Of a DNA stretch of 64,000 nucleotides, positions 1-64,000 are shown piece after piece (position 1 is the first letter of the stretch; each line of letters begins with the position of its first letter). The DNA is from Polytrichum commune (lineage: Eukaryota > Streptophyta > Polytrichopsida > Polytrichales > Polytrichaceae). The notes under the pieces are model-generated. The model ran no database searches. It was not told the origin of the DNA and saw only the letters and a program-made list of their open reading frames with translations. Both the position numbers and the translations under genes were made by a program. The stretch covers positions 33,219,501-33,283,500 of the forward strand of contig OX485805.1 of assembly GCA_950295325.1 (NCBI GenBank), read 5' to 3'.

Positions 1-476
1 GTTTTAATGCAGGAAACCCTTGTAGCCCTTCTAACAATGAATCCAAAAATGTAATTATATATAGGAAATGAATATATTTTGAAGCATATAATTGCATTAA
101 AAACCTAATTATATGAATTTTTTTAATACATGTACCATAGGTCAAACTACCCAACTTTTTGGACTTTTTAATAAAAATTTAACATTGTGAATGACTTATA
201 ATTTTAATGGGAGGCAACTATTCGTGGCTTAATATTCTAATTGGAGGCAAATATTCGTGTGGATTTTTTAAAATTATGTATAGGCAACTTACTGGTCTAA
301 CTGTTGGGATAGAAAACTAATGATTTGTGTTAGGATACAATTGAGGTATGTATTTTTAAGACCATATACATCATATGGTGCCCCGACTACTCAAGGGTAT
401 CATGGGGTATTTCAAAATATCATGGGTTCCCGGTTTAGGGTTAGGGCTTAGGGTTTGAGGCTTCTATATATTCGCT
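1..476. other. AT-rich spacer with a telomere-like motif
   Basis: No gene is visible. The stretch is AT-rich and contains short repeated phrases, such as two copies of a GGAGGCAA(C/A)TATTCGTG motif around 210-265. Positions 431-457 read as degenerate plant telomere units (TTTAGGG, TTAGGG, CTTAGGG, TTTGAGG in a row). This lies about 120 bp upstream of the first ATG of the following small ORF, where plant promoters often carry a telo-box; that link is only a guess. Confidence 0.4.
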
Positions 477-572
477 TTGAAGCTTTTGTGTTCGGTTTTG
501 GAGCCTTTGTGTCGTCGCTTTGGAGTGTGCTTGTGCTCATTTGGGAGGGTCATCCTTGGCTTAAACAAACAC

Positions 573-767
573 ATGGATTGTGAGATGAAGTGTAGAGGCT
601 CATGTAGTGGAGGTAGAGATAGGGAGAAGGAATATGTTACACCTGTAATTGCCACAACTCCTTCCAAAAGAGGGAGACCTCGAAAGGACCCTCTATCATT
701 TGTGAATATTAATCCGACATCTACATTGAATACCCCTCTTAGACGCTCTACAAGGTTAAAAAACTAG
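573..767 (+). CDS. Small hypothetical protein with AT-hook-like motif
   Basis: The open frame runs from 477 but has no ATG until 573, giving a 64-residue protein. Its C-terminal half holds the basic core KRGRPRK (around 672-692), which fits the GRP core of an AT-hook, a minor-groove DNA-binding motif. It ends with a second basic cluster, LRRSTRLKN. The rest is Cys/Gly/Ser-rich and unrecognised. It has no partner gene nearby and sits in repeat-rich DNA, so it may be the tail of a decayed transposon protein or of a chromatin gene rather than an active gene. Function is not assigned; the motif is visible but the gene status is doubtful. Confidence 0.3.
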   Translation: MDCEMKCRGSCSGGRDREKEYVTPVIATTPSKRGRPRKDPLSFVNINPTSTLNTPLRRSTRLKN

Positions 768-817
768 GTGTTTCAATTGTTTATATACGTTGGAGTTTTT
801 TTTAAATAAATATGCAA

Positions 818-928
818 CCCAACTTTTTTTCCATCTCATTTTATTTAATTTGGTCTTTACCCAACTTTTTTTTCATCTCATTTTATTTAATTTGGTCTTC
901 ACCCAACTTTTTGATCATTTTAATTTGA
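818..928. repeat. 42-bp tandem repeat, about 2.7 copies
   Basis: Units start at 818, 860 and 902 with CCCAACTTTTT, followed by CATCTCATTTTATTTAATTT and TGGTCTT. The first two copies are nearly identical and the third diverges after its first dozen bases. It looks like a local duplication in AT-rich spacer. Confidence 0.8.
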
Positions 929-2469
929 TATAATTTTTACAAAAGCCGTCCTCTAAGCCGTTTTTAATACGATGCCCCCTGCGTATAATATGGGAGTTGC
1001 GTACCCGGGGTAGCATTACGACTATATGTTCACAAAGTGTTGCTATGAATTGGTGCAACCTGTGAATTTTCTTCCCAAGTAGTGTAACTCAAACTCAAAC
1101 TCAACATAACATAGACTCATAGTTAACAAAAACAATTTCTCAATTTCTCTCTCTTTCTCTCTCTCTATATATGTATATTATCTTCATCCTCCCTTCCCAC
1201 ATGCAGCCTGATAGCTTACCATGAAAATATATTAAATAAATTAAAAATACAAATCAATATTTGATGTACCTAGGTGAGGGTGAAACTTGTAGGTATGGTC
1301 ACCTAGGCAACCTACTTCAATACACTTTCACTTCTACATCTATTTGGGTCGTGAAACTTGTAAAGTCTAGTGATCATAATAGTTCACAATAGTGCACTTG
1401 CCCTTCTGCATCTTCATGAGAATTTTGTACAAAGTAAACTACAATAGGCAAGAATGATGACATTGGAGTCAAGCTCAAGGCAACTTGCATGCATAATACG
1501 AGGATTCAAATGGCACTGTTGTGCTTAAATAAGGACACTTGTGGGAATCATGTGCAAAGAGGCGACTTCAATACAATAACAAATTTACTATGCACTAGGA
1601 GATGACCTTCCTTACTTCATATGTTTCATAAATGTTAATGTTTTAGAAAGCATGAAAGCTTTGTTGACATTGATAACAAGTAAGAAGTTTGGTGACATGT
1701 GATGTACACTCTAATAATATATTGTGTGATATCATGAGGAGCATGGGCACAAATAAGGAGTTCTTATGCAAAACGCTCCACACCTTCTGAAGAGTTGCTT
1801 ACTTATATCAAGAATCCTATGAGAAATTCTATGGAAACATTATGTTGGTAGTCGGTCATTGTATGCAATTTTAAGAACATGAAAATAATTGTTGCCTAAA
1901 GCCTAATTAGTGTAGATATACTTTCATAGTCGATGTCATAATATGCAAGATGGACTTACATAAACACTGAATATATTGGAGTAGGAGGTTTACGCGAGAG
2001 AGTTTGTTTGACTTTCCCAGGAACTCCTTTTGTTGTTTGAATATTTTCCACTTGTTAATAAATTGTTAAGAAGTGAGGTTGTGCGATTCAAAACTACCTC
2101 ACTGAATCATATGGATTGGACTCGTGACTATAGAGTTACGATCTCCACCAAACAACAACTAGGCTTCATTTTGTTAGCCTTTTGACATCATATTTCAAAA
2201 TAATGAAGAAACTATATGGGAAGTGATTGAGGGTTGATGAGTAAGACATACTTGAGCTATCATTTGCAAAACCTTCATGTTGGGCTCTTAGGCACCTAGG
2301 AATCATGTGATTTCTTTGAACATAATATGTTATGTTTCCTACACTCATTATGGGATTGAAGGTATTATGGATTGACATGATAGAAGTTAAAAGAAATATG
2401 AATTATAACACACCAATAAGATATTGAAGCACAATAAAACTACAGATCATATTGCATAAGCAAATACAC
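929..2469. other. Intergenic stretch without a recognisable gene
   Basis: I see no supportable coding region. There is a CT-rich patch near 1139-1170 and otherwise mixed AT-rich sequence with short open frames on both strands. The longest (minus, 2166-2378) has no recognisable motif. Confidence 0.5.
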
Positions 2470-2489
2470 ATACACAAAGACTAGGTTTT

Positions 2490-2827
2490 AACGATGTCAA
2501 CACGGCTTTAGCGAATACCGAAGAAGCTATGGAAAATGCCCCATCTAGTGGACTAGGGAAGAAAGATATAAACAAAATGGTTGAAGAAGCAGTGGCTAAA
2601 GGAACTACAATAATACGTAATGAAATGCAAACGATTTAAATGCGTCTCACAAGCCAAGCCAAAAACTTTGCCACGTATACAATAGACAAAGCAGCTAGAG
2701 CCCTCAAAAAAGAAATGGCTACCCTAAAACAAGCCCTCAGCAAAACCATGGCAACCCTCGACTCCACGGACATGCTCAACAAAGAAGATTCATCTAGCGA
2801 CAAAGAAGATTTAATGGCGATAAATTA
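2490..2827 (+). pseudogene. N-terminal helical region of the non-LTR element
   Basis: Reading through one in-frame stop, the translation is Ala/Lys/Glu-rich and looks helical: segments such as ANTEEAMENAPSSGLGKKD and KAARALKKEMATLKQALSKT have the spacing of a coiled coil, followed by an acidic Ser-rich run (EDSSSDKEDL). This is a plausible ORF1-like or N-terminal RNA-binding part. It joins by composition and strand to the downstream RNase H pieces. No catalytic motif is present. Confidence 0.45.
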
Positions 2828-3735
2828 AATACGACTACCACCTCAATACCTTCAACAACAACACCTCAACAACAACTAAAACAAAATAAAAAGGTTCGTA
2901 TATATACCACTTGAATAGAAACATTTCTCACAAAAATCCCTACTAAAAGCATAAACAGAAATAAATATCCTCCCGAAACAAACTACACGACCCAAAACAT
3001 AACTACAAACACCATCAATATTATATGTATGCCCATGTACATACATGAATGGGACGCCCCATGAATACCAAATTTATTCTCACCTTATATAACCCAAACA
3101 AATCCCCCCACAAAAATGTACAATAAGAAACCACAACTAAGCACAATTACGGCCTATCTTGCTAGAAACCATCTTCTTTTGTTAAGGTGTGGAGACATTG
3201 AGACTAACCTATGCCCAATGCCAAACCTACTACAAAAGCATCCCACTGCCCACAAAAGATGACAAACAACATACTTTTAACCTAGTACAATCAAATTCCA
3301 ACCATAATACCAACACTTGGCCAAAACATTCAAACCACTCTTCCCAACACGCGCATCACCTACACACACAAACAATATTCTCACTTCCATACTTATACAA
3401 CTATATACAACAACACAATAATCACCCCCCCAAGGGTCATCTATGCAATGGTTGTGACAATTAACCCTTCCATTGAAACATGCAACAACAACAACAACCA
3501 ATACAAAATTGGACCTTATAATTATTAGAAAAAATGACAAAACTACCTAATCCACCAGAACACCACATAGACACCCTGCACCCATATACACAATTTTACA
3601 ATATATAGTGATAAAATCTCCCCCCCCAAACACAATCCATAAAAAATTATACAACCACATACACCGCAATTCATAACCACCATGTATCCAAAACATGCAA
3701 GAAACATTATGTGAGCCCAAATTATGCGCCCACAT

Positions 3736-5368
3736 GGGTTCTTAGGTTGAAGAGTCATCAGAATTTAAGATTTGATTTTTTATGGATTATTGTAAAACAT
3801 AAAAAGAGTGAACTTTTGTGTTTGGGTTGGTAGTTGAGTTAACGTGTAAGGGTGGAAATTATGTGGGACTTTAAGTTAACAGGGGGATTTTGGAGGTTAG
3901 TTCTTAGGTGAGGAAAATTAGTAATCATTTGAAGTTAAGATTTAGGTTGGGAATTGATTTCTAGGGAGGCCTTGGCCGTGCATTATTGTTTTTTTTTTTC
4001 TATAGGTTTGCAATTAGGTGCATGAGTAATTGTTTTAGGCTTTGAACCGATTCAATTTTGGTGAGAGGTAGTTACCCAACGGCGGGTGAGGCCTGGAATT
4101 CCGGATCCAGGGTAGGGCCTTGAGCTCTCGGCTTCGTTGTGTTCTCTCTCTCTCTTGCTGTGTGTGTGTAGGGGGGGGGGGGATAAGGAGAAGGAATGAA
4201 GAGAGAGCAGGGTGTGCGGCATTGCGCCCAAGCTGAGACATCATATGGTACTCACAAACAGATGATGGCTGCCAGCAGCTTCGGTCAGTGACGGGGGATG
4301 GGAAATCTATTCGGTGAACCAAAGCAAGCGAGGACGCTGGGGACTCCCTAGCTCATGGCCAAGGCCAGGGGAGGAGAAGTGCGAATGAGGGATGGGGGAT
4401 GAAATGAGGATTGAGTGACTGCCAAAAAACTCAGTAGCTACGCTGAAGGGGTGACCAGCGTAGGGGAGGAGGAGGCGAACCTGGTGGAATTACACCCATA
4501 CATGTTCTTATGAATGCACCGCACTAGAGGGTTGAAGGAGTAGCGCCTCCTCAGTAAGGACTGGGTGCATAACAACAATTGGGTTGTAGTAAATTGGACT
4601 GCAGATAGTTGTGAGGCGAGCTGGGAGACTTGTCACTGGTGCATCAAACTGCACCTCTCACCATTGGGAATGCCGGAATGAATTCAAGGGGGAAGAGCCA
4701 ATTGCATTGCACTAATTTGTCCCGAACAGGGCGAAGAACGCGGGGAGGGGATCGAAGAAGGGGAGGTCTAATCAACCTCAGAGGGATCTAAGCATGGCTG
4801 CGGACTGATGCAACCGAGAGAGTGTGGTTGGTTGCCAACTCGGAAGAAGGATCATCTAAGAAGGGAGAGCTGCCGAAGCTCACGATCAGGCTTAGCCACT
4901 ACATTCGGAAGGGGGTTCAGACCAGTTGCCAGCAAAGGGAGGCTGCAGCCAGCTGCCCAGGCTCTAGTAAGAGGAGAGGGGTTGTTAGGCCTCTGCCGCA
5001 AGTTGTGAGGCGAACTGACGAGTAATCACAACGGCGGCTGTGGGAAAGGGGGTCCAGACCAACTGCCATTGTGACGTGGGTAATTGGAGGTTATGTGTGT
5101 GTTAGGGGTTAGGTAGGAGTTAAGGATGTGTTGTTGTGTGGATTGTAATTAAGGTATTTGTCAATACTTGCTTCTTGAGTATAATAAAGGAAAAGTTCCA
5201 TTGCACAATTCCATTAGGAGACCGAGGAGGTGTTACCTGACATGGTAAGTGGTTGGTGCAATCAAGGGAAGTAGATCCATCATGGGAATCACAATCAACT
5301 AATGGAGGGATTAATCTTGGCTCACCCCTGATATACTAAGATTCCAGCCGAGGTCATTGGATGTCAAA
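3736..5368. mobile_element. Element inserted in the non-LTR element, probable LTR relic
   Basis: Base composition switches abruptly from A+C-rich to G+T/G+A-rich at about 3736 and back at about 5368. The bases CACAT occur at 3731-3735 and again at 5369-5373, as expected for a 5-bp target duplication. Inside are a CATAAAAAGAGTG promoter-like motif (near 3799), a CT/GT-rich patch with a 12-G run (4141-4182) and GC-richer sequence to about 5060, with no recognisable protein domain. A similar order (TATAAAAAGAGTG, pyrimidine-rich patch, CAGCTGC-type repeats) occurs at 35820-36600 beside a Ty3/gypsy fossil, so a solo LTR or other non-coding LTR relic is the favoured reading. The exact ends do not show TG..CA, so classification stays open. 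Confidence 0.35.
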
Positions 5369-5791
5369 CACATGTGGGCTCTAAACATTCACCCAGACTA
5401 CGATGCACAAGTATTTGGGTTAATAGGAACATTCCAACATAAATGGATAGGGAAAGGATATGCCCACCCACATATAGAAAATGAAGACCAACAAACCCTC
5501 CACTGGGCAAGACTTGTAGCCAAAAACAACCCAAACATAACCACAATACTCATAACAACATATCCAAACTGGTACCGCAACCTTAACCCCCACGATGGCC
5601 CCTTCCCAGACTCACACGTCATCACACACTTCAAGGCGGATACCATTATATATGACGAACCAACAATACCACCAGAACTACGAATTGAACCAAAGAATAG
5701 AAAGGCGCGACATCCGTGTTTTGTGCATACACCACAAAATCACACCCATCGGATCAAGGGGATATACCCATCACATGGACACTATTGGTAA
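5357..5791 (+). pseudogene. Unassigned domain of the non-LTR element
   Basis: A 144-codon open frame just right of the insertion. It contains FQHKWIGKGYAHPHIE, HWARLVAKNNPNITTILI and a Pro-rich segment ending TIIYDEPTIPPELRIEP. The alternation of a hydrophobic strand (ITTILITTYPNWY) with conserved-looking aromatic and proline residues suggests a folded enzyme-like domain. It faintly recalls Dam/PCIF1-type adenine methyltransferase C-terminal parts, where a similar strand follows an NPP(F/Y) motif, but that motif is not present here. The domain precedes RNase H on the same strand with the same codon bias, so it belongs to the same element. Function is not assigned. Confidence 0.35.
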
Positions 5792-5984
5792 CACCCTACA
5801 AATACATGCAATATTTACCAAAATTGCACCACCTACACCAATAAACATCCTAGTGAACTGTATTAAGGAATGATCTAAACTTACATACCCTCTCCACCCA
5901 CCTACCATCCAAACTATTGGTATCCCACCAATCACCAACCTAGACAAATGTCTACACCTCAAATATCAACCACAATTTTGTTAT

Positions 5985-6537
5985 TGTACAGATGGTTCCT
6001 TCATACCGCCTAAAGAAACAACCCATGGGCATTGGAAATGAGAAAATGCAGGATATGGCATATGTAACCCTTTTAAAAATCTCAAAATTGCAGATTGGCT
6101 ATCTGGGGCTCCAAAATACACAACGAGCATAAATGATGGCTATACACCACACCCTCCATCTTCTCACTGCTACATACCGGAATGAACCAACACATATCTT
6201 CACAACTTGCCTCAATGTCTTATATCTACTAAATACACAAATCAAACACCCAACCCTACATAATAGCCACCCAAATAAGAATATACTCAAATCTACAATT
6301 AAAATGCTACAACCTCGTACACAAACCACCACACTTCATAAAGTCAAAGCCCACACGAACATAAATGGCAATAAACAAGTAAACACGCTAGCCAAATGGG
6401 GTTGCGAACTATATCATAGAGATGCCGTAACAACATATGAACGTGCACACCCTACACCATACTACCTCCAAAAATATTGGTGGCACTCAATGCAAGAAAC
6501 ACCAGACAAAGGCCCCATTCGACACCTTGGTAAATAA
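5985..6537 (+). pseudogene. RNase H-like domain of the non-LTR element
   Basis: In broken but followable frames the sequence gives CTDGSF (first catalytic Asp context), AGYGI, a helix MMAIHHTLHLL where the family has a Glu-containing helix, a second segment TTCLNVLYLLN where family members have a T-D-S motif, and the fourth-site segment LHKVKAHTNINGN followed by NTLAKWG. The HKVKAH..-GN..-A pattern is the C-terminal signature of RNase H type I. The second Asp looks replaced (C at TTC instead of TDS), and the last Asp reads N in KQVNTLA. It degrades the RNA strand during reverse transcription in intact relatives; here it is dead. Confidence 0.55.
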
Positions 6538-6559
6538 GTCCTTAAATACGATAAGAGGC

Positions 6560-7345
6560 ATAACCTTTAAATTGTAGCAAACCAAACACACCAATTACAT
6601 AAATGGCTTGACAACAAAGATATCGACAAAGCATTATCAAATGACTTTTGGAAAAATCCTACCATCACAAATAAACAAAAAACGTGTCTAGTAAAATTCC
6701 GAACTGGATAGTATATGGGACATGCTCGGAAACAACTTTTCTTCGGTAGAGAAGCGTACCCATCAAATACATGCCCTATATGTAATTCATTAGATGCATA
6801 TACATGGTTATATGTATTCCTTAAATGCAAACAACAAGACATTCATGCGTTAATAACAAAAAGACATAACAAAGCGGTATGGGAAATACATAAACTTATC
6901 ATCTCAAACAAAATATCAAGGCACTACACACTTATAAACGCAGGCACAAACAATGGCTACCCCAAGAAAACACAGTACTAACATGGCTACTGCCATGCAC
7001 GTGAGGCGCATTGCAATGCTAGGTTCAAACCTGACATACTATGCATCATAGGTCACCCATACAATTACTCGCCACCAGAAGCCCCTACACTGGAAATCAC
7101 CATACAATTTATAGAATTCACATATTGTAAGGACATGTTTACTGCAGAAACTAGAGAGAGAAAAACTACAAAATATCAACCAGTCGTCAATAATATCATA
7201 GCAAAATGATGGAATGTAGCACCACTTATGGTACTAGCTGCAGGTGCAAGAGCCACAACTCACATCCCCTTGATTAAAGAACTAGAAACAAAACTTCAAC
7301 CCCCTACCACAAAAATTAAAAATACATTTAAACAAATCAACATAA
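6560..7345 (+). pseudogene. Zinc knuckle and REL-endonuclease-like C-terminus
   Basis: After RNase H comes a segment with QTHQLHKWLDNKDIDKALS and KTCLVKFRTG, then a C-x2-C...W...C knuckle (TCPICNSLDA, then FLKCKQQD, 6769-6840). From about 7022 the reading FKPDILCI, EITIQFIEFTYC, RERKTTKYQP and then LMVLAAGARATTHI follows. In R2-type and Dualen elements the restriction-like endonuclease has the order (K/R)PD, an acidic strand, K-x2-KY, and a later hydrophobic-Gly-Ala strand. This matches by eye. An in-frame stop lies between the KTTKY and LMVLAAGA parts. It would nick the target DNA in intact relatives. Confidence 0.45.
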
Positions 7346-7460
7346 TTGCCATGTAATACGCACACTTAAAACTAGTTCATAAAAAACGGCTAGAAATTAG
7401 ACAACCTATCACAAACCTATAAGACCTAGCATAATTAAAATACTCACAAATCTAATTTAT

Positions 7461-7844
7461 CCCCCCCCTGTAGCAGTGCCAAGACAACTACCGCTATTGA
7501 AGGCACATGTTACCAGTTGATCGGTAAACCTATCAGTCACTAATGAAGTGTCTACTCCTTGCAAAGGGTGAAATAGTCTTACATCTAACACTATTGCCCC
7601 TAGGTGTGGCCAAGGATGTTCTACAAATAAACACTCTATTCACTCCGGCCTCCTTCGGAGACCATAGTTCTTCTTCTTCTTCTTCTTCTTCTTCTTCTTC
7701 AAATGACACGACTTTACACAATTTTAAAGTATCACCAAACTATGTTACATTGGGCGCGAACAGGACATCCCCCAAGCTGGGACTTACCACGCCCCTTGCG
7801 TGGATGGATGCTGTCAGAGTCCATGTCCCAAGTCGAATCGCCTC
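7461..7844. other. Spacer with CTT microsatellite
   Basis: Mostly unassigned sequence following the retroelement tail. It holds a short C run near 7461 and a (TTC)n microsatellite of eleven units at 7668-7700. The open frames here come from the microsatellite and carry no domain. Confidence 0.5.
7668..7700. repeat. (TTC)11 microsatellite
   Basis: An uninterrupted run of TTC/CTT triplets of 33 bases. In the plus frame it would code a serine run, in the minus frame a glutamate run; neither sits in a supported gene. Confidence 0.95.
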
Positions 7845-8106
7845 CGATCAGATCTGGCCCCCTCCAAGCTCTTCCTAAGTCAATCTCCTACCTCTAAAGC
7901 AAAGTGGGCCCATAACCTATTGGGAAATGAGAGAAGATAGCCAAAAGATCAGTGTAAGAAGCAAAAACACAATACACAAGGATTGCATACAATGGAGAGA
8001 ATGATTAGCTCCTCCCCTTATGCCTTTATTTATATGTATGGGTTAGGACCAGCGTAGACAACCCATATGGGACAATGTCACCGTTGCAACCTAACACTAT
8101 CTTCTA
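7845..8106 (+). repeat. Direct repeat copy 1 flanking the 120-bp array
   Basis: About 260 bases nearly match 9897-10142. Shared anchors are CCAAGCTCTTCCTA, GGGCCCATAACCTATTG, TTGCATACAATGGAGAGA, CTTATGCCTTTATTTATATG and GTTGCAACCTAACACTATCTTC. The TTTATTTATA segment resembles a TATA box, so this could be a terminal repeat of a small non-autonomous retroelement, but TG..CA ends are not evident and the family is unassigned. Confidence 0.8.
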
Positions 8107-9712
8107 ATACAACTAAGCCTTTGGGAACCCAAATCACCTCAAATTAAGCATAGAAATGAGGAATATCTCAAGTCAACACCTTTCCATTAAAAAATGATGC
8201 CAAATAACAACACAACCATCAAAATGCCACAACTAAACCTTTTTGAATTCAAATGACCTCAAACTAGACATAGAAGTGAGGAATCTCTCAAGTCAACACC
8301 TTTCCACTCCAAAATGATGCCAAATAACTAGATAACCATCAAAAGGCCACAACTAAGCCTTTTGGAATTCAAATCACCTCAAACTAAGCATAGAAACGAG
8401 GAATCTCTCAAGTCAGTACCTTTCCACTCAAAAATGATGCCAAATAACTAGATAACCATCAAAAGGCCATAACTAAGCCTTTCAGAACCCAAATCACCTC
8501 AAACTAAGCATAGAAGTGAGGAATCTCTCAAGTCAACACCTTCTCACTCCAAAATGATGCCAAATAACAACACAACCATCAAAAGGCCACAACTAAACCT
8601 TTTGGAATTCAAATGACCTCAAACTAGGCATGGAAGTGAGGAATTTCTCAAGTCAACATCTTTCCATTCTAAAATGATGCCAAATAACTAGATAACCTTC
8701 AAAAGAGTTGAATTAAGCTTTTTCAAATTCAAATAAATTCAAACTAGGTATAGAAATGAGGGATCTTTAAAGTCAGCACATTTTCACCCTAAAATGATGC
8801 AAAATGACTAGATAACCTTTAAGAGAGTTAAACTAAACATTTTAAAACTCAAATCAACTTGAACTAAGCATAAAAGTAAGGGATCTCTCAAGTCAGCACA
8901 TTTTCACTCCAAAATTATGCAAAATGACTAGATGACCTTCAAGAGAGTTAGACTAAGCCTCTTGGAACATGAATCGCCTCAAACTAAGCGTAGAAAGGAA
9001 GCATCTCTCAAGTCAACACTTTTGCATTCCAAATACGAATCAATCTACACTCAAGAACTCAAGTTAGATGCACAATGACTCAACATCCATCAAGAGGGTA
9101 CAAATAAGCCTCTTGGAATCTAAAACACCTCAAACTAAGCATAGAAGTTTGAAATCTCTCAAGTCAACACCTTTCTTCTCAAGTTAGATGCAAAATCACT
9201 CAACAACCATCAAGAGGGTACAAATAAGCTTCTTGGAATCCAAACCACCTCAAACTAAGCATTGAAGTTTGAAATCTCTTAAGTCAACACCTTGCCTCTC
9301 AAGTTTGATGCAAAATATCTCCAAAACACATCAAAGAGCTAATCTAAGCCTTTTCGCACTTGAATGTCCTCAATCTAGTGTAGAAATGAACTAAACACTC
9401 AAGTCAACACCTAAATGATCCGGTTAGATGCACAAAACTCCAAAACGCATCAAAGAGCTAATCTAAGCCCTTTGGCACTTGAATGTCCTCAATTTAATGT
9501 AGAAATGAACCAAACACTCAAGTTAGATGCAAAGTAAACTCCAAAACACATCAAAGAGCTTATCTAAGCCCTTTGGTACTTGAATGTCCTCAATCTAGTG
9601 TAGAAATGAACTAAACGCTCTAGTCAACACCTAAATGATCCAGTTAGATGCACAAAACTCCAAAACACATCAAAGAGCTAATCTAAGCCCTTTGGGACTC
9701 AAATGGCCTTCA
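8107..9712. repeat. Tandem array, about 14 units of about 120 bp
   Basis: From 8107 units begin every 120 bases (8107, 8227, 8347, 8467, 8587, 8707, 8827, 8947 and so on). Each carries AACTAAGCCTTT, a CCTCAAACTAAGCATAGAA block, AATCTCTCAAGTCAACACCT and CAAAATGATGCCAAATAAC. The first units are very similar; units from about 9060 are more diverged and from 9420 some are shortened to about 105 bases. The unit length is a multiple of three but no frame stays open, so it is non-coding. The array fills almost exactly the space between the two direct repeats. Confidence 0.9.
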
Positions 9713-9896
9713 ACAACTCAAATACAGATTTGATGTACACTTAAGCATTTGAAATGGTGTGGACATATACCTAAAGAGATCTAGAATGTAGAAACACACC
9801 TCTAAGGTCCCTTACGCTGGTCCACTCCTCCAAGAATGCTCTAGGGCGCTTCAAAATCTTCAAGACTCCGCCACAAGCCCTAAAACACCTCTAAAG

Positions 9897-10142
9897 CACC
9901 TCCAATCAGATCCGACCCTTTCCAAGCTCTTCCTACCTCCAAAGCAAAGGGGGCCCATAACCTATTGAGAAATGAGAGGAGAAAGCAAAGAGACCAACGT
10001 AGGAAGGTGGAACATAATACACAATGGTTGCATACAATGGAGAGAGTGATTAGCTCCTTCCCTTATGCCTTTATTTATATGTATGGATTCGGACCAGTGT
10101 AGACAACCCATATGGGATAATGTCACCGTTGCAACCTAACAC
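9897..10142 (+). repeat. Direct repeat copy 2 flanking the 120-bp array
   Basis: The second copy of the repeat at 7845-8106, in the same orientation and roughly 85 percent alike by eye. It ends at CTAACACTATCTTCC; a short echo (AACACTATCTTCC) follows at 10155-10167. The transposase frame begins 40 bases further on. Confidence 0.8.
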
Positions 10143-10184
10143 TATCTTCCGATAACACTATCTTCCAATATCAGTAAGAAAACA

Positions 10185-11980
10185 ATGAAGAGGAGATCGG
10201 AGTTGGAGTTTGCCGTTTTGAATAACAAATTGGAGAAAGAACAATTAATAACCAAACATGCAGTTCCAAAGCGACCGGTGGGGAGGCCAAGGAATGACGG
10301 AACGACGCCATTTCTTAAGTCAAAGGTTGAGCAGATGGAGTCTTTCGTTTCAAAACCAAGGGGCAACTATAAAAATTGGTTTACTCCTTCTCTTTGGCCT
10401 CCTATTTTCAAAACAATGCAACAAGCTAGGAATATTACGAATGCATTGATGTACTTGATGACAGTTTATAGACAACTAGGATCTTTATATAGCCCCTATG
10501 ACTATCTTGCAAGGAGTATAATGTACGAGTGGTTTCATCCCAATGGCGATCTCAAAGAAAATTACAAACGTTATGTGGAACTTGGCACGTATTTTGACAA
10601 GGCCTCACAACATTGCCCTATACTCGGTGATTATCCCGCCCTTAGATATGAGATTTGCAATGAATTTAGAAAACAACGCGCTAGCGGCCAACCACTCTTC
10701 GTTGTTATCATCCAACCCTTCATTAAAATCCTTATCCAAAATTATGAGCCTCAATTACTTGAGGATGAGAAGTTTAAGGTTTCCACAAAGTGGACAAGGG
10801 TTTTTATCAAATTTAAATTAAATTAGAGTTATCATGCTGCAACAACGGCTGCGGAGAAACTTCCAGACGACTTTAAATTGCAAGGATTGACAATGGCACA
10901 AATGTGTGTTTATTTTATTAAGGTTCACAACAATCCTCAATCTCTTATTGTTAACAGTGATCAAACCGGTATTCATTTGGTACCTACAAGAGGAGTAAGA
11001 ACATAAGATATTAAGGGGATTAAACATGTAAGTGTGCATGGGCTAGAGGACAAAAGATAAGTCACTGTAGTTGTTTCATCTGCCGCTACATGTGAAGTTT
11101 TACCTTTTTAAGTTGTATTTCAATGACTTACTTCTCGAGTTTTACCACCACTAAACGATGGGAGACGAGAATGTGTTGATTGTGAATGAGACCTGACATT
11201 TAGTTACAATCATTGGTCTACTATGGAGACGTGCAAGAATTTTATCAAGACAATTTTATCAAACTATCTTCGGTTGCAAATTACTCTCTTGGGTTTGCCA
11301 AAACCCAAGAGATGATTTGGTTAATTGATTACTGGAGCGTACACATTTCCAAAGAATTCAGAGAGTGGATGAAGGACAATTATCCTCATGTTCATGTCTT
11401 ATACATCCCGGCAAATTGCACTAGCATCTACCAACCTACAAATGTGATCCTACAACATCCGTTCAAGCATGCTTTTCGTCAAGAATTTAACAAGTGTACG
11501 ATGAATATGATTATAAATGACATTGAAACAAACTCTAGCATCAAGGTTGATTTTAAAATATCTACCTTGAAACCTCTACTTTGTTTTTGGTTGTTTACTT
11601 CATAGTTATCTGTTTGCAATAAGCAAGAGATGGTAAAGGTGGGGTGGAGCAAGTGCGGACTATTTCGTTCGTTCGACCCTGAATTTTAAAAAGATGTCAT
11701 GATACAAAACATGAAGTCATCTTTGTTCGAGGAAGATACAAGCATTCAAGTGGATACAAGCAAAAATATAGAAGATGAAGACATAGATGTCGAGGAGAGT
11801 TTGGAAGCAATAATGGAAGACACACTTTCAAGAGTTCAAAACTCTCCACTTCTCATGGTATATGTTTCATGGCTTCAATCTTTAGAATGGCAAGGAAAAA
11901 ATAAGTCTACATGCAATAACATTTCGGCAAATATTTTATATCAACTCAAATTTAGGTTTGCTATATTACATTCAATTTAG
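10185..11980 (+). pseudogene. Pogo/Tigger-like DDE transposase, broken
   Basis: Three successive frames give one transposase of the DDE_1 (pogo/CENP-B-like) type. The first (10185-10826, 213 aa) carries an AT-hook-like KRPVGRPRND and a CENPB-type helix-turn-helix region (QPLFVVIIQPFIKIL, STKWTRVFIKF), which continues after a stop as AATTAAEKLPDDFKL. The first catalytic Asp lies in VNSDQTGIHLVP (about 10949-10984); the second in IWLIDYWSVHISKEF (11309-11353). The third position reads QPTNVILQ, where relatives have an acidic residue (QPADV), so it appears lost. An acidic tail (EDEDIDVEESLEAIMED) is at 11699-11980. Several stops and shifts separate the pieces. Terminal inverted repeats were not found. 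The 5' end abuts the 120-bp array repeat, so the element may have been inserted or truncated there. Confidence 0.75.
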
Positions 11981-13848
11981 AAGCCAAATTTCAAATTTGC
12001 TCTGATTTTGATTTAATTTCTTATATATTAAAGTAACATTCAGAAAACTTACCAACCCTAATAATTTTTTGGAACGTCTTTGCAACCCATGAATCATATG
12101 TACCTACAATGAAGAGCCAAAACATCAAAGGGGTTTTGAGAAAGAGGAAGAAATGAATAACATCACATCAAATAGTAGAAGCAACAACAACACAATGACG
12201 AACACAATACAACTTGACATAGCAAAAAAAACCGACATCATCTAAGAGTCAATGTAGGAAATATTACTTCTTCTCTATACATACATTAACTTCATGTTTG
12301 TTTTAGTATTTTTTAGTAGCGCTTTCTTTTAGCATTCTTGACCTATAAACAAAAACGATGTTGTGCAAAAACAGAGGCAAATATTTCAACTATAACTCTC
12401 TTGGTAAACACCACGTTATGACAACTTTTATGATCAAGTTCATACATACAGTGTATGAACATATTTTTTTGAACATACAGTGTATGCAGTTATAACCTAG
12501 TGTGAGACAAAAAGAAAACATTTGACTTCGACCCAACCACTGCATGAATGCAAACACAGTCCATGTGTGGACCAAACCTTCAAAGAGATAATGCAAATCC
12601 CCCACTCATCAGTTTGGCACTCCAAATCAGAGGTTTAATGAAAACCAGAAGTGACTACATCTAGAAGCGAGGTTGAACACCAATCAACTTGTAATTACAA
12701 ACTACACTTTTTGTCTGATTTTCAATCCACATTTTAAAATAAATTATAACATACAAATGGTGGAGGTAGGAACATAGAATGTGGTGCATACCCATAGCAG
12801 AATGTACAATATCTAGAAAAGCAGCAAGCTGAAGCAAACCTAGCCAACATCACTCACTTAAGGAAATATTATTCTCCCACATAGCTTTCTCATTAGTAAT
12901 AAGAGCAAAGCAATGAAGACAAAACCATTTCGAAGCTTCAACAACGAGAACAACATTCCAGCTATACTGATGTCATCAAATGGAAAATCAAGACAAAGTA
13001 GAATGAAGAGATAAAGATACTTACATACAAAGGAGTCGACTGCTTCATATCCTCCCAGTAATGACTTACTTTCAAAAGCATGATTGGCTACCCTTACCAA
13101 CACTACTGCCCTAACCAAAACAACCACATTCCACTAGTGTAATTAGTAATGAAAGACATAATTCACTTCCTTATCCTTCACTTAACATCAACAGAATACC
13201 GTAACATGATTTTCTAACGCAAGTTGCAATTCTATCATAACAACATTGTACTATGAGAACCCTCGTGCGTAGACCTCACATGCATCATATACTAACATCC
13301 CTAACCTGTACTATCTGAATGCAAAACACGGATCTCAAAATCAAATACCATTTAGAACTGAAGGAGATCCAAAACTTACCAACCAACTGATTGAACTCCA
13401 TTGTAACATATCATGTAGGCCTTGGATAAACCCCCCATCATAAAGCACTCCCTTTATCGTTTCAGATAGCATAATTCACCTTTTTGCAACCAAGTTATGC
13501 ATCTCCAACTCGCAGACGAAGAAGTCTGGAACACGGAGAGAGAGAAAGAGAAAGAGAGTTTGATAACATTTTCAGAGTACTCTTGCAGAAACAGGGCGGT
13601 GCAAAAAGACAATGCGTATGAGAGTGAGGCCTGATGACAAAATTTTATCGTTACTTCATTTCACCTGAATTCAACTAGGGTATTGCAGCACAAGCCAAAC
13701 ACTACGAAGCAATGAACTAAAATTTTGATGCCCAATCCACATTCCAAGGCAACAAATGCATCAATAACCATAAGCAGGGCTAGATGATTTGGAGGACCTA
13801 GACCCGCTTTGGGAGTAAAAGGCGCCCACTAACAGTTTAAAGAGGAGA
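11981..13848. other. Gene-free stretch between two transposons
   Basis: No gene or clear repeat is seen. A 14-base direct repeat containing ACATACAGTGTATG occurs near 12444 and 12472. Short open frames on both strands have no motif. A purine-rich GAGAGAGAAAGAGAAAGAGAG patch lies near 13537-13558. Confidence 0.5.
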
Positions 13849-14149
13849 CACTACAAGGAAATGGGTGTATAATTGACAAAAATGTGACACTAAAATGTCC
13901 GAAGTGACAAAATCAGCTCAAAGCTATGAGTTTTTGTCAATTCGGACATTATTCAAAATTTGTGTCAATTTTCTGTCATCAGATTTATATATTTCACGTT
14001 TAATTTATTCCCTTCACCTAAGCATGTGTCTCATATTTATTAACAACAAAAGGTGTTACAAAAGGTTTTTAATTATTGTAATTACTAGTATAAGTAATTA
14101 ATATAATTAATGTATTTACTATAATTAATGTAATAACTAATTTAATTAA

Positions 14150-14390
14150 TTAATGTAAATACTGAAATTACCAATTTAAGTAAATACTGAAATTACCCTT
14201 TTGAGTAAATACTGAAATTACCAATTTAACTAAATACTGAAATTTGTTAATTTAAGTAAATATTGAAATTTTCTAATTTAGGTAAATACTGAAATTTGCT
14301 AATTTAAGTAAATATTGAATTTGCTAATTTAAGTAAATACTGAAATTTTCTATTTTCAGTAAAATACTGAAATTATTGTAATTAATGTAG
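14150..14390. repeat. AT-rich ~30-bp tandem repeat inside the CACTA element
   Basis: About eight units of a motif like AAGTAAATACTGAAATT followed by TTCTAATTT recur every 28-32 bases. Units vary by a few bases. Its place in the interior of the CACTA element, away from the ends, suggests local expansion rather than a transposase-binding subterminal repeat. Confidence 0.85.
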
Positions 14391-14604
14391 TTAAAATTAT
14401 TACAATAATTACTGTAATAATGTTTAGGAGTATTTTTGTAAATTGTTTTTAATACAAATACAATACGTACTAATTAAAAACAGTAAATACATTAATTCTA
14501 TGCTTGTTTTTACTTTCACTAATTAAAATATATATATACATAAGTTTATAAGTCTTATGGCTTCTTCATACAAAACTCTTACATACTTGGCCTATATCAT
14601 GTAA

Positions 14605-14812
14605 TGAGCGGTGGCTTAGTGGCTAAGGCCTTCACACTATAGCCAAGAGGTTCAAGGTTCGATCCCCTTGACCCCTTACCCTTGGCTTCGCCTAGGGTAG
14701 GTAGGTGGCTTTGTCCATTAGCCTAGGTTAGGTGAGGTGGCCCTTCGCCCTTAGACCTATGTGAGTAGGCCCCGAATGTGAGGGTGGATTATTAATTTAG
14801 GATTTTTTTACT
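14605..14812 (+). mobile_element. tRNA-derived SINE nested in the CACTA element
   Basis: The head carries the two parts of an RNA polymerase III promoter: a box A TGGCTTAGTGG (14612-14622) and a box B GGTTCGATCCC (14656-14666), 34 bases apart as in a tRNA gene. The rest does not fold as a functional tRNA and is followed by about 140 bases of GC-richer body and a tail ending in GATTTTTTTA. It is therefore a SINE rather than a tRNA gene. It lies wholly within the CACTA element and so inserted after it or travelled with it. Confidence 0.8.
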
Positions 14813-15047
14813 AGTATAACTTGGACATTAAACCACATCACCATGGGTAAATGACGAGGTAAAGAGAATCCAACATGGCAAGGGGGCCGGAGTAAATGGA
14901 ATCCTACGTGTATAATTGTCCCAGATGACAAAGAAATTGACAGAACTCTATTAATTGTATGACCGAATCAAGGTGCCCTATATGACACCCAAATTAACAG
15001 AATTTCGTCACATTTTTGTCAAATAGGTCATATAAACTCTTGTAGTG

Positions 15048-17235
15048 AGATCGCATCAGGGGCCCTCATAATCAAAACCTAGTGTAATGTAGGCGAGATG
15101 CAATAACGGTAACTGCATAGAAACCAACCTTCCTTCCTACCTTCTTTCTTTCCCACAATCTGACAATACGAGGTGCAACGTCCAGAACACCCAAGCCCCA
15201 TATCTCCGAAAGAAACTCAATGCAGGCCTTCAGACAACACCCGAATGGTGCTTGTTTGTTGAGCCCAATGGGGAAGAGGAGCCCGCCCAGCCAGACAGAT
15301 CATACACGATGTAACCGAGGAACTACAACTCAAATCCCAACTCTAACTTCATCTGATGCGCAACCACATTGTGGATGATCTTTTCACAGTTGAGAAGATA
15401 CAACACTCTCTCGATGAATAATTGCTCAAAACCAGCAGGGTCAAATTACAAACCCAACATCCATGGGAATTCACAGCACCCAGCAGTTGTGAGAAGTTTG
15501 CGAAGCCGATTGTGCGCAAATGGGCGAGTGACGGTTCATTCAATAGGTAGGGAGGAGGATCACGTGGGAAGTTGGAACCTAAAGGAAGAAAACTCAAGCC
15601 TAGCCTATCCAGATAGATAGAACATGGTGACACCGAGGAACCTAAACCCAAACTCAAAATTCCAACTCCAACTTCGTTTAAAGTGCCAGCAGAATCGGGA
15701 TGGTTTCTTCACGGGTGGGAAACAATGCTCTGTCTCTTTCAATCCAACAACAAAGCCTGTTGAACGACCAGTACGGAATTGTGCTCGGTCTTGCTTCCTT
15801 CCTCGATCTTGCTCCCTTGCTTCAAAGACATGCGAAAGAGAGTGCGGACGGAAAAGCACAAGCGAAGCATGAGAAGTGAAGTGTGATGAGGACTCATGGG
15901 AAGGAGAACTTATCCCCAAAAGAAAGGGACGTTGGCAAGGAATCGGTTGGTTGTGGTCAGCTGATTTTGGGGTAGGCGTGGAGCATGTGGATGTGCTTTG
16001 TTATTTTTGTCTTTTGATAAGAGGATCTTTTACAGCTGTGATATTGAAGATTTCGGCATGATGTAAACTTTGTTTTATTTATTTTTGGTTTTTTGTTGAC
16101 TTCGACAAAATACTTAATAAATTTATTTATTTTTTTGACATTTTTTGGGGAATTATTTTCTGCCAACCATGCCTTCCACGTACGGTAGAATCACCTACAT
16201 GATTATCCAAATATCAACACCCCCTTGATATCATAGGGTCACAAAAATCTTCACCTTGCAAGATTCACGTGCATTCCGGCGTTGCATTGGCCCCTCTTTA
16301 GCCACACGTACCCACAACTTGCACAACACCAATTTGATCACATGTTGTAGACCTTGCACTTGCACTTTAGTGAACTTGTGCTTATTGTACATACTAACCT
16401 TGGCCTGCATCTACGGCGGTGCACTTGTTGTCTCGTGCTCTTCGTGGGTTGCCATGGCGTCCCTTACCAAATTCTCAATGGTAATGTTGAATCTCATGTG
16501 ATTTGTCCCAATTGGGCCAACCTCTTCCAATTTAGATTGATACATCACGTAGATTTTGCCAACAACGGGTCCGCAACAAATAGGAACAATTTGTGCAATC
16601 ACTGTGATTATGTAGTTGAGAAAAATAGTTGCCATGAAGCCACAAAACATCTACACCTTTGATGAATTCTTAGTGTGCAATGTCAACTAGTGAGGAGGGG
16701 TACCACAAGCTTTTTCTTTTTTTTATAATTATTTAAATTATTTTTCCGCCTAACACATTGATGTCGGGTTGCCATGCATCAATTGCCATGTTAAGCAACG
16801 ACACAACTTGCTATTCTACCATGACACAACCGCCACTTGTTGTGTATTGTGCACATGCAATACCATTGCATCATTGGATTGCTTGGTCACTTCAACCCAT
16901 CTGATAGGTTGGAATTTGTTACAAACCTCTCACCGGTTGGCAGTTGGTTTCATGACAACAATACCTCAAAGTAAAGAATTGAAACAAACACAATTTATTT
17001 CTTCCTCTAAGTACAATCCGAGACCAAGTAAGTTTTGGTCAAAGAAGCTCTACCACCCGACCATAGGAGAGAGAGCTAACAATCAAAAGCCCCTCTCTCC
17101 TCCCCCAAGCTTCCTCTTATGCCAAAGGCCTACTTTTACTTTCTATCTTTACATATAGTAAAAGTATTTTATTCATAGCTCTATCTTCTAGTTCTACTAT
17201 GAATCTTCTATCTTTGGTTCTTCTCAAACCTTCTT
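15048..17235. other. Gene-poor stretch with a diverged duplicated block
   Basis: Positions 15308-15370 and 15623-15690 are related: both have ACCGAGGAAC, then AACTCAAA, then CCAACTC(T/C)AACTTC. This is an old local duplication. Short overlapping open frames on both strands here lack domains. The section 16200-17160 is C+A-rich with frames that show no recognisable protein. It may be the remains of a gene or of a transposon; I cannot tell which. Confidence 0.4.
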
Positions 17236-17600
17236 CAAGTTGGAACTGTTCAACTCCAACTTAGTTTATCCATTCCATCTTCTAGTTGGAACTGTCTAAT
17301 TCCAACTAGTTCATCCATTCATTCTTTTAGTTGGAACAATCTAATTCCAACTAGCTTTATCTATTCATTGAGAGTTGTCTAACTCCAATGAATAACATTC
17401 ATCTTTCCAAATATGGAGTGGTCTAACTCCGTGCACCTCATCGAGAGTTGTCTAACGCACGTGCACATGTTCTCAATTGGAATAGTCTAATTCCAATGCA
17501 CTAAATGCGGAGCTGTCTAACTCTAGTGCACATGTTGTCAATCTGGAGTTGTGTTACTCCTATCCATTCATCTTCAACAGAGAGTTGTCTATCTCTCATC
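17236..17600. repeat. Array of about ten small hairpin units
   Basis: Each unit has a core (C/T)TGTCTAA or variant, flanked by inverted arms: GTTGGAA..TTCCAAC (17285-17306), GGAGTGGTCTAACTCC (17415-17430), ATTGGAATAGTC..TTCCAAT (17476-17497), GAGAGTTGTCTATCTCTC (17581-17596). Units recur about every 30-50 bases. The arms differ in sequence between units but stay complementary within each unit, which points to selection or origin on the fold. No protein is encoded. Confidence 0.75.
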
Positions 17601-17797
17601 TTTCTCTGCTTACACACTGGCACATGTAGTTAGAATATTCCTTAATAATTCTAGTTACATTACATAATTGCTCCTCTTCACCATGCCCATGGCCCAAAAA
17701 TTGCGAACCACGAACGTGTGAAATAAATTGATGGATGCAAAGAGGACGTTCACCACCAAATGATGCCCTCTATGCTCTTAACCCACAATCATCCTAA

Positions 17798-17917
17798 GGG
17801 TGAGTTTCCATGTAGGTTGTTTGCCACCGGATTTTAGTGGAAATGTAGATGCCACTAGGTGGAATCTACATTTCAACTATAATATGGTGGGCGAACAATC
17901 TACATGGAAACTCACCC
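17798..17917. mobile_element. Tourist-like foldback MITE
   Basis: A 120-bp element whose ends are inverted copies: it starts GGGTGAGTTTCCATGTAG and ends CTACATGGAAACTCACCC, a perfect 18-bp match, and the pairing continues inwards with mismatches nearly to the centre. It is flanked on both sides by TAA (17795-17797 and 17918-17920), the 3-bp target duplication used by PIF/Harbinger elements. It encodes nothing and would have been moved by a transposase elsewhere in the genome. Confidence 0.88.
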
Positions 17918-19842
17918 TAAGCACTACATGGAATCCGACTCCATGCCTCCCTATGAACGTGCCTTGCCCAAGGTAGGCTTTCAAGTTACACATAAACCTT
18001 TTTTTAGATCTAGCGAGGACCCAAACTTCAATGTCGACTTTGTAGGTTTGTTTAGCAAGAAATGCATGGTGAAGCAAGTATTACCCTCTAAAGGGGATAG
18101 TGCATTCATTAACAATGACCTCTCACACCGTATTGTACAACTCCAAGGACACTTCATGAAATGATCAAGAACCCATTGTGTTTGTGCACACCTATTAAAC
18201 CCTACAATTCTTGCATTGGCATTGTCAACTTGGTGAAGACAATGAAGGATTCTTTCCTAATGCTTACAAAACATTATTTCATAAATGAGCAAACAAAGAA
18301 TGAAGCCTCATGAGGCCTATCGATAATGGCGGTGGCATGGCAATACTTTCACTCCCATAAGGATGAGTACTCCCATTCACTTGTTCAACTCTACTATGGT
18401 CAAATCCTTCCACCCTCGCCTCCCTTTGTTATTACCAGCTCATCCACATTGAATGGATCATATTTGGTCAACGATGCATCCGTGTAGCGAATTGTATCAA
18501 TGAATGTCATGCTCAACACCTCGAGAGGCCGAGACTTCCATAACCACCTTCACAAAGAAAGGATCACTTTCGAATTGAATTCAATGCGTCCTTAGCAAGG
18601 CCACAAAATTTGTTTCAGCTACCCAACAACCTAACTTACACCATGTTCCAAGAGGACTTCATGTACCAAGGTTTGAGACCCTATGATCGAACCCAAGGCA
18701 TTCACATTCATCAATTCTACGTACACTAAGAGATTGAACATGTGGACACACTCAAATGACAAACTTGTGTCCAATGAATTGGTGTCCGAACCGGTGCAAA
18801 AGTCGGTGATATCATTGTCGCTAAGTCGTAGGTCATTGTCCCACTTACCATTCATCTCCAATGCTATATTGTGCTCGTGCCATTCATTAGATAGTTAAGG
18901 AGAAGAGGTCTAACTCAGGAAAAAATTGACATTTGGCTAAATATTAATTGATTCATATGTTCTAACAATGACAAATTAATTGTTTGGTGATGGTACACTG
19001 AATAGTCCCAATATTGTGGGCCACAATAATTTTCTAAAACCCACGCTAATTCTCGTAGTGAAAATTAATGTGGGCCACATTAATATTGAACCCACACTAA
19101 ATTTAGTGAAAAATTAGCATGGCCAACATTAATTGTTTTTTCTAGAAAATTAATGTGGGTACTTATTTTATTTTGTAATACTTTGGTCCTATAACTAATA
19201 TTTAATGAGTTGGTTGGAAATCTTGATGAAGACTTAGGAGAAAACATGGGTCTTGAACCCACACTAATTCCACTTTGACTTGAAAATAAATGTTGCCTAC
19301 ATCAACTATTTCCACAATAACTTTCCACCCATACAAAAGGATTATTTACAATAGAGTATCCAAATCCCGACTTGACAACCATGGGTTGTAGGAGACACAA
19401 GGATGTTTAAATTTGGACTAAAGATATAAACGTGCGCATTACTACTCAAGGTTCAAGAGGTATGCCCCCATATTTGTAAGGCCCACATGACAATCCATGG
19501 GGTTCAATAATGTTATACTTCCTCTTTGTGCTTCATTTGGTTGAATACTAAACAACAACCAATGGGATACGTGTTTTTCTACGGGCCAACTAATTGCCCC
19601 CATTGAGAAAAACCCTCATATCGTTCATCCAAGAGCAAAGGAGTTATAACAACTTGCTTGTTAGTTAGTTAGTTATTTCATCCATAATTTCCACATTCTG
19701 TCCATGAGCTGATTGGTTATGACCAGTAAGCAGCTGGAACAATGGATGTGCGTACCCCTGCCGCGATCACACAACTTCTTATTGTGTGTAAGTTAAGTTA
19801 GCCAGTGTTGTAATTGAACGAGTGTTCATCCATAACAAATGA
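17918..19842. other. Gene-free stretch with palindrome-rich part
   Basis: Open frames on the plus strand from about 17904 to 18900 may be remains of one protein (phrases such as MYQGLRPYDRTQGIHI in one frame), but no family was recognised and stops interrupt all frames. Between 19000 and 19290 the phrases TTAATGTGGG and CCCACACTAA recur in both orientations, with a 21-base near-perfect palindrome (ATTAATGTGG around a centre G) at 19064-19084. These may be the remains of a MITE. The last part, toward 19842, should hold the promoter of the following DnaJ gene; no TATA box was assigned. Confidence 0.4.
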
Positions 19843-20024
19843 ATGTCATTTGATGGCCCAACTCAAGCGAAAAGAGAATATGGAGAATCCAGAAACATCT
19901 TCGGCTCTCTCGTCGTGTCTCCCAACCGCCTCCTCGCGGAGGCCACTATCACCATAGCCACCATTCATTCCATCCATTGCTGTTCGGAGCTCAAAACCCT
20001 GACGCCATCGCCCCCGCCTCCACG

Positions 20025-23000
20025 ATGGGCCGCATGGGATGGCGCCGCTCGCTTAACCTCCTGCACCGATCTGTGGCTCCCCCTCGCCCCCTACACGCTC
20101 CGCCCCGCTCCGCCGCCTCCTTGGCCGTAAGAATCATATGCTCCTTCTCCATCGCCGTTTTTAGGGTTCTACAACATCTGCATCCACCTCGCGTTTTGGA
20201 AATCTCCCAGGGCGTGTGCTTGGTGGTAGCGCAGAATGGGGGAAATTTCCTCCCTTGGACGCACTTTTTAGTGTCCAGGAGGGTTTGTGAAATTGTGTGT
20301 CTGGGATTTCTAACGGGTTGTGAGGAAGCTCGGGGTGCTCTGTGAAGCTTGTGGGGGTTTTGAATTCACGTATTTGAAATTCTCCCTCTTTGTCACATTT
20401 CTGCGACTGGAAGCCTGGCGTAGGGTTTATGGAATGCGCCTTGCGTGCCTGGATTCTGGCCTGCAGAAACTAGTGCAGGTCATTGTAGGTCTGCGAATTG
20501 CGGACTGGTGAAGGGATTTTGAGTGATTTTGAGGATATGATTCGCTCAGGGGTTTCAGATTTAGGGTTTTTATAAGTTTTCACAGCTCACTCAAAAGTTC
20601 AGCTTTTTCTCCTGCAATTATGGGATAAATAACGTCCTTGCCCTTGCCATACGTAATCATTGAAGATCACGTATGAATACCCCAGCTCCTACGAAATGGA
20701 GTTTGTTTCATATTTTTGTAGAGGTTTATGGTTAGGTCGAGTATGCTTGCAGCCACCTGCCCGCAGTGGGCATGTGCATCCTTACTACTGGTGATGTGTG
20801 AAGGTTTTCCAGCGGTACAATTTTCTGCAGTCTCTATGGATGGCGTGCAATTGGGGGCCGCAATTATGATTGATTAATTGGCTGAAAACATAGACCTTTG
20901 TTTCTTATTATCAGAAGGGTTTCGATTCTCTTTGAGAGGTTGAGTAAAAAACACATGGCTTCGAACTTAACAGTATTTCTATGTGCGCGTGGATTTCACT
21001 TGCACTCCCGTGCACGTCTCAGTTGTGTTGACGAGTGGAGGGTTCCAGATTATTTAGTCAAGGGAAATGGGACTCGACATATATCAACTCCCAAGTGTTT
21101 CCGCGGTGCACCAGATACGGGCTTATTGAATTATATATTGACCTGAGTTGAAAATACTTCAGTGCTTATGAAGTTTTTATTGGGACCAGGAGGAGGTGAA
21201 AGGCGAGACAGCTCTATGGTCACAGTCGTCAAGGGCTGCACATGCATTTTCCAAGAGTCAATGGTCAGTTGCAGGACTAGGTGCTCTGCACTCGCATCCA
21301 GGTGTGCTTTCTGTCCGATCTGTTGTCAGACATTGGAATTTCTTGCCATTGTTTTACCAGCACTTTGGAAGTAACCTTTTCAAAAGCCTCAGACAGTGGT
21401 GATTTGTATTAGACGCCATTACTGACCAGACATGCCTTTAAGTGCAACTGAAGGCGTAGAAGTCTTTTAATGGATGGAAAATTGACTATTCTCCTTTCCT
21501 TTGATCAAATGTGTCACATGGTTGCTAGTATTCCTCCTCCCCTTCACTCCAGTCTTGAAGGAGGAATGCGTTGTGTGCAGTTTTGGACCTAATGTGTTGT
21601 GTGTAAGGACGGGACCTATTCAATCCAGTACAATTGGTCCAATAGGGCATGGTTGATAACGAAATTGGATGAATGTTACTGCAGGGGGTTGCAGTCAAAG
21701 GTGTAGCTCAGCTGGTGAAGAGTGGCTTATGGGAAGTGGCATGCGAACCTTTCATGCGACAGGTACACATTAGCCTCCATTCAGTGCTCAGAGATATGTT
21801 CTGCTAAAGATTCAAAGATTGAGTATGAGCAGAGAGCCGAGTTTGTCATTACTTTTTGCAGTGAGTGCAATGTCAACCTGTCAAATATGTGCCACGAAAT
21901 GGAAATGACCCAAAGTGTAAATGCATTTCTGGAGATCTTTGATATCTTCTACCCCTTTACTGTTGGATAGCACAAATTCAGAATTACAGCATGCAGAAAC
22001 AGAGGAAATGTGGGGAAAAAGTAAAGGTGTTCTAGAACTGGAGATCCAAGTTCCAGAGGGAATGTGAGGAGAGAGAGATGCTCCTCTTGAAAATATTTCA
22101 AAAATTATCTGTCAACAGCAGGACTGTTGTAAGAGCCATCAGAAGAAGATTATGCAAGTGGTTAACAACTCCTTTTAAAAGCCTTCTTTCAGATTGTTTT
22201 ACACTTTGAAAGTAGAATATTGAAATATTTCAAAATGGAATGCGTTTGAAATTATGAGGTGCATTGTCTTGTGCCTAGTAGTATTTTCATGCACAGTATG
22301 GTAATACATGCATGATAGAGGTGTTGACACAAACTTGATAATGTTTTGAAAGATTCCATAGATCTCGTTCTGACCTTGAACTTTGCTGAAATAGTAGCTG
22401 GGACAGTTTGTGTACCTGGGCATACATTTATCTAGTTTTGTCTCTAGATCCATCAATCCAGGTCAATCACTATTGATAAACCTCTATTGTCTGTTTTATA
22501 GCTTACTCTGTTCCATACTTGTATTTTGGTCCTGCAGGCATTCAACACATGGCTAAAAATAACTTCTATGAGACTCTAGGGCTGCAAAGGGGTGCAAGTG
22601 CAAAAGATATCAAAACCGCGTACTATGCAGTAAGTGTTTGGTGATTGCAGAGAGGATTCAGATTTTCACCTCAATGTGGAGTAGGGATATTTAACAAATT
22701 TGGACTAAGGGATTGGTGATGTCAGACATGACATTTCGTTGAAAGTCAGATATCCATATTTTGCAGTTGTGCCGTCACACTTGAACCTTATTGCATTTTT
22801 ACAAGGCCATTGTGTATTGTAGGGCTTTGGATATTATACTATATTTTCTTGCAAGTTGTAGGTGACTTCTCAGAAAAGTCTCTATTGCCAGAAGGGTCAA
22901 GTTGTCCAAACTTAACAAATCTAATGTCTGCAAAGCGTGCAATGCATAATCTTGCTCATGCACTCTTTTGCCTCTGCTGCAGTTGGCAAAAAAGTGGCAT

Positions 23001-26000
23001 CCAGATGTTAACAAAGGGAATCCAGAGGCAGAGAAGAAATTTCAGGAAGTACAACAAGCATATGAGGTGTGCCATGCAAACTTTTGAAATGCTAGTTATT
23101 ATCTGCCTTTCTTGGTTGCAGAGAAGGCAATACAGAATTGGAAAGGTTTCTGGACCATAATGGAGATTTATTTTTCACTTGCAAATAAATGGCATGTACC
23201 AAAGGATGTTAACCCATTATAGTCATGCTGACATTCATTACCTGATGTTTTCTATAGGTTCTGAAGGATGATGAAAAGCGATCCATGTATGATCAGGTCA
23301 CAGTCAACACCTACTCTTTGGGATTTTGTGGTGGGCTTTGCACTGGCTGGCAATTGTGGAATCTGAGTTATATCCATCATTATTCTTCACTGCTCCTTGT
23401 TCTATTTTAAAGTTTCCCTGTACTTCTTGAAGCTCACGTCTTGTTTTCCGTTTTCAGATGGGGCATGAGGCATTTGAACATGCATCCGCAGGGGGTGCTC
23501 CTCCAGGAGGTCCTGGATTTGAAGGATTTGGTGAAACCATATTTGGGGATGCGTTCAATGGAGGCGTTGATGAGGTCATTTTTTGGCAATTTTATGTGCT
23601 CTGCATCATTCTTGTTTGGTGGTGCATCATGATATGGGTCCTATGCTTTATCTTCAGGGCATCTCAAACCAGAGTATCTATATGCATTTGTGATTGCATT
23701 TTGTTAAATGGATCACTTGATGTGTGAGGAGATGAATTAAAGTATTCTCAGCTCAATAAATGGTTGCCAATGAGGACATCTGAATGCCACTCTGCTCTTA
23801 TTATGTTGCTGTGTTGCTTGCAACAGATATTTAATCGGGTGTTTGGAGGAGGGGGTGGTTCAGGCCGCCAACATGTGCAGGTTGGCATCTATTGCCTAAT
23901 ACTTCTAATTTCTTGTACAAGGAGCTGAGAGAAGATTGCACCTTTATAGTTGTCTTACGCATCCAACTTGATTTATAACTATGTGCATGTGGTTGAGATG
24001 TTAGTGAGATTTCAATCTTGTTGTGACCTCTTACAGTGGTTATAAGTGTTAATACATCCAGGTTAGTTTGGAGTTGACTTTTATGGAAGCTGTTCAAGGC
24101 TGTTCAAAAGTGGTAAACTTTCCTACATCAGTGCGGTGCCAATCATGCAGTAAGTTTCTCCCTCTCAAGTTCTTCTCCCTAATTGAGACTAGCACATGCT
24201 TGGGCTTCTTGAGGCCTGAGGTTCTTCATCATATTACAGTGTGGGGTTTTTTGTTCCAGTTTTTCTGTGGTGTGATTTTAACTGCCAATTGTGCTAAATG
24301 TTGCCACAAGGCAAGGGCCTGGATTATAGTACCCATGTCTTCATTAGGAACCTGGTTGACTTATTCTGCGCCTGATAGGTGAATTACCATGGGCACTGCT
24401 TGTCCTTCTTAGAAACCTAATGCACATGTATGAGGAACTTGATGTCTGTTGTCTGATCTTTGAGTGTGATGACTCATGCAGATGGAAGTGGCTTACCACC
24501 AGGAGTGCAACCTCAAAAATGTAAAGTTTGTAAAGGACATGGCAGGGTAAATACTTAGAAATCAGATGTCTATTGGATTTTCTGGGTTTTAGTATTCCTT
24601 GCACTGTGATCCCTACATGTACCTATAGTCTTCAATTTGTATTGTGAGGGAACTGAGAACAACTTAAATGTCCTTGTGCAGGTTGTGATGCAGGAGTCCT
24701 TCTTCACATTTGAGTCAACTTGCTCAGCATGTGGTGGGTCAGGTCAAATGGTTAAGGTATGACCCTGCCTGATTCCAATACCCTTTTCCTGGATTTTTCT
24801 CTTATTTAGGTTTTTGAATTTCTCAAAACAAAAAGGAGAAGGTTCAGACTTGTATTGCACAAGCAAGTAGGAGAGTTGGAGACTGAAGACATTGCTGTCT
24901 ATGAGTGGGGGGCATGAGAAAAGGGTCATGTTCTCAGAAGATCTAGTTAAAGTGCTTGATGTAATCAGGTGGAAAGTTTAATAGCTGTGAATTATTTCAT
25001 GTCATGTACAATTCAGTTTTAGCTGATGGTGAGTTTCTTGTTTGTATGCAGGATCATTGTCGTTCTTGCCAGGGTGTAGGAGTAGTGAAGGGCAACAGGG
25101 AGGTTAGAGTGGATATTCCAGCTGGTAAGTCTATATCCTCATCCTCAGCATCTCCTATAAATTATCTTTTTAAGCTTTAATACCAAAATGCATAATAGTT
25201 TTATCTATGGCACTTGATTTGTTTAGGGAAACATATGCTTACTTGACCAAGAGAGAATTAATCATTATTGTTTGGAAGTGTTCACGTTTTTTTGAATAGC
25301 AGTGTAAGATCCATTCTGCAAAGTACTAAACTATAGAAATGTATGCTCAAAAGTGACTGATCTGGTTTTGTATACGAGCTACAGTAGTGATCGCACTGGT
25401 AAGAGTTGCATTGTACCTTTGCCCTGTTTAAAATGAGCTGTAAGGTGTGAAACTTTTGTAAGTATTTGGTATTGGTGAATATTATTTTTCACTAGGGGTG
25501 GCAAGTGGCACAACTTTGAAGATAAATGGAGAGGGAGGTGAAGGAGCCAAAGGTGTCCGTCCTGGAAATCTTCTTTTACAAATACGAGTGAGTATTTTAG
25601 AACATATTATTTGAGATTGGTTATTTTCCTTTTTTGTTCTGGCAGTCTTTTATGTGCGGCCATGCTTTGGTATATCTGTTCAATATATCTGAATTTATAC
25701 AACCATCCTTCCACTGAAGGATGCAAAATTTTGATATATATGTTGGGTACTTATGACCAGGTCTGAGCTGAATGTTTTCCATTCTGTATTGTGAAGGTAC
25801 AACCTGACAAGGTCTTTAAAAGAGATGGAGCAGATATTTCTGTTGATGTTTCTATACCTTTTACCCAGGTATGTCCGGTCCCATTCTATCACCAGCTAGT
25901 ATTACTCTTGTCCTGTGGTGTACATGTTCTGCAACCAATTTACTCTTCAACTTTATTTTGTGTTCTGTTTGGTTACTCTGATGAACATGGTATTTCATCT

Positions 26001-27002
26001 GGTGTGAGTGGTTCTTGGGCTCTGGGGATCACATATAGCAATTTGTAGTAGAAGCAATGATTTGTTTTCTCTTGGTGTGAAATGTTTGCGTGTATTTATC
26101 AGACCCTTTGAGTGTCATTGTATACATGTTGCAGATTTAGTCGTTATTTTATTGAGCACATTGATGTTGCAGGCCATTTTGGGCGGCTCAGTGCAAGTGC
26201 CTACTCTAACAGGGGATGTCCTACTTAAGGTTAGTCTTTTTTCTTATGTCTTGAACAGTGCAGGAACTGTGGTTATGGTCCTACTAGAATGGATTTCCAT
26301 TTTACTTGGCTCTCCTTTTTTAAGACATTTTGTAAAGTTCTGAAACCTTTCAAATCCTTGCCATGTTTAAACGAATTCAGGTAAGAATTTATCTATTTAA
26401 AAAAATCAAAATTGCAAAATTCTTTGGTTCCTATAAATCCTTGATACACTAGTATCTCTGTTTAATGAACTTGGAAGCAGAATAACACTTGGTTATACTG
26501 TTTTCATGAAATTGCAGATACGCCCAGGAACACAACCTGGACAAAAGCAAGTCCTAAGGGGCAAAGGTTTGTTTCTCATTTATGTTCTTTGAGTTGATGT
26601 TTTGTTTGGTGGTATTGTAGGAGCTAAAGGTGCAGTGAATATTTTTGACGCCCTTTCCAGCCCTTCTGACAGCTTTTCTGTTTGTGGCAGGTGTAAGGGT
26701 GCTCAACTCAAGACATTATGGTGACCAATATGTGCAAATCAATGTGGTCATCCCAATGTAAGTGTCTAATCAGGTTTTGTGATGACCTAATGGGCTTTTT
26801 GCTCACACGTGAAATTTCCATCTTTGTGCTGCAGTTGTGGGTGGCATTTCTTGTTTGTGCTCAAGCATGAGGGTGGAACTCAGGTAGACTTTTCTGGCTT
26901 TGTTTCAGGAACATTTCACATAGACAGCGACAGATTATTGAAGAGTTTGCAAGAGAAGAATCAGGAGAATCTGAGTCAGTTGCTGCAGAAGGCAGCGGAT
27001 GA
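20025..27002 (+). CDS. GFA2: Mitochondrial DnaJ (Hsp40) chaperone, GFA2-like
   Basis: Seventeen coding exons join to 466 codons plus stop with consistent phases: 20025-20126, 21190-21370, 22538-22629, 22983-23066, 23258-23296, 23458-23574, 23827-23880, 24062-24149, 24482-24546, 24682-24756, 25052-25124, 25496-25587, 25797-25868, 26173-26229, 26518-26566, 26691-26757, 26909-27002. It is a type I DnaJ that stimulates matrix Hsp70. Residues 1-60 are Arg/Ser/Ala-rich, a mitochondrial presequence. The J domain is about 102-165 with HPD at 131-133. A Gly/Phe-rich linker spans about 167-223. Four CxxCxGxG zinc motifs start at 249, 266, 288 and 302, and the substrate-binding domain follows to the end. 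Length fits Arabidopsis GFA2 (about 456 aa), needed for polar nuclear fusion. An upstream in-frame start is possible at 19977 only with a non-ATG codon, so 20025 is preferred. Confidence 0.92.
20127..21189 (+). other. Intron 1 of the DnaJ gene
   Basis: A 1063-bp phase-0 intron (donor GTAAGA, acceptor CCAG) separates most of the presequence from the rest. Open frames within it carry no domain and are not taken as genes. Long first introns in plants can carry enhancer motifs; none was identified here. Confidence 0.7.
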
Positions 27003-28962
27003 CGCCAGGCCTTTTCTAGATTCTTTCAGTGGTTGTTACCAGGGTAGTTGCTGCATACAAGGCTCACGCAAAGCTTCTGGAGCTGACTGATGCTCCCTGC
27101 AGTTTTAGAAACACTTCGTGCAGTTTTTCAGGTGAATTTCTTGCTTGAATGGTTTCTGCAAGCAACAATCTAGCACTCTGAGGAGGTGGTCGTTTTGCAG
27201 AATTCAATCTCTAGAGAATGATGCTAATTTACCTGTTCTGTTGTCCAGGTTATGGTGTGGAACTTAAAATTCCTGATCAACAATCATCTCAAGCACAGAA
27301 GCTTATGGCCTTGTATTGTTTCATTAACTACTCCACAACTGCTGGATCACCTGTGGGTTTCCATTGCCAAGTAGTGCATATTTGCAACTCTTCATTTACA
27401 TTTGAAAGTAAACATTATACAATTTGCAGCATACGCGTCCCACGTTGCGGCATGATTATATAGTAGAATGTCTGGTTACCCAATTTATTAGCTGGGTGCT
27501 ATGCATGAGGGAAAGTGGGTTCAATGGTAGCCTAGCTAACAGGAAAAGACATTTTTGCCGTTGAATGTAGCTCTAGACCGGGTCCTCTAAAGGGAGATGA
27601 GAAAGTATGAACCCATCCTGACAGCCTCTCCTGTTTCCAGAGGCATGGGAATGATAAAATTCTCTATAATTTCGTGTATAGTTTCTGAAGTAATCAATCC
27701 AGTTCATGCAATTGATGGACATTAATTTTTGTCCCAATTCTGTTGTGAAGCATGCATTGTACATTGTGTTCATTGCACAGAAGGCATCCACAGCACATCA
27801 ACTTTTATTAGAGTAACCATTTTCCCCCCCCAGATGAGCATTACTTCTGGAATGAAGACTATTGTGTGAAAGGAGAATTCTCATGGACTAAACTTGCATT
27901 TGGATGATGTCAATAACTTTATTTGCTTCTTTTGCATTGTCCTACTCTTTTCTGGAAAACCAAAAGAAGCTATTGTACTGTGGAGTTGAGGAAGTTAGTT
28001 TAGGCTTTAATTATGGTGGCAGATTCTTGAACATATGTTTATCTTGCTCAAGCAACTCATGAGAACTGTTGTTTACTGTTTATTGTGAGATCTTGTGATG
28101 TTCAAAAATGAAGAATATTGTGCTTTTTATGATAGTACAAGCAATAATGTAAACAGAGGGTCATCCAACGGTGTATTATCAGTGCTCACTATTAACTAGT
28201 AACTGTCTGAATATTAGAGCTGAGTAGCTTAGGTTGGGGATTTGAAGGGAGGTAGCTGAGCAGCAGGAACATGCGGATCCCTCAAGCGTTCCATTTGGAT
28301 TGGATTAAAGAAGAATGAGAGGCATGAAGAATAACTTCACACTACCAATCAAGTGCTCCTCCAATTATTCCAGCTCTACAATTACACATACTGTAGGTAT
28401 GTTTGATTTTCATTATAACAGAAATCCTAAAAATTGAAGAAAACTTATGTTTAGTTGGACATTTAAAAGAAAAAAAGAAAAAGAAAAGGTATCCAACTTA
28501 AATTAGTGATTGCATTTGGTCCGCTTACCTGCGTGGAAGATTCCTTTCCACAGAGTATTAATTAGTAATGCTGCAAAAGTGATCAGTCAATTGACCATCA
28601 TCTCTAATTAGTGGCCTTCAGCTCTCATAGGTGCACACATCCTGTCATCCTGACCTCAGTATGTGTAAGGTATGTGTACAAAACATTGTTAAGCAGTTTG
28701 CGTTCATCCATGTGGGCCCCAAGAATATAACCATGGCCTGCCGCAGCAAGTGAACCTTGTGCGGCAGGTGAACCTTAAACAAACACTATGTACCACTGTC
28801 ATACATTCATTCAAGTTGAGGTCTGGTCACATTGTCAGAGTTGACTGTTCCTCATAGACGTGGGATTGCTTGATAAGTCCCCCACGACACCTGGCTTCAA
28901 TGCACATACCTGAAACTATAATGTGGAGTAATCCGAAGTGAGCTGCTGCTCTACTAGAACAA
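27003..28962. other. 3' region of DnaJ gene and convergent spacer
   Basis: Holds the 3' UTR of the DnaJ gene and, on the other strand, that of the F-box gene. No further gene is seen. The end of the DnaJ transcript is not fixed; AT-rich candidates lie at 28100-28160. Short open frames have no motif. Confidence 0.5.
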
Positions 28963-30090
28963 TTATAGGGCGACCTCTTTGCTAATGGTAACTACACCAA
29001 ATGGGAGCTGAAGTTTTGCCCATACCTTGGTAGAAATATTAAATAGAACAAACTTCTCCGCCTTGCATACAGTCGGTTCGTTCTTAAAACGGATGTACAC
29101 AAGAATATACTCGTTGCAGTAGCTCATATGAATGTCTGCGTTGGAATCAAGCGGAAAAGGAATAATTTCTTGAGAAGAAAGCCAAGAAAAGAGATTGGAT
29201 GGCATACGACTGAACTCTGTCCATTCCTGCAGTCCCACACGCTCCCACACGACGAGCGTACGCTCCTCTACGGTGATGTCGTCTGACAACACAAGAACAT
29301 GGTTCTGCCAAGCCCCAATGCTAGGAAGCATATATAATGCGTCCACTGGTGGCAGGTGGAGATTCATCCACTCATCTTCCTCCATATCATATGTCAAAAT
29401 CTCATCATCGCTCTGGATGTACAACACACCATTGTTACAAGCCAGACCCTTTTGGCGATCTATGAAGTCGTGTGGATTATAATTCGCGCCTTCATACACC
29501 CGGGAGGGTCTCATTTCCCAGGAGTTGCTCCTCGAGTCATAGATCTGTGTGTCGACGTCTTCGCTGCCTTTGACAATTTTCCACGTATAGGGTCTTGTTG
29601 ACTTGTCTACAACCATGCCGAGGATCACATAGCAATCACCGTTCTCCTCTGGACTTGGGGGAAGAGTGATCCACTCCTTTGTATGAATATTGAACAGCCG
29701 TGGTTGGCCTTCCCCTGACTCCTCGTAGTCATGGATCACCAAGCCTTCTAGTGCACGACATTTATTATAGGGGCATGGAGGCAGCTGCGTCACGCTCCAA
29801 CTGCTGGATGAGCGATCGTATGCCAACATCACCTTCTCGTCACAATCGTAAGATTCCATGAAGAAGTAGAGCTCAGGGATGGGACAATATTCCTTGAAGT
29901 TCTCATGCAAAAAATCACGATCCCCTGCCAGACGGTTCCACTCCTTACAGACTAACCGCAGCTTGAAGAACTCCTTCAATGGCAGCTTGGCATACACCCT
30001 TTCAAGGCCCATGTAGTACTGCAGGTTGCCCCAGACCTGGGGATCCATGTCGCCCATTCTGTGACCCCCTTGTTCATTCTGCCTTGCCAT
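28963..30090 (-). CDS. F-box/kelch-type protein
   Basis: A single 375-codon open frame, ATG to stop, without an intron. Residues about 15-62 form an F-box: the helix 2-3 part reads KLPLKEFFKLRLVCKEWNRL, which matches the L..L...RLVCK.WN core that binds SKP1 in SCF ubiquitin ligases. The canonical LPxD start is replaced by MDPQVWGNL. The remaining 310 residues have repeated strands with W and P/G turns (LFNIHTKEWITLPPSP, YDSRSNSWEMRPS, TYDMEEDEWMNLHLPP), as in a kelch or galactose-oxidase-like propeller that binds substrate. It resembles plant F-box proteins of the At5g15710/At3g61590 group; the target is unknown. It lies tail to tail with the DnaJ gene. An in-frame ATG at residue 12 is also possible. 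Confidence 0.85.
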   Translation of the reverse strand: MARQNEQGGHRMGDMDPQVWGNLQYYMGLERVYAKLPLKEFFKLRLVCKEWNRLAGDRDFLHENFKEYCPIPELYFFMESYDCDEKVMLAYDRSSSSWSVTQLPPCPYNKCRALEGLVIHDYEESGEGQPRLFNIHTKEWITLPPSPEENGDCYVILGMVVDKSTRPYTWKIVKGSEDVDTQIYDSRSNSWEMRPSRVYEGANYNPHDFIDRQKGLACNNGVLYIQSDDEILTYDMEEDEWMNLHLPPVDALYMLPSIGAWQNHVLVLSDDITVEERTLVVWERVGLQEWTEFSRMPSNLFSWLSSQEIIPFPLDSNADIHMSYCNEYILVYIRFKNEPTVCKAEKFVLFNISTKVWAKLQLPFGVVTISKEVAL

Positions 30091-31400
30091 TGCCTTCAGA
30101 CATTAAGAAACTGTCAATGTGCAGCCATATTTGGCCAAGACACCATGCACACTGATAGAGGACTGCAGGACTGGGTTAGGAATTCTACAAAATCAGTTCT
30201 CACTTCTCTAGTGAAGGGGTTGACACATCAATTTCAGAGCATGGTACATAATTTTTTTGCCTTTCCTCTTCTAAAATCTTCTAATGATATCATCTTCAAA
30301 GTGCACACGGAAGGAAGAGGTGGGACTGGCCAATCAAGCAAGGCACCAACCTAACCACAACCAGCCTAAAACCCTACAACTAACACCATATTGCCATCTG
30401 TATCACTAAAGCCCTTTTTGTACCCTTTTTGGTGCAAAGCTTTTATATGTCACAGAACAAACCAGGTTTGCAGTATAGCTATAATTAAGAGAGGAAAGAT
30501 AGTTTCAATTGTGAAAGATGTATTGAGAGAAGAAGATTGCAGACCTGAGTTCTACGAGAGTAGCAACACCTTCAACCGTTGTTCGTAGAGCATCAAGGTA
30601 CTATTGATCGACCAAGCCTCAGTTTCATGGAAGTGTCAGTGACAACATAACGACGACTTGGGCTGGAACTTACTCTGTTTGGAACCTTTCTTCGCTTAAG
30701 TTACGCATGACAACATCATTGTGCACACCAGCTAACAGGAACTGAAAATGCAGGAGATCTAATTATAGTAGTTTAAGTCCACACAACAGAATATGCTTGG
30801 CCACTGTCAAGCCCGCACATATTACTAGACTTACTACAAAATTGCAGCTCTATTCTTCCAATTCTGTCAATTGGCGGGAATCTCTATTCTAGGGCAGAAC
30901 AAGGTGATGTGATACCCTAAAATACAGTACGCAAACTCCAAATACTGAACAATGAAGCAGTCGGAATGGTGAAGCTATAGTGAGCCACCTGATTAGGCAA
31001 TGCGCCTTAACATCGCACAGCATGGGCGCTGGAATGCAGTGCAGAATGGGTGCAGAATTGAAAAAGAGATGTCGCAGACGTACGCAAGCTGAGAAATGTG
31101 AGAATGAAGCTGAAGCTGTTACAAAGCCACCCCAAACGACGTAAGTAATATATAGCTGGGGAGATTGGGAGCGTGAGTGCATCCACATAAGCAAGTATTC
31201 CTCGTGAACCTCTGCTACAAAGACAGATTGTTGCGTGGGTGATGTGTTCCACCGCGGCGAGCAGCATGGGGAAAGGAGCGGCTTGGATGAATGCATATGG
31301 GTTCTCTGTCTGGCTCTCTTCGTTCTCGTTAACGGAATCAGCTCCCAATACGAGCTACTGTAGTGACTCCACTCCACTCAACTCAACTCAACTCACTTTA
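30091..31400 (-). other. 5' region of the F-box gene
   Basis: Upstream of the ATG on the minus strand. A run of AG acceptor-like sequence (TGTCTGAAG) lies just before the start codon, so a 5' UTR intron is possible. The minus open frame at 30889-31377 lies on the far side of a possible TATA box and has no domain, so it is not called. ACTCA repeats occur at 31376-31396. Confidence 0.4.
31146..31154 (-). promoter_or_regulatory. Possible TATA box of the F-box gene
   Basis: On the minus strand the sequence reads TATATATTA within GCTATATATTACTTACG, about 1.06 kb upstream of the F-box ATG. It is the best TATA match in the upstream region. It would imply a long 5' UTR with an intron, common in plant F-box genes. 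Confidence 0.3.
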
Positions 31401-34086
31401 TTACTCATATGCTAGCTAACCCATCGCACAGCAGCAACACATCTCAGTTACCACTAACCAAAGGTTGACCAATTTAAGAGAGGAGCTCAGATTCACCCAT
31501 CCAATTGTTCTCAACATGACACTAATTACAATATGTCCACACCATTTGTGTTTCAATATGATTAAAATAAACATCATTATTCATCTAAATTTAGACATTT
31601 CGAATTCGTGTTTTAGTAATATTATCATTAACACATTAAAATTAAATTAAAAATAATGTGTTGATTTAGGGCGATGTAAGAAATAGTGTGGTCCGCCTCG
31701 TAGCGGAACGGAGAAGGGACCCAAGAAATGAAAGGTGAGCATTCAAGAAAAAAACTTGGGCTACTCATTTGCAAAAGTTAGCCAACATTGGGGGTATGGA
31801 TGAGTTTAGATTTTTTCACAAAAGCAAAGTTCTAAAAGCTTGCTAAATTTTGTTTTGGTAGCTTTTATTTAAACCTTAATTTTAATTAGGTGGTGCGGCC
31901 ATGAAATCAATTAGCTCCCATAAAGGTTAGCTACCTCATATATTAGTTAATTCTCTTAATTAATATCTTCATACATTCCATATGAAGATAAAAGTGAAGA
32001 TGCCCCAAGCACGTGGTGGAGGTGCAAACTTGTGATTGTGCAAGTGCAATGGAGGATATTGTTTCTGAAATTTAAAATTGATTATTGTTCGGAACTACAC
32101 GTGACTATGTTAAAATCTTCATTTATAGTATTATTCACATAAGCAAAGCAATTGTGGATACCATGGAATATAATGTTGTTCACTAGTAGAGAATTTATAT
32201 GCTATGTCAAAATAATAAAATTGTGTAACTACAGATTGTAAGTGACACATATATCATAAATAGTGCAATCCTTTTTGAAGAAGGTTATTTAATTTTATTT
32301 GCATACAACACACTTTCATTTCTCAAGCATCGAAGTGTTGCATTGATGGACTTGCTTGGTACCTAGTCACCTTCCATTCTCAAGCATGGAACTACATGTT
32401 GTTTACGCTGTTGATAAAAATGTGAATGTTGTATGGGAGAGGTTTGGTGTGTTGAACTGCAAGTACTAGGCTATAAGGCTCCGCTCTCAGTATGTTGGGG
32501 TATCCAAGGAGCTTAGCAACGATAATAGTGCGTGAGGAAGCCTTATAGACTCTAGAGCCAGTGATATTATCATTGCCTTCGTGATATGGGGGGGGGGGGG
32601 GGAGAACCATCGGTGTAGTATGCAAACCAAGGGTGATATTTGTGGGGATGAATGTGAGCACGGGGAGGTCACTATCAAAATTTTATTAAACCTTGTGGAA
32701 AAAAAAACATAGGGTATTTTAATTCAATAGAGTAAAAATTTAACAAATTTTGGAATTACTATAGCTTGGATAAAACAAACCACACAATATTATATCTAAA
32801 GTAGGGTAGGTGAAATGCACAGAGGGTATTCATTTTTATATTAATAAATAGGATATGTAATATTTGGACGAGCAAATAATTTATGTGAGGTTCAAATGAA
32901 TGTATTTGTATTTTATGAGAAATAGTCTTAATTGACTAAAATTCATCCAATTTAGAAGTTGGCATTGGATATCATGGTTCAGGGCCACTTCACACACAAG
33001 CCAAGAGCTTGACCATGAGATTGTGAGAGCTCAAAAGAAGTGTCCAAAGGCCATCCCAAGGCACCTCCAAAATCATGTAGTGTGGTCATAGGCCCTCAAG
33101 TGTAGTGTGAAATCATACGTGACCGGGCCCTCAACCAAATGCTATTTCACGTTTTCCTATTCAACTAGAATTTCTTCAACAAAGCAGAGGGAGACTGCTC
33201 AAGAGCAACACCCCGACTTTAGTTTTCCAAGGAGCTAACAATAATATGTGGTGGATTGGGCAGGTTCAAATGATGTGGAGGAAGTTTGGCTTGAAATGAA
33301 AATAATTTAGGCAACCCGTTGGCCTCAAAAAAATAACAAGAAATTGCATTTGAAACGGAACTTTCCATGCCGACATTTGAATTCATGATGTATTATTTTT
33401 CACTTGCTCCAGATTACCTCAAATTCCAGTATGACCAAACAAATTTTAAGTGGGTGGATGTAGATTTAATTTTGTCAAATGTGACAATGGAGTATGATCC
33501 GGTTATGAAGATTATTCACTTGATCTTATAAATGCTAAGAGCTTAGATGAATTTGTGGGAAAATCATGGTTGTAAGAATTGCATTGATGTTGATCACACT
33601 TGAACATTTGCCCTTTGTAGACAATATTATTGGTCATTTGATTGTTTGCGTATAATTATGTTGGATATTTTACTCATTTTGTAGGTTCATTTGGTTGACA
33701 TGTTTTTGAACACATTCTTGAATATGAAAACCATCTAATTTTTTTCCTTTCTCCTAGTTTTTGTTCATGCTTCTGAAGGCAACCAGACCAAATTGCACAC
33801 TTTAGGCATCGAGCACAATTTTTTATTATTATTTGAATTGTTTTTTTAATGTTTTTTTTTCATAGATCAACATCAATTTATGTCAATATTTCACGATGTT
33901 GATAAAATTATGGTACAATTTACTAGTAGAGTCTATAAAATTGTTTCATGATTTATATTATTTTACCTATAGAGTCTTGAAAAATACCTCAAAGTATCGT
34001 TTTATTTATTTATAGGGCTCCAATCAATCATAAAATCTAGATAAATAGCCCATCTTTAAATAACCACATGTAGTATACCCTAGAGA
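31401..34086. other. Gene-free AT-rich stretch with a G run
   Basis: No gene recognised. A homopolymer of 15 G lies at 32588-32602. The remainder is AT-rich with short frames. It ends at the coding part of the LTR-retrotransposon fossil, and its last kilobase may include older parts of that element, though nothing is recognisable. Confidence 0.5.
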
Positions 34087-36950
34087 GTTCGAGAAGTTAG
34101 AGAGTTAGAGAGGGAGAATGTGATTCTTCATGATCGAGAGGGTCCTAATGTCATTCATGATTTGGAAGATAGTGAGATGGAAGAATGGGAAGGACCGAGA
34201 ATTCCTTTGGATGAGTTTGATGGTGTTGGCAATGCCAAAGTGGAGAAGTCGAGTGGCTACGATTTATGGACTGATCTTAGCTCACTTAAGGCCAATATTA
34301 CCTTTGGACAATTATTGGAGATTTCGCCCGTGGCTAGGAAGACTCTCAAGGAAGGAATGCCGGTGACTTGGAGAACTAGGAATGCTAAACCTAGGATGGC
34401 GGCTATAATTCAACCAAAAGGAGGAAGACGGGATGTCAAACCAATTGAGATTGAGGTTATGGTGGTAGACAAGGTGGTTCCTAATGTGCTAGTGGATGGA
34501 GGTAGTGGTTTGAACATCTTACCGGAGCATACCATGAAGAAGTTGGGTCTTAGTCTTACCGGTCCGTTACCTTTCATCATCAATATGGCGAATCAAAGTC
34601 CGGCCGTGCCTTTGGGAATGATTAAAGATTGTAAGATTAGTACCGGAGGGGAGAAGTATGTAGTCACCTTTTATGTCATCAAAATGCATTCTAACAAGGA
34701 TACATTTCCCATCTTGTTAGGTAGGCCATGGTTGAGAATGGCGGATGCCATAGTGGATTGGGGAGGAGTCAAACCATCCATTACGTATGGTCCGGAGGAC
34801 AATAGGGTCAGAGTTCCCATAGGGTCGTTAGGTGGTTGGATTAGACAAGAGATTGTTTCATCTTCGGAAGATGAGCGTGATGCCAAGGAGATGACAAGAA
34901 TGATGAGGCATTGGTAGAAATAGTTCATTCGGGTGGTCTAGGTCCTAGTTTCTATAATTATGGGGATGATGGAGAGTATGCCCAATGGTTGAGGAATTAT
35001 CCGGAGTCGGAATTCGATATCATGACGACGTCCCACCATACATGCTTGAGCGATGATATTTTTGATTCATGGAGTGAGGAATATTCTTTGTTAGAACCAT
35101 GTGAGGTGCTCACCGATGAAGAATGGATTTTAAAGGGATTGACACCTTGTGTTGATAGTATGGAAGAAAGTGACGTAAGTTTTGTACATATAGATGGGAC
35201 TCAAGATGAGGATGCTATCATGGAAATGGAGAAGTTGGAGGAGTCTTTACACTTCAAGACTACGTTAACATGAATTGTTGTTGGGCAAGATGTCAAGAAT
35301 TATTCTAACGTACCGGCGGATTGGTATAGAAACAAAGATGAACAAATTCATGTTACCGAAGGAGATTGGAAATATGTAGATGTTCTAATTAAAGTTGGAC
35401 ATTGGATGTTAGAGTGGTCATCTCGCGATCCACATCAATGTTGGGGTGAAATTTGGACACTATGGGTGGAAGATGGAATTAGGATTCAATTGGGGTACCA
35501 AAAATGTTACATCGAAACGTCCGAGGATGAAGAGGAAGACCAATGTGTTACTAGCTCTGAGAAAATGTTGCCTATACATCGATCTAGTTTGCAATGAAGT
35601 CTCTTAAGGTCGCAATGAGTTCGTACCTTATCGGAAGTCAATCATGGGAGAAGGTTGACTGACTTGGAGTTTGAAGACAACTTGCCTTCGAAGCAAGAGA
35701 TTCGGGATCCATCCCCTAATGGTCGCCAATTATATGAGCCTAAAATGGTTGCTCATATTTGTTTTATGCTTAGAATTTACTTAGAATTGCATTTGGAGTG
35801 TTATTGAAACAATTAAAAGTATAAAAAGAGTGAGGTTTGGTGTGGTTTATGTTTTAGGCCTTAAGCCTATTTTGTGTGGTTGATTAGAAGCTTAGTGGCG
35901 TTAGGGAGTGTTTTGATTAGAGGAGTAGTATTTGTTGAGGCAAGGGGAAGGGCCTTGGGTTTAAGTGTTTGATTTAGAACACGTTCTTGTTGGTTTAGGG
36001 GATGAAGGTTTAGTGGATAGGATAAGGTCCTACTAAGTAGGAGAGGGTTAAGGAGTTTGTGGTTTTTAGGTGCCCTCTCCCTCTCTCCCCTTCTCTCTTC
36101 CTCCTCCCTTCTCTCCCTCACACTCTCTCTTTCCCACACACTTCCCTCTCTTCCCCTCTTCCCTATCCCACTCGGATGCAGCTGCAAAATGGGTTAGGCG
36201 GCAGCAAGGAGGTAGCTCGACCAGCTACGGCACTGGTATACACAAGGTTGGGTTCTGGACTCAGTTGCAGTCAGCTGCTAAATGGGTTAGACGGCAGCAA
36301 GGAGGTAGCTCGACCAGCTACGGCCACGGGTATACACAAGGTTGGGTTCTGGACTCAGTTGCAGCCAGCTACTAAGTACAATGAGGCAGCAGCAAGGAGG
36401 TAGCTTGACCAGCTACGGCCACGGGTATACACAAGGCTGGGTTCTGGATTTAATTGCAGTCAACTGCTAAATGGTTAGGCGGCAGCAAGGAGGTAGCTCG
36501 ACCAGCTACGACCATGGGTATACACAAGGCTGGGTTCTGGATTTAATTGCAGTTAGCTGCTAAGTGGGTTAGGCGGCAGCAAAGGGGGTAGCTTAGACCC
36601 AACTCACATTAGTGGTTGGATTTGGTCTAAGTTGGTCCAAGTTAGACTAAAGGATTAATTAATAAGTAAGTAGGCAAACTATACCACGCTAGGTGGTGGT
36701 ATTGAATACTCATTAGATTTAGTGGTTTTGCGATGGGATGTGGTACGGGGGTGACATTAGAGAATTGCGTTTTTCAACGCTTGTATCCTCGACATGGAAT
36801 AAAGTGGTGTGCAAGAGTTGATGGGAAATGTAATGGATCTTTACTAAGTTGGAAAGATGGATTTATGGGAACACGAATGTGATATCCATTCCCTCACCCG
36901 GACTAGAGCGCTTAAGGGTGGGTGGTTTGGCCTCACATTCTACATCACTT
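34087..36950 (+). mobile_element. Ty3/gypsy-like LTR-retrotransposon fossil
   Basis: The element is recognised by an aspartic-protease domain in a 265-codon frame at 34120-34917: VLVDGGSGLNILP (active-site D-G-G in place of the usual D-(S/T)-G) and a later PILLGRPWLRMADAIVDWG flap/dimer segment, both typical of plant gypsy-type Gag-Pol. Further frames of the same polyprotein follow to about 35597. From about 35735 (TGAGCC) to about 36950 the sequence is non-coding, with a TATAAAAAGAG motif, a pyrimidine-rich patch (36060-36170) and a 94-bp tandem repeat, and may be a long terminal repeat. No reverse transcriptase or integrase was recognised and no second LTR was found, so it is an incomplete, broken copy. 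Age cannot be estimated without an LTR pair. Confidence 0.7.
36178..36600. repeat. 94-bp tandem repeat, about 4.5 copies
   Basis: Units start at 36178, 36267, 36361, 36455 and 36549 with GCAG(C/T)(C/T)AGCTGCTAA or similar, then GGCAGCAAGGAGGTAGCT, CGACCAGCTACG, GGGTATACACAAGG and TGGGTTCTGGA. The first unit is 89 bases and the next three are 94; the last is partial. It lies in the presumed LTR part of the gypsy-like fossil. Confidence 0.9.
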
Positions 36951-37798
36951 ATGATTGTATGAATCATTTGGGTTATGGTCTTGGAAAGATATGCATCATT
37001 TTATCACACTTGTTCTTTTGGTAAGCACAAGTCTTTCACATGTATGATAAGTTTTTGCACTTAGTTTTTACAATGAAATGTATGTTTTATGCCTTTTTGT
37101 TGCCATGCTTTTTCCCACCACTTTGCATTGCATACACTTTCAAATGATTTTCTTAATTAAAAGGAATGTAGACTACAAAAATTGCAATTACATGGGCAAT
37201 ATAAGTAATGGTAGGGTGCAAAAAAAAGTAGGTCATTTTAGAGATAAGAAGCTTTTAATTCATGTCTTGGAGGTAAATAGCCCTTGAACAAATACCCCTC
37301 CACTGCACGTGGTGCACAAAAATCCTATAGAGTGACCTACCTGAGGTCTCTAGAGTTTGAGTGGACCTATGCAATTGCCTTGGCATTGTTTTGAGCATTG
37401 TATAGAACATTTTGTTGTATACGTATACAAGTAAATAAGCATACTATTGAAGAAATTATAGATGCCACAAATTCAGTAGACATTGCAAGAATATCTTTTT
37501 AGATAATAACTTTGAGGGAAAGATTCTCAAAGAAAAATTTCTTATGAACATTAAATTCCACCTTAAGTGCAAAAAAAGAAAGAAAAAGGAAAAGAAAGCA
37601 CACAAGTGCAGCAAAGTGAAGGTGTGAGGAGAATTTGATCCTTGAAACAAAATTTGCATCTTACATCCCTCTATTCAAATTTGTGGAAATCAGTTGATCT
37701 TTCAGCATAGAGACTTGTTCTTGGGAACTGACCTGCAAAACTAATGGTGTAACTACTAATCAGGTTTGGGACATCTATATATGTTTCCATCATACAAG
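36951..37798. other. Spacer downstream of the MDH gene
   Basis: No gene or clear repeat seen. The A+G-rich patch at 37569-37595 is low-complexity. It lies between the gypsy-like fossil and the 3' end of the malate dehydrogenase gene. Confidence 0.5.
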
Positions 37799-37804
37799 TT
37801 TATT
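37799..37804 (-). terminator. Polyadenylation signal of the MDH gene
   Basis: On the minus strand this reads AATAAA, 76 bases past the MDH stop codon, inside TTAATAAACTTG. Position and sequence fit a canonical poly(A) signal, though plant signals are often degenerate. Confidence 0.45.
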
Positions 37805-37879
37805 AACTTACTCATGAACATATATAGTTAAGAAAAATTGTCTACACACACAATCTCCTAAAATCTTAATAATTAAACA

Positions 37880-41096
<3,217 letters not shown>

Positions 41097-44000
41097 CGAT
41101 TTGGATTGGCCTCAAGTAGATTTATTTCCTCCTATGGGGTGGATTTAGTCAATAAGCAACGCAAATGTTGGTACACCCATGAACACACCACAATGAGACT
41201 AGTCACAATCCACAACCACTTGCACCAACCTTCAAAGGCCTAAACAACCAACTACGCTCTTTGGAATCATTAAGCTCTGGTTCTAGAGACGTGATAAAGA
41301 CCTAGAACCCACACAAGTATTGGCATACCAAGTGCTCTAAATGATAGGTGGTGATGTGTACAATTGAGTTGTATTGAACAGTCCAAAGCTTGTATGCACA
41401 TAACTTTCACCAAAGCTTAAGGATTCAAGAATTGCAGGGATCCATGATTCTTTGCACTGTAGCCCCAACGATTGAGCCATGGAAATATTGTGAAGAATCA
41501 GGGACCCATTAATTGTTTTTGCTTCCTATACAAATTTCTCTGTAACCAATTAATGTGTCAGATTATTGTCATAATTGAAGACAATTAAGCTTGCATAAGT
41601 GGATATTCGATAAGTCTAGAACATTAGAGTCAAACCTCAATAAAAATTGTCATCTTCAGAAGATTCCAATGTTGTTAATCTCGGAGATCTTTTTTGTTTC
41701 TTGGTTGACTACACAATTCATTGAGATTCTTGAGGATTGAGGATGTCTTGAAAGATGGACTATATAAACCTCTCTTTTAAATCAAGCCCATCCTGAGAAC
41801 ATTGCAATTGCAAATCCTACTCCTATTCAACCTTGAAATTCCCAACATCATAGATCCCAACACTTGACATTGTCAACAATCATAGCAATTGATGGGAAAG
41901 CTCAACCAAGAAACAACCAAAACTTGTGCCAAGAATTTACCTTAATGTTGGTGAGGGCACATCCAAGTTCATAGCACCGTCAGACCTAATTTCAAGGAAT
42001 GGGATTCACCTTGACTTGGGGACTTTGGGGGAACTATGATTTTACTATAGTATTGGACATTCTTGTATACAAGTGTATGTGAACGAGCACCACACATTAA
42101 TAACTACAATAAATATTGTATTTAATGTTACTTATTATTCAAAATTGTGCATTTTTATAACTATTTTTTTATTTGATTTTTTGACCAACAAAGGTCAAAT
42201 TGGTTGATTGGACATTATAGAATATTAACATCTTTACTTGGTAAAAAATACATTAATAGTAAAAAAGTAGCATTGTGTAACTCCAAATAGTAAGTGACAC
42301 CATGCACAATATTTAGTGTACTCATGAACAACTTCATGTCACTTATGTAGATGGAAATTGAGTGGCGAACGAAAGCTATGTATTTGAGCAAGCAAAAACA
42401 CTGTGAACATGTAGGCTAAAACACCTCTTCACAAAGCCCAACCGTCAAAGTTACCCACCTCACTCATTCTGACCTCCCCACACATTTAGGTTTAGTGAGG
42501 TGGGCTAAACCGCCAGACAAAACGACTCACGGGCCGCACATGTAAATTGGCTCAGTTGTAGTGTTATTCTATTGTTGGTGCATGGTCCACCCACTTAGTG
42601 GACCAAACCCATAATTTTCATGTCTACGCTAGTTTGCATAGAGCAGTTCTAGACAAGATGCTGAGTGGAACTCCTCCAAACATGTCAACACCTTTGCCGT
42701 CGTTGAAGATTCCTTGAAGTTGTGGACTATAGAGCAAATCGCAGCCATGCATTGTGCATTGTACATTGGAGATATAGATTTGGAGTACATGAGGTGGTAT
42801 TTTGGCAATAATTAGTTGGTTGCAAAGAAACAACTCATCCACCAACTCTGGTATGAGCAACTTATTAGAGCAGGAGGCTTTGCGGACCTTTTTGTGTGTG
42901 GTTTTTGCTACCTTTCTTTTTGAAATATTTGACCTAATTTTAGAAAAGGACCTTGAATTAAACTCACATTATACTTGATTTCAATGTTTAAAAATTAATA
43001 TAGAGAAATGATACAAGGTCATGAAACAAGCGTTGAATTTAACGCAAAATGGTTGTGAGGGTTTCCATTTTTAAAGTGAGAATTGATAATGTGCTATGAG
43101 AAATTAGGTTATAAATACACAACAACCATTACTGAGCATCACCAATTTTACTATCTTCAAACCAACCTACAAAGAAGAGTATCATTGTTTCAACGTATGT
43201 TGAGGGGATGGGGAGATGCAAAAAATGACATAGTAAGGTTATGAAGTGCAAATCAAGCAAGAAATTTGGAAGTTTTTCTTCTTGTTTCTTGAAGAACAAG
43301 AAGTCTTGCTATGACACAAAGATTTTCCAAAACCATGGTGTGACCTCTTCACAGTGATGTGTGGAGCACTTTAGTTAGGAAATAAAGTATGGTGCAATGA
43401 CTCTAGAGAATTCAACGCAAGACTTAGTTAGGGTTTCTTTACAAGTTGGTCATGAAAGCTTTTTGTGGAGATGAGAGTTATCACATGAAATTGGGAGTTG
43501 ATATTGTTGCTTTGCTGGCATAGCAATTAGTAATTTTGAATGCACAAGTAGCTTGAAGCATTGACTACAATGTTGTAAGGTCGTTGTGAATCGATGCACC
43601 CTTCAAACATGCAAAAATTATAAATCATGTGCAGTGTGCAAAGCACAGTCTAAATTGAAATATCCATAGATTATTGTAATCCAATTTGATTTATCCCAAG
43701 TTCATATCCTTTGAGCTTCTCATTCTTGTATTGTTTTGAGTGAAGAGAAGGTGTTGTTAAGATTTCATGGTCATCTAATATTAAGTCTTGTGGCGGGCTT
43801 GGAACATTTGTTAAAGGTAACTTTGACTTCCCAATAAAACCAAATTATTATCTAGCCCTATAGTAGAAACCAACTATCCTAGTTGTTGGGACTTATTATT
43901 GAAAACATCATCCATACAAAAATATCAGCATTGTTGTCCAAGCTAAAATTTATCAATATTTCACTTGTATACCAATCAATTGAATAACTTATGCATAATA

Positions 44001-45418
44001 CCAATGGATATTTTGGTTCACAAAGTGATAATTTGTATAATATAAGCTTGAGCCTAAAAGTTGATTCTTGGCTTAATCATCTAGTTATGTATGGGTCAAT
44101 TATAGACTATGAGAACTCAAAGAAGGAAGAGCATATTGTTTGAGATGAGCTTTATACATTAATTATGCACTGGCTTCTTGCAAGAAGAATGCTACAAGAT
44201 GGGCACTGTTATCATAGTTACATTTACATTCTAGCCATTGGTTTGCATGGCCGTCCTATTTTTATTTTTATTTTAATATTGTTGGGTGTCACCATGTAGG
44301 TTAAAGACACTCTTGAGAAACAAAAGTGATGATCTTTTGCCAAAGATCTTCTCATCTATTGCAAGTGACATGTGATACACCTTGACCCCCTATTTATTAA
44401 CAAGCCGCATGATTCATTGAGAAGTCGGTGAATGTTGCTAAATATGTAAACTGCACAGTATCTTCAATTGTAAGGCATGAAGAATTGTACATAATAGCAT
44501 TTTTGTTTTTTGGTTGGATCCAAGATTAGGGGTTTCAAAGCTTGGTTGCTTGGGAGGAATGGATACAAGATCTAGCACCTATTCACTTATCTAGGTGGTG
44601 TGAACATATGTAGGAACCATGTAGACATGTCAACTTTTGATACTTCATGTGTGAAGCATTTTCCTCTTGTTTAGAGCTACATTTAAGATTAATATATAAT
44701 GGTTTGAGTAAAGTTATAGTTGTGATCACAATTGTTTTTTAAACACATTTGTTTATTACCTTTTTTTTAGTTTGCACACGTTCATTTCCATTGTGATTAA
44801 TCATTTTTGTAATTTACAAAATCAAATTGCATCTGATTGCTAAAGGTGAGAGTTAATGATTTGAGGGAGAGGGGAGGGAGCTCCCTTGCTACTCTCTTCT
44901 CACCTTTGCTCACTCGGCCTTAGGGTCTTTAAAAGGTCCAAACATTGTTAGACCACTATGGTTACTAGCTATGTCTATGGTCCTTTCTTGGTGATTATTC
45001 AACAAACTTAGCAAGGCTTTGGTTTAGAAACTTGTCTACTACTGTGGGATACATATAAAGAAAAAAATGAAGTGATAATCTAGTAAAAATACTCTGATAA
45101 TATTGCAAGATCTAATGATAGAATATTTGGAGATGCATTGAATGACAGTCTATTGCATGTCTAACACTCTTCTTTGCTATCCATAGGATTACAAGACCAA
45201 ATATCCATAAAGTGATTGTGCATAAGATCCTGAAGTTAGTTTGCAATTGTGTAATTGTCAATTCATAGTTGATGATGTTGGACAACTAGACTTTTGTCGT
45301 TCTAGAGATCAAATTTTTCCTTTGTGACTGCACTTGTTTTTTATTTCAATCTCAAGTTATAGGTAGACATCTTGAATGCTTCTTTGGTCTTGCAAAGAAA
45401 TTGAACAAAATCCACTAT
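41097..45418. other. Gene-free AT-rich stretch upstream of MDH
   Basis: No coding region is supportable; the longest frame here (minus, 42624-42860) has no motif. The MDH promoter should lie just right of 41096. Around 42420-42540 is a GC-richer patch with TTAGTGAGGTGGGC and its inverse-like CCCACCTCACTCA, a short inverted repeat. Otherwise nothing is recognised. Confidence 0.5.
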
Positions 45419-46058
45419 CGTAGACATGCTACTAACCGTGCAGCACCACTTACCGTGCATATCATAATACTCCACCATGCCACTTACCGTGTACTTATAA
45501 TCTCGGCCGTCAAATTATATCACATGCAATCTCAACCGTCCGATGTCTCTCAAACTCAATCATGACCGCGCCAATGACCTAAAACATCATTGTCAACTCA
45601 CACTCATCATGGAGTTTCCTTCAGTCGAATCACATAGCAAGGTGTAGATGTAGCAATTTGATGAAGATGAAAAGAGCAGACCTTGCCATGGCCAAAAAAG
45701 AAGCAAAAATTTCAACAACAACTTGAGAAGCAAATGGCTACACAAGTCAAAAGGACAATATCAAAACCTCATCAATTTCCTATGCCTACAAAGAAGAGGG
45801 CAACATTTGTAGCTCCTTTAGTGAAACCTAACATGCACGGTGAGTGAATGGCACATTGATCACACATTGATGCATATAGTTGTGAACTTGATTGTAGAAA
45901 GGTTACAACTTTTCAAATACAATTGTCATTTCATTTTACCACAATACTCTCATCTCATTTACTAATTACAAATTTAAAAAAAAATTAAAAAAAGGTTTAA
46001 CCCACCTTGTGGAAAACCATTTGAAACCCAAATATGCACGGTTAGTAGCATGTCTACG
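45419..46058. mobile_element. 640-bp element with 24-bp inverted ends
   Basis: The left end CGTAGACATGCTACTAACCG (continuing TGCA) is repeated exactly in inverted form at 46035-46058. Just inside the left end, motifs like CACTTACCGTG recur (45445-45500), subterminal repeats of the kind bound by a transposase. No transposase frame is present, so it is non-autonomous. The flanks CACTAT and AAAATAG do not give a clear target duplication, so the superfamily is not set; hAT- or Mutator-type are possible. Confidence 0.75.
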
Positions 46059-49000
46059 AAAATAGTCACTTGTTTGTATAAGTCCAAGGGGCCCGATGCC
46101 ATGCCAAAAATACTAAAAAAGGTTTTTTTTGCATCATTATGCATTGACTTGGTTATAATGAGATAAAAAAAATCTAATTAAAAAAAAATCATTTGTGGGG
46201 CTTCATGGCATGTTGGTGAATTGTCAAATACACGCCCAATCTACACCCACAATAATTCTCATGGCCTTCAAGTTTGAGTGATATTCTAGGATTGTTTCTT
46301 GAAGAACATAAGAATAAAATCTTCATTCCTTGAACTTGATAAATATTAATCGTAGAGTATTATGAAAATCAAGGTTTTTTGGTTCAAAAAAATAATACCA
46401 GTCTTTGCCATTGACAACCTTGAGAAGATACATTTATGATGTTCGCAAGAAGAATGCCTTTTTCATTTGTATTAGTTTTGTTCAAGAGGTTGGATTCATG
46501 TACACTTTTGTTTTCCTTCTAGATGTGAGAATGGCATTTTCAGCTATATTGATTTTGTTCAAGAGGTTGAATTTGCGTATACTTTTGTGTGTCTCTCTCT
46601 CTACGATGTGTAGCCTTAACCATAAGAGAACCAAACTAGTAATTTATGTTAAACCCAAAGTAAAGTTACTTTAGGGTTAGGTTAACTAACGGATATCCAC
46701 CATAGATCAAGACATTTGCATCTATGGCCACAAAGGATTACCTAGCTCTATATTGAGTGAATGAGGCCATAAGGACCTCCTGTCACTGGCTAAACCGCGG
46801 TGGTTGCTTACCCTGAGTAACTTGTGGGCTTAGTGCAAGTTGAACAAGCTAGTTAAGCTGAGAGGTGTATGTAACCCAACTCTAACTTCGACTGCACAAG
46901 GTTCAAATGGCTAAGGAACATGTAGAATACTCTATGAAAGTATGTGTATTTTTTGATGCAAAATGTATGTTCATGTTGTACATCATTGTGTGACATAGAT
47001 AACAATTGGGTTCTGTTGTTATTCACCTTGTGTATGTTACTAACCCTCTCTTTGGATTTGGTTGGTGGCTTGAACACAAGTGAGGCAGACCCTTCACAAA
47101 TTTGACGGCATACTTAGGTTTGCTTTAAAACTTCATTCAAAAGTAGTGTGTAATAGTGCTTAGGCATTCCTTGTTGATGAGGAATGATATGCAAAATTTT
47201 GAATAGTAGTAGGGCTTTGAAGTATTATTGAACAAGGCTTATACTTGAAGTTGGCAAACTTTGGATATGAAATATATAACTTTTTTTTAAGGGTACAAAG
47301 GTGCCACCTTAGTAATAGGGATTACTTAGGAGTTTTTACTTTCTTAGAAACATACCAAGAGGAGACAATGACAATGGTAAGATGATAGCAAAGCAAAGGT
47401 ACGACCATGTGGGATGACCCCACCCACCCTCCCAGGTTTTGAAAGGTACATAGATATGCAAAAGAATGGTTTGGCCTCTTGATAAGAGGATGTATTACAC
47501 AAAGACTAAGCTTGACAGTAAGCATGCACTAAGCAAGAAAAGCCTAGCTCTCTCTTTGTGCACCTAAGCAACCTTGTCACCAAATACATCCCTAACTACT
47601 ATTAGAAGTGTCATCAACAATTAAATAAATATGTACAGAAACCCTTCGAAAAGACCAATGAAACCGCAAGGCTAGTAAACTTGTCCCTTTTAACAAATAG
47701 CATACAAATAAGGTGTTTCTAACTAATCAATCACTACCCCAAAAGGGGGGGGGGGACTGCAAGACTCATTGGACTATTCTTACTATATCGTGTGACTTTT
47801 CTATGCAATTCACTTGATGGATGGCTTGACAACAAACCTTCCTCACTATGATGATCTTCTTTTATTCTTAAAAATAAAGGAGTTCATTGCTAGAGGTGGA
47901 AAACTTAGATGTGAAAATCACCAGCTACATAAAACTAGTTTGCATTGTAGCTCAAGTCACAACAATGTAGCCAAATAAAGAGCAAGTTCATCTTGTGACA
48001 ATTGTCAAAATAGGCAAATCAATTGCCTTGGCCATGATCATGTCAACTCTACACTGACCATGACACACCCCTATAGAGAAATTGGATCACCATTCAAATT
48101 TTGTTGTATTTCAAACTATAGCATGTGCATAACACAACTATATATTAAGCTTATAGACATCAAACAAAATTCACATAATTCCAGGCTCAAAATTGAGTGT
48201 AGGTGACATAGAATCTTATCAAATATTTATCAACACAACAAACACTAATTGGTCACTGTCGCCTTGACTCAAGAAGTGTTTATTGAGTTTTTTAAAGTAG
48301 GGTGTGGAACTAGTTCCTTCTTTTGGCTCATTGAAAATATTGAGGGGCCTATTCCAAACACAATAGTCAAGCCCACCTCACCAATGTTGCTCTCCAAAAT
48401 TGGCTTCATTAAGAAATATTGAGGTGTATGAAAGAGGCTTGCATTCTCCATTAGCAACCTCACAATATACCAAAACTTTCTTCTTCAAAATTGATGTGAG
48501 GAACACCAAATTACATATCTCTCAAAGGCAACCCTAGCAAGGTTGGTGCATTAGATTGTATTTTTGACCCACCCTTGCAATGCTGAACAATCTCAAATGT
48601 TAAGATATTTGTAGGTGATTGCATTTGTTGTACATCAACCAAAATTGGAAAGAAGGTTGTCCAATATGAACACTTATTGCACATAAAAAAAATCACACAT
48701 CTGAACATATACATAAATATCTATATTGAAGTGCCTATAAGTGAAAATATAAGTGAAAGACTAAATAAACACGTGATGCATTAGAATGTACCATTCAAAT
48801 AATTGCAAGATGAAATCTCACAAAAACCTATACAAAGGTTTATAGTAAACTTACATGACTCCTCTCCCTCCGTCTTCTGCATTGTTATTGTAGACGTATG
48901 CCAAGTAGCCTGGGTGAGAACTATAAATGAACAATACCTTGACAAGTTTCATTGTTCAAGGCTTCATGACCATCATTGTGGATTTTAAACATTGGCACAA

Positions 49001-49702
49001 GCAAGCCATGTGGCATGTACAAAAAAAAACCATCATGGGCTCCGTGCTCTAATACAGATCAACCAACACAAAGAGATCATTCAACCTTCTTATAGATTCA
49101 TAGACAAAGGTACAATAAATTTATAACAAAATTGTATAATTTGTTGGAACGGACTCCAACAATGATAAATGTAAAGCCCCGCAACGATATCTACAATAAG
49201 CCCTTTATAGTTCTCAACTCTCACATGTTGTGATTTTTATAACATCGAATTACTAAGATGTTGAAGGTCCAAGTAACACCATTGACAAACAATAAGGTAA
49301 GTTGGTTAGCCTTTGTGAGACTGTATATTAAGGTCAAAAACCACTACATGACACATTGGGCTAAAGGATTTGTTTCTACCCCATTATTGGCATCTACAAT
49401 ATGTTATCTTGGTGTAATTTCCGAATAAACTAATGTATGTACACGAAAGCCTTGATTTATTAAAGGGGTTGGCATACTTGTTGATAACGATAAGGAATTT
49501 TCCTCCAGTGTGAAGAGTTAGAGAGCCATCTCCCTTTGTGAATAACTCCCAAAACAACCTTTCATTTTGTATTCACCTTTTCATGTCAAAGCTTGCTTGA
49601 ATTTTACACTCTGGAATATTGACAACCCACAAAATCACTGCACATAACAATTTTTTTTTGAACTTTGACATGGAATCCGTGCCACTTTAAAGGTGACAAC
49701 CT
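46059..49702. other. Gene-free stretch with a G run
   Basis: Short open frames on both strands have no recognisable domain. A run of 11 G lies at 47745-47755. The right end is the 3' UTR of the BTB gene on the minus strand. Confidence 0.5.
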
Positions 49703-50347
49703 TCATGAAGAGCAAACTTCAGACGTTAAGGGAGCTACATCCATCTCCATCTCTGTTTCTTGTTGAGTTGCCCGAAGCTTGCTACACCACGAATCAAATG
49801 CCTCACTCAAATCCGGCCATACTTTTCGGCACTTTAAGCATGCACTGATCCAAATCTTGAAAATTCTTTCTTGGTCCAACATGGGAAGAGTTTCAACCAC
49901 AACGCCCAAACCATGTTCAAGATTTCTTTGCAACTCATTTTCTTTTCCAAAATTTTCATCACCGTCATTACCTAGCTTGGCAACTACAGGCAACCATGTT
50001 GATACAAGAGCCAACCTGACAGCCCGTGGTGAGACTACCTCTCCTTTCTGGAGTGCTTGAAACATACGAACCAAGATGTGAAATAATGTCTCTGTGAAAG
50101 GATTTTGAAACATCCTTGATACCATCAATTGAGCCAGTTCATGTTCCTCTGAGAACATTTTTACAGCTACATCTGCTATTTGGAGGGCGTACAATTCATC
50201 CAATAGCCATCGCAATGCTGAGCATGCCATTGCGACCTGATGAAAGGCCAGATATAATATTACATCATATAAATCTGGAACTTTACGATGATAACCAAAA
50301 CCATATGAAGAATGTTGTAGATTCTAGATGTAAAGAACTTGCAAAAG

Positions 50348-50389
<42 letters not shown>

Positions 50390-52054
50390 TCTAACCTCTT
50401 CACTCAATTTTGGGCAATATTAAGACAATTAGATGAACACAATTATAGATTGCTATATTGTGCCAACAATGCAACAAATTTTTATAGCTCCTCTTGTTTT
50501 ATATCTTCATAGGGTTTACTTGTAGCCAAAATGAGAGAAGGTTACATCACAATATTATGTTGATGAGGCAAGGTCATTCTATTTTAATCATGATACTAAT
50601 GATACAAATATTTGACAACTTGATTATTGACCAAAAATGGATTGTCTTATAAAGACACACCAATGTGATTGAATATTGTCTCAATATTGTGACAACTTCC
50701 ATACAGAGGACAATATTGAGACAATATTGAAAAATAGGTGGGTCATGTTTGTGATCTTTCATAGTTTTGACATTTAGAAAAAATGAAAGACAAGATTTTG
50801 CATGCTAAGCATGGACACATTTGAGTGAACCCTCGTCCACAAAAATTTTAAGTCAAATTGCAAAATTCTTTGTATCCAACAATGAGGGAATTCTTGAAGA
50901 ATATCCACAAAGAAAAATGTATACTAGTTTGTGAATTTGAAAATGCCATTACTAAATGTGCATCACGACAACGTACCAAGACAAATGTATTACAATCAAG
51001 AATTTTCCAACTACATTCTCATGAATCATATTGGATCTTGTTGTAGAGCAAATAAATATATCACCTGGTGAGCATTCCAAGAGAAGAAGTTTGAGAATTT
51101 CCGCAACTGGACCTTCAATTGCTCAAGATTTCCCTGAAACTCTTTAAACAATGCCACCTCATTGACACTAGCAAAAGCTGGAGATGCAGACGGGTGCACA
51201 TTGGCAAGCAACACCCTCTCGGTTATGTCTCGGGCTTTCGGTGGTGCACCATTTGTGACAAGTGACAAGAGTTCCCCAAGCACATCCTTCATGATGTCCA
51301 CCGGTTTACAACTTGGTGATTCATCTAGCATGCACAAACGGGTAGCCAAGTCTGGGGATACTTGCAAATGCAGGTTCGCCACGCATCCCCTTATCGCCAC
51401 CTCATTTTCTGGCGTCCACGGGATGGCCTCGAGGTACCGCATACATGCATCCACACAATCATGGAACAACAACTCTGCGGCCACCTCCAATATCCCCAAT
51501 GCGTCTTGCACGTCGTTAAATGCTGTGTGCTTCACTCTATCTGGCACATACAACAATTGAATACACCTCACATAGGTGCTTGGATTGGTGCACTTGTCCA
51601 ATGTTATTTCTAAAGGTTGCTTCACATTATTGCAATTATCTCCATTTGCCCAACGCTCGCTCAACCTTGTGTCAAAAAACTCTGATCGTCGTAGTGCGCG
51701 TGAGTGGAGCAATAACGGCGGTAGTGTTGGCCCCTCCACCGGCCTCAAAATCACAATTACATCTGCCGTCTCTTCTTCACCATAGCGAGGCGCAACACCT
51801 TGCCCTGTCGCCATGGCTTCCAGGGACCTCCGTGGCAAGTAGGGTGCCGCACCCCAACGGGCTAGACGAGCCCTCTTGCGCGCTCGTGGCCGCCCCATGC
51901 CCATGCTCGCCGCCCCTCCACTGTTGCATAGTGGCCCATGCCCATGATGTGTGTGGTGGCCCCGCAAGGCCATGGACATAGGCGCCTCCGCCATGGGCAT
52001 CACGGGCATGGGCATGCTTCCGACTCGCCCATATCCCCCACATGGATGCATCAC
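49703..52054 (-). CDS. BTB/POZ domain protein
   Basis: Two exons, 52054-51065 and 50236-49703, join in phase 0 to 507 residues. Residues 1-50 are Met/His/Gly-rich. RPRARKRARLARW (55-67) looks like a nuclear localisation signal. The BTB fold is about 97-200: ADVIVILRP, then LLLHSRALRRSEFFDTRLSERW (the H-x-x-L-x-x-S-x-F-F pattern), and LEITLDKCTNPSTYVRCIQLLY. A BACK-like helical part follows, with VAAELLFHDCVDACMRYLEA. The C-terminal exon is helical (ALRWLLDELYALQIADVAV) and ends in an acidic tail. BTB proteins of this kind link substrates to CUL3 ubiquitin ligases; it resembles the At1g63850/At3g05675 group of plants. Targets are unknown. The intron (50237-51064) holds a CT microsatellite close to exon 2. 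Confidence 0.88.
50353..50384. repeat. (CT)16 microsatellite in the BTB gene intron
   Basis: An uninterrupted 32-base run of CT, about 120 bases upstream of exon 2 on the minus strand, where it reads as (AG)16. Because it is purine-rich on the transcript it is not the polypyrimidine tract. It is likely to vary in length among individuals. Confidence 0.95.
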
Positions 52055-55000
52055 AACTTCCCCTAATTACAATGCCGCCCCCACATGATTTTTCACAAGT
52101 GATCTCAAGCAAAATCCTGTTGCTGGTGATTAAGCCACCTCAAGTTTTAAATTACATGTGGAGAAAGTACATGTGAGTGTGCATCTCTTTGCAATGATGC
52201 ACAAATAGTTGTGTTTATTGCCATCATATCCATGCCCACCTTCAAAAATAAATTGGTTTCTCTATAAGCCTTTGATGTCGTTCATTTCAAGAAATTTTCC
52301 TCATGAAACACATTTTATTATAACAACTAGCTTGCAAACATTGCCTTGTCTTCAATTTGTGGCTAAGTTGCTCTTTGATTCCATTTTATAACATTATGAC
52401 ATAAGAAGTTTGCATGTCAAGTTTTTTTTGGTCGTCTAATCCAATAGAAGTCCACCACATATATTTCCATTGATCAAGTTTTATCTAAGGAAGTTTGAGC
52501 ATACCAGTGGATATGCAAGGCTTCAAGGTAGGTGTTTTCTAGACAAGGGTGTTTGTTTTTTATGTTGTTTGAGTATCAAAGGATGGATTTGTTGCACCTA
52601 AAATGGATGCAGAACATTATGATAAACTTTGTTATGACTTTGCAAACCCTTATCTAGCTGAGGTTTTATTACTAGGATTCATAGGCATAGCAAGGTCTTT
52701 AGTACAAATAAAACCTTTTGTTTCCATGGGTAAAGGCATTACTTTGAATGGACATTGGAATAGCTATCGGATTGTGTCTTATGTTGATCGGATTGCATTG
52801 CAAACATTTTCAAGGGGTGTGTTTACATTTTGAGTCTCCAACATCATGTGTTGGGTGGGATTGCTCATTCTAGAATGACATTTGGGTATTTTGAGGTAGT
52901 GTATCATTAACACTTTGATCTCAAGTACATTGCAAATGCCACCGCACAAAATGTAATTGCCGCATAGGGAAATTGGTCCATCACATTGATCACTTGAATG
53001 CTTGGAACAACCACGTCAAAATATGGAGGAACAAACGTGCCTTTGACAAGTCATGTTGCACATATTGCTCCCCACGTCGAGCAAGTGCTTTTGTTAATAG
53101 CCCTGCCAACAAAACCCGCTCCGATTGCATGTGGTAAGCCAAATTAAAGCAACTCCTATCACTTGATGCTTGGATGGCTCTCTTAAATGGCAAGAGTTTG
53201 TAATCTAAGATTACTTTGCATTTTGAAAATCGTTTTTTTGCAAAAGAGAAATAAATAGTCTTAAAAGAGTGTTGCAATTGTTTTAATCAAGAGAAAGGCC
53301 TTGATCTTGGAGAGTTCAAATTCATTCAAAATGTATCTAATTTTTTGAATTGGTATTGAGTAGGTCATGGGGTAATATTAGGGTGTCAAGAGAAGAGAAG
53401 TGGAAGGGGGAGAGATGGAAGCCCATGGGGTGCCTTCAAAGTGGCTCATGAGATATGTGGCGTATCCACCAATAGTAGTTGTCTACAAAGAGGCACCCTT
53501 TCAACCAAGAGGTGCCTTTCAAAGTTCCCAAAAGTGGACACTAGTAACCCACCAATACTATCAAAGTAGATTGACTATTTTTTTTAGGCATCGAAGAACT
53601 TTATTAACCAAAAAATAAAATATTTTTTAGTCTCATGCCTCAAACTCATCTTTGAGTATCAATCAAAATACATCACATAAATGACCATTTTTTTTATTAA
53701 AAAAAAAACTTATTTCAAAAAATCATCTAATGTGTCTACCAGGATCTTTCCTCGCCATCTTCAAATCCAAGAATTGAGGATTTAATATAGTTTCAGAAAT
53801 AGGCTTTGAAAAAAATTTAAAAAAGTAAGTTTATAATCCAAAATCCTCTTGATCAAGTCCATGAATGCAAAAATAAAGATTTCAAGAATTTTGAATTTCT
53901 AGGAAATATTAGGATTTGCATAAAAGCCGCATAGGTAGGACAATATGTGTCTTGTCTACTATCCACTATTAGGAAGTCAATATCTCACATATGTGAGTCA
54001 AAATGCCAATTGTAGGTTTCATGTTCAGCCCAATGCAAAAGTCTTACTACTATTTATTTTTGCAAGGGCCCAAGATTGAGTCATCAAATCCTTGTTTTGA
54101 TGAATTGGGGACTACATAATAGAAAATCCTGAGTCTTTCATTAATCATACCAAGACTTCATTGAGAGTCTCAAAAACTTCATGCTATAATCAGTGTCATG
54201 TAGACAATCTAAATCTTGACACTTGAGACCTCATGTAAAATCACAAGATTGTTTTGTTCTCTTGCCAATTGTACTTGAGATGTGTGTAAACAAGGCCTAA
54301 CTTAGTGGGTGCCACATGGCTTGTTACCCTCGTTTGCTTGCTACGTTCCATGGCATCACAAATTGTGGATTTTATTTTCAATATTACAAGTCATTTTCCA
54401 CGTCACAACAATCATCAAGGATATTGCAAAAGTTGAGTGTCAACAAAAAGATCCAAGAATTGTTTCTACTGTCATCCTCTCCTTGGGCCACAAGTGGAGG
54501 TTTGTGCAAATTTAAAGCAAAATTTGACCGTTTTAGTAAATATAGATATCCTTACTTCCTTTTTCTTTTAGTCTTGAGTCCTTTATCTTTTCTTTAAGGG
54601 CCTTTCACACAGATACAACACATTTCTATTGAGATGGGGTCCACCATCAACTCCCGGGGGGTGGACTTTTTGTACCACATTCAAACTAACGTGAGTGTAC
54701 GAAGTGGTATTATTGAGGCATTAGTGTACATAATATACATAATGGAGAGGTATTATTTTTCTCTAGTGTGAACTTTTAGAAAGGCTATTAATTTCTTTGA
54801 AGTAAAGGTAGATGTACAAAAGGGGGCCCTAAGGTTTAGAGAATTTTTTTTAATAATAGATGTGTTAGTTTCATTCAATTTTGTTTTCATTCATTGTTGT
54901 CATGTTGTCATAGTTCTTAATGACTAACATGTATGTTCATGCTAGGGTTTGCATTTGGATTCTAAGTTTTTATAAACTAGAAGCTCTTGGAGCGCTCATG

Positions 55001-58000
55001 GGCTTCCTAAATATTTGCTCTCTTTGTTTGGTTGATGCAATCGTTGACTTACATGCTAAGGATGAAGAAACATCAAATACTTTCTCATTGGAAAGTGAAC
55101 AGCAATTCTATGTGTAATATAGGCTTATTTAATTCATGATTTATATTTTGTATATGTAATGAAGGCATTTATGATATTAAATTGAAAAGCTTAGTATAAT
55201 TACATGAGTCCATTTTCTAGCATGCCTTTAGAACGCATACATTTATTTTTCTTTATAAAATTCTTGTATATAGGGGGTTTAATCTCATAGCGATCCACAC
55301 ACGTCATTTAGGTTTCTAGTGCACAATCTACACCGCGGGCATCAACTTCGCATATATTCCCATGGATGTAGGAAAATTTGTGTAGCTTTGCATAAACATG
55401 CATAAACCTAATACCTAGTAAGGGGTTTAGTGTAAATTGGCATGCCAAATACTCGTCGCCCCTCACATGAAGGTTTTGTTGGCATTATTCCTACCCTCCC
55501 CCTTCTCCGTTCTAGTGCCCAAAAATTGAACCACACATTTTGGTTATCGTTCCTTTGTTGATGCGTTTGTCAATGCTCATGACTTGCGTTGAACTTGGAA
55601 TGAAGGGTGCATTCAACACCATACAACATGGGATGTTGGGGCATGATGATGTGAATTGGTTTTGGGTGGGATTAGTGGGTGGTTGAATGTTGCTATGATC
55701 TAGGGCATGTCTTCATGATTTGGTGGTGGAGGCGATTGTTGGTGACAATTTTTTGAGCATTTTGCACACAACAATGGCAACTCAATATGGTATGTGGAGT
55801 TGTACGGCAATGTTATGGGCATACATATAAGTGAAATTCACAAATGTTATAACTAAAATGAGGAAGTCTTCATAGTCTTTGAATTCAACCCTCATTAAAT
55901 AATTGTTTATCTAGATGCCAATGTGCTTTTCCAACCCAAAAATGTGCAATAGATTTGTGCAATGTGTACGAGACCTTCAAGAGCTTGGTGCTCTCATGTT
56001 TTAGCACTTCCAAATCAAGAATTTAGGGTTTGTTGAAGAATCATTGATTATAGGACATTTGTGTCAATCTCAAATGTAGGATTTCATGTTGCTTATAATG
56101 AATTGTTTTTGTTGCATGATATGATGTAAGGTCTTGTTGTCCATTCATGAGATACTTGCTATATGTTCACTTGATATTTAGGGACATGCAAAGTTACCAA
56201 TCAAAAGAAGAGAATTCTGACACGATTGTAGAATAATTTTAGCAGTAAAATTGAAGTGGTAGCGACCCCAATTATGAAATGAACATACTCAAGTGTTTCA
56301 TGTTGGATTTTTTGCATTCAGGGTCAAGAGGGAGTTGCATGTTTCAAACTTTCACAAAAGTTGATTATGGTATGTTTGATACTTCATATCTTCAATTTAT
56401 AATGGGTTTATGTGGTTTTTCCAAGACAATCTTGTGGCTGATGATTTGAATTCAAATTGTGTGATTTTCTAATTGACATGATTGTCTATCTTGCATATAT
56501 TTTTCAATCATGTCAAACCCTTAAAATTCATATATAAGATGCTTGAATATGTAATTGCCACTATAGTTTTGTCATATTGTCTATCTATCAGTTTTAATGA
56601 GGACTTATATATTTGTGTTGATGTGTTGAGTGTGCAACCTATAAATTTCACAAACTAAATTTGTTTTTCTTTACATCAACAACATAGTATGCCATAGTTG
56701 TGAGGATGTTTGTGTTTGCCAAAGGGTTTGGTATCATATATATGCTTATAATTTCAAGACCTTTCATTTTCAATTAGTTTCTATTCAGTTTAGTGTTGGT
56801 AATCAATTTTTGAATATTATCTTATTCACTGGCCATATGATGAAAGTGATTGAAACTTAATCTCTAATGGAGTAGTAGGGGACACTCATTTTCAACTACA
56901 TTATAAGAAGAATAATGACATAATCTATTATCTCTAGAGACAAGGATAGTCGATCACTGTCCGGTCAACTATTCCTATCTCTAGATTTAAACAACTATGG
57001 ATTTATGATGACCATACTCAACAAAGATGAATTTTTTGGAAAATGAAAATTCCTTAAGGAATTTCAGTCAAATGTGCCTAATCAAATGAAGTCCAAGTGA
57101 CCTTTGAATATAGAAAATATTGTCAAAATACCTAGATTTAAGTGTGTCATGCTTCCCTTCAAAATTTATGCCCAAAGAGAATAATAATAGAAGGTGTAAG
57201 ATTGGGTGGCTTTAATACATGGTTTAAAATATTGTGAGAAAATTTGAAATTATCCTCATCATCTTATATGGCTCAATATCAAATGTTGTAGGTTGGACAT
57301 GCACTCAAAACGAAGCTTTGTGAAGTAGTGTACATTTGTCATCATGGAACCTTGTCTAATGATGGATCCCATCATGGTTAGCTACAATTCAATACCTCTT
57401 ACATTGGCTTTCACGATTATATATTGTCAGGATTGCTACATCATCTTGATGGCAAAAGGAGAACCCAAAGATATTGATTTTAAGATCAATGATCTTGACA
57501 TCTTAACCATTCTCCTCATCATGGTGAACATTTTTATTTTTTTCATTTTATTTTGCATAAGTTTGTTCTTTGTCATTCATGCTTATATTAACATGGTGTC
57601 AGACTTCAAATTTTGCTTATGTTGGGCCACAGATGTCTTGTGGCTCTCCAATGTTTGGGTGGTCTCCATTCCTTGGTTGTCGCCTCAACAACATTCCTAC
57701 ACGGAAAGTTCCAGGGCATTACAAAATGGTGCATGACAATGGTAGTTCTGGTAGTTGCAAGCTTGCAGAACTTTGGCTGCTCTTCAAAACAATGCTCGTT
57801 CTTGTGTTTGTTGGGAAAATAATTTGCTTGTGAACACGGTAGGGAATATTATGAAAGAAGGATAGATATTGCAGTGGATCACCCCTTGGCTATTGTGAAA
57901 GGCGCAAGCTTTGAGACCAGTTTGCAATGCAAGGCAAATTATAGACAATGCAAGGCAAGTTTTCTTTGCATAACCATTGTTTATAATTATTTCCCCCTTT

Positions 58001-58768
58001 TGAGATGAATCAATAAGGAGCACAAACATGGGGGTCATGTGCATCTCTATATGTGTATGTATTTGTACAAATAAGGCAATCTGTCCACTTTGAGTTCAGT
58101 GTTCTTATTGTGAGAATAAGATTGTGGACTAGGGAGGGGTCGTGTGCTCGTGTTGTCGATCTTAGTAGGGGTAGATGTTGTGGGATGGGATGTACTCAAT
58201 CGGTTCTCACACATGGACATTTATGGCATTTGCTGAGAATTATAACACAAAATGGGCCACCTCTCTCAAGGAAGGCAAGGTTGTAGTCTTTGTGAATAAA
58301 GTAGTTTGGAGATTTGTTTCATTTAGGTCGTATTGTTGTTGTTTTTTGTGTTCCAAATACTTTTAATGCATCATTTGACAAACCGGCATCGAAAGTAGGT
58401 GTCCAAAATTTGAAGACTTTTGGAGTGGCCAAACACATGGTGTTTCTTTTCAACATTAAGCTCCATATTCTAGAACTTGAATTTTGTAGTGTCCGCTTAT
58501 TCATGTGGGAACTTTTTGATCTTGCCATTCGTTCATCGATGGATTATTTTGAAATTCTCGCCCTAACAAATTTGAGGTTTTTGTTTGCCAGGGAGGTCGA
58601 GCAACCTTGTGCCCCTTTCTTCCTTGCCTCTTCACATCCTATCCAGTATGAAGAATTGGTGTTAGTAACTTAAAATGAACATCATTGAGGACGATTGACA
58701 CATGAAGCGGAGAAGCACTTTAGGGATGATCTCAAAAAAATTGCCACATGGTGTGAGCATTCAAAAGT
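52055..58768. other. Long gene-free stretch between two host genes
   Basis: No gene recognised in 6.7 kb. Open frames on the plus strand at 57344-57833 and 58053-58673 are longer than average for the area and use fairly balanced codons (for example SHTWTFMAFAENYNTKWATS), so a decayed gene or element may lie there, but no family was recognised. The promoter of the BTB gene is at the left end and that of the kinase-fold gene at the right end. Confidence 0.45.
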
Positions 58769-61609
58769 GTGAGCATGACGATAATGTTAAACTCACAACA
58801 TGCCTTATTAAATCACACAAATACAAATCCCCACACCCACTTGTCCACGCCCACCCTTTCTAATTTTGAAATATATAATTGTAGATTCCTCCCCCTCACC
58901 ATCTCCGTATCTTCTTCTCTTGCGCTATCTGGACATCTCTTACAAGCTCCTGGGCCATACAAACCTTCACCTTGCACATCCAAAACACGATCATGTGGCA
59001 TAACACCAATTTCAGAGGTTGTTAGAGATAGCCTTCTTTTTAACTACGAGGACCGCGGTAGTGGGGGATGGAAAAGCCCACTAAGTGTAGCAAGTTCAGG
59101 AGGGTACGTCGAAGACAAATTTGAGGGAGAAATGCTAGCACTAGAACCCTTTTATTCAGCCGGACAACCAGCTGGAGCAGCAACACCACAAGAAGATTCA
59201 GGCTTCAATTCTTTGGACCCAGAGGACACAAGTTCAAGCATTGAAAATATTGAGCGTCGTGCAAAGGCATCCATTGAGAAATTGAGGCATATTCTATACT
59301 CAGTCAAAACAAGGACCCCAGAGAACTCGGGCTCATCGGAAGGATATTGGGGATTTCATGAAGGTATTATGCAATTTTGTCTTGCTCACCTCCTCATTAA
59401 TCAATTTCTTGTTGTGTTTTTGTGAGAGACAATGGACTAATGGCTCAATGTTACCTTGTCAGCATGCTAAGTTCTCACTCATGCATCAAACTATTGGCCA
59501 TACCATTTTGCCTAGAAAATCATGACAAGGAAGAGGAAATTTTTTAATACATATCAACATGGTTTACAGGACAAGGTAGAGATTCAGATACAAAATCCTC
59601 TTGCAATGGGGATTCAACCAAGGAAAGAGTCCCTAACCAACGAGAACGAGAGTTGCACCATGAACAAGAATTTTGGACATCCAATCCACAACCTGAAGCA
59701 TATACACACCACGATGCAGTGACATGCACAAGATCCACTGTGAAATTTAACAAAGAGACAAATACAGGAGTTGTGACATTGGTGGCCACAGTGAGGGGCG
59801 ATCCATTGGTGCAAGATGAGCACACAAACGAGAGAGCCATTATTCAAGCAGCACATGCATTGGCTCATGTATGTGCAACACTTGAGGAAAAAGCAAATAA
59901 TACTATTTCCGGTTGTGAGAAGCCAACTGCGCATGTTGTCCCACATGTTAATCATGTGGCCCTCACCGAGGAGGAGATCCAACACAATTGTATTATAGAC
60001 CAGTTACGGAATGGTGAGTTTACAGAAGTTTTTGAGATTAAAAAAGGGTATGGGGCAACGCCATTTCGACCTGTCTTTGTGGTCAAGCTTTCACATCCAG
60101 ATGGCACCATCTCACATGGTCTATTCAAGCCCTTCATACATGGAGATGTTCACCGTTACACCCATGCTTCACCTGAATGGGTTGCTTATCAGGTCTGTTA
60201 TTTCTTGCACAACAAATTCTTCTAGGGTGAACATTTTTGTCCAAATTTCAACGCATCTTTTGTCATTGATTCCTAATACATACTCTTAGCATGTTTAAAC
60301 TTTGAGCTATGAAGGAAATGATGATAACAATGCATTGTGTATCCTAATGATCGTACATAAATCATGGAACTTATATATTGGACATAACCATGAAACAAAC
60401 AAAATCGGATCTTATATTGGAAGTTGCTTAGAGTTGTTTTGAGAAGGCTTTACTCTAGGTCAATCATGCATAGGACGAGTACATGACAGGACATGTTGTA
60501 GGTTGGCGATAAGACCATGAATGTGAGAATGGGCCATGGTCCCACAACTTGTTCAAGAGAAAAATCCTTGGAGAGGTCATTTCTCTCTTGAGGTTGGAAG
60601 TTAAGTTTATTGATATTTGTGTTTGTAATGCAGTTAGGGCAACTTCTAGACACGGATATGGTTCCTCCTGCAGTGATGCGCCACCATGTGCAAGTAGGCG
60701 GGAAATCATATGCTCTAGGAACTCTCATTTATTTTGTACCAGATGTTCGAGTGTTGACACGCCTAGGCCCTCAGGTGCCTACATTCACATGCTCTCTTTT
60801 CCATACACATGACTCCATAATGAATTTAACAATAAGTTTGAGAATTGATAAAATTATAAATTTACTATTTTTTACAACAAGCGTTTGTTATGTTGATAAT
60901 GTTATTTTATTTTCTTTATTTTCAGTAATTGTATTTGTATTTGAGATAATTACAAAATGAGTGCTTATGGGAGCAGGAATGGGGTGTGGAGTCATCAGTT
61001 TACTTTGTGAGCAATGCGCACATTCTAGATGCGTTGGTGGGTACTGCACCACGAGAGAGAAGATTCTTCATGGAAGGCCTCCATTGGGTCCGACATGGCA
61101 AACGACGTCCCATGTTGCTGGACCACCCTGTTGGCTCTCTTAACAGAAAGTTGCATGCCATGTGGAATCCCAGAAGCAGTGCAAAGGGTGTGCGGGTATC
61201 ACACAACATCATTTACATTTGAATTGACAAACAATCTCCAGAAATCCTTCCAAATGTTCTATTGCCAACAAGGTTCCACCAGATAAGTATTTATGCAGAA
61301 ATAGGAAATTTACCATGAAGAATACACTTAAATGACTGAAAAGATAACCACGATAGTGCCACCCTATATAGATTTGTCCTCTAGCTATTCTGACTGGGAA
61401 TTCAGAGATGTTGGAACTTTTGGTTGTTTTTGCAGAAGTGTTTGAATCAAACTTTGGCTGCACTACAAAACATGGACGCTCCCTTATTGAAGGAGAAGTT
61501 GGGAGAGCACTTGTCATCAGAGGAGATTGAAAGGATATTGGAAAGAAGGGATCAGGTGGTGAACTACTTCGATTCCGTCCTCAAAAAGGCACCAGCTCTT
61601 GTAGTTTAA
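58769..61609 (+). CDS. Plastid-type kinase-fold protein of unknown role
   Basis: Five exons, 58769-59363, 59570-60192, 60634-60774, 60977-61195 and 61436-61609, join in frame to 583 residues. The N-terminus is Ser/Thr/Leu-rich with few acids, fitting a chloroplast transit peptide, followed by an acidic, low-complexity linker. The conserved part starts near 360: FEIKKGYGATPFRPVFVVKL, then HGLFKPFIHGD (a candidate Lys for nucleotide binding) and PEWVAYQ, LGQLLDTDMVPPAV, ALGTLIYFVPD. This order recalls plant and bacterial proteins with a FAM20/PI3-4-kinase-like fold. In those I remember a DRHxGHF catalytic motif and an L(I/L)DH motif; here the first reads TAPRERRFF while LLDH is kept (D502), so catalysis may be altered. 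The C-terminal helices (SSEEIERILERRDQVVNYFD) are typical. The exon 4 donor GTATCA is weak. Family assignment is from memory. Confidence 0.72.
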
Positions 61610-62457
61610 TGCCTATCAATCTCTTTCTGCCTCTGTATCTATGCCTATCCTATCCCATGCTGTTTACAGGTTTGGAGGGCAGGGGGTATTTTGATGTCCT
61701 GGGGCGCACATCCACATTTAATTTTTTTAGTTTGTTTAGAAAAATCAACCATGGCACCTCAATATATGGTCTACTCTTGGTTTGTCTCCAAATTAACAAG
61801 TATTGTATCGATTTGAATTACACTATCTCTTCTGTCATGAGTTTATGAATGAAGAAAAAGTTTAATCACTGTAGTGGAACTTGGTGAACCAAGCCAGAAA
61901 TCCTTCACTTACTCCACATATTAGTAAGTAGACTTCAACATAAAGTCACAACCATAACTCACTGGATAGAACACCTCCTGACAATTAGTGCTTCGTACTA
62001 AAAACTTAAGAGTACCTTTATCTATACCAAGGTCCATTGATCTAGAAATGCCCAACATTCCTTGAATGTTACTTGAGGAACATTCAGAATCAAATATCAT
62101 GACAAATTGCAGAAACAAATTGCTTACAAATTGTATAATTACAACACTTATTCCCTATGGGGCGATCTACTGAAAAGATAGGGAGTTGGTGCTAAATACA
62201 AGAACCTCGGCAGTTCCAGTCTTAAAACAAGGCAGTGAAGCGTTGTCCACAGCTGCTCTTGAATGATTTGTATCCTGAAAGCTGCCAACTCTACTTTGAC
62301 TTCAGGAAGAGATTCCAATTGCAGCTCCAAAGAAGCCAAACAGAACTGAGTTTTAGCTGGCTTATGACTAGTCTAAAATACATTTAACTGCATTGATATT
62401 GTATAGTACATGTGTCTTTCATGGTGCAATGTCGCTATGCATGACCTTTCTGAGCAA
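61610..62457. other. Spacer between convergent genes
   Basis: Holds the 3' UTRs of the kinase-fold gene (plus) and the PUB-domain gene (minus). The minus open frame at 62148-62339 lies beyond the PUB stop codon and is probably 3' UTR. No separate gene is seen. Confidence 0.55.
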
Positions 62458-64000
62458 CTAGGCTAAAGAGGCCTCTAAAGAGGCACGAGCAAGCCATAGT
62501 AATCCCGGATCAGAGCTCTTCAATACTAGGCAATCAGAGCCGCTGGGACTTTGTACTCCATCAGAAAAGCCCACCAATCGTAAAACTTCCACGGCCCCTG
62601 CTACCATAAAAGTACAAAGAGAACGTTGACATGTAAGTTATTACTGATGCTCCATGAATATAGCATCATGCAGATGTCACTGCTCTTTAAATATGGGTCA
62701 AGTGATCTTCCCACTTTGTATAGCTATTCCTGTCCTGAGGAGGTTCATGATCAAGTATCAATCATGCTGGCAAGGCATTCTCTATGTAGGGGACACACTT
62801 TCTTCAAAAGATGTGACAATTTGAATTAGAGAAGAAATCACTACATCACATAATATATCTACAAAAATGGAGACTTCTTCATCAAGAAGATGTCAGAGTG
62901 ACACTGAGAAATGTCAGCGAGACATTTGCCAAAAGGTAAAATTCCAAATAAACAATTGAACCCAACAAAGAGTCAATCACCTCTAGAGAAACAAAACCCT
63001 AGATTCTGAATTTACATGAATGGGTTCGATTGTTTCTTGCAATTTTAAATTTACAAAACAAGGTTCACAGAAATCACACCTTCATACTTTGCAACCCGAT
63101 GCTGAAAGTTGGAATTACCCTGCATAGATTTAACAAGACAAAAAATACCAAATCTATCAAACCAGATCCTCTATCTGGGAATGCACAATCTGTACCTGAA
63201 TTTTTACTTCCAAAAGATTACAATACTCCATTGACTGGTGAACCAAAAAGCAGGTGCAATTTCATGCTACTACGTTCTCAGGATGTACTCCTGACCAAGT
63301 CGTGCCAACATATTCATATGCAGCACAAGCCAATTCCCTGCTGTATGTTTGCATAGTATTGTAAAGAGGTCATATGGAAATAAAAAGACATAAATGTGCA
63401 TAATGTACCTTGCGAAGACGTCGGTATCTATCTTCGTTTGGGTGTTCAGTGACATTCCTACAACACATTAAATTAACCTTACATTCAGACACAGGTGCTC
63501 TACATTAACAATCAAAAGACTAGAAAGAATTACAAAGGCTGATAATTATCATAACAAAGAATTATTATAATGATCTGTAGGTGCTTATGCAACTAAAATA
63601 TTCATATAGTAAGGATACAGTGAAACATTCAAGCTTCTATGTCAGATATGAAAATTTCTTGCAAATGTAACCACATTACAATCTTCTTTGACAAATGAAG
63701 ATCATCTACAATACTTATCACGTTACTACAGGATATTGTAGTTTACTGCATGTGACGCACAAGATTTCTTACATTCAAGTAACATGATCTTTGAAACAGC
63801 ATCCCACAAACCATATAGGTATGGCAATTTTGGATGGAGAATACATCAATAGTCAAGATGCGTGCAAAAGCAGTCAGAAGAAGGGAAGAACATTAAGGCT
63901 GGACCAATCATATGACTTATTCAAAAACTTCCCACTTCTGAAGTATAATGTCAACTCTTACCTCAGGATAGTGAACAAGGTCTGAATAGCAACTGTTGTA
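62458..64000 (-). CDS. PUB/PUG-domain protein, C-terminal part
   Basis: The last four coding exons of a minus-strand gene that begins outside the window: 64000-63962 (cut by the edge), 63457-63409, 63119-63080 and 62597-62458 with a stop at 62460-62458. Phases agree throughout. The joined product reads TTVAIQTLFTILRN, then VTEHPNEDRYRRLRKG, NSNFQHRVAKYEGAVEVLRLVGF and ends after LARASLEASLA. This is a PUB/PUG domain (pattern L..IL.N....P.E.KYR..R..N..F..RV....G..E.L...GF), which binds the C-terminus of the AAA ATPase p97/CDC48. In plants such C-terminal PUB domains follow UBA or thioredoxin-like parts, for example in the At1g04850 group; the N-terminal part is not visible here. It probably serves CDC48-dependent protein turnover. 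The large intron 63458-63961 has no gene. Confidence 0.82.

Follow-up and report, generated by a model that had tools for sequence, protein, structure and literature searches.

Dead remains of a large, abundant moss LINE with a putative dual-endonuclease layout in Polytrichum commune

A stretch of 64,000 nucleotides from the moss Polytrichum commune (the window; assembly GCA_950295325.1, contig OX485805.1, positions 33,219,501 to 33,283,500 of the forward strand) raises the question of which kind of non-LTR retrotransposon left RNase H motifs and a tail resembling a restriction-like endonuclease (REL) side by side in a land plant. A preliminary description of positions 5985..7345 had read them as remains of a Dualen-like element or of a new clade. 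We propose, with a probability of about 0.78, that the window carries the dead remnant of a moss LINE, very large and high in copy number, that has a dual-endonuclease, i.e. Dualen-type, layout and would be mobilized by the mechanism outlined below.

A decayed copy in the window and its family in the genome

A non-LTR retrotransposon has left a broken copy on the + strand of the window, and this copy is larger than 5985..7345. Comparison by blastn with five long copies from the same genome and by tblastn with three protein queries places element homology at about 5407-7687 plus about 3176-3708, and the 1.7 kb between both blocks give no match to these five DNA references and three protein queries. 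The upstream block (3173..3709, +) represents an N-terminal ORF2 remnant from upstream of the apurinic-type endonuclease (APE), broken across frames, which is matched by the long copies in blastn over about 3176-3708 and by aa 12-189 of the N-terminal frame of copy L053 in tblastn (45.6% identity, E 3e-27). The unmatched stretch (3710..5406, +) lies at the expected place of APE and reverse transcriptase (RT) and may reflect an insertion, a deletion or a rearrangement. Downstream of it, all on the + strand, follow the C-terminal part of a PCIF1-related domain (5408..5728; tblastn with copy L049 aa 1490-1599, 70% identity, E 2.4e-39), a spacer with the first part of the RNase H (5688..6107; L049 aa 1584-1724, 61.7% identity) and the remaining RNase H with the start of the linker to the knuckle (6106..6600, end approximate; L049 aa 1724-2165 over 6106-7419, 74% identity; open frame 6133-6537). 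CTDGSF starts at 5985, TDGSF at 5988 and HKVKAH..GN..A lies around 6340-6390, while the motif table records no RNase H glutamate motif in this copy.

The CCHC-type knuckle (6772..6828, +; motif C-x2-C-x9-[HY]-x4-C at 6772) carries Y in place of an H that is invariant in 23 aligned family tails. RHNK at 6862 is followed by the REL-like core (7018..7345, +), which comprises KPD just after 7018, QFIEFTY at 7105, K-x2-KY at 7162 and the Gly-Ala strand near 7240, is interrupted by one internal TGA and was related to the R2 REL on the family alignment described below. The copy ends with a conserved 3' untranslated end (7532..7687, +; blastn with L049, L050, L051 and L054 over about 7532-7687, the match of L053 also running through 7687) and, by its sequence, a (TTC)11 3' tail (7668..7700, +) of a kind found in other copies as well. 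The RNase H motifs, the C-x2-C knuckle and the tail with KPD, EFTY, K-x2-KY and Gly-Ala strand noticed in the preliminary description are all present on the + strand of 5985..7345, and the copy is dead, as stated there, because its motifs sit in different frames, with stops.

Elsewhere in the window, positions 32446-32647 (- strand) show weak protein similarity to the element's RNase H region (E 7.4e-4), perhaps an older fragment, and at positions 28679-28735 short pieces of DNA match what flanks copy L053 on its 3' side, pointing to some other repeat common to both. A frame at 11213-11602 (+) matches a DDE_1 superfamily endonuclease (E 2.3e-7); Pfam gives nothing for the frame next to it, 10185-10823.

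Searching the genome assembly (64 contigs totalling 408 Mb, of which seven measure 42-78 Mb) returned 3147 first-look candidates for the tail peptide and 1980 for the RNase H piece, numbers that stand for candidates and not for verified copies. All 150 scored per search match, with E<=7.5e-46 for the tail (one being the window itself) and E<=2.1e-62 for the RNase H piece, so the window motifs are not chance. The family is that of a LINE of great length and high copy number, its candidate copies in the genome running into thousands. The same element copy is found with equal scores on a chromosome (C3:875152) and on a 37-kb contig (C24:12365), probably an unplaced duplicate in the assembly. The small contig C8 carries psaA next to psaB and is regarded as the plastid; its psaB scores highest with PDB chains 8htu, 6l35 and 7ksq, photosystem I of the moss Physcomitrella, in keeping with a moss host.

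We examined eight long copies (L049-L054, L069 and L070), i.e. stretches of ~10 kb around long frames. Three of them hold everything from APE to the tail in one open frame (L049, 2169 aa; L069, 2919 aa; L070, 2924 aa), and in the remaining five (L050-L054) APE and RT are split over different open stretches. Better copies with RT beside the RNase H and the REL-like tail, which the preliminary description had expected a genome-wide search to find, do exist. Upstream of ORF2 in L070 lies a second frame of 1492 aa that reaches the edge of the retrieved sequence without closing (joined positions 2-4477 of L071 and L070), and upstream of ORF2 in L052 a frame of 1186 aa (joined positions 23-3580 of L072 and L052), both sharing about 51% identity over their last ~650 aa; no Pfam family scores above cut-off in the 602 aa scanned of the L070 upstream frame. 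The two L070 frames together span >13 kb, the stretch ending before the 5' end of the element. Subfamilies diverge to about 40% protein identity, and several copies have tails with 97-99% protein identity to one another, which fits recent activity.

Mobility is visible at the ends of the copies. The main subfamily has (TTC)n 3' tails; L069 and L070 carry (TATC)n, despite preceding 3' sequence similar to that of (TTC)n copies. Target-site duplications were sought in 13 truncated copies, 11 of which have a recognisable tail (L031 and L055 lack one). Clean duplications of 11-14 bp flank six of the 11 scorable copies (L014, L015, L020, L021, L037 and L040), starting at most 1 base from the tail end and lying at the truncation point, with a length reached in 0/200 shuffles for each. 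The other five show no clean duplication, L025 being C-rich and of low complexity, L017 sharing 9 bases that are not flush and L028, L034 and L048 having none. Short-repeat tails and target-site duplications at scattered sites establish retrotransposition as the mode of insertion, and the 11-14 bp duplications at tail and truncation point are the signature of target-primed reverse transcription at dispersed places. A single fixed target and long microsatellites were both dismissed as insertion sites, as the flanks after the tail, compared by eye, differ between loci, a few of which are one place represented twice (e.g. L035 and L052).

Domain content, REL-like tail and PCIF1-related domain

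In ORF2, the domains follow each other in the order APE, RT, PCIF1-related domain, RNase H, and knuckle with REL-like tail. RVT_1, RNase_H and PCIF1_WW score above the Pfam cut-off in all four open copies scanned (L049, L053, L069 and L070), and an APE-type family does so in L049 (Exo_endo_phos_2) and L069 (Exo_endo_phos); the stretch of L053 scanned excludes the APE region, and Pfam finds no APE in L070, though the APE motifs are present. According to the motif table, APE, RT, PCIF1-related and RNase H (D-E-D-H-D) motifs as well as the knuckle, K/RPD and QFIEFTY occur in 8/8 long copies and RHNK in seven of the eight. The RNase H reading holds, an open copy matching PF00075 at E 8.3e-15, and H occupies the fourth catalytic place in every long copy.

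NPGP is present in all eight long copies, with up to three 2A-like motifs in tandem upstream of the ORF2 core; the motif adjoining this core is NPGP in seven copies and NPGS in L052. Two or three tandem NPGP motifs, each in a similar NNS..LILL.GD(I/V) context, were seen in L049, L050, L051, L052 and L054. The E of the (V/I)ExNPGP consensus is found in the ORF2-adjoining motif of L069 only, the others reading GDIHPNPGP or GDIKPNPGP, and this departure from the consensus speaks against assuming 2A activity.

The REL reading of the preliminary description was to be checked by profile comparison, and it stands up to it. We compared a profile of 23 family tails (A1) by hhalign with a profile of three R2 REL rows (A3), whose letters were taken from PDB R2 sequences. 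Both align over 136 columns (score 34.8, E 1.9e-4, probability 47.5%) and collinearly, running from the knuckle through RHNK, KPD and K-x2-KY to GARG. Each of 200 column shuffles scores lower (maximum 21.2, mean 13.3, s.d. 2.3), as do the reversed tail profile (12.3) and the unrelated profile of 21 PCIF1-related domains (A2; 10.0). No Pfam model covers the tail, and a plain search of the PDB with the tail profile reaches R2Bm at E 0.69 only, behind two unrelated methylase chains (E 0.61 and 0.63), the R2Bm match falling at the corresponding place, i.e. knuckle plus RHN motif. Judged by profile alignment, the tail is a homologue of the R2 restriction-like endonuclease, aligning with it end to end, and a putative nuclease.

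To assess selection, Nei-Gojobori dN/dS was computed for five pairs drawn from L049, L050, L053 and L054. The values are rough because dS ranges from 0.47 to 1.79, and amount to 0.08-0.10 for knuckle plus REL in 5/5 pairs, 0.08-0.10 for the PCIF1-related domain, 0.04-0.07 for RT, 0.04-0.12 for RNase H, 0.11-0.14 for the post-RT linker and 0.16-0.36 for the spacer. Several regions are saturated in two more distant pairs, and APE gives 0.11 at dS 2.05 in a single pair (L069 with L070). The REL-like tail is under purifying selection.

Between RT and RNase H lies the PCIF1-related domain, matching PF12237, which we take to be the catalytic part of the cap-m6Am writer, above cut-off in all four open copies; in the most distant subfamily tested (L003) the score is 31.0 bits at a cut-off of 31.1. 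With the profile of the 21 domains searched against 177635 PDB sequences, PCIF1 is the only protein matched at E up to 1 (6irx, E 3.3e-4; 6irv, E 0.033). In the 6irv alignment the NPPF motif stands opposite HPH plus one residue, and NPPF occurs in none of the 21 aligned domains, which have HPH, HPP or FPT there instead. PF12237 has matches in 0/14 control genomes. The moss genome yields 697 PF12237 candidates, of which 150 were scored; ten fetched from these (L055-L064) look like element copies, with no host PCIF1 gene among them. The PCIF1-related domain is thus, by its alignment and substitution pattern, a selected domain that lacks the NPPF catalytic motif, and it is the most unexpected part of the element.

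Sequence scans for relatives gave none in viral contigs (tail, PCIF1-related domain and RT) or in further genome contigs (tail), and one distant bacterial match in a plasmid scan. Neither an element with APE and REL in a land plant nor a PCIF1 domain in a LINE was encountered as reported in the literature searched; with Repbase and most subscription papers outside this search, it is weak evidence of absence.

Proposed mechanism and alternative explanations

We propose a mechanism in which skipping at the 2A-like motifs would free the ORF2 protein, which would copy its own RNA by target-primed reverse transcription. One of the endonucleases, more likely APE because the sites are not fixed, would make the first nick, REL would make or guide the second cut and RNase H would clear the RNA. 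The PCIF1-related domain, its catalytic motif lost, would be kept as a non-catalytic binding module, perhaps, as a guess, for capped RNA. A bolder version, which we regard as speculative and rather doubtful, would have moss dual-endonuclease LINEs of >13 kb thrive with a captured PCIF1 domain, catalytically dead yet under selection, reading their own capped RNA and both endonucleases sharing the cutting of the two strands.

The alternative that fares best, although we favour it less than the Dualen-type reading, is a separate clade in which an APE element gained, or independently kept, the REL-like tail and the PCIF1-related domain in plants, convergent with algal Dualen. A profile of six RT rows (A4) scores highest with three R2 proteins (108, 96 and 95.5 bits), then with L1 (74-71 bits) and R2Bm (71-67 bits), which are scores only and no placement. 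The 2005 Dualen study by Kojima and Fujiwara is said to have found a cysteine protease in Dualen; for the moss frames of 2919 and 2924 aa Pfam reports no peptidase family, though a divergent one could escape it. Descriptions of Dualen in the literature consulted, moreover, include neither a PCIF1-related domain nor a long upstream frame. These observations suit a separate clade, but PMC4640811 and PMC3636483 describe Dualen with this very combination of APE, RT, RNase H and RLE, and non-A short-repeat tails are given for 8/8 algal RandI families in a table of PMC3747384.

Somewhat less likely still is a tail that descends from REL, has lost nuclease activity and serves as a nucleic-acid binding domain, with APE doing the cutting. 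Complete APE motifs in all eight long copies, scattered target sites and a spacing from PD to the acidic strand that is longer than in the R2 sequences would fit this idea, but the E of IEFTY as well as both lysines and the tyrosine of K-x2-KY are invariant in 23/23 tails, P and D are kept in >=90%, and the low dN/dS of the tail recurs in 5/5 pairs. It is very improbable that the element is a usual plant L1 and that the REL reading mistakes its C-terminal zinc knuckle: the genome does contain zf-RVT, typical of plant LINEs (322 candidates, of which 150 were scored and 141 matched), and the element has APE, but its open copies match neither zf-RVT nor RVT_3 in Pfam, its RNase H belongs to PF00075 and has H as fourth catalytic residue, its tails are not poly(A) and the R2-like homology extends far past the knuckle.

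If the Dualen-type reading is correct, the many near-identical copies of this land-plant lineage would allow tests of how two endonucleases work in one LINE. A connection of retrotransposition with the recognition of cap adenosine, which none of the literature consulted mentions, is hinted at by the PCIF1-related domain. Annotation expecting only L1 or RTE among plant LINEs would misfile a family of such size.

Comparison with known elements

With the R2 group (PDB 8gh6, 9nl2 and 9nl3), the moss element shares the knuckle, the RHN motif and a collinear REL tail, and R2 is among the best PDB matches of its RT. R2 elements, which are not known to carry APE or RNase H, are site-specific with REL as sole endonuclease, whereas the moss element is found at scattered sites and has APE as well. 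Sequence homology in PF12237 is what the element has in common with PCIF1 (CAPAM, the cap-adenosine N6 methyltransferase; 6irx and 6irv), from which its domain differs by the missing NPPF (21/21) and by sitting inside a LINE polyprotein.

APE-type non-LTR retrotransposons bearing 2A are known (Odon 2013, as cited in PMC12846837 and PMC4981915) and likewise have NPGP just upstream of the APE-RT protein; the moss element differs by up to three tandem motifs, several of them without the consensus E, and by the additional REL. Plant L1 elements are described in PMC4640811 as having an RNase H of archaeal-like type in which R replaces H, and a table of PMC3747384 gives a poly(A) tail for 224 of 233 flowering-plant families; the moss element has neither, its RNase H showing H in 8/8 long copies. 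The LINEs of another moss, Physcomitrium patens, are treated in PMC7466625.

Dualen encodes both APE and RLE and has served as an argument on the way in which LINEs changed endonuclease type, and RNase H is present in Dualen/RandI (PMC4640811). The moss element shows APE N-terminal to RT, an RNase H, a non-A short-repeat tail and, by homology, REL, so that the Dualen-type arrangement suggested by the preliminary description is seen in a land plant, as a layout set against published descriptions of Dualen. That description had also named APE in full-length relatives as a sign against its reading; the relatives do carry APE, but together with the REL-like tail, which is the Dualen arrangement. 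As compared through these descriptions, the element would be called Dualen-like by its parts rather than filed as a proven member of the clade. It departs from Dualen/RandI as described by the absence of a protease in Pfam, by the PCIF1-related domain between RT and RNase H, the 2A-like motifs and the long upstream frame, and by its host: a 2015 survey table (PMC4438587) lists Dualen/RandI, and with it the dual-endonuclease layout, from green algae only, whereas the layout described here is that of a moss element.
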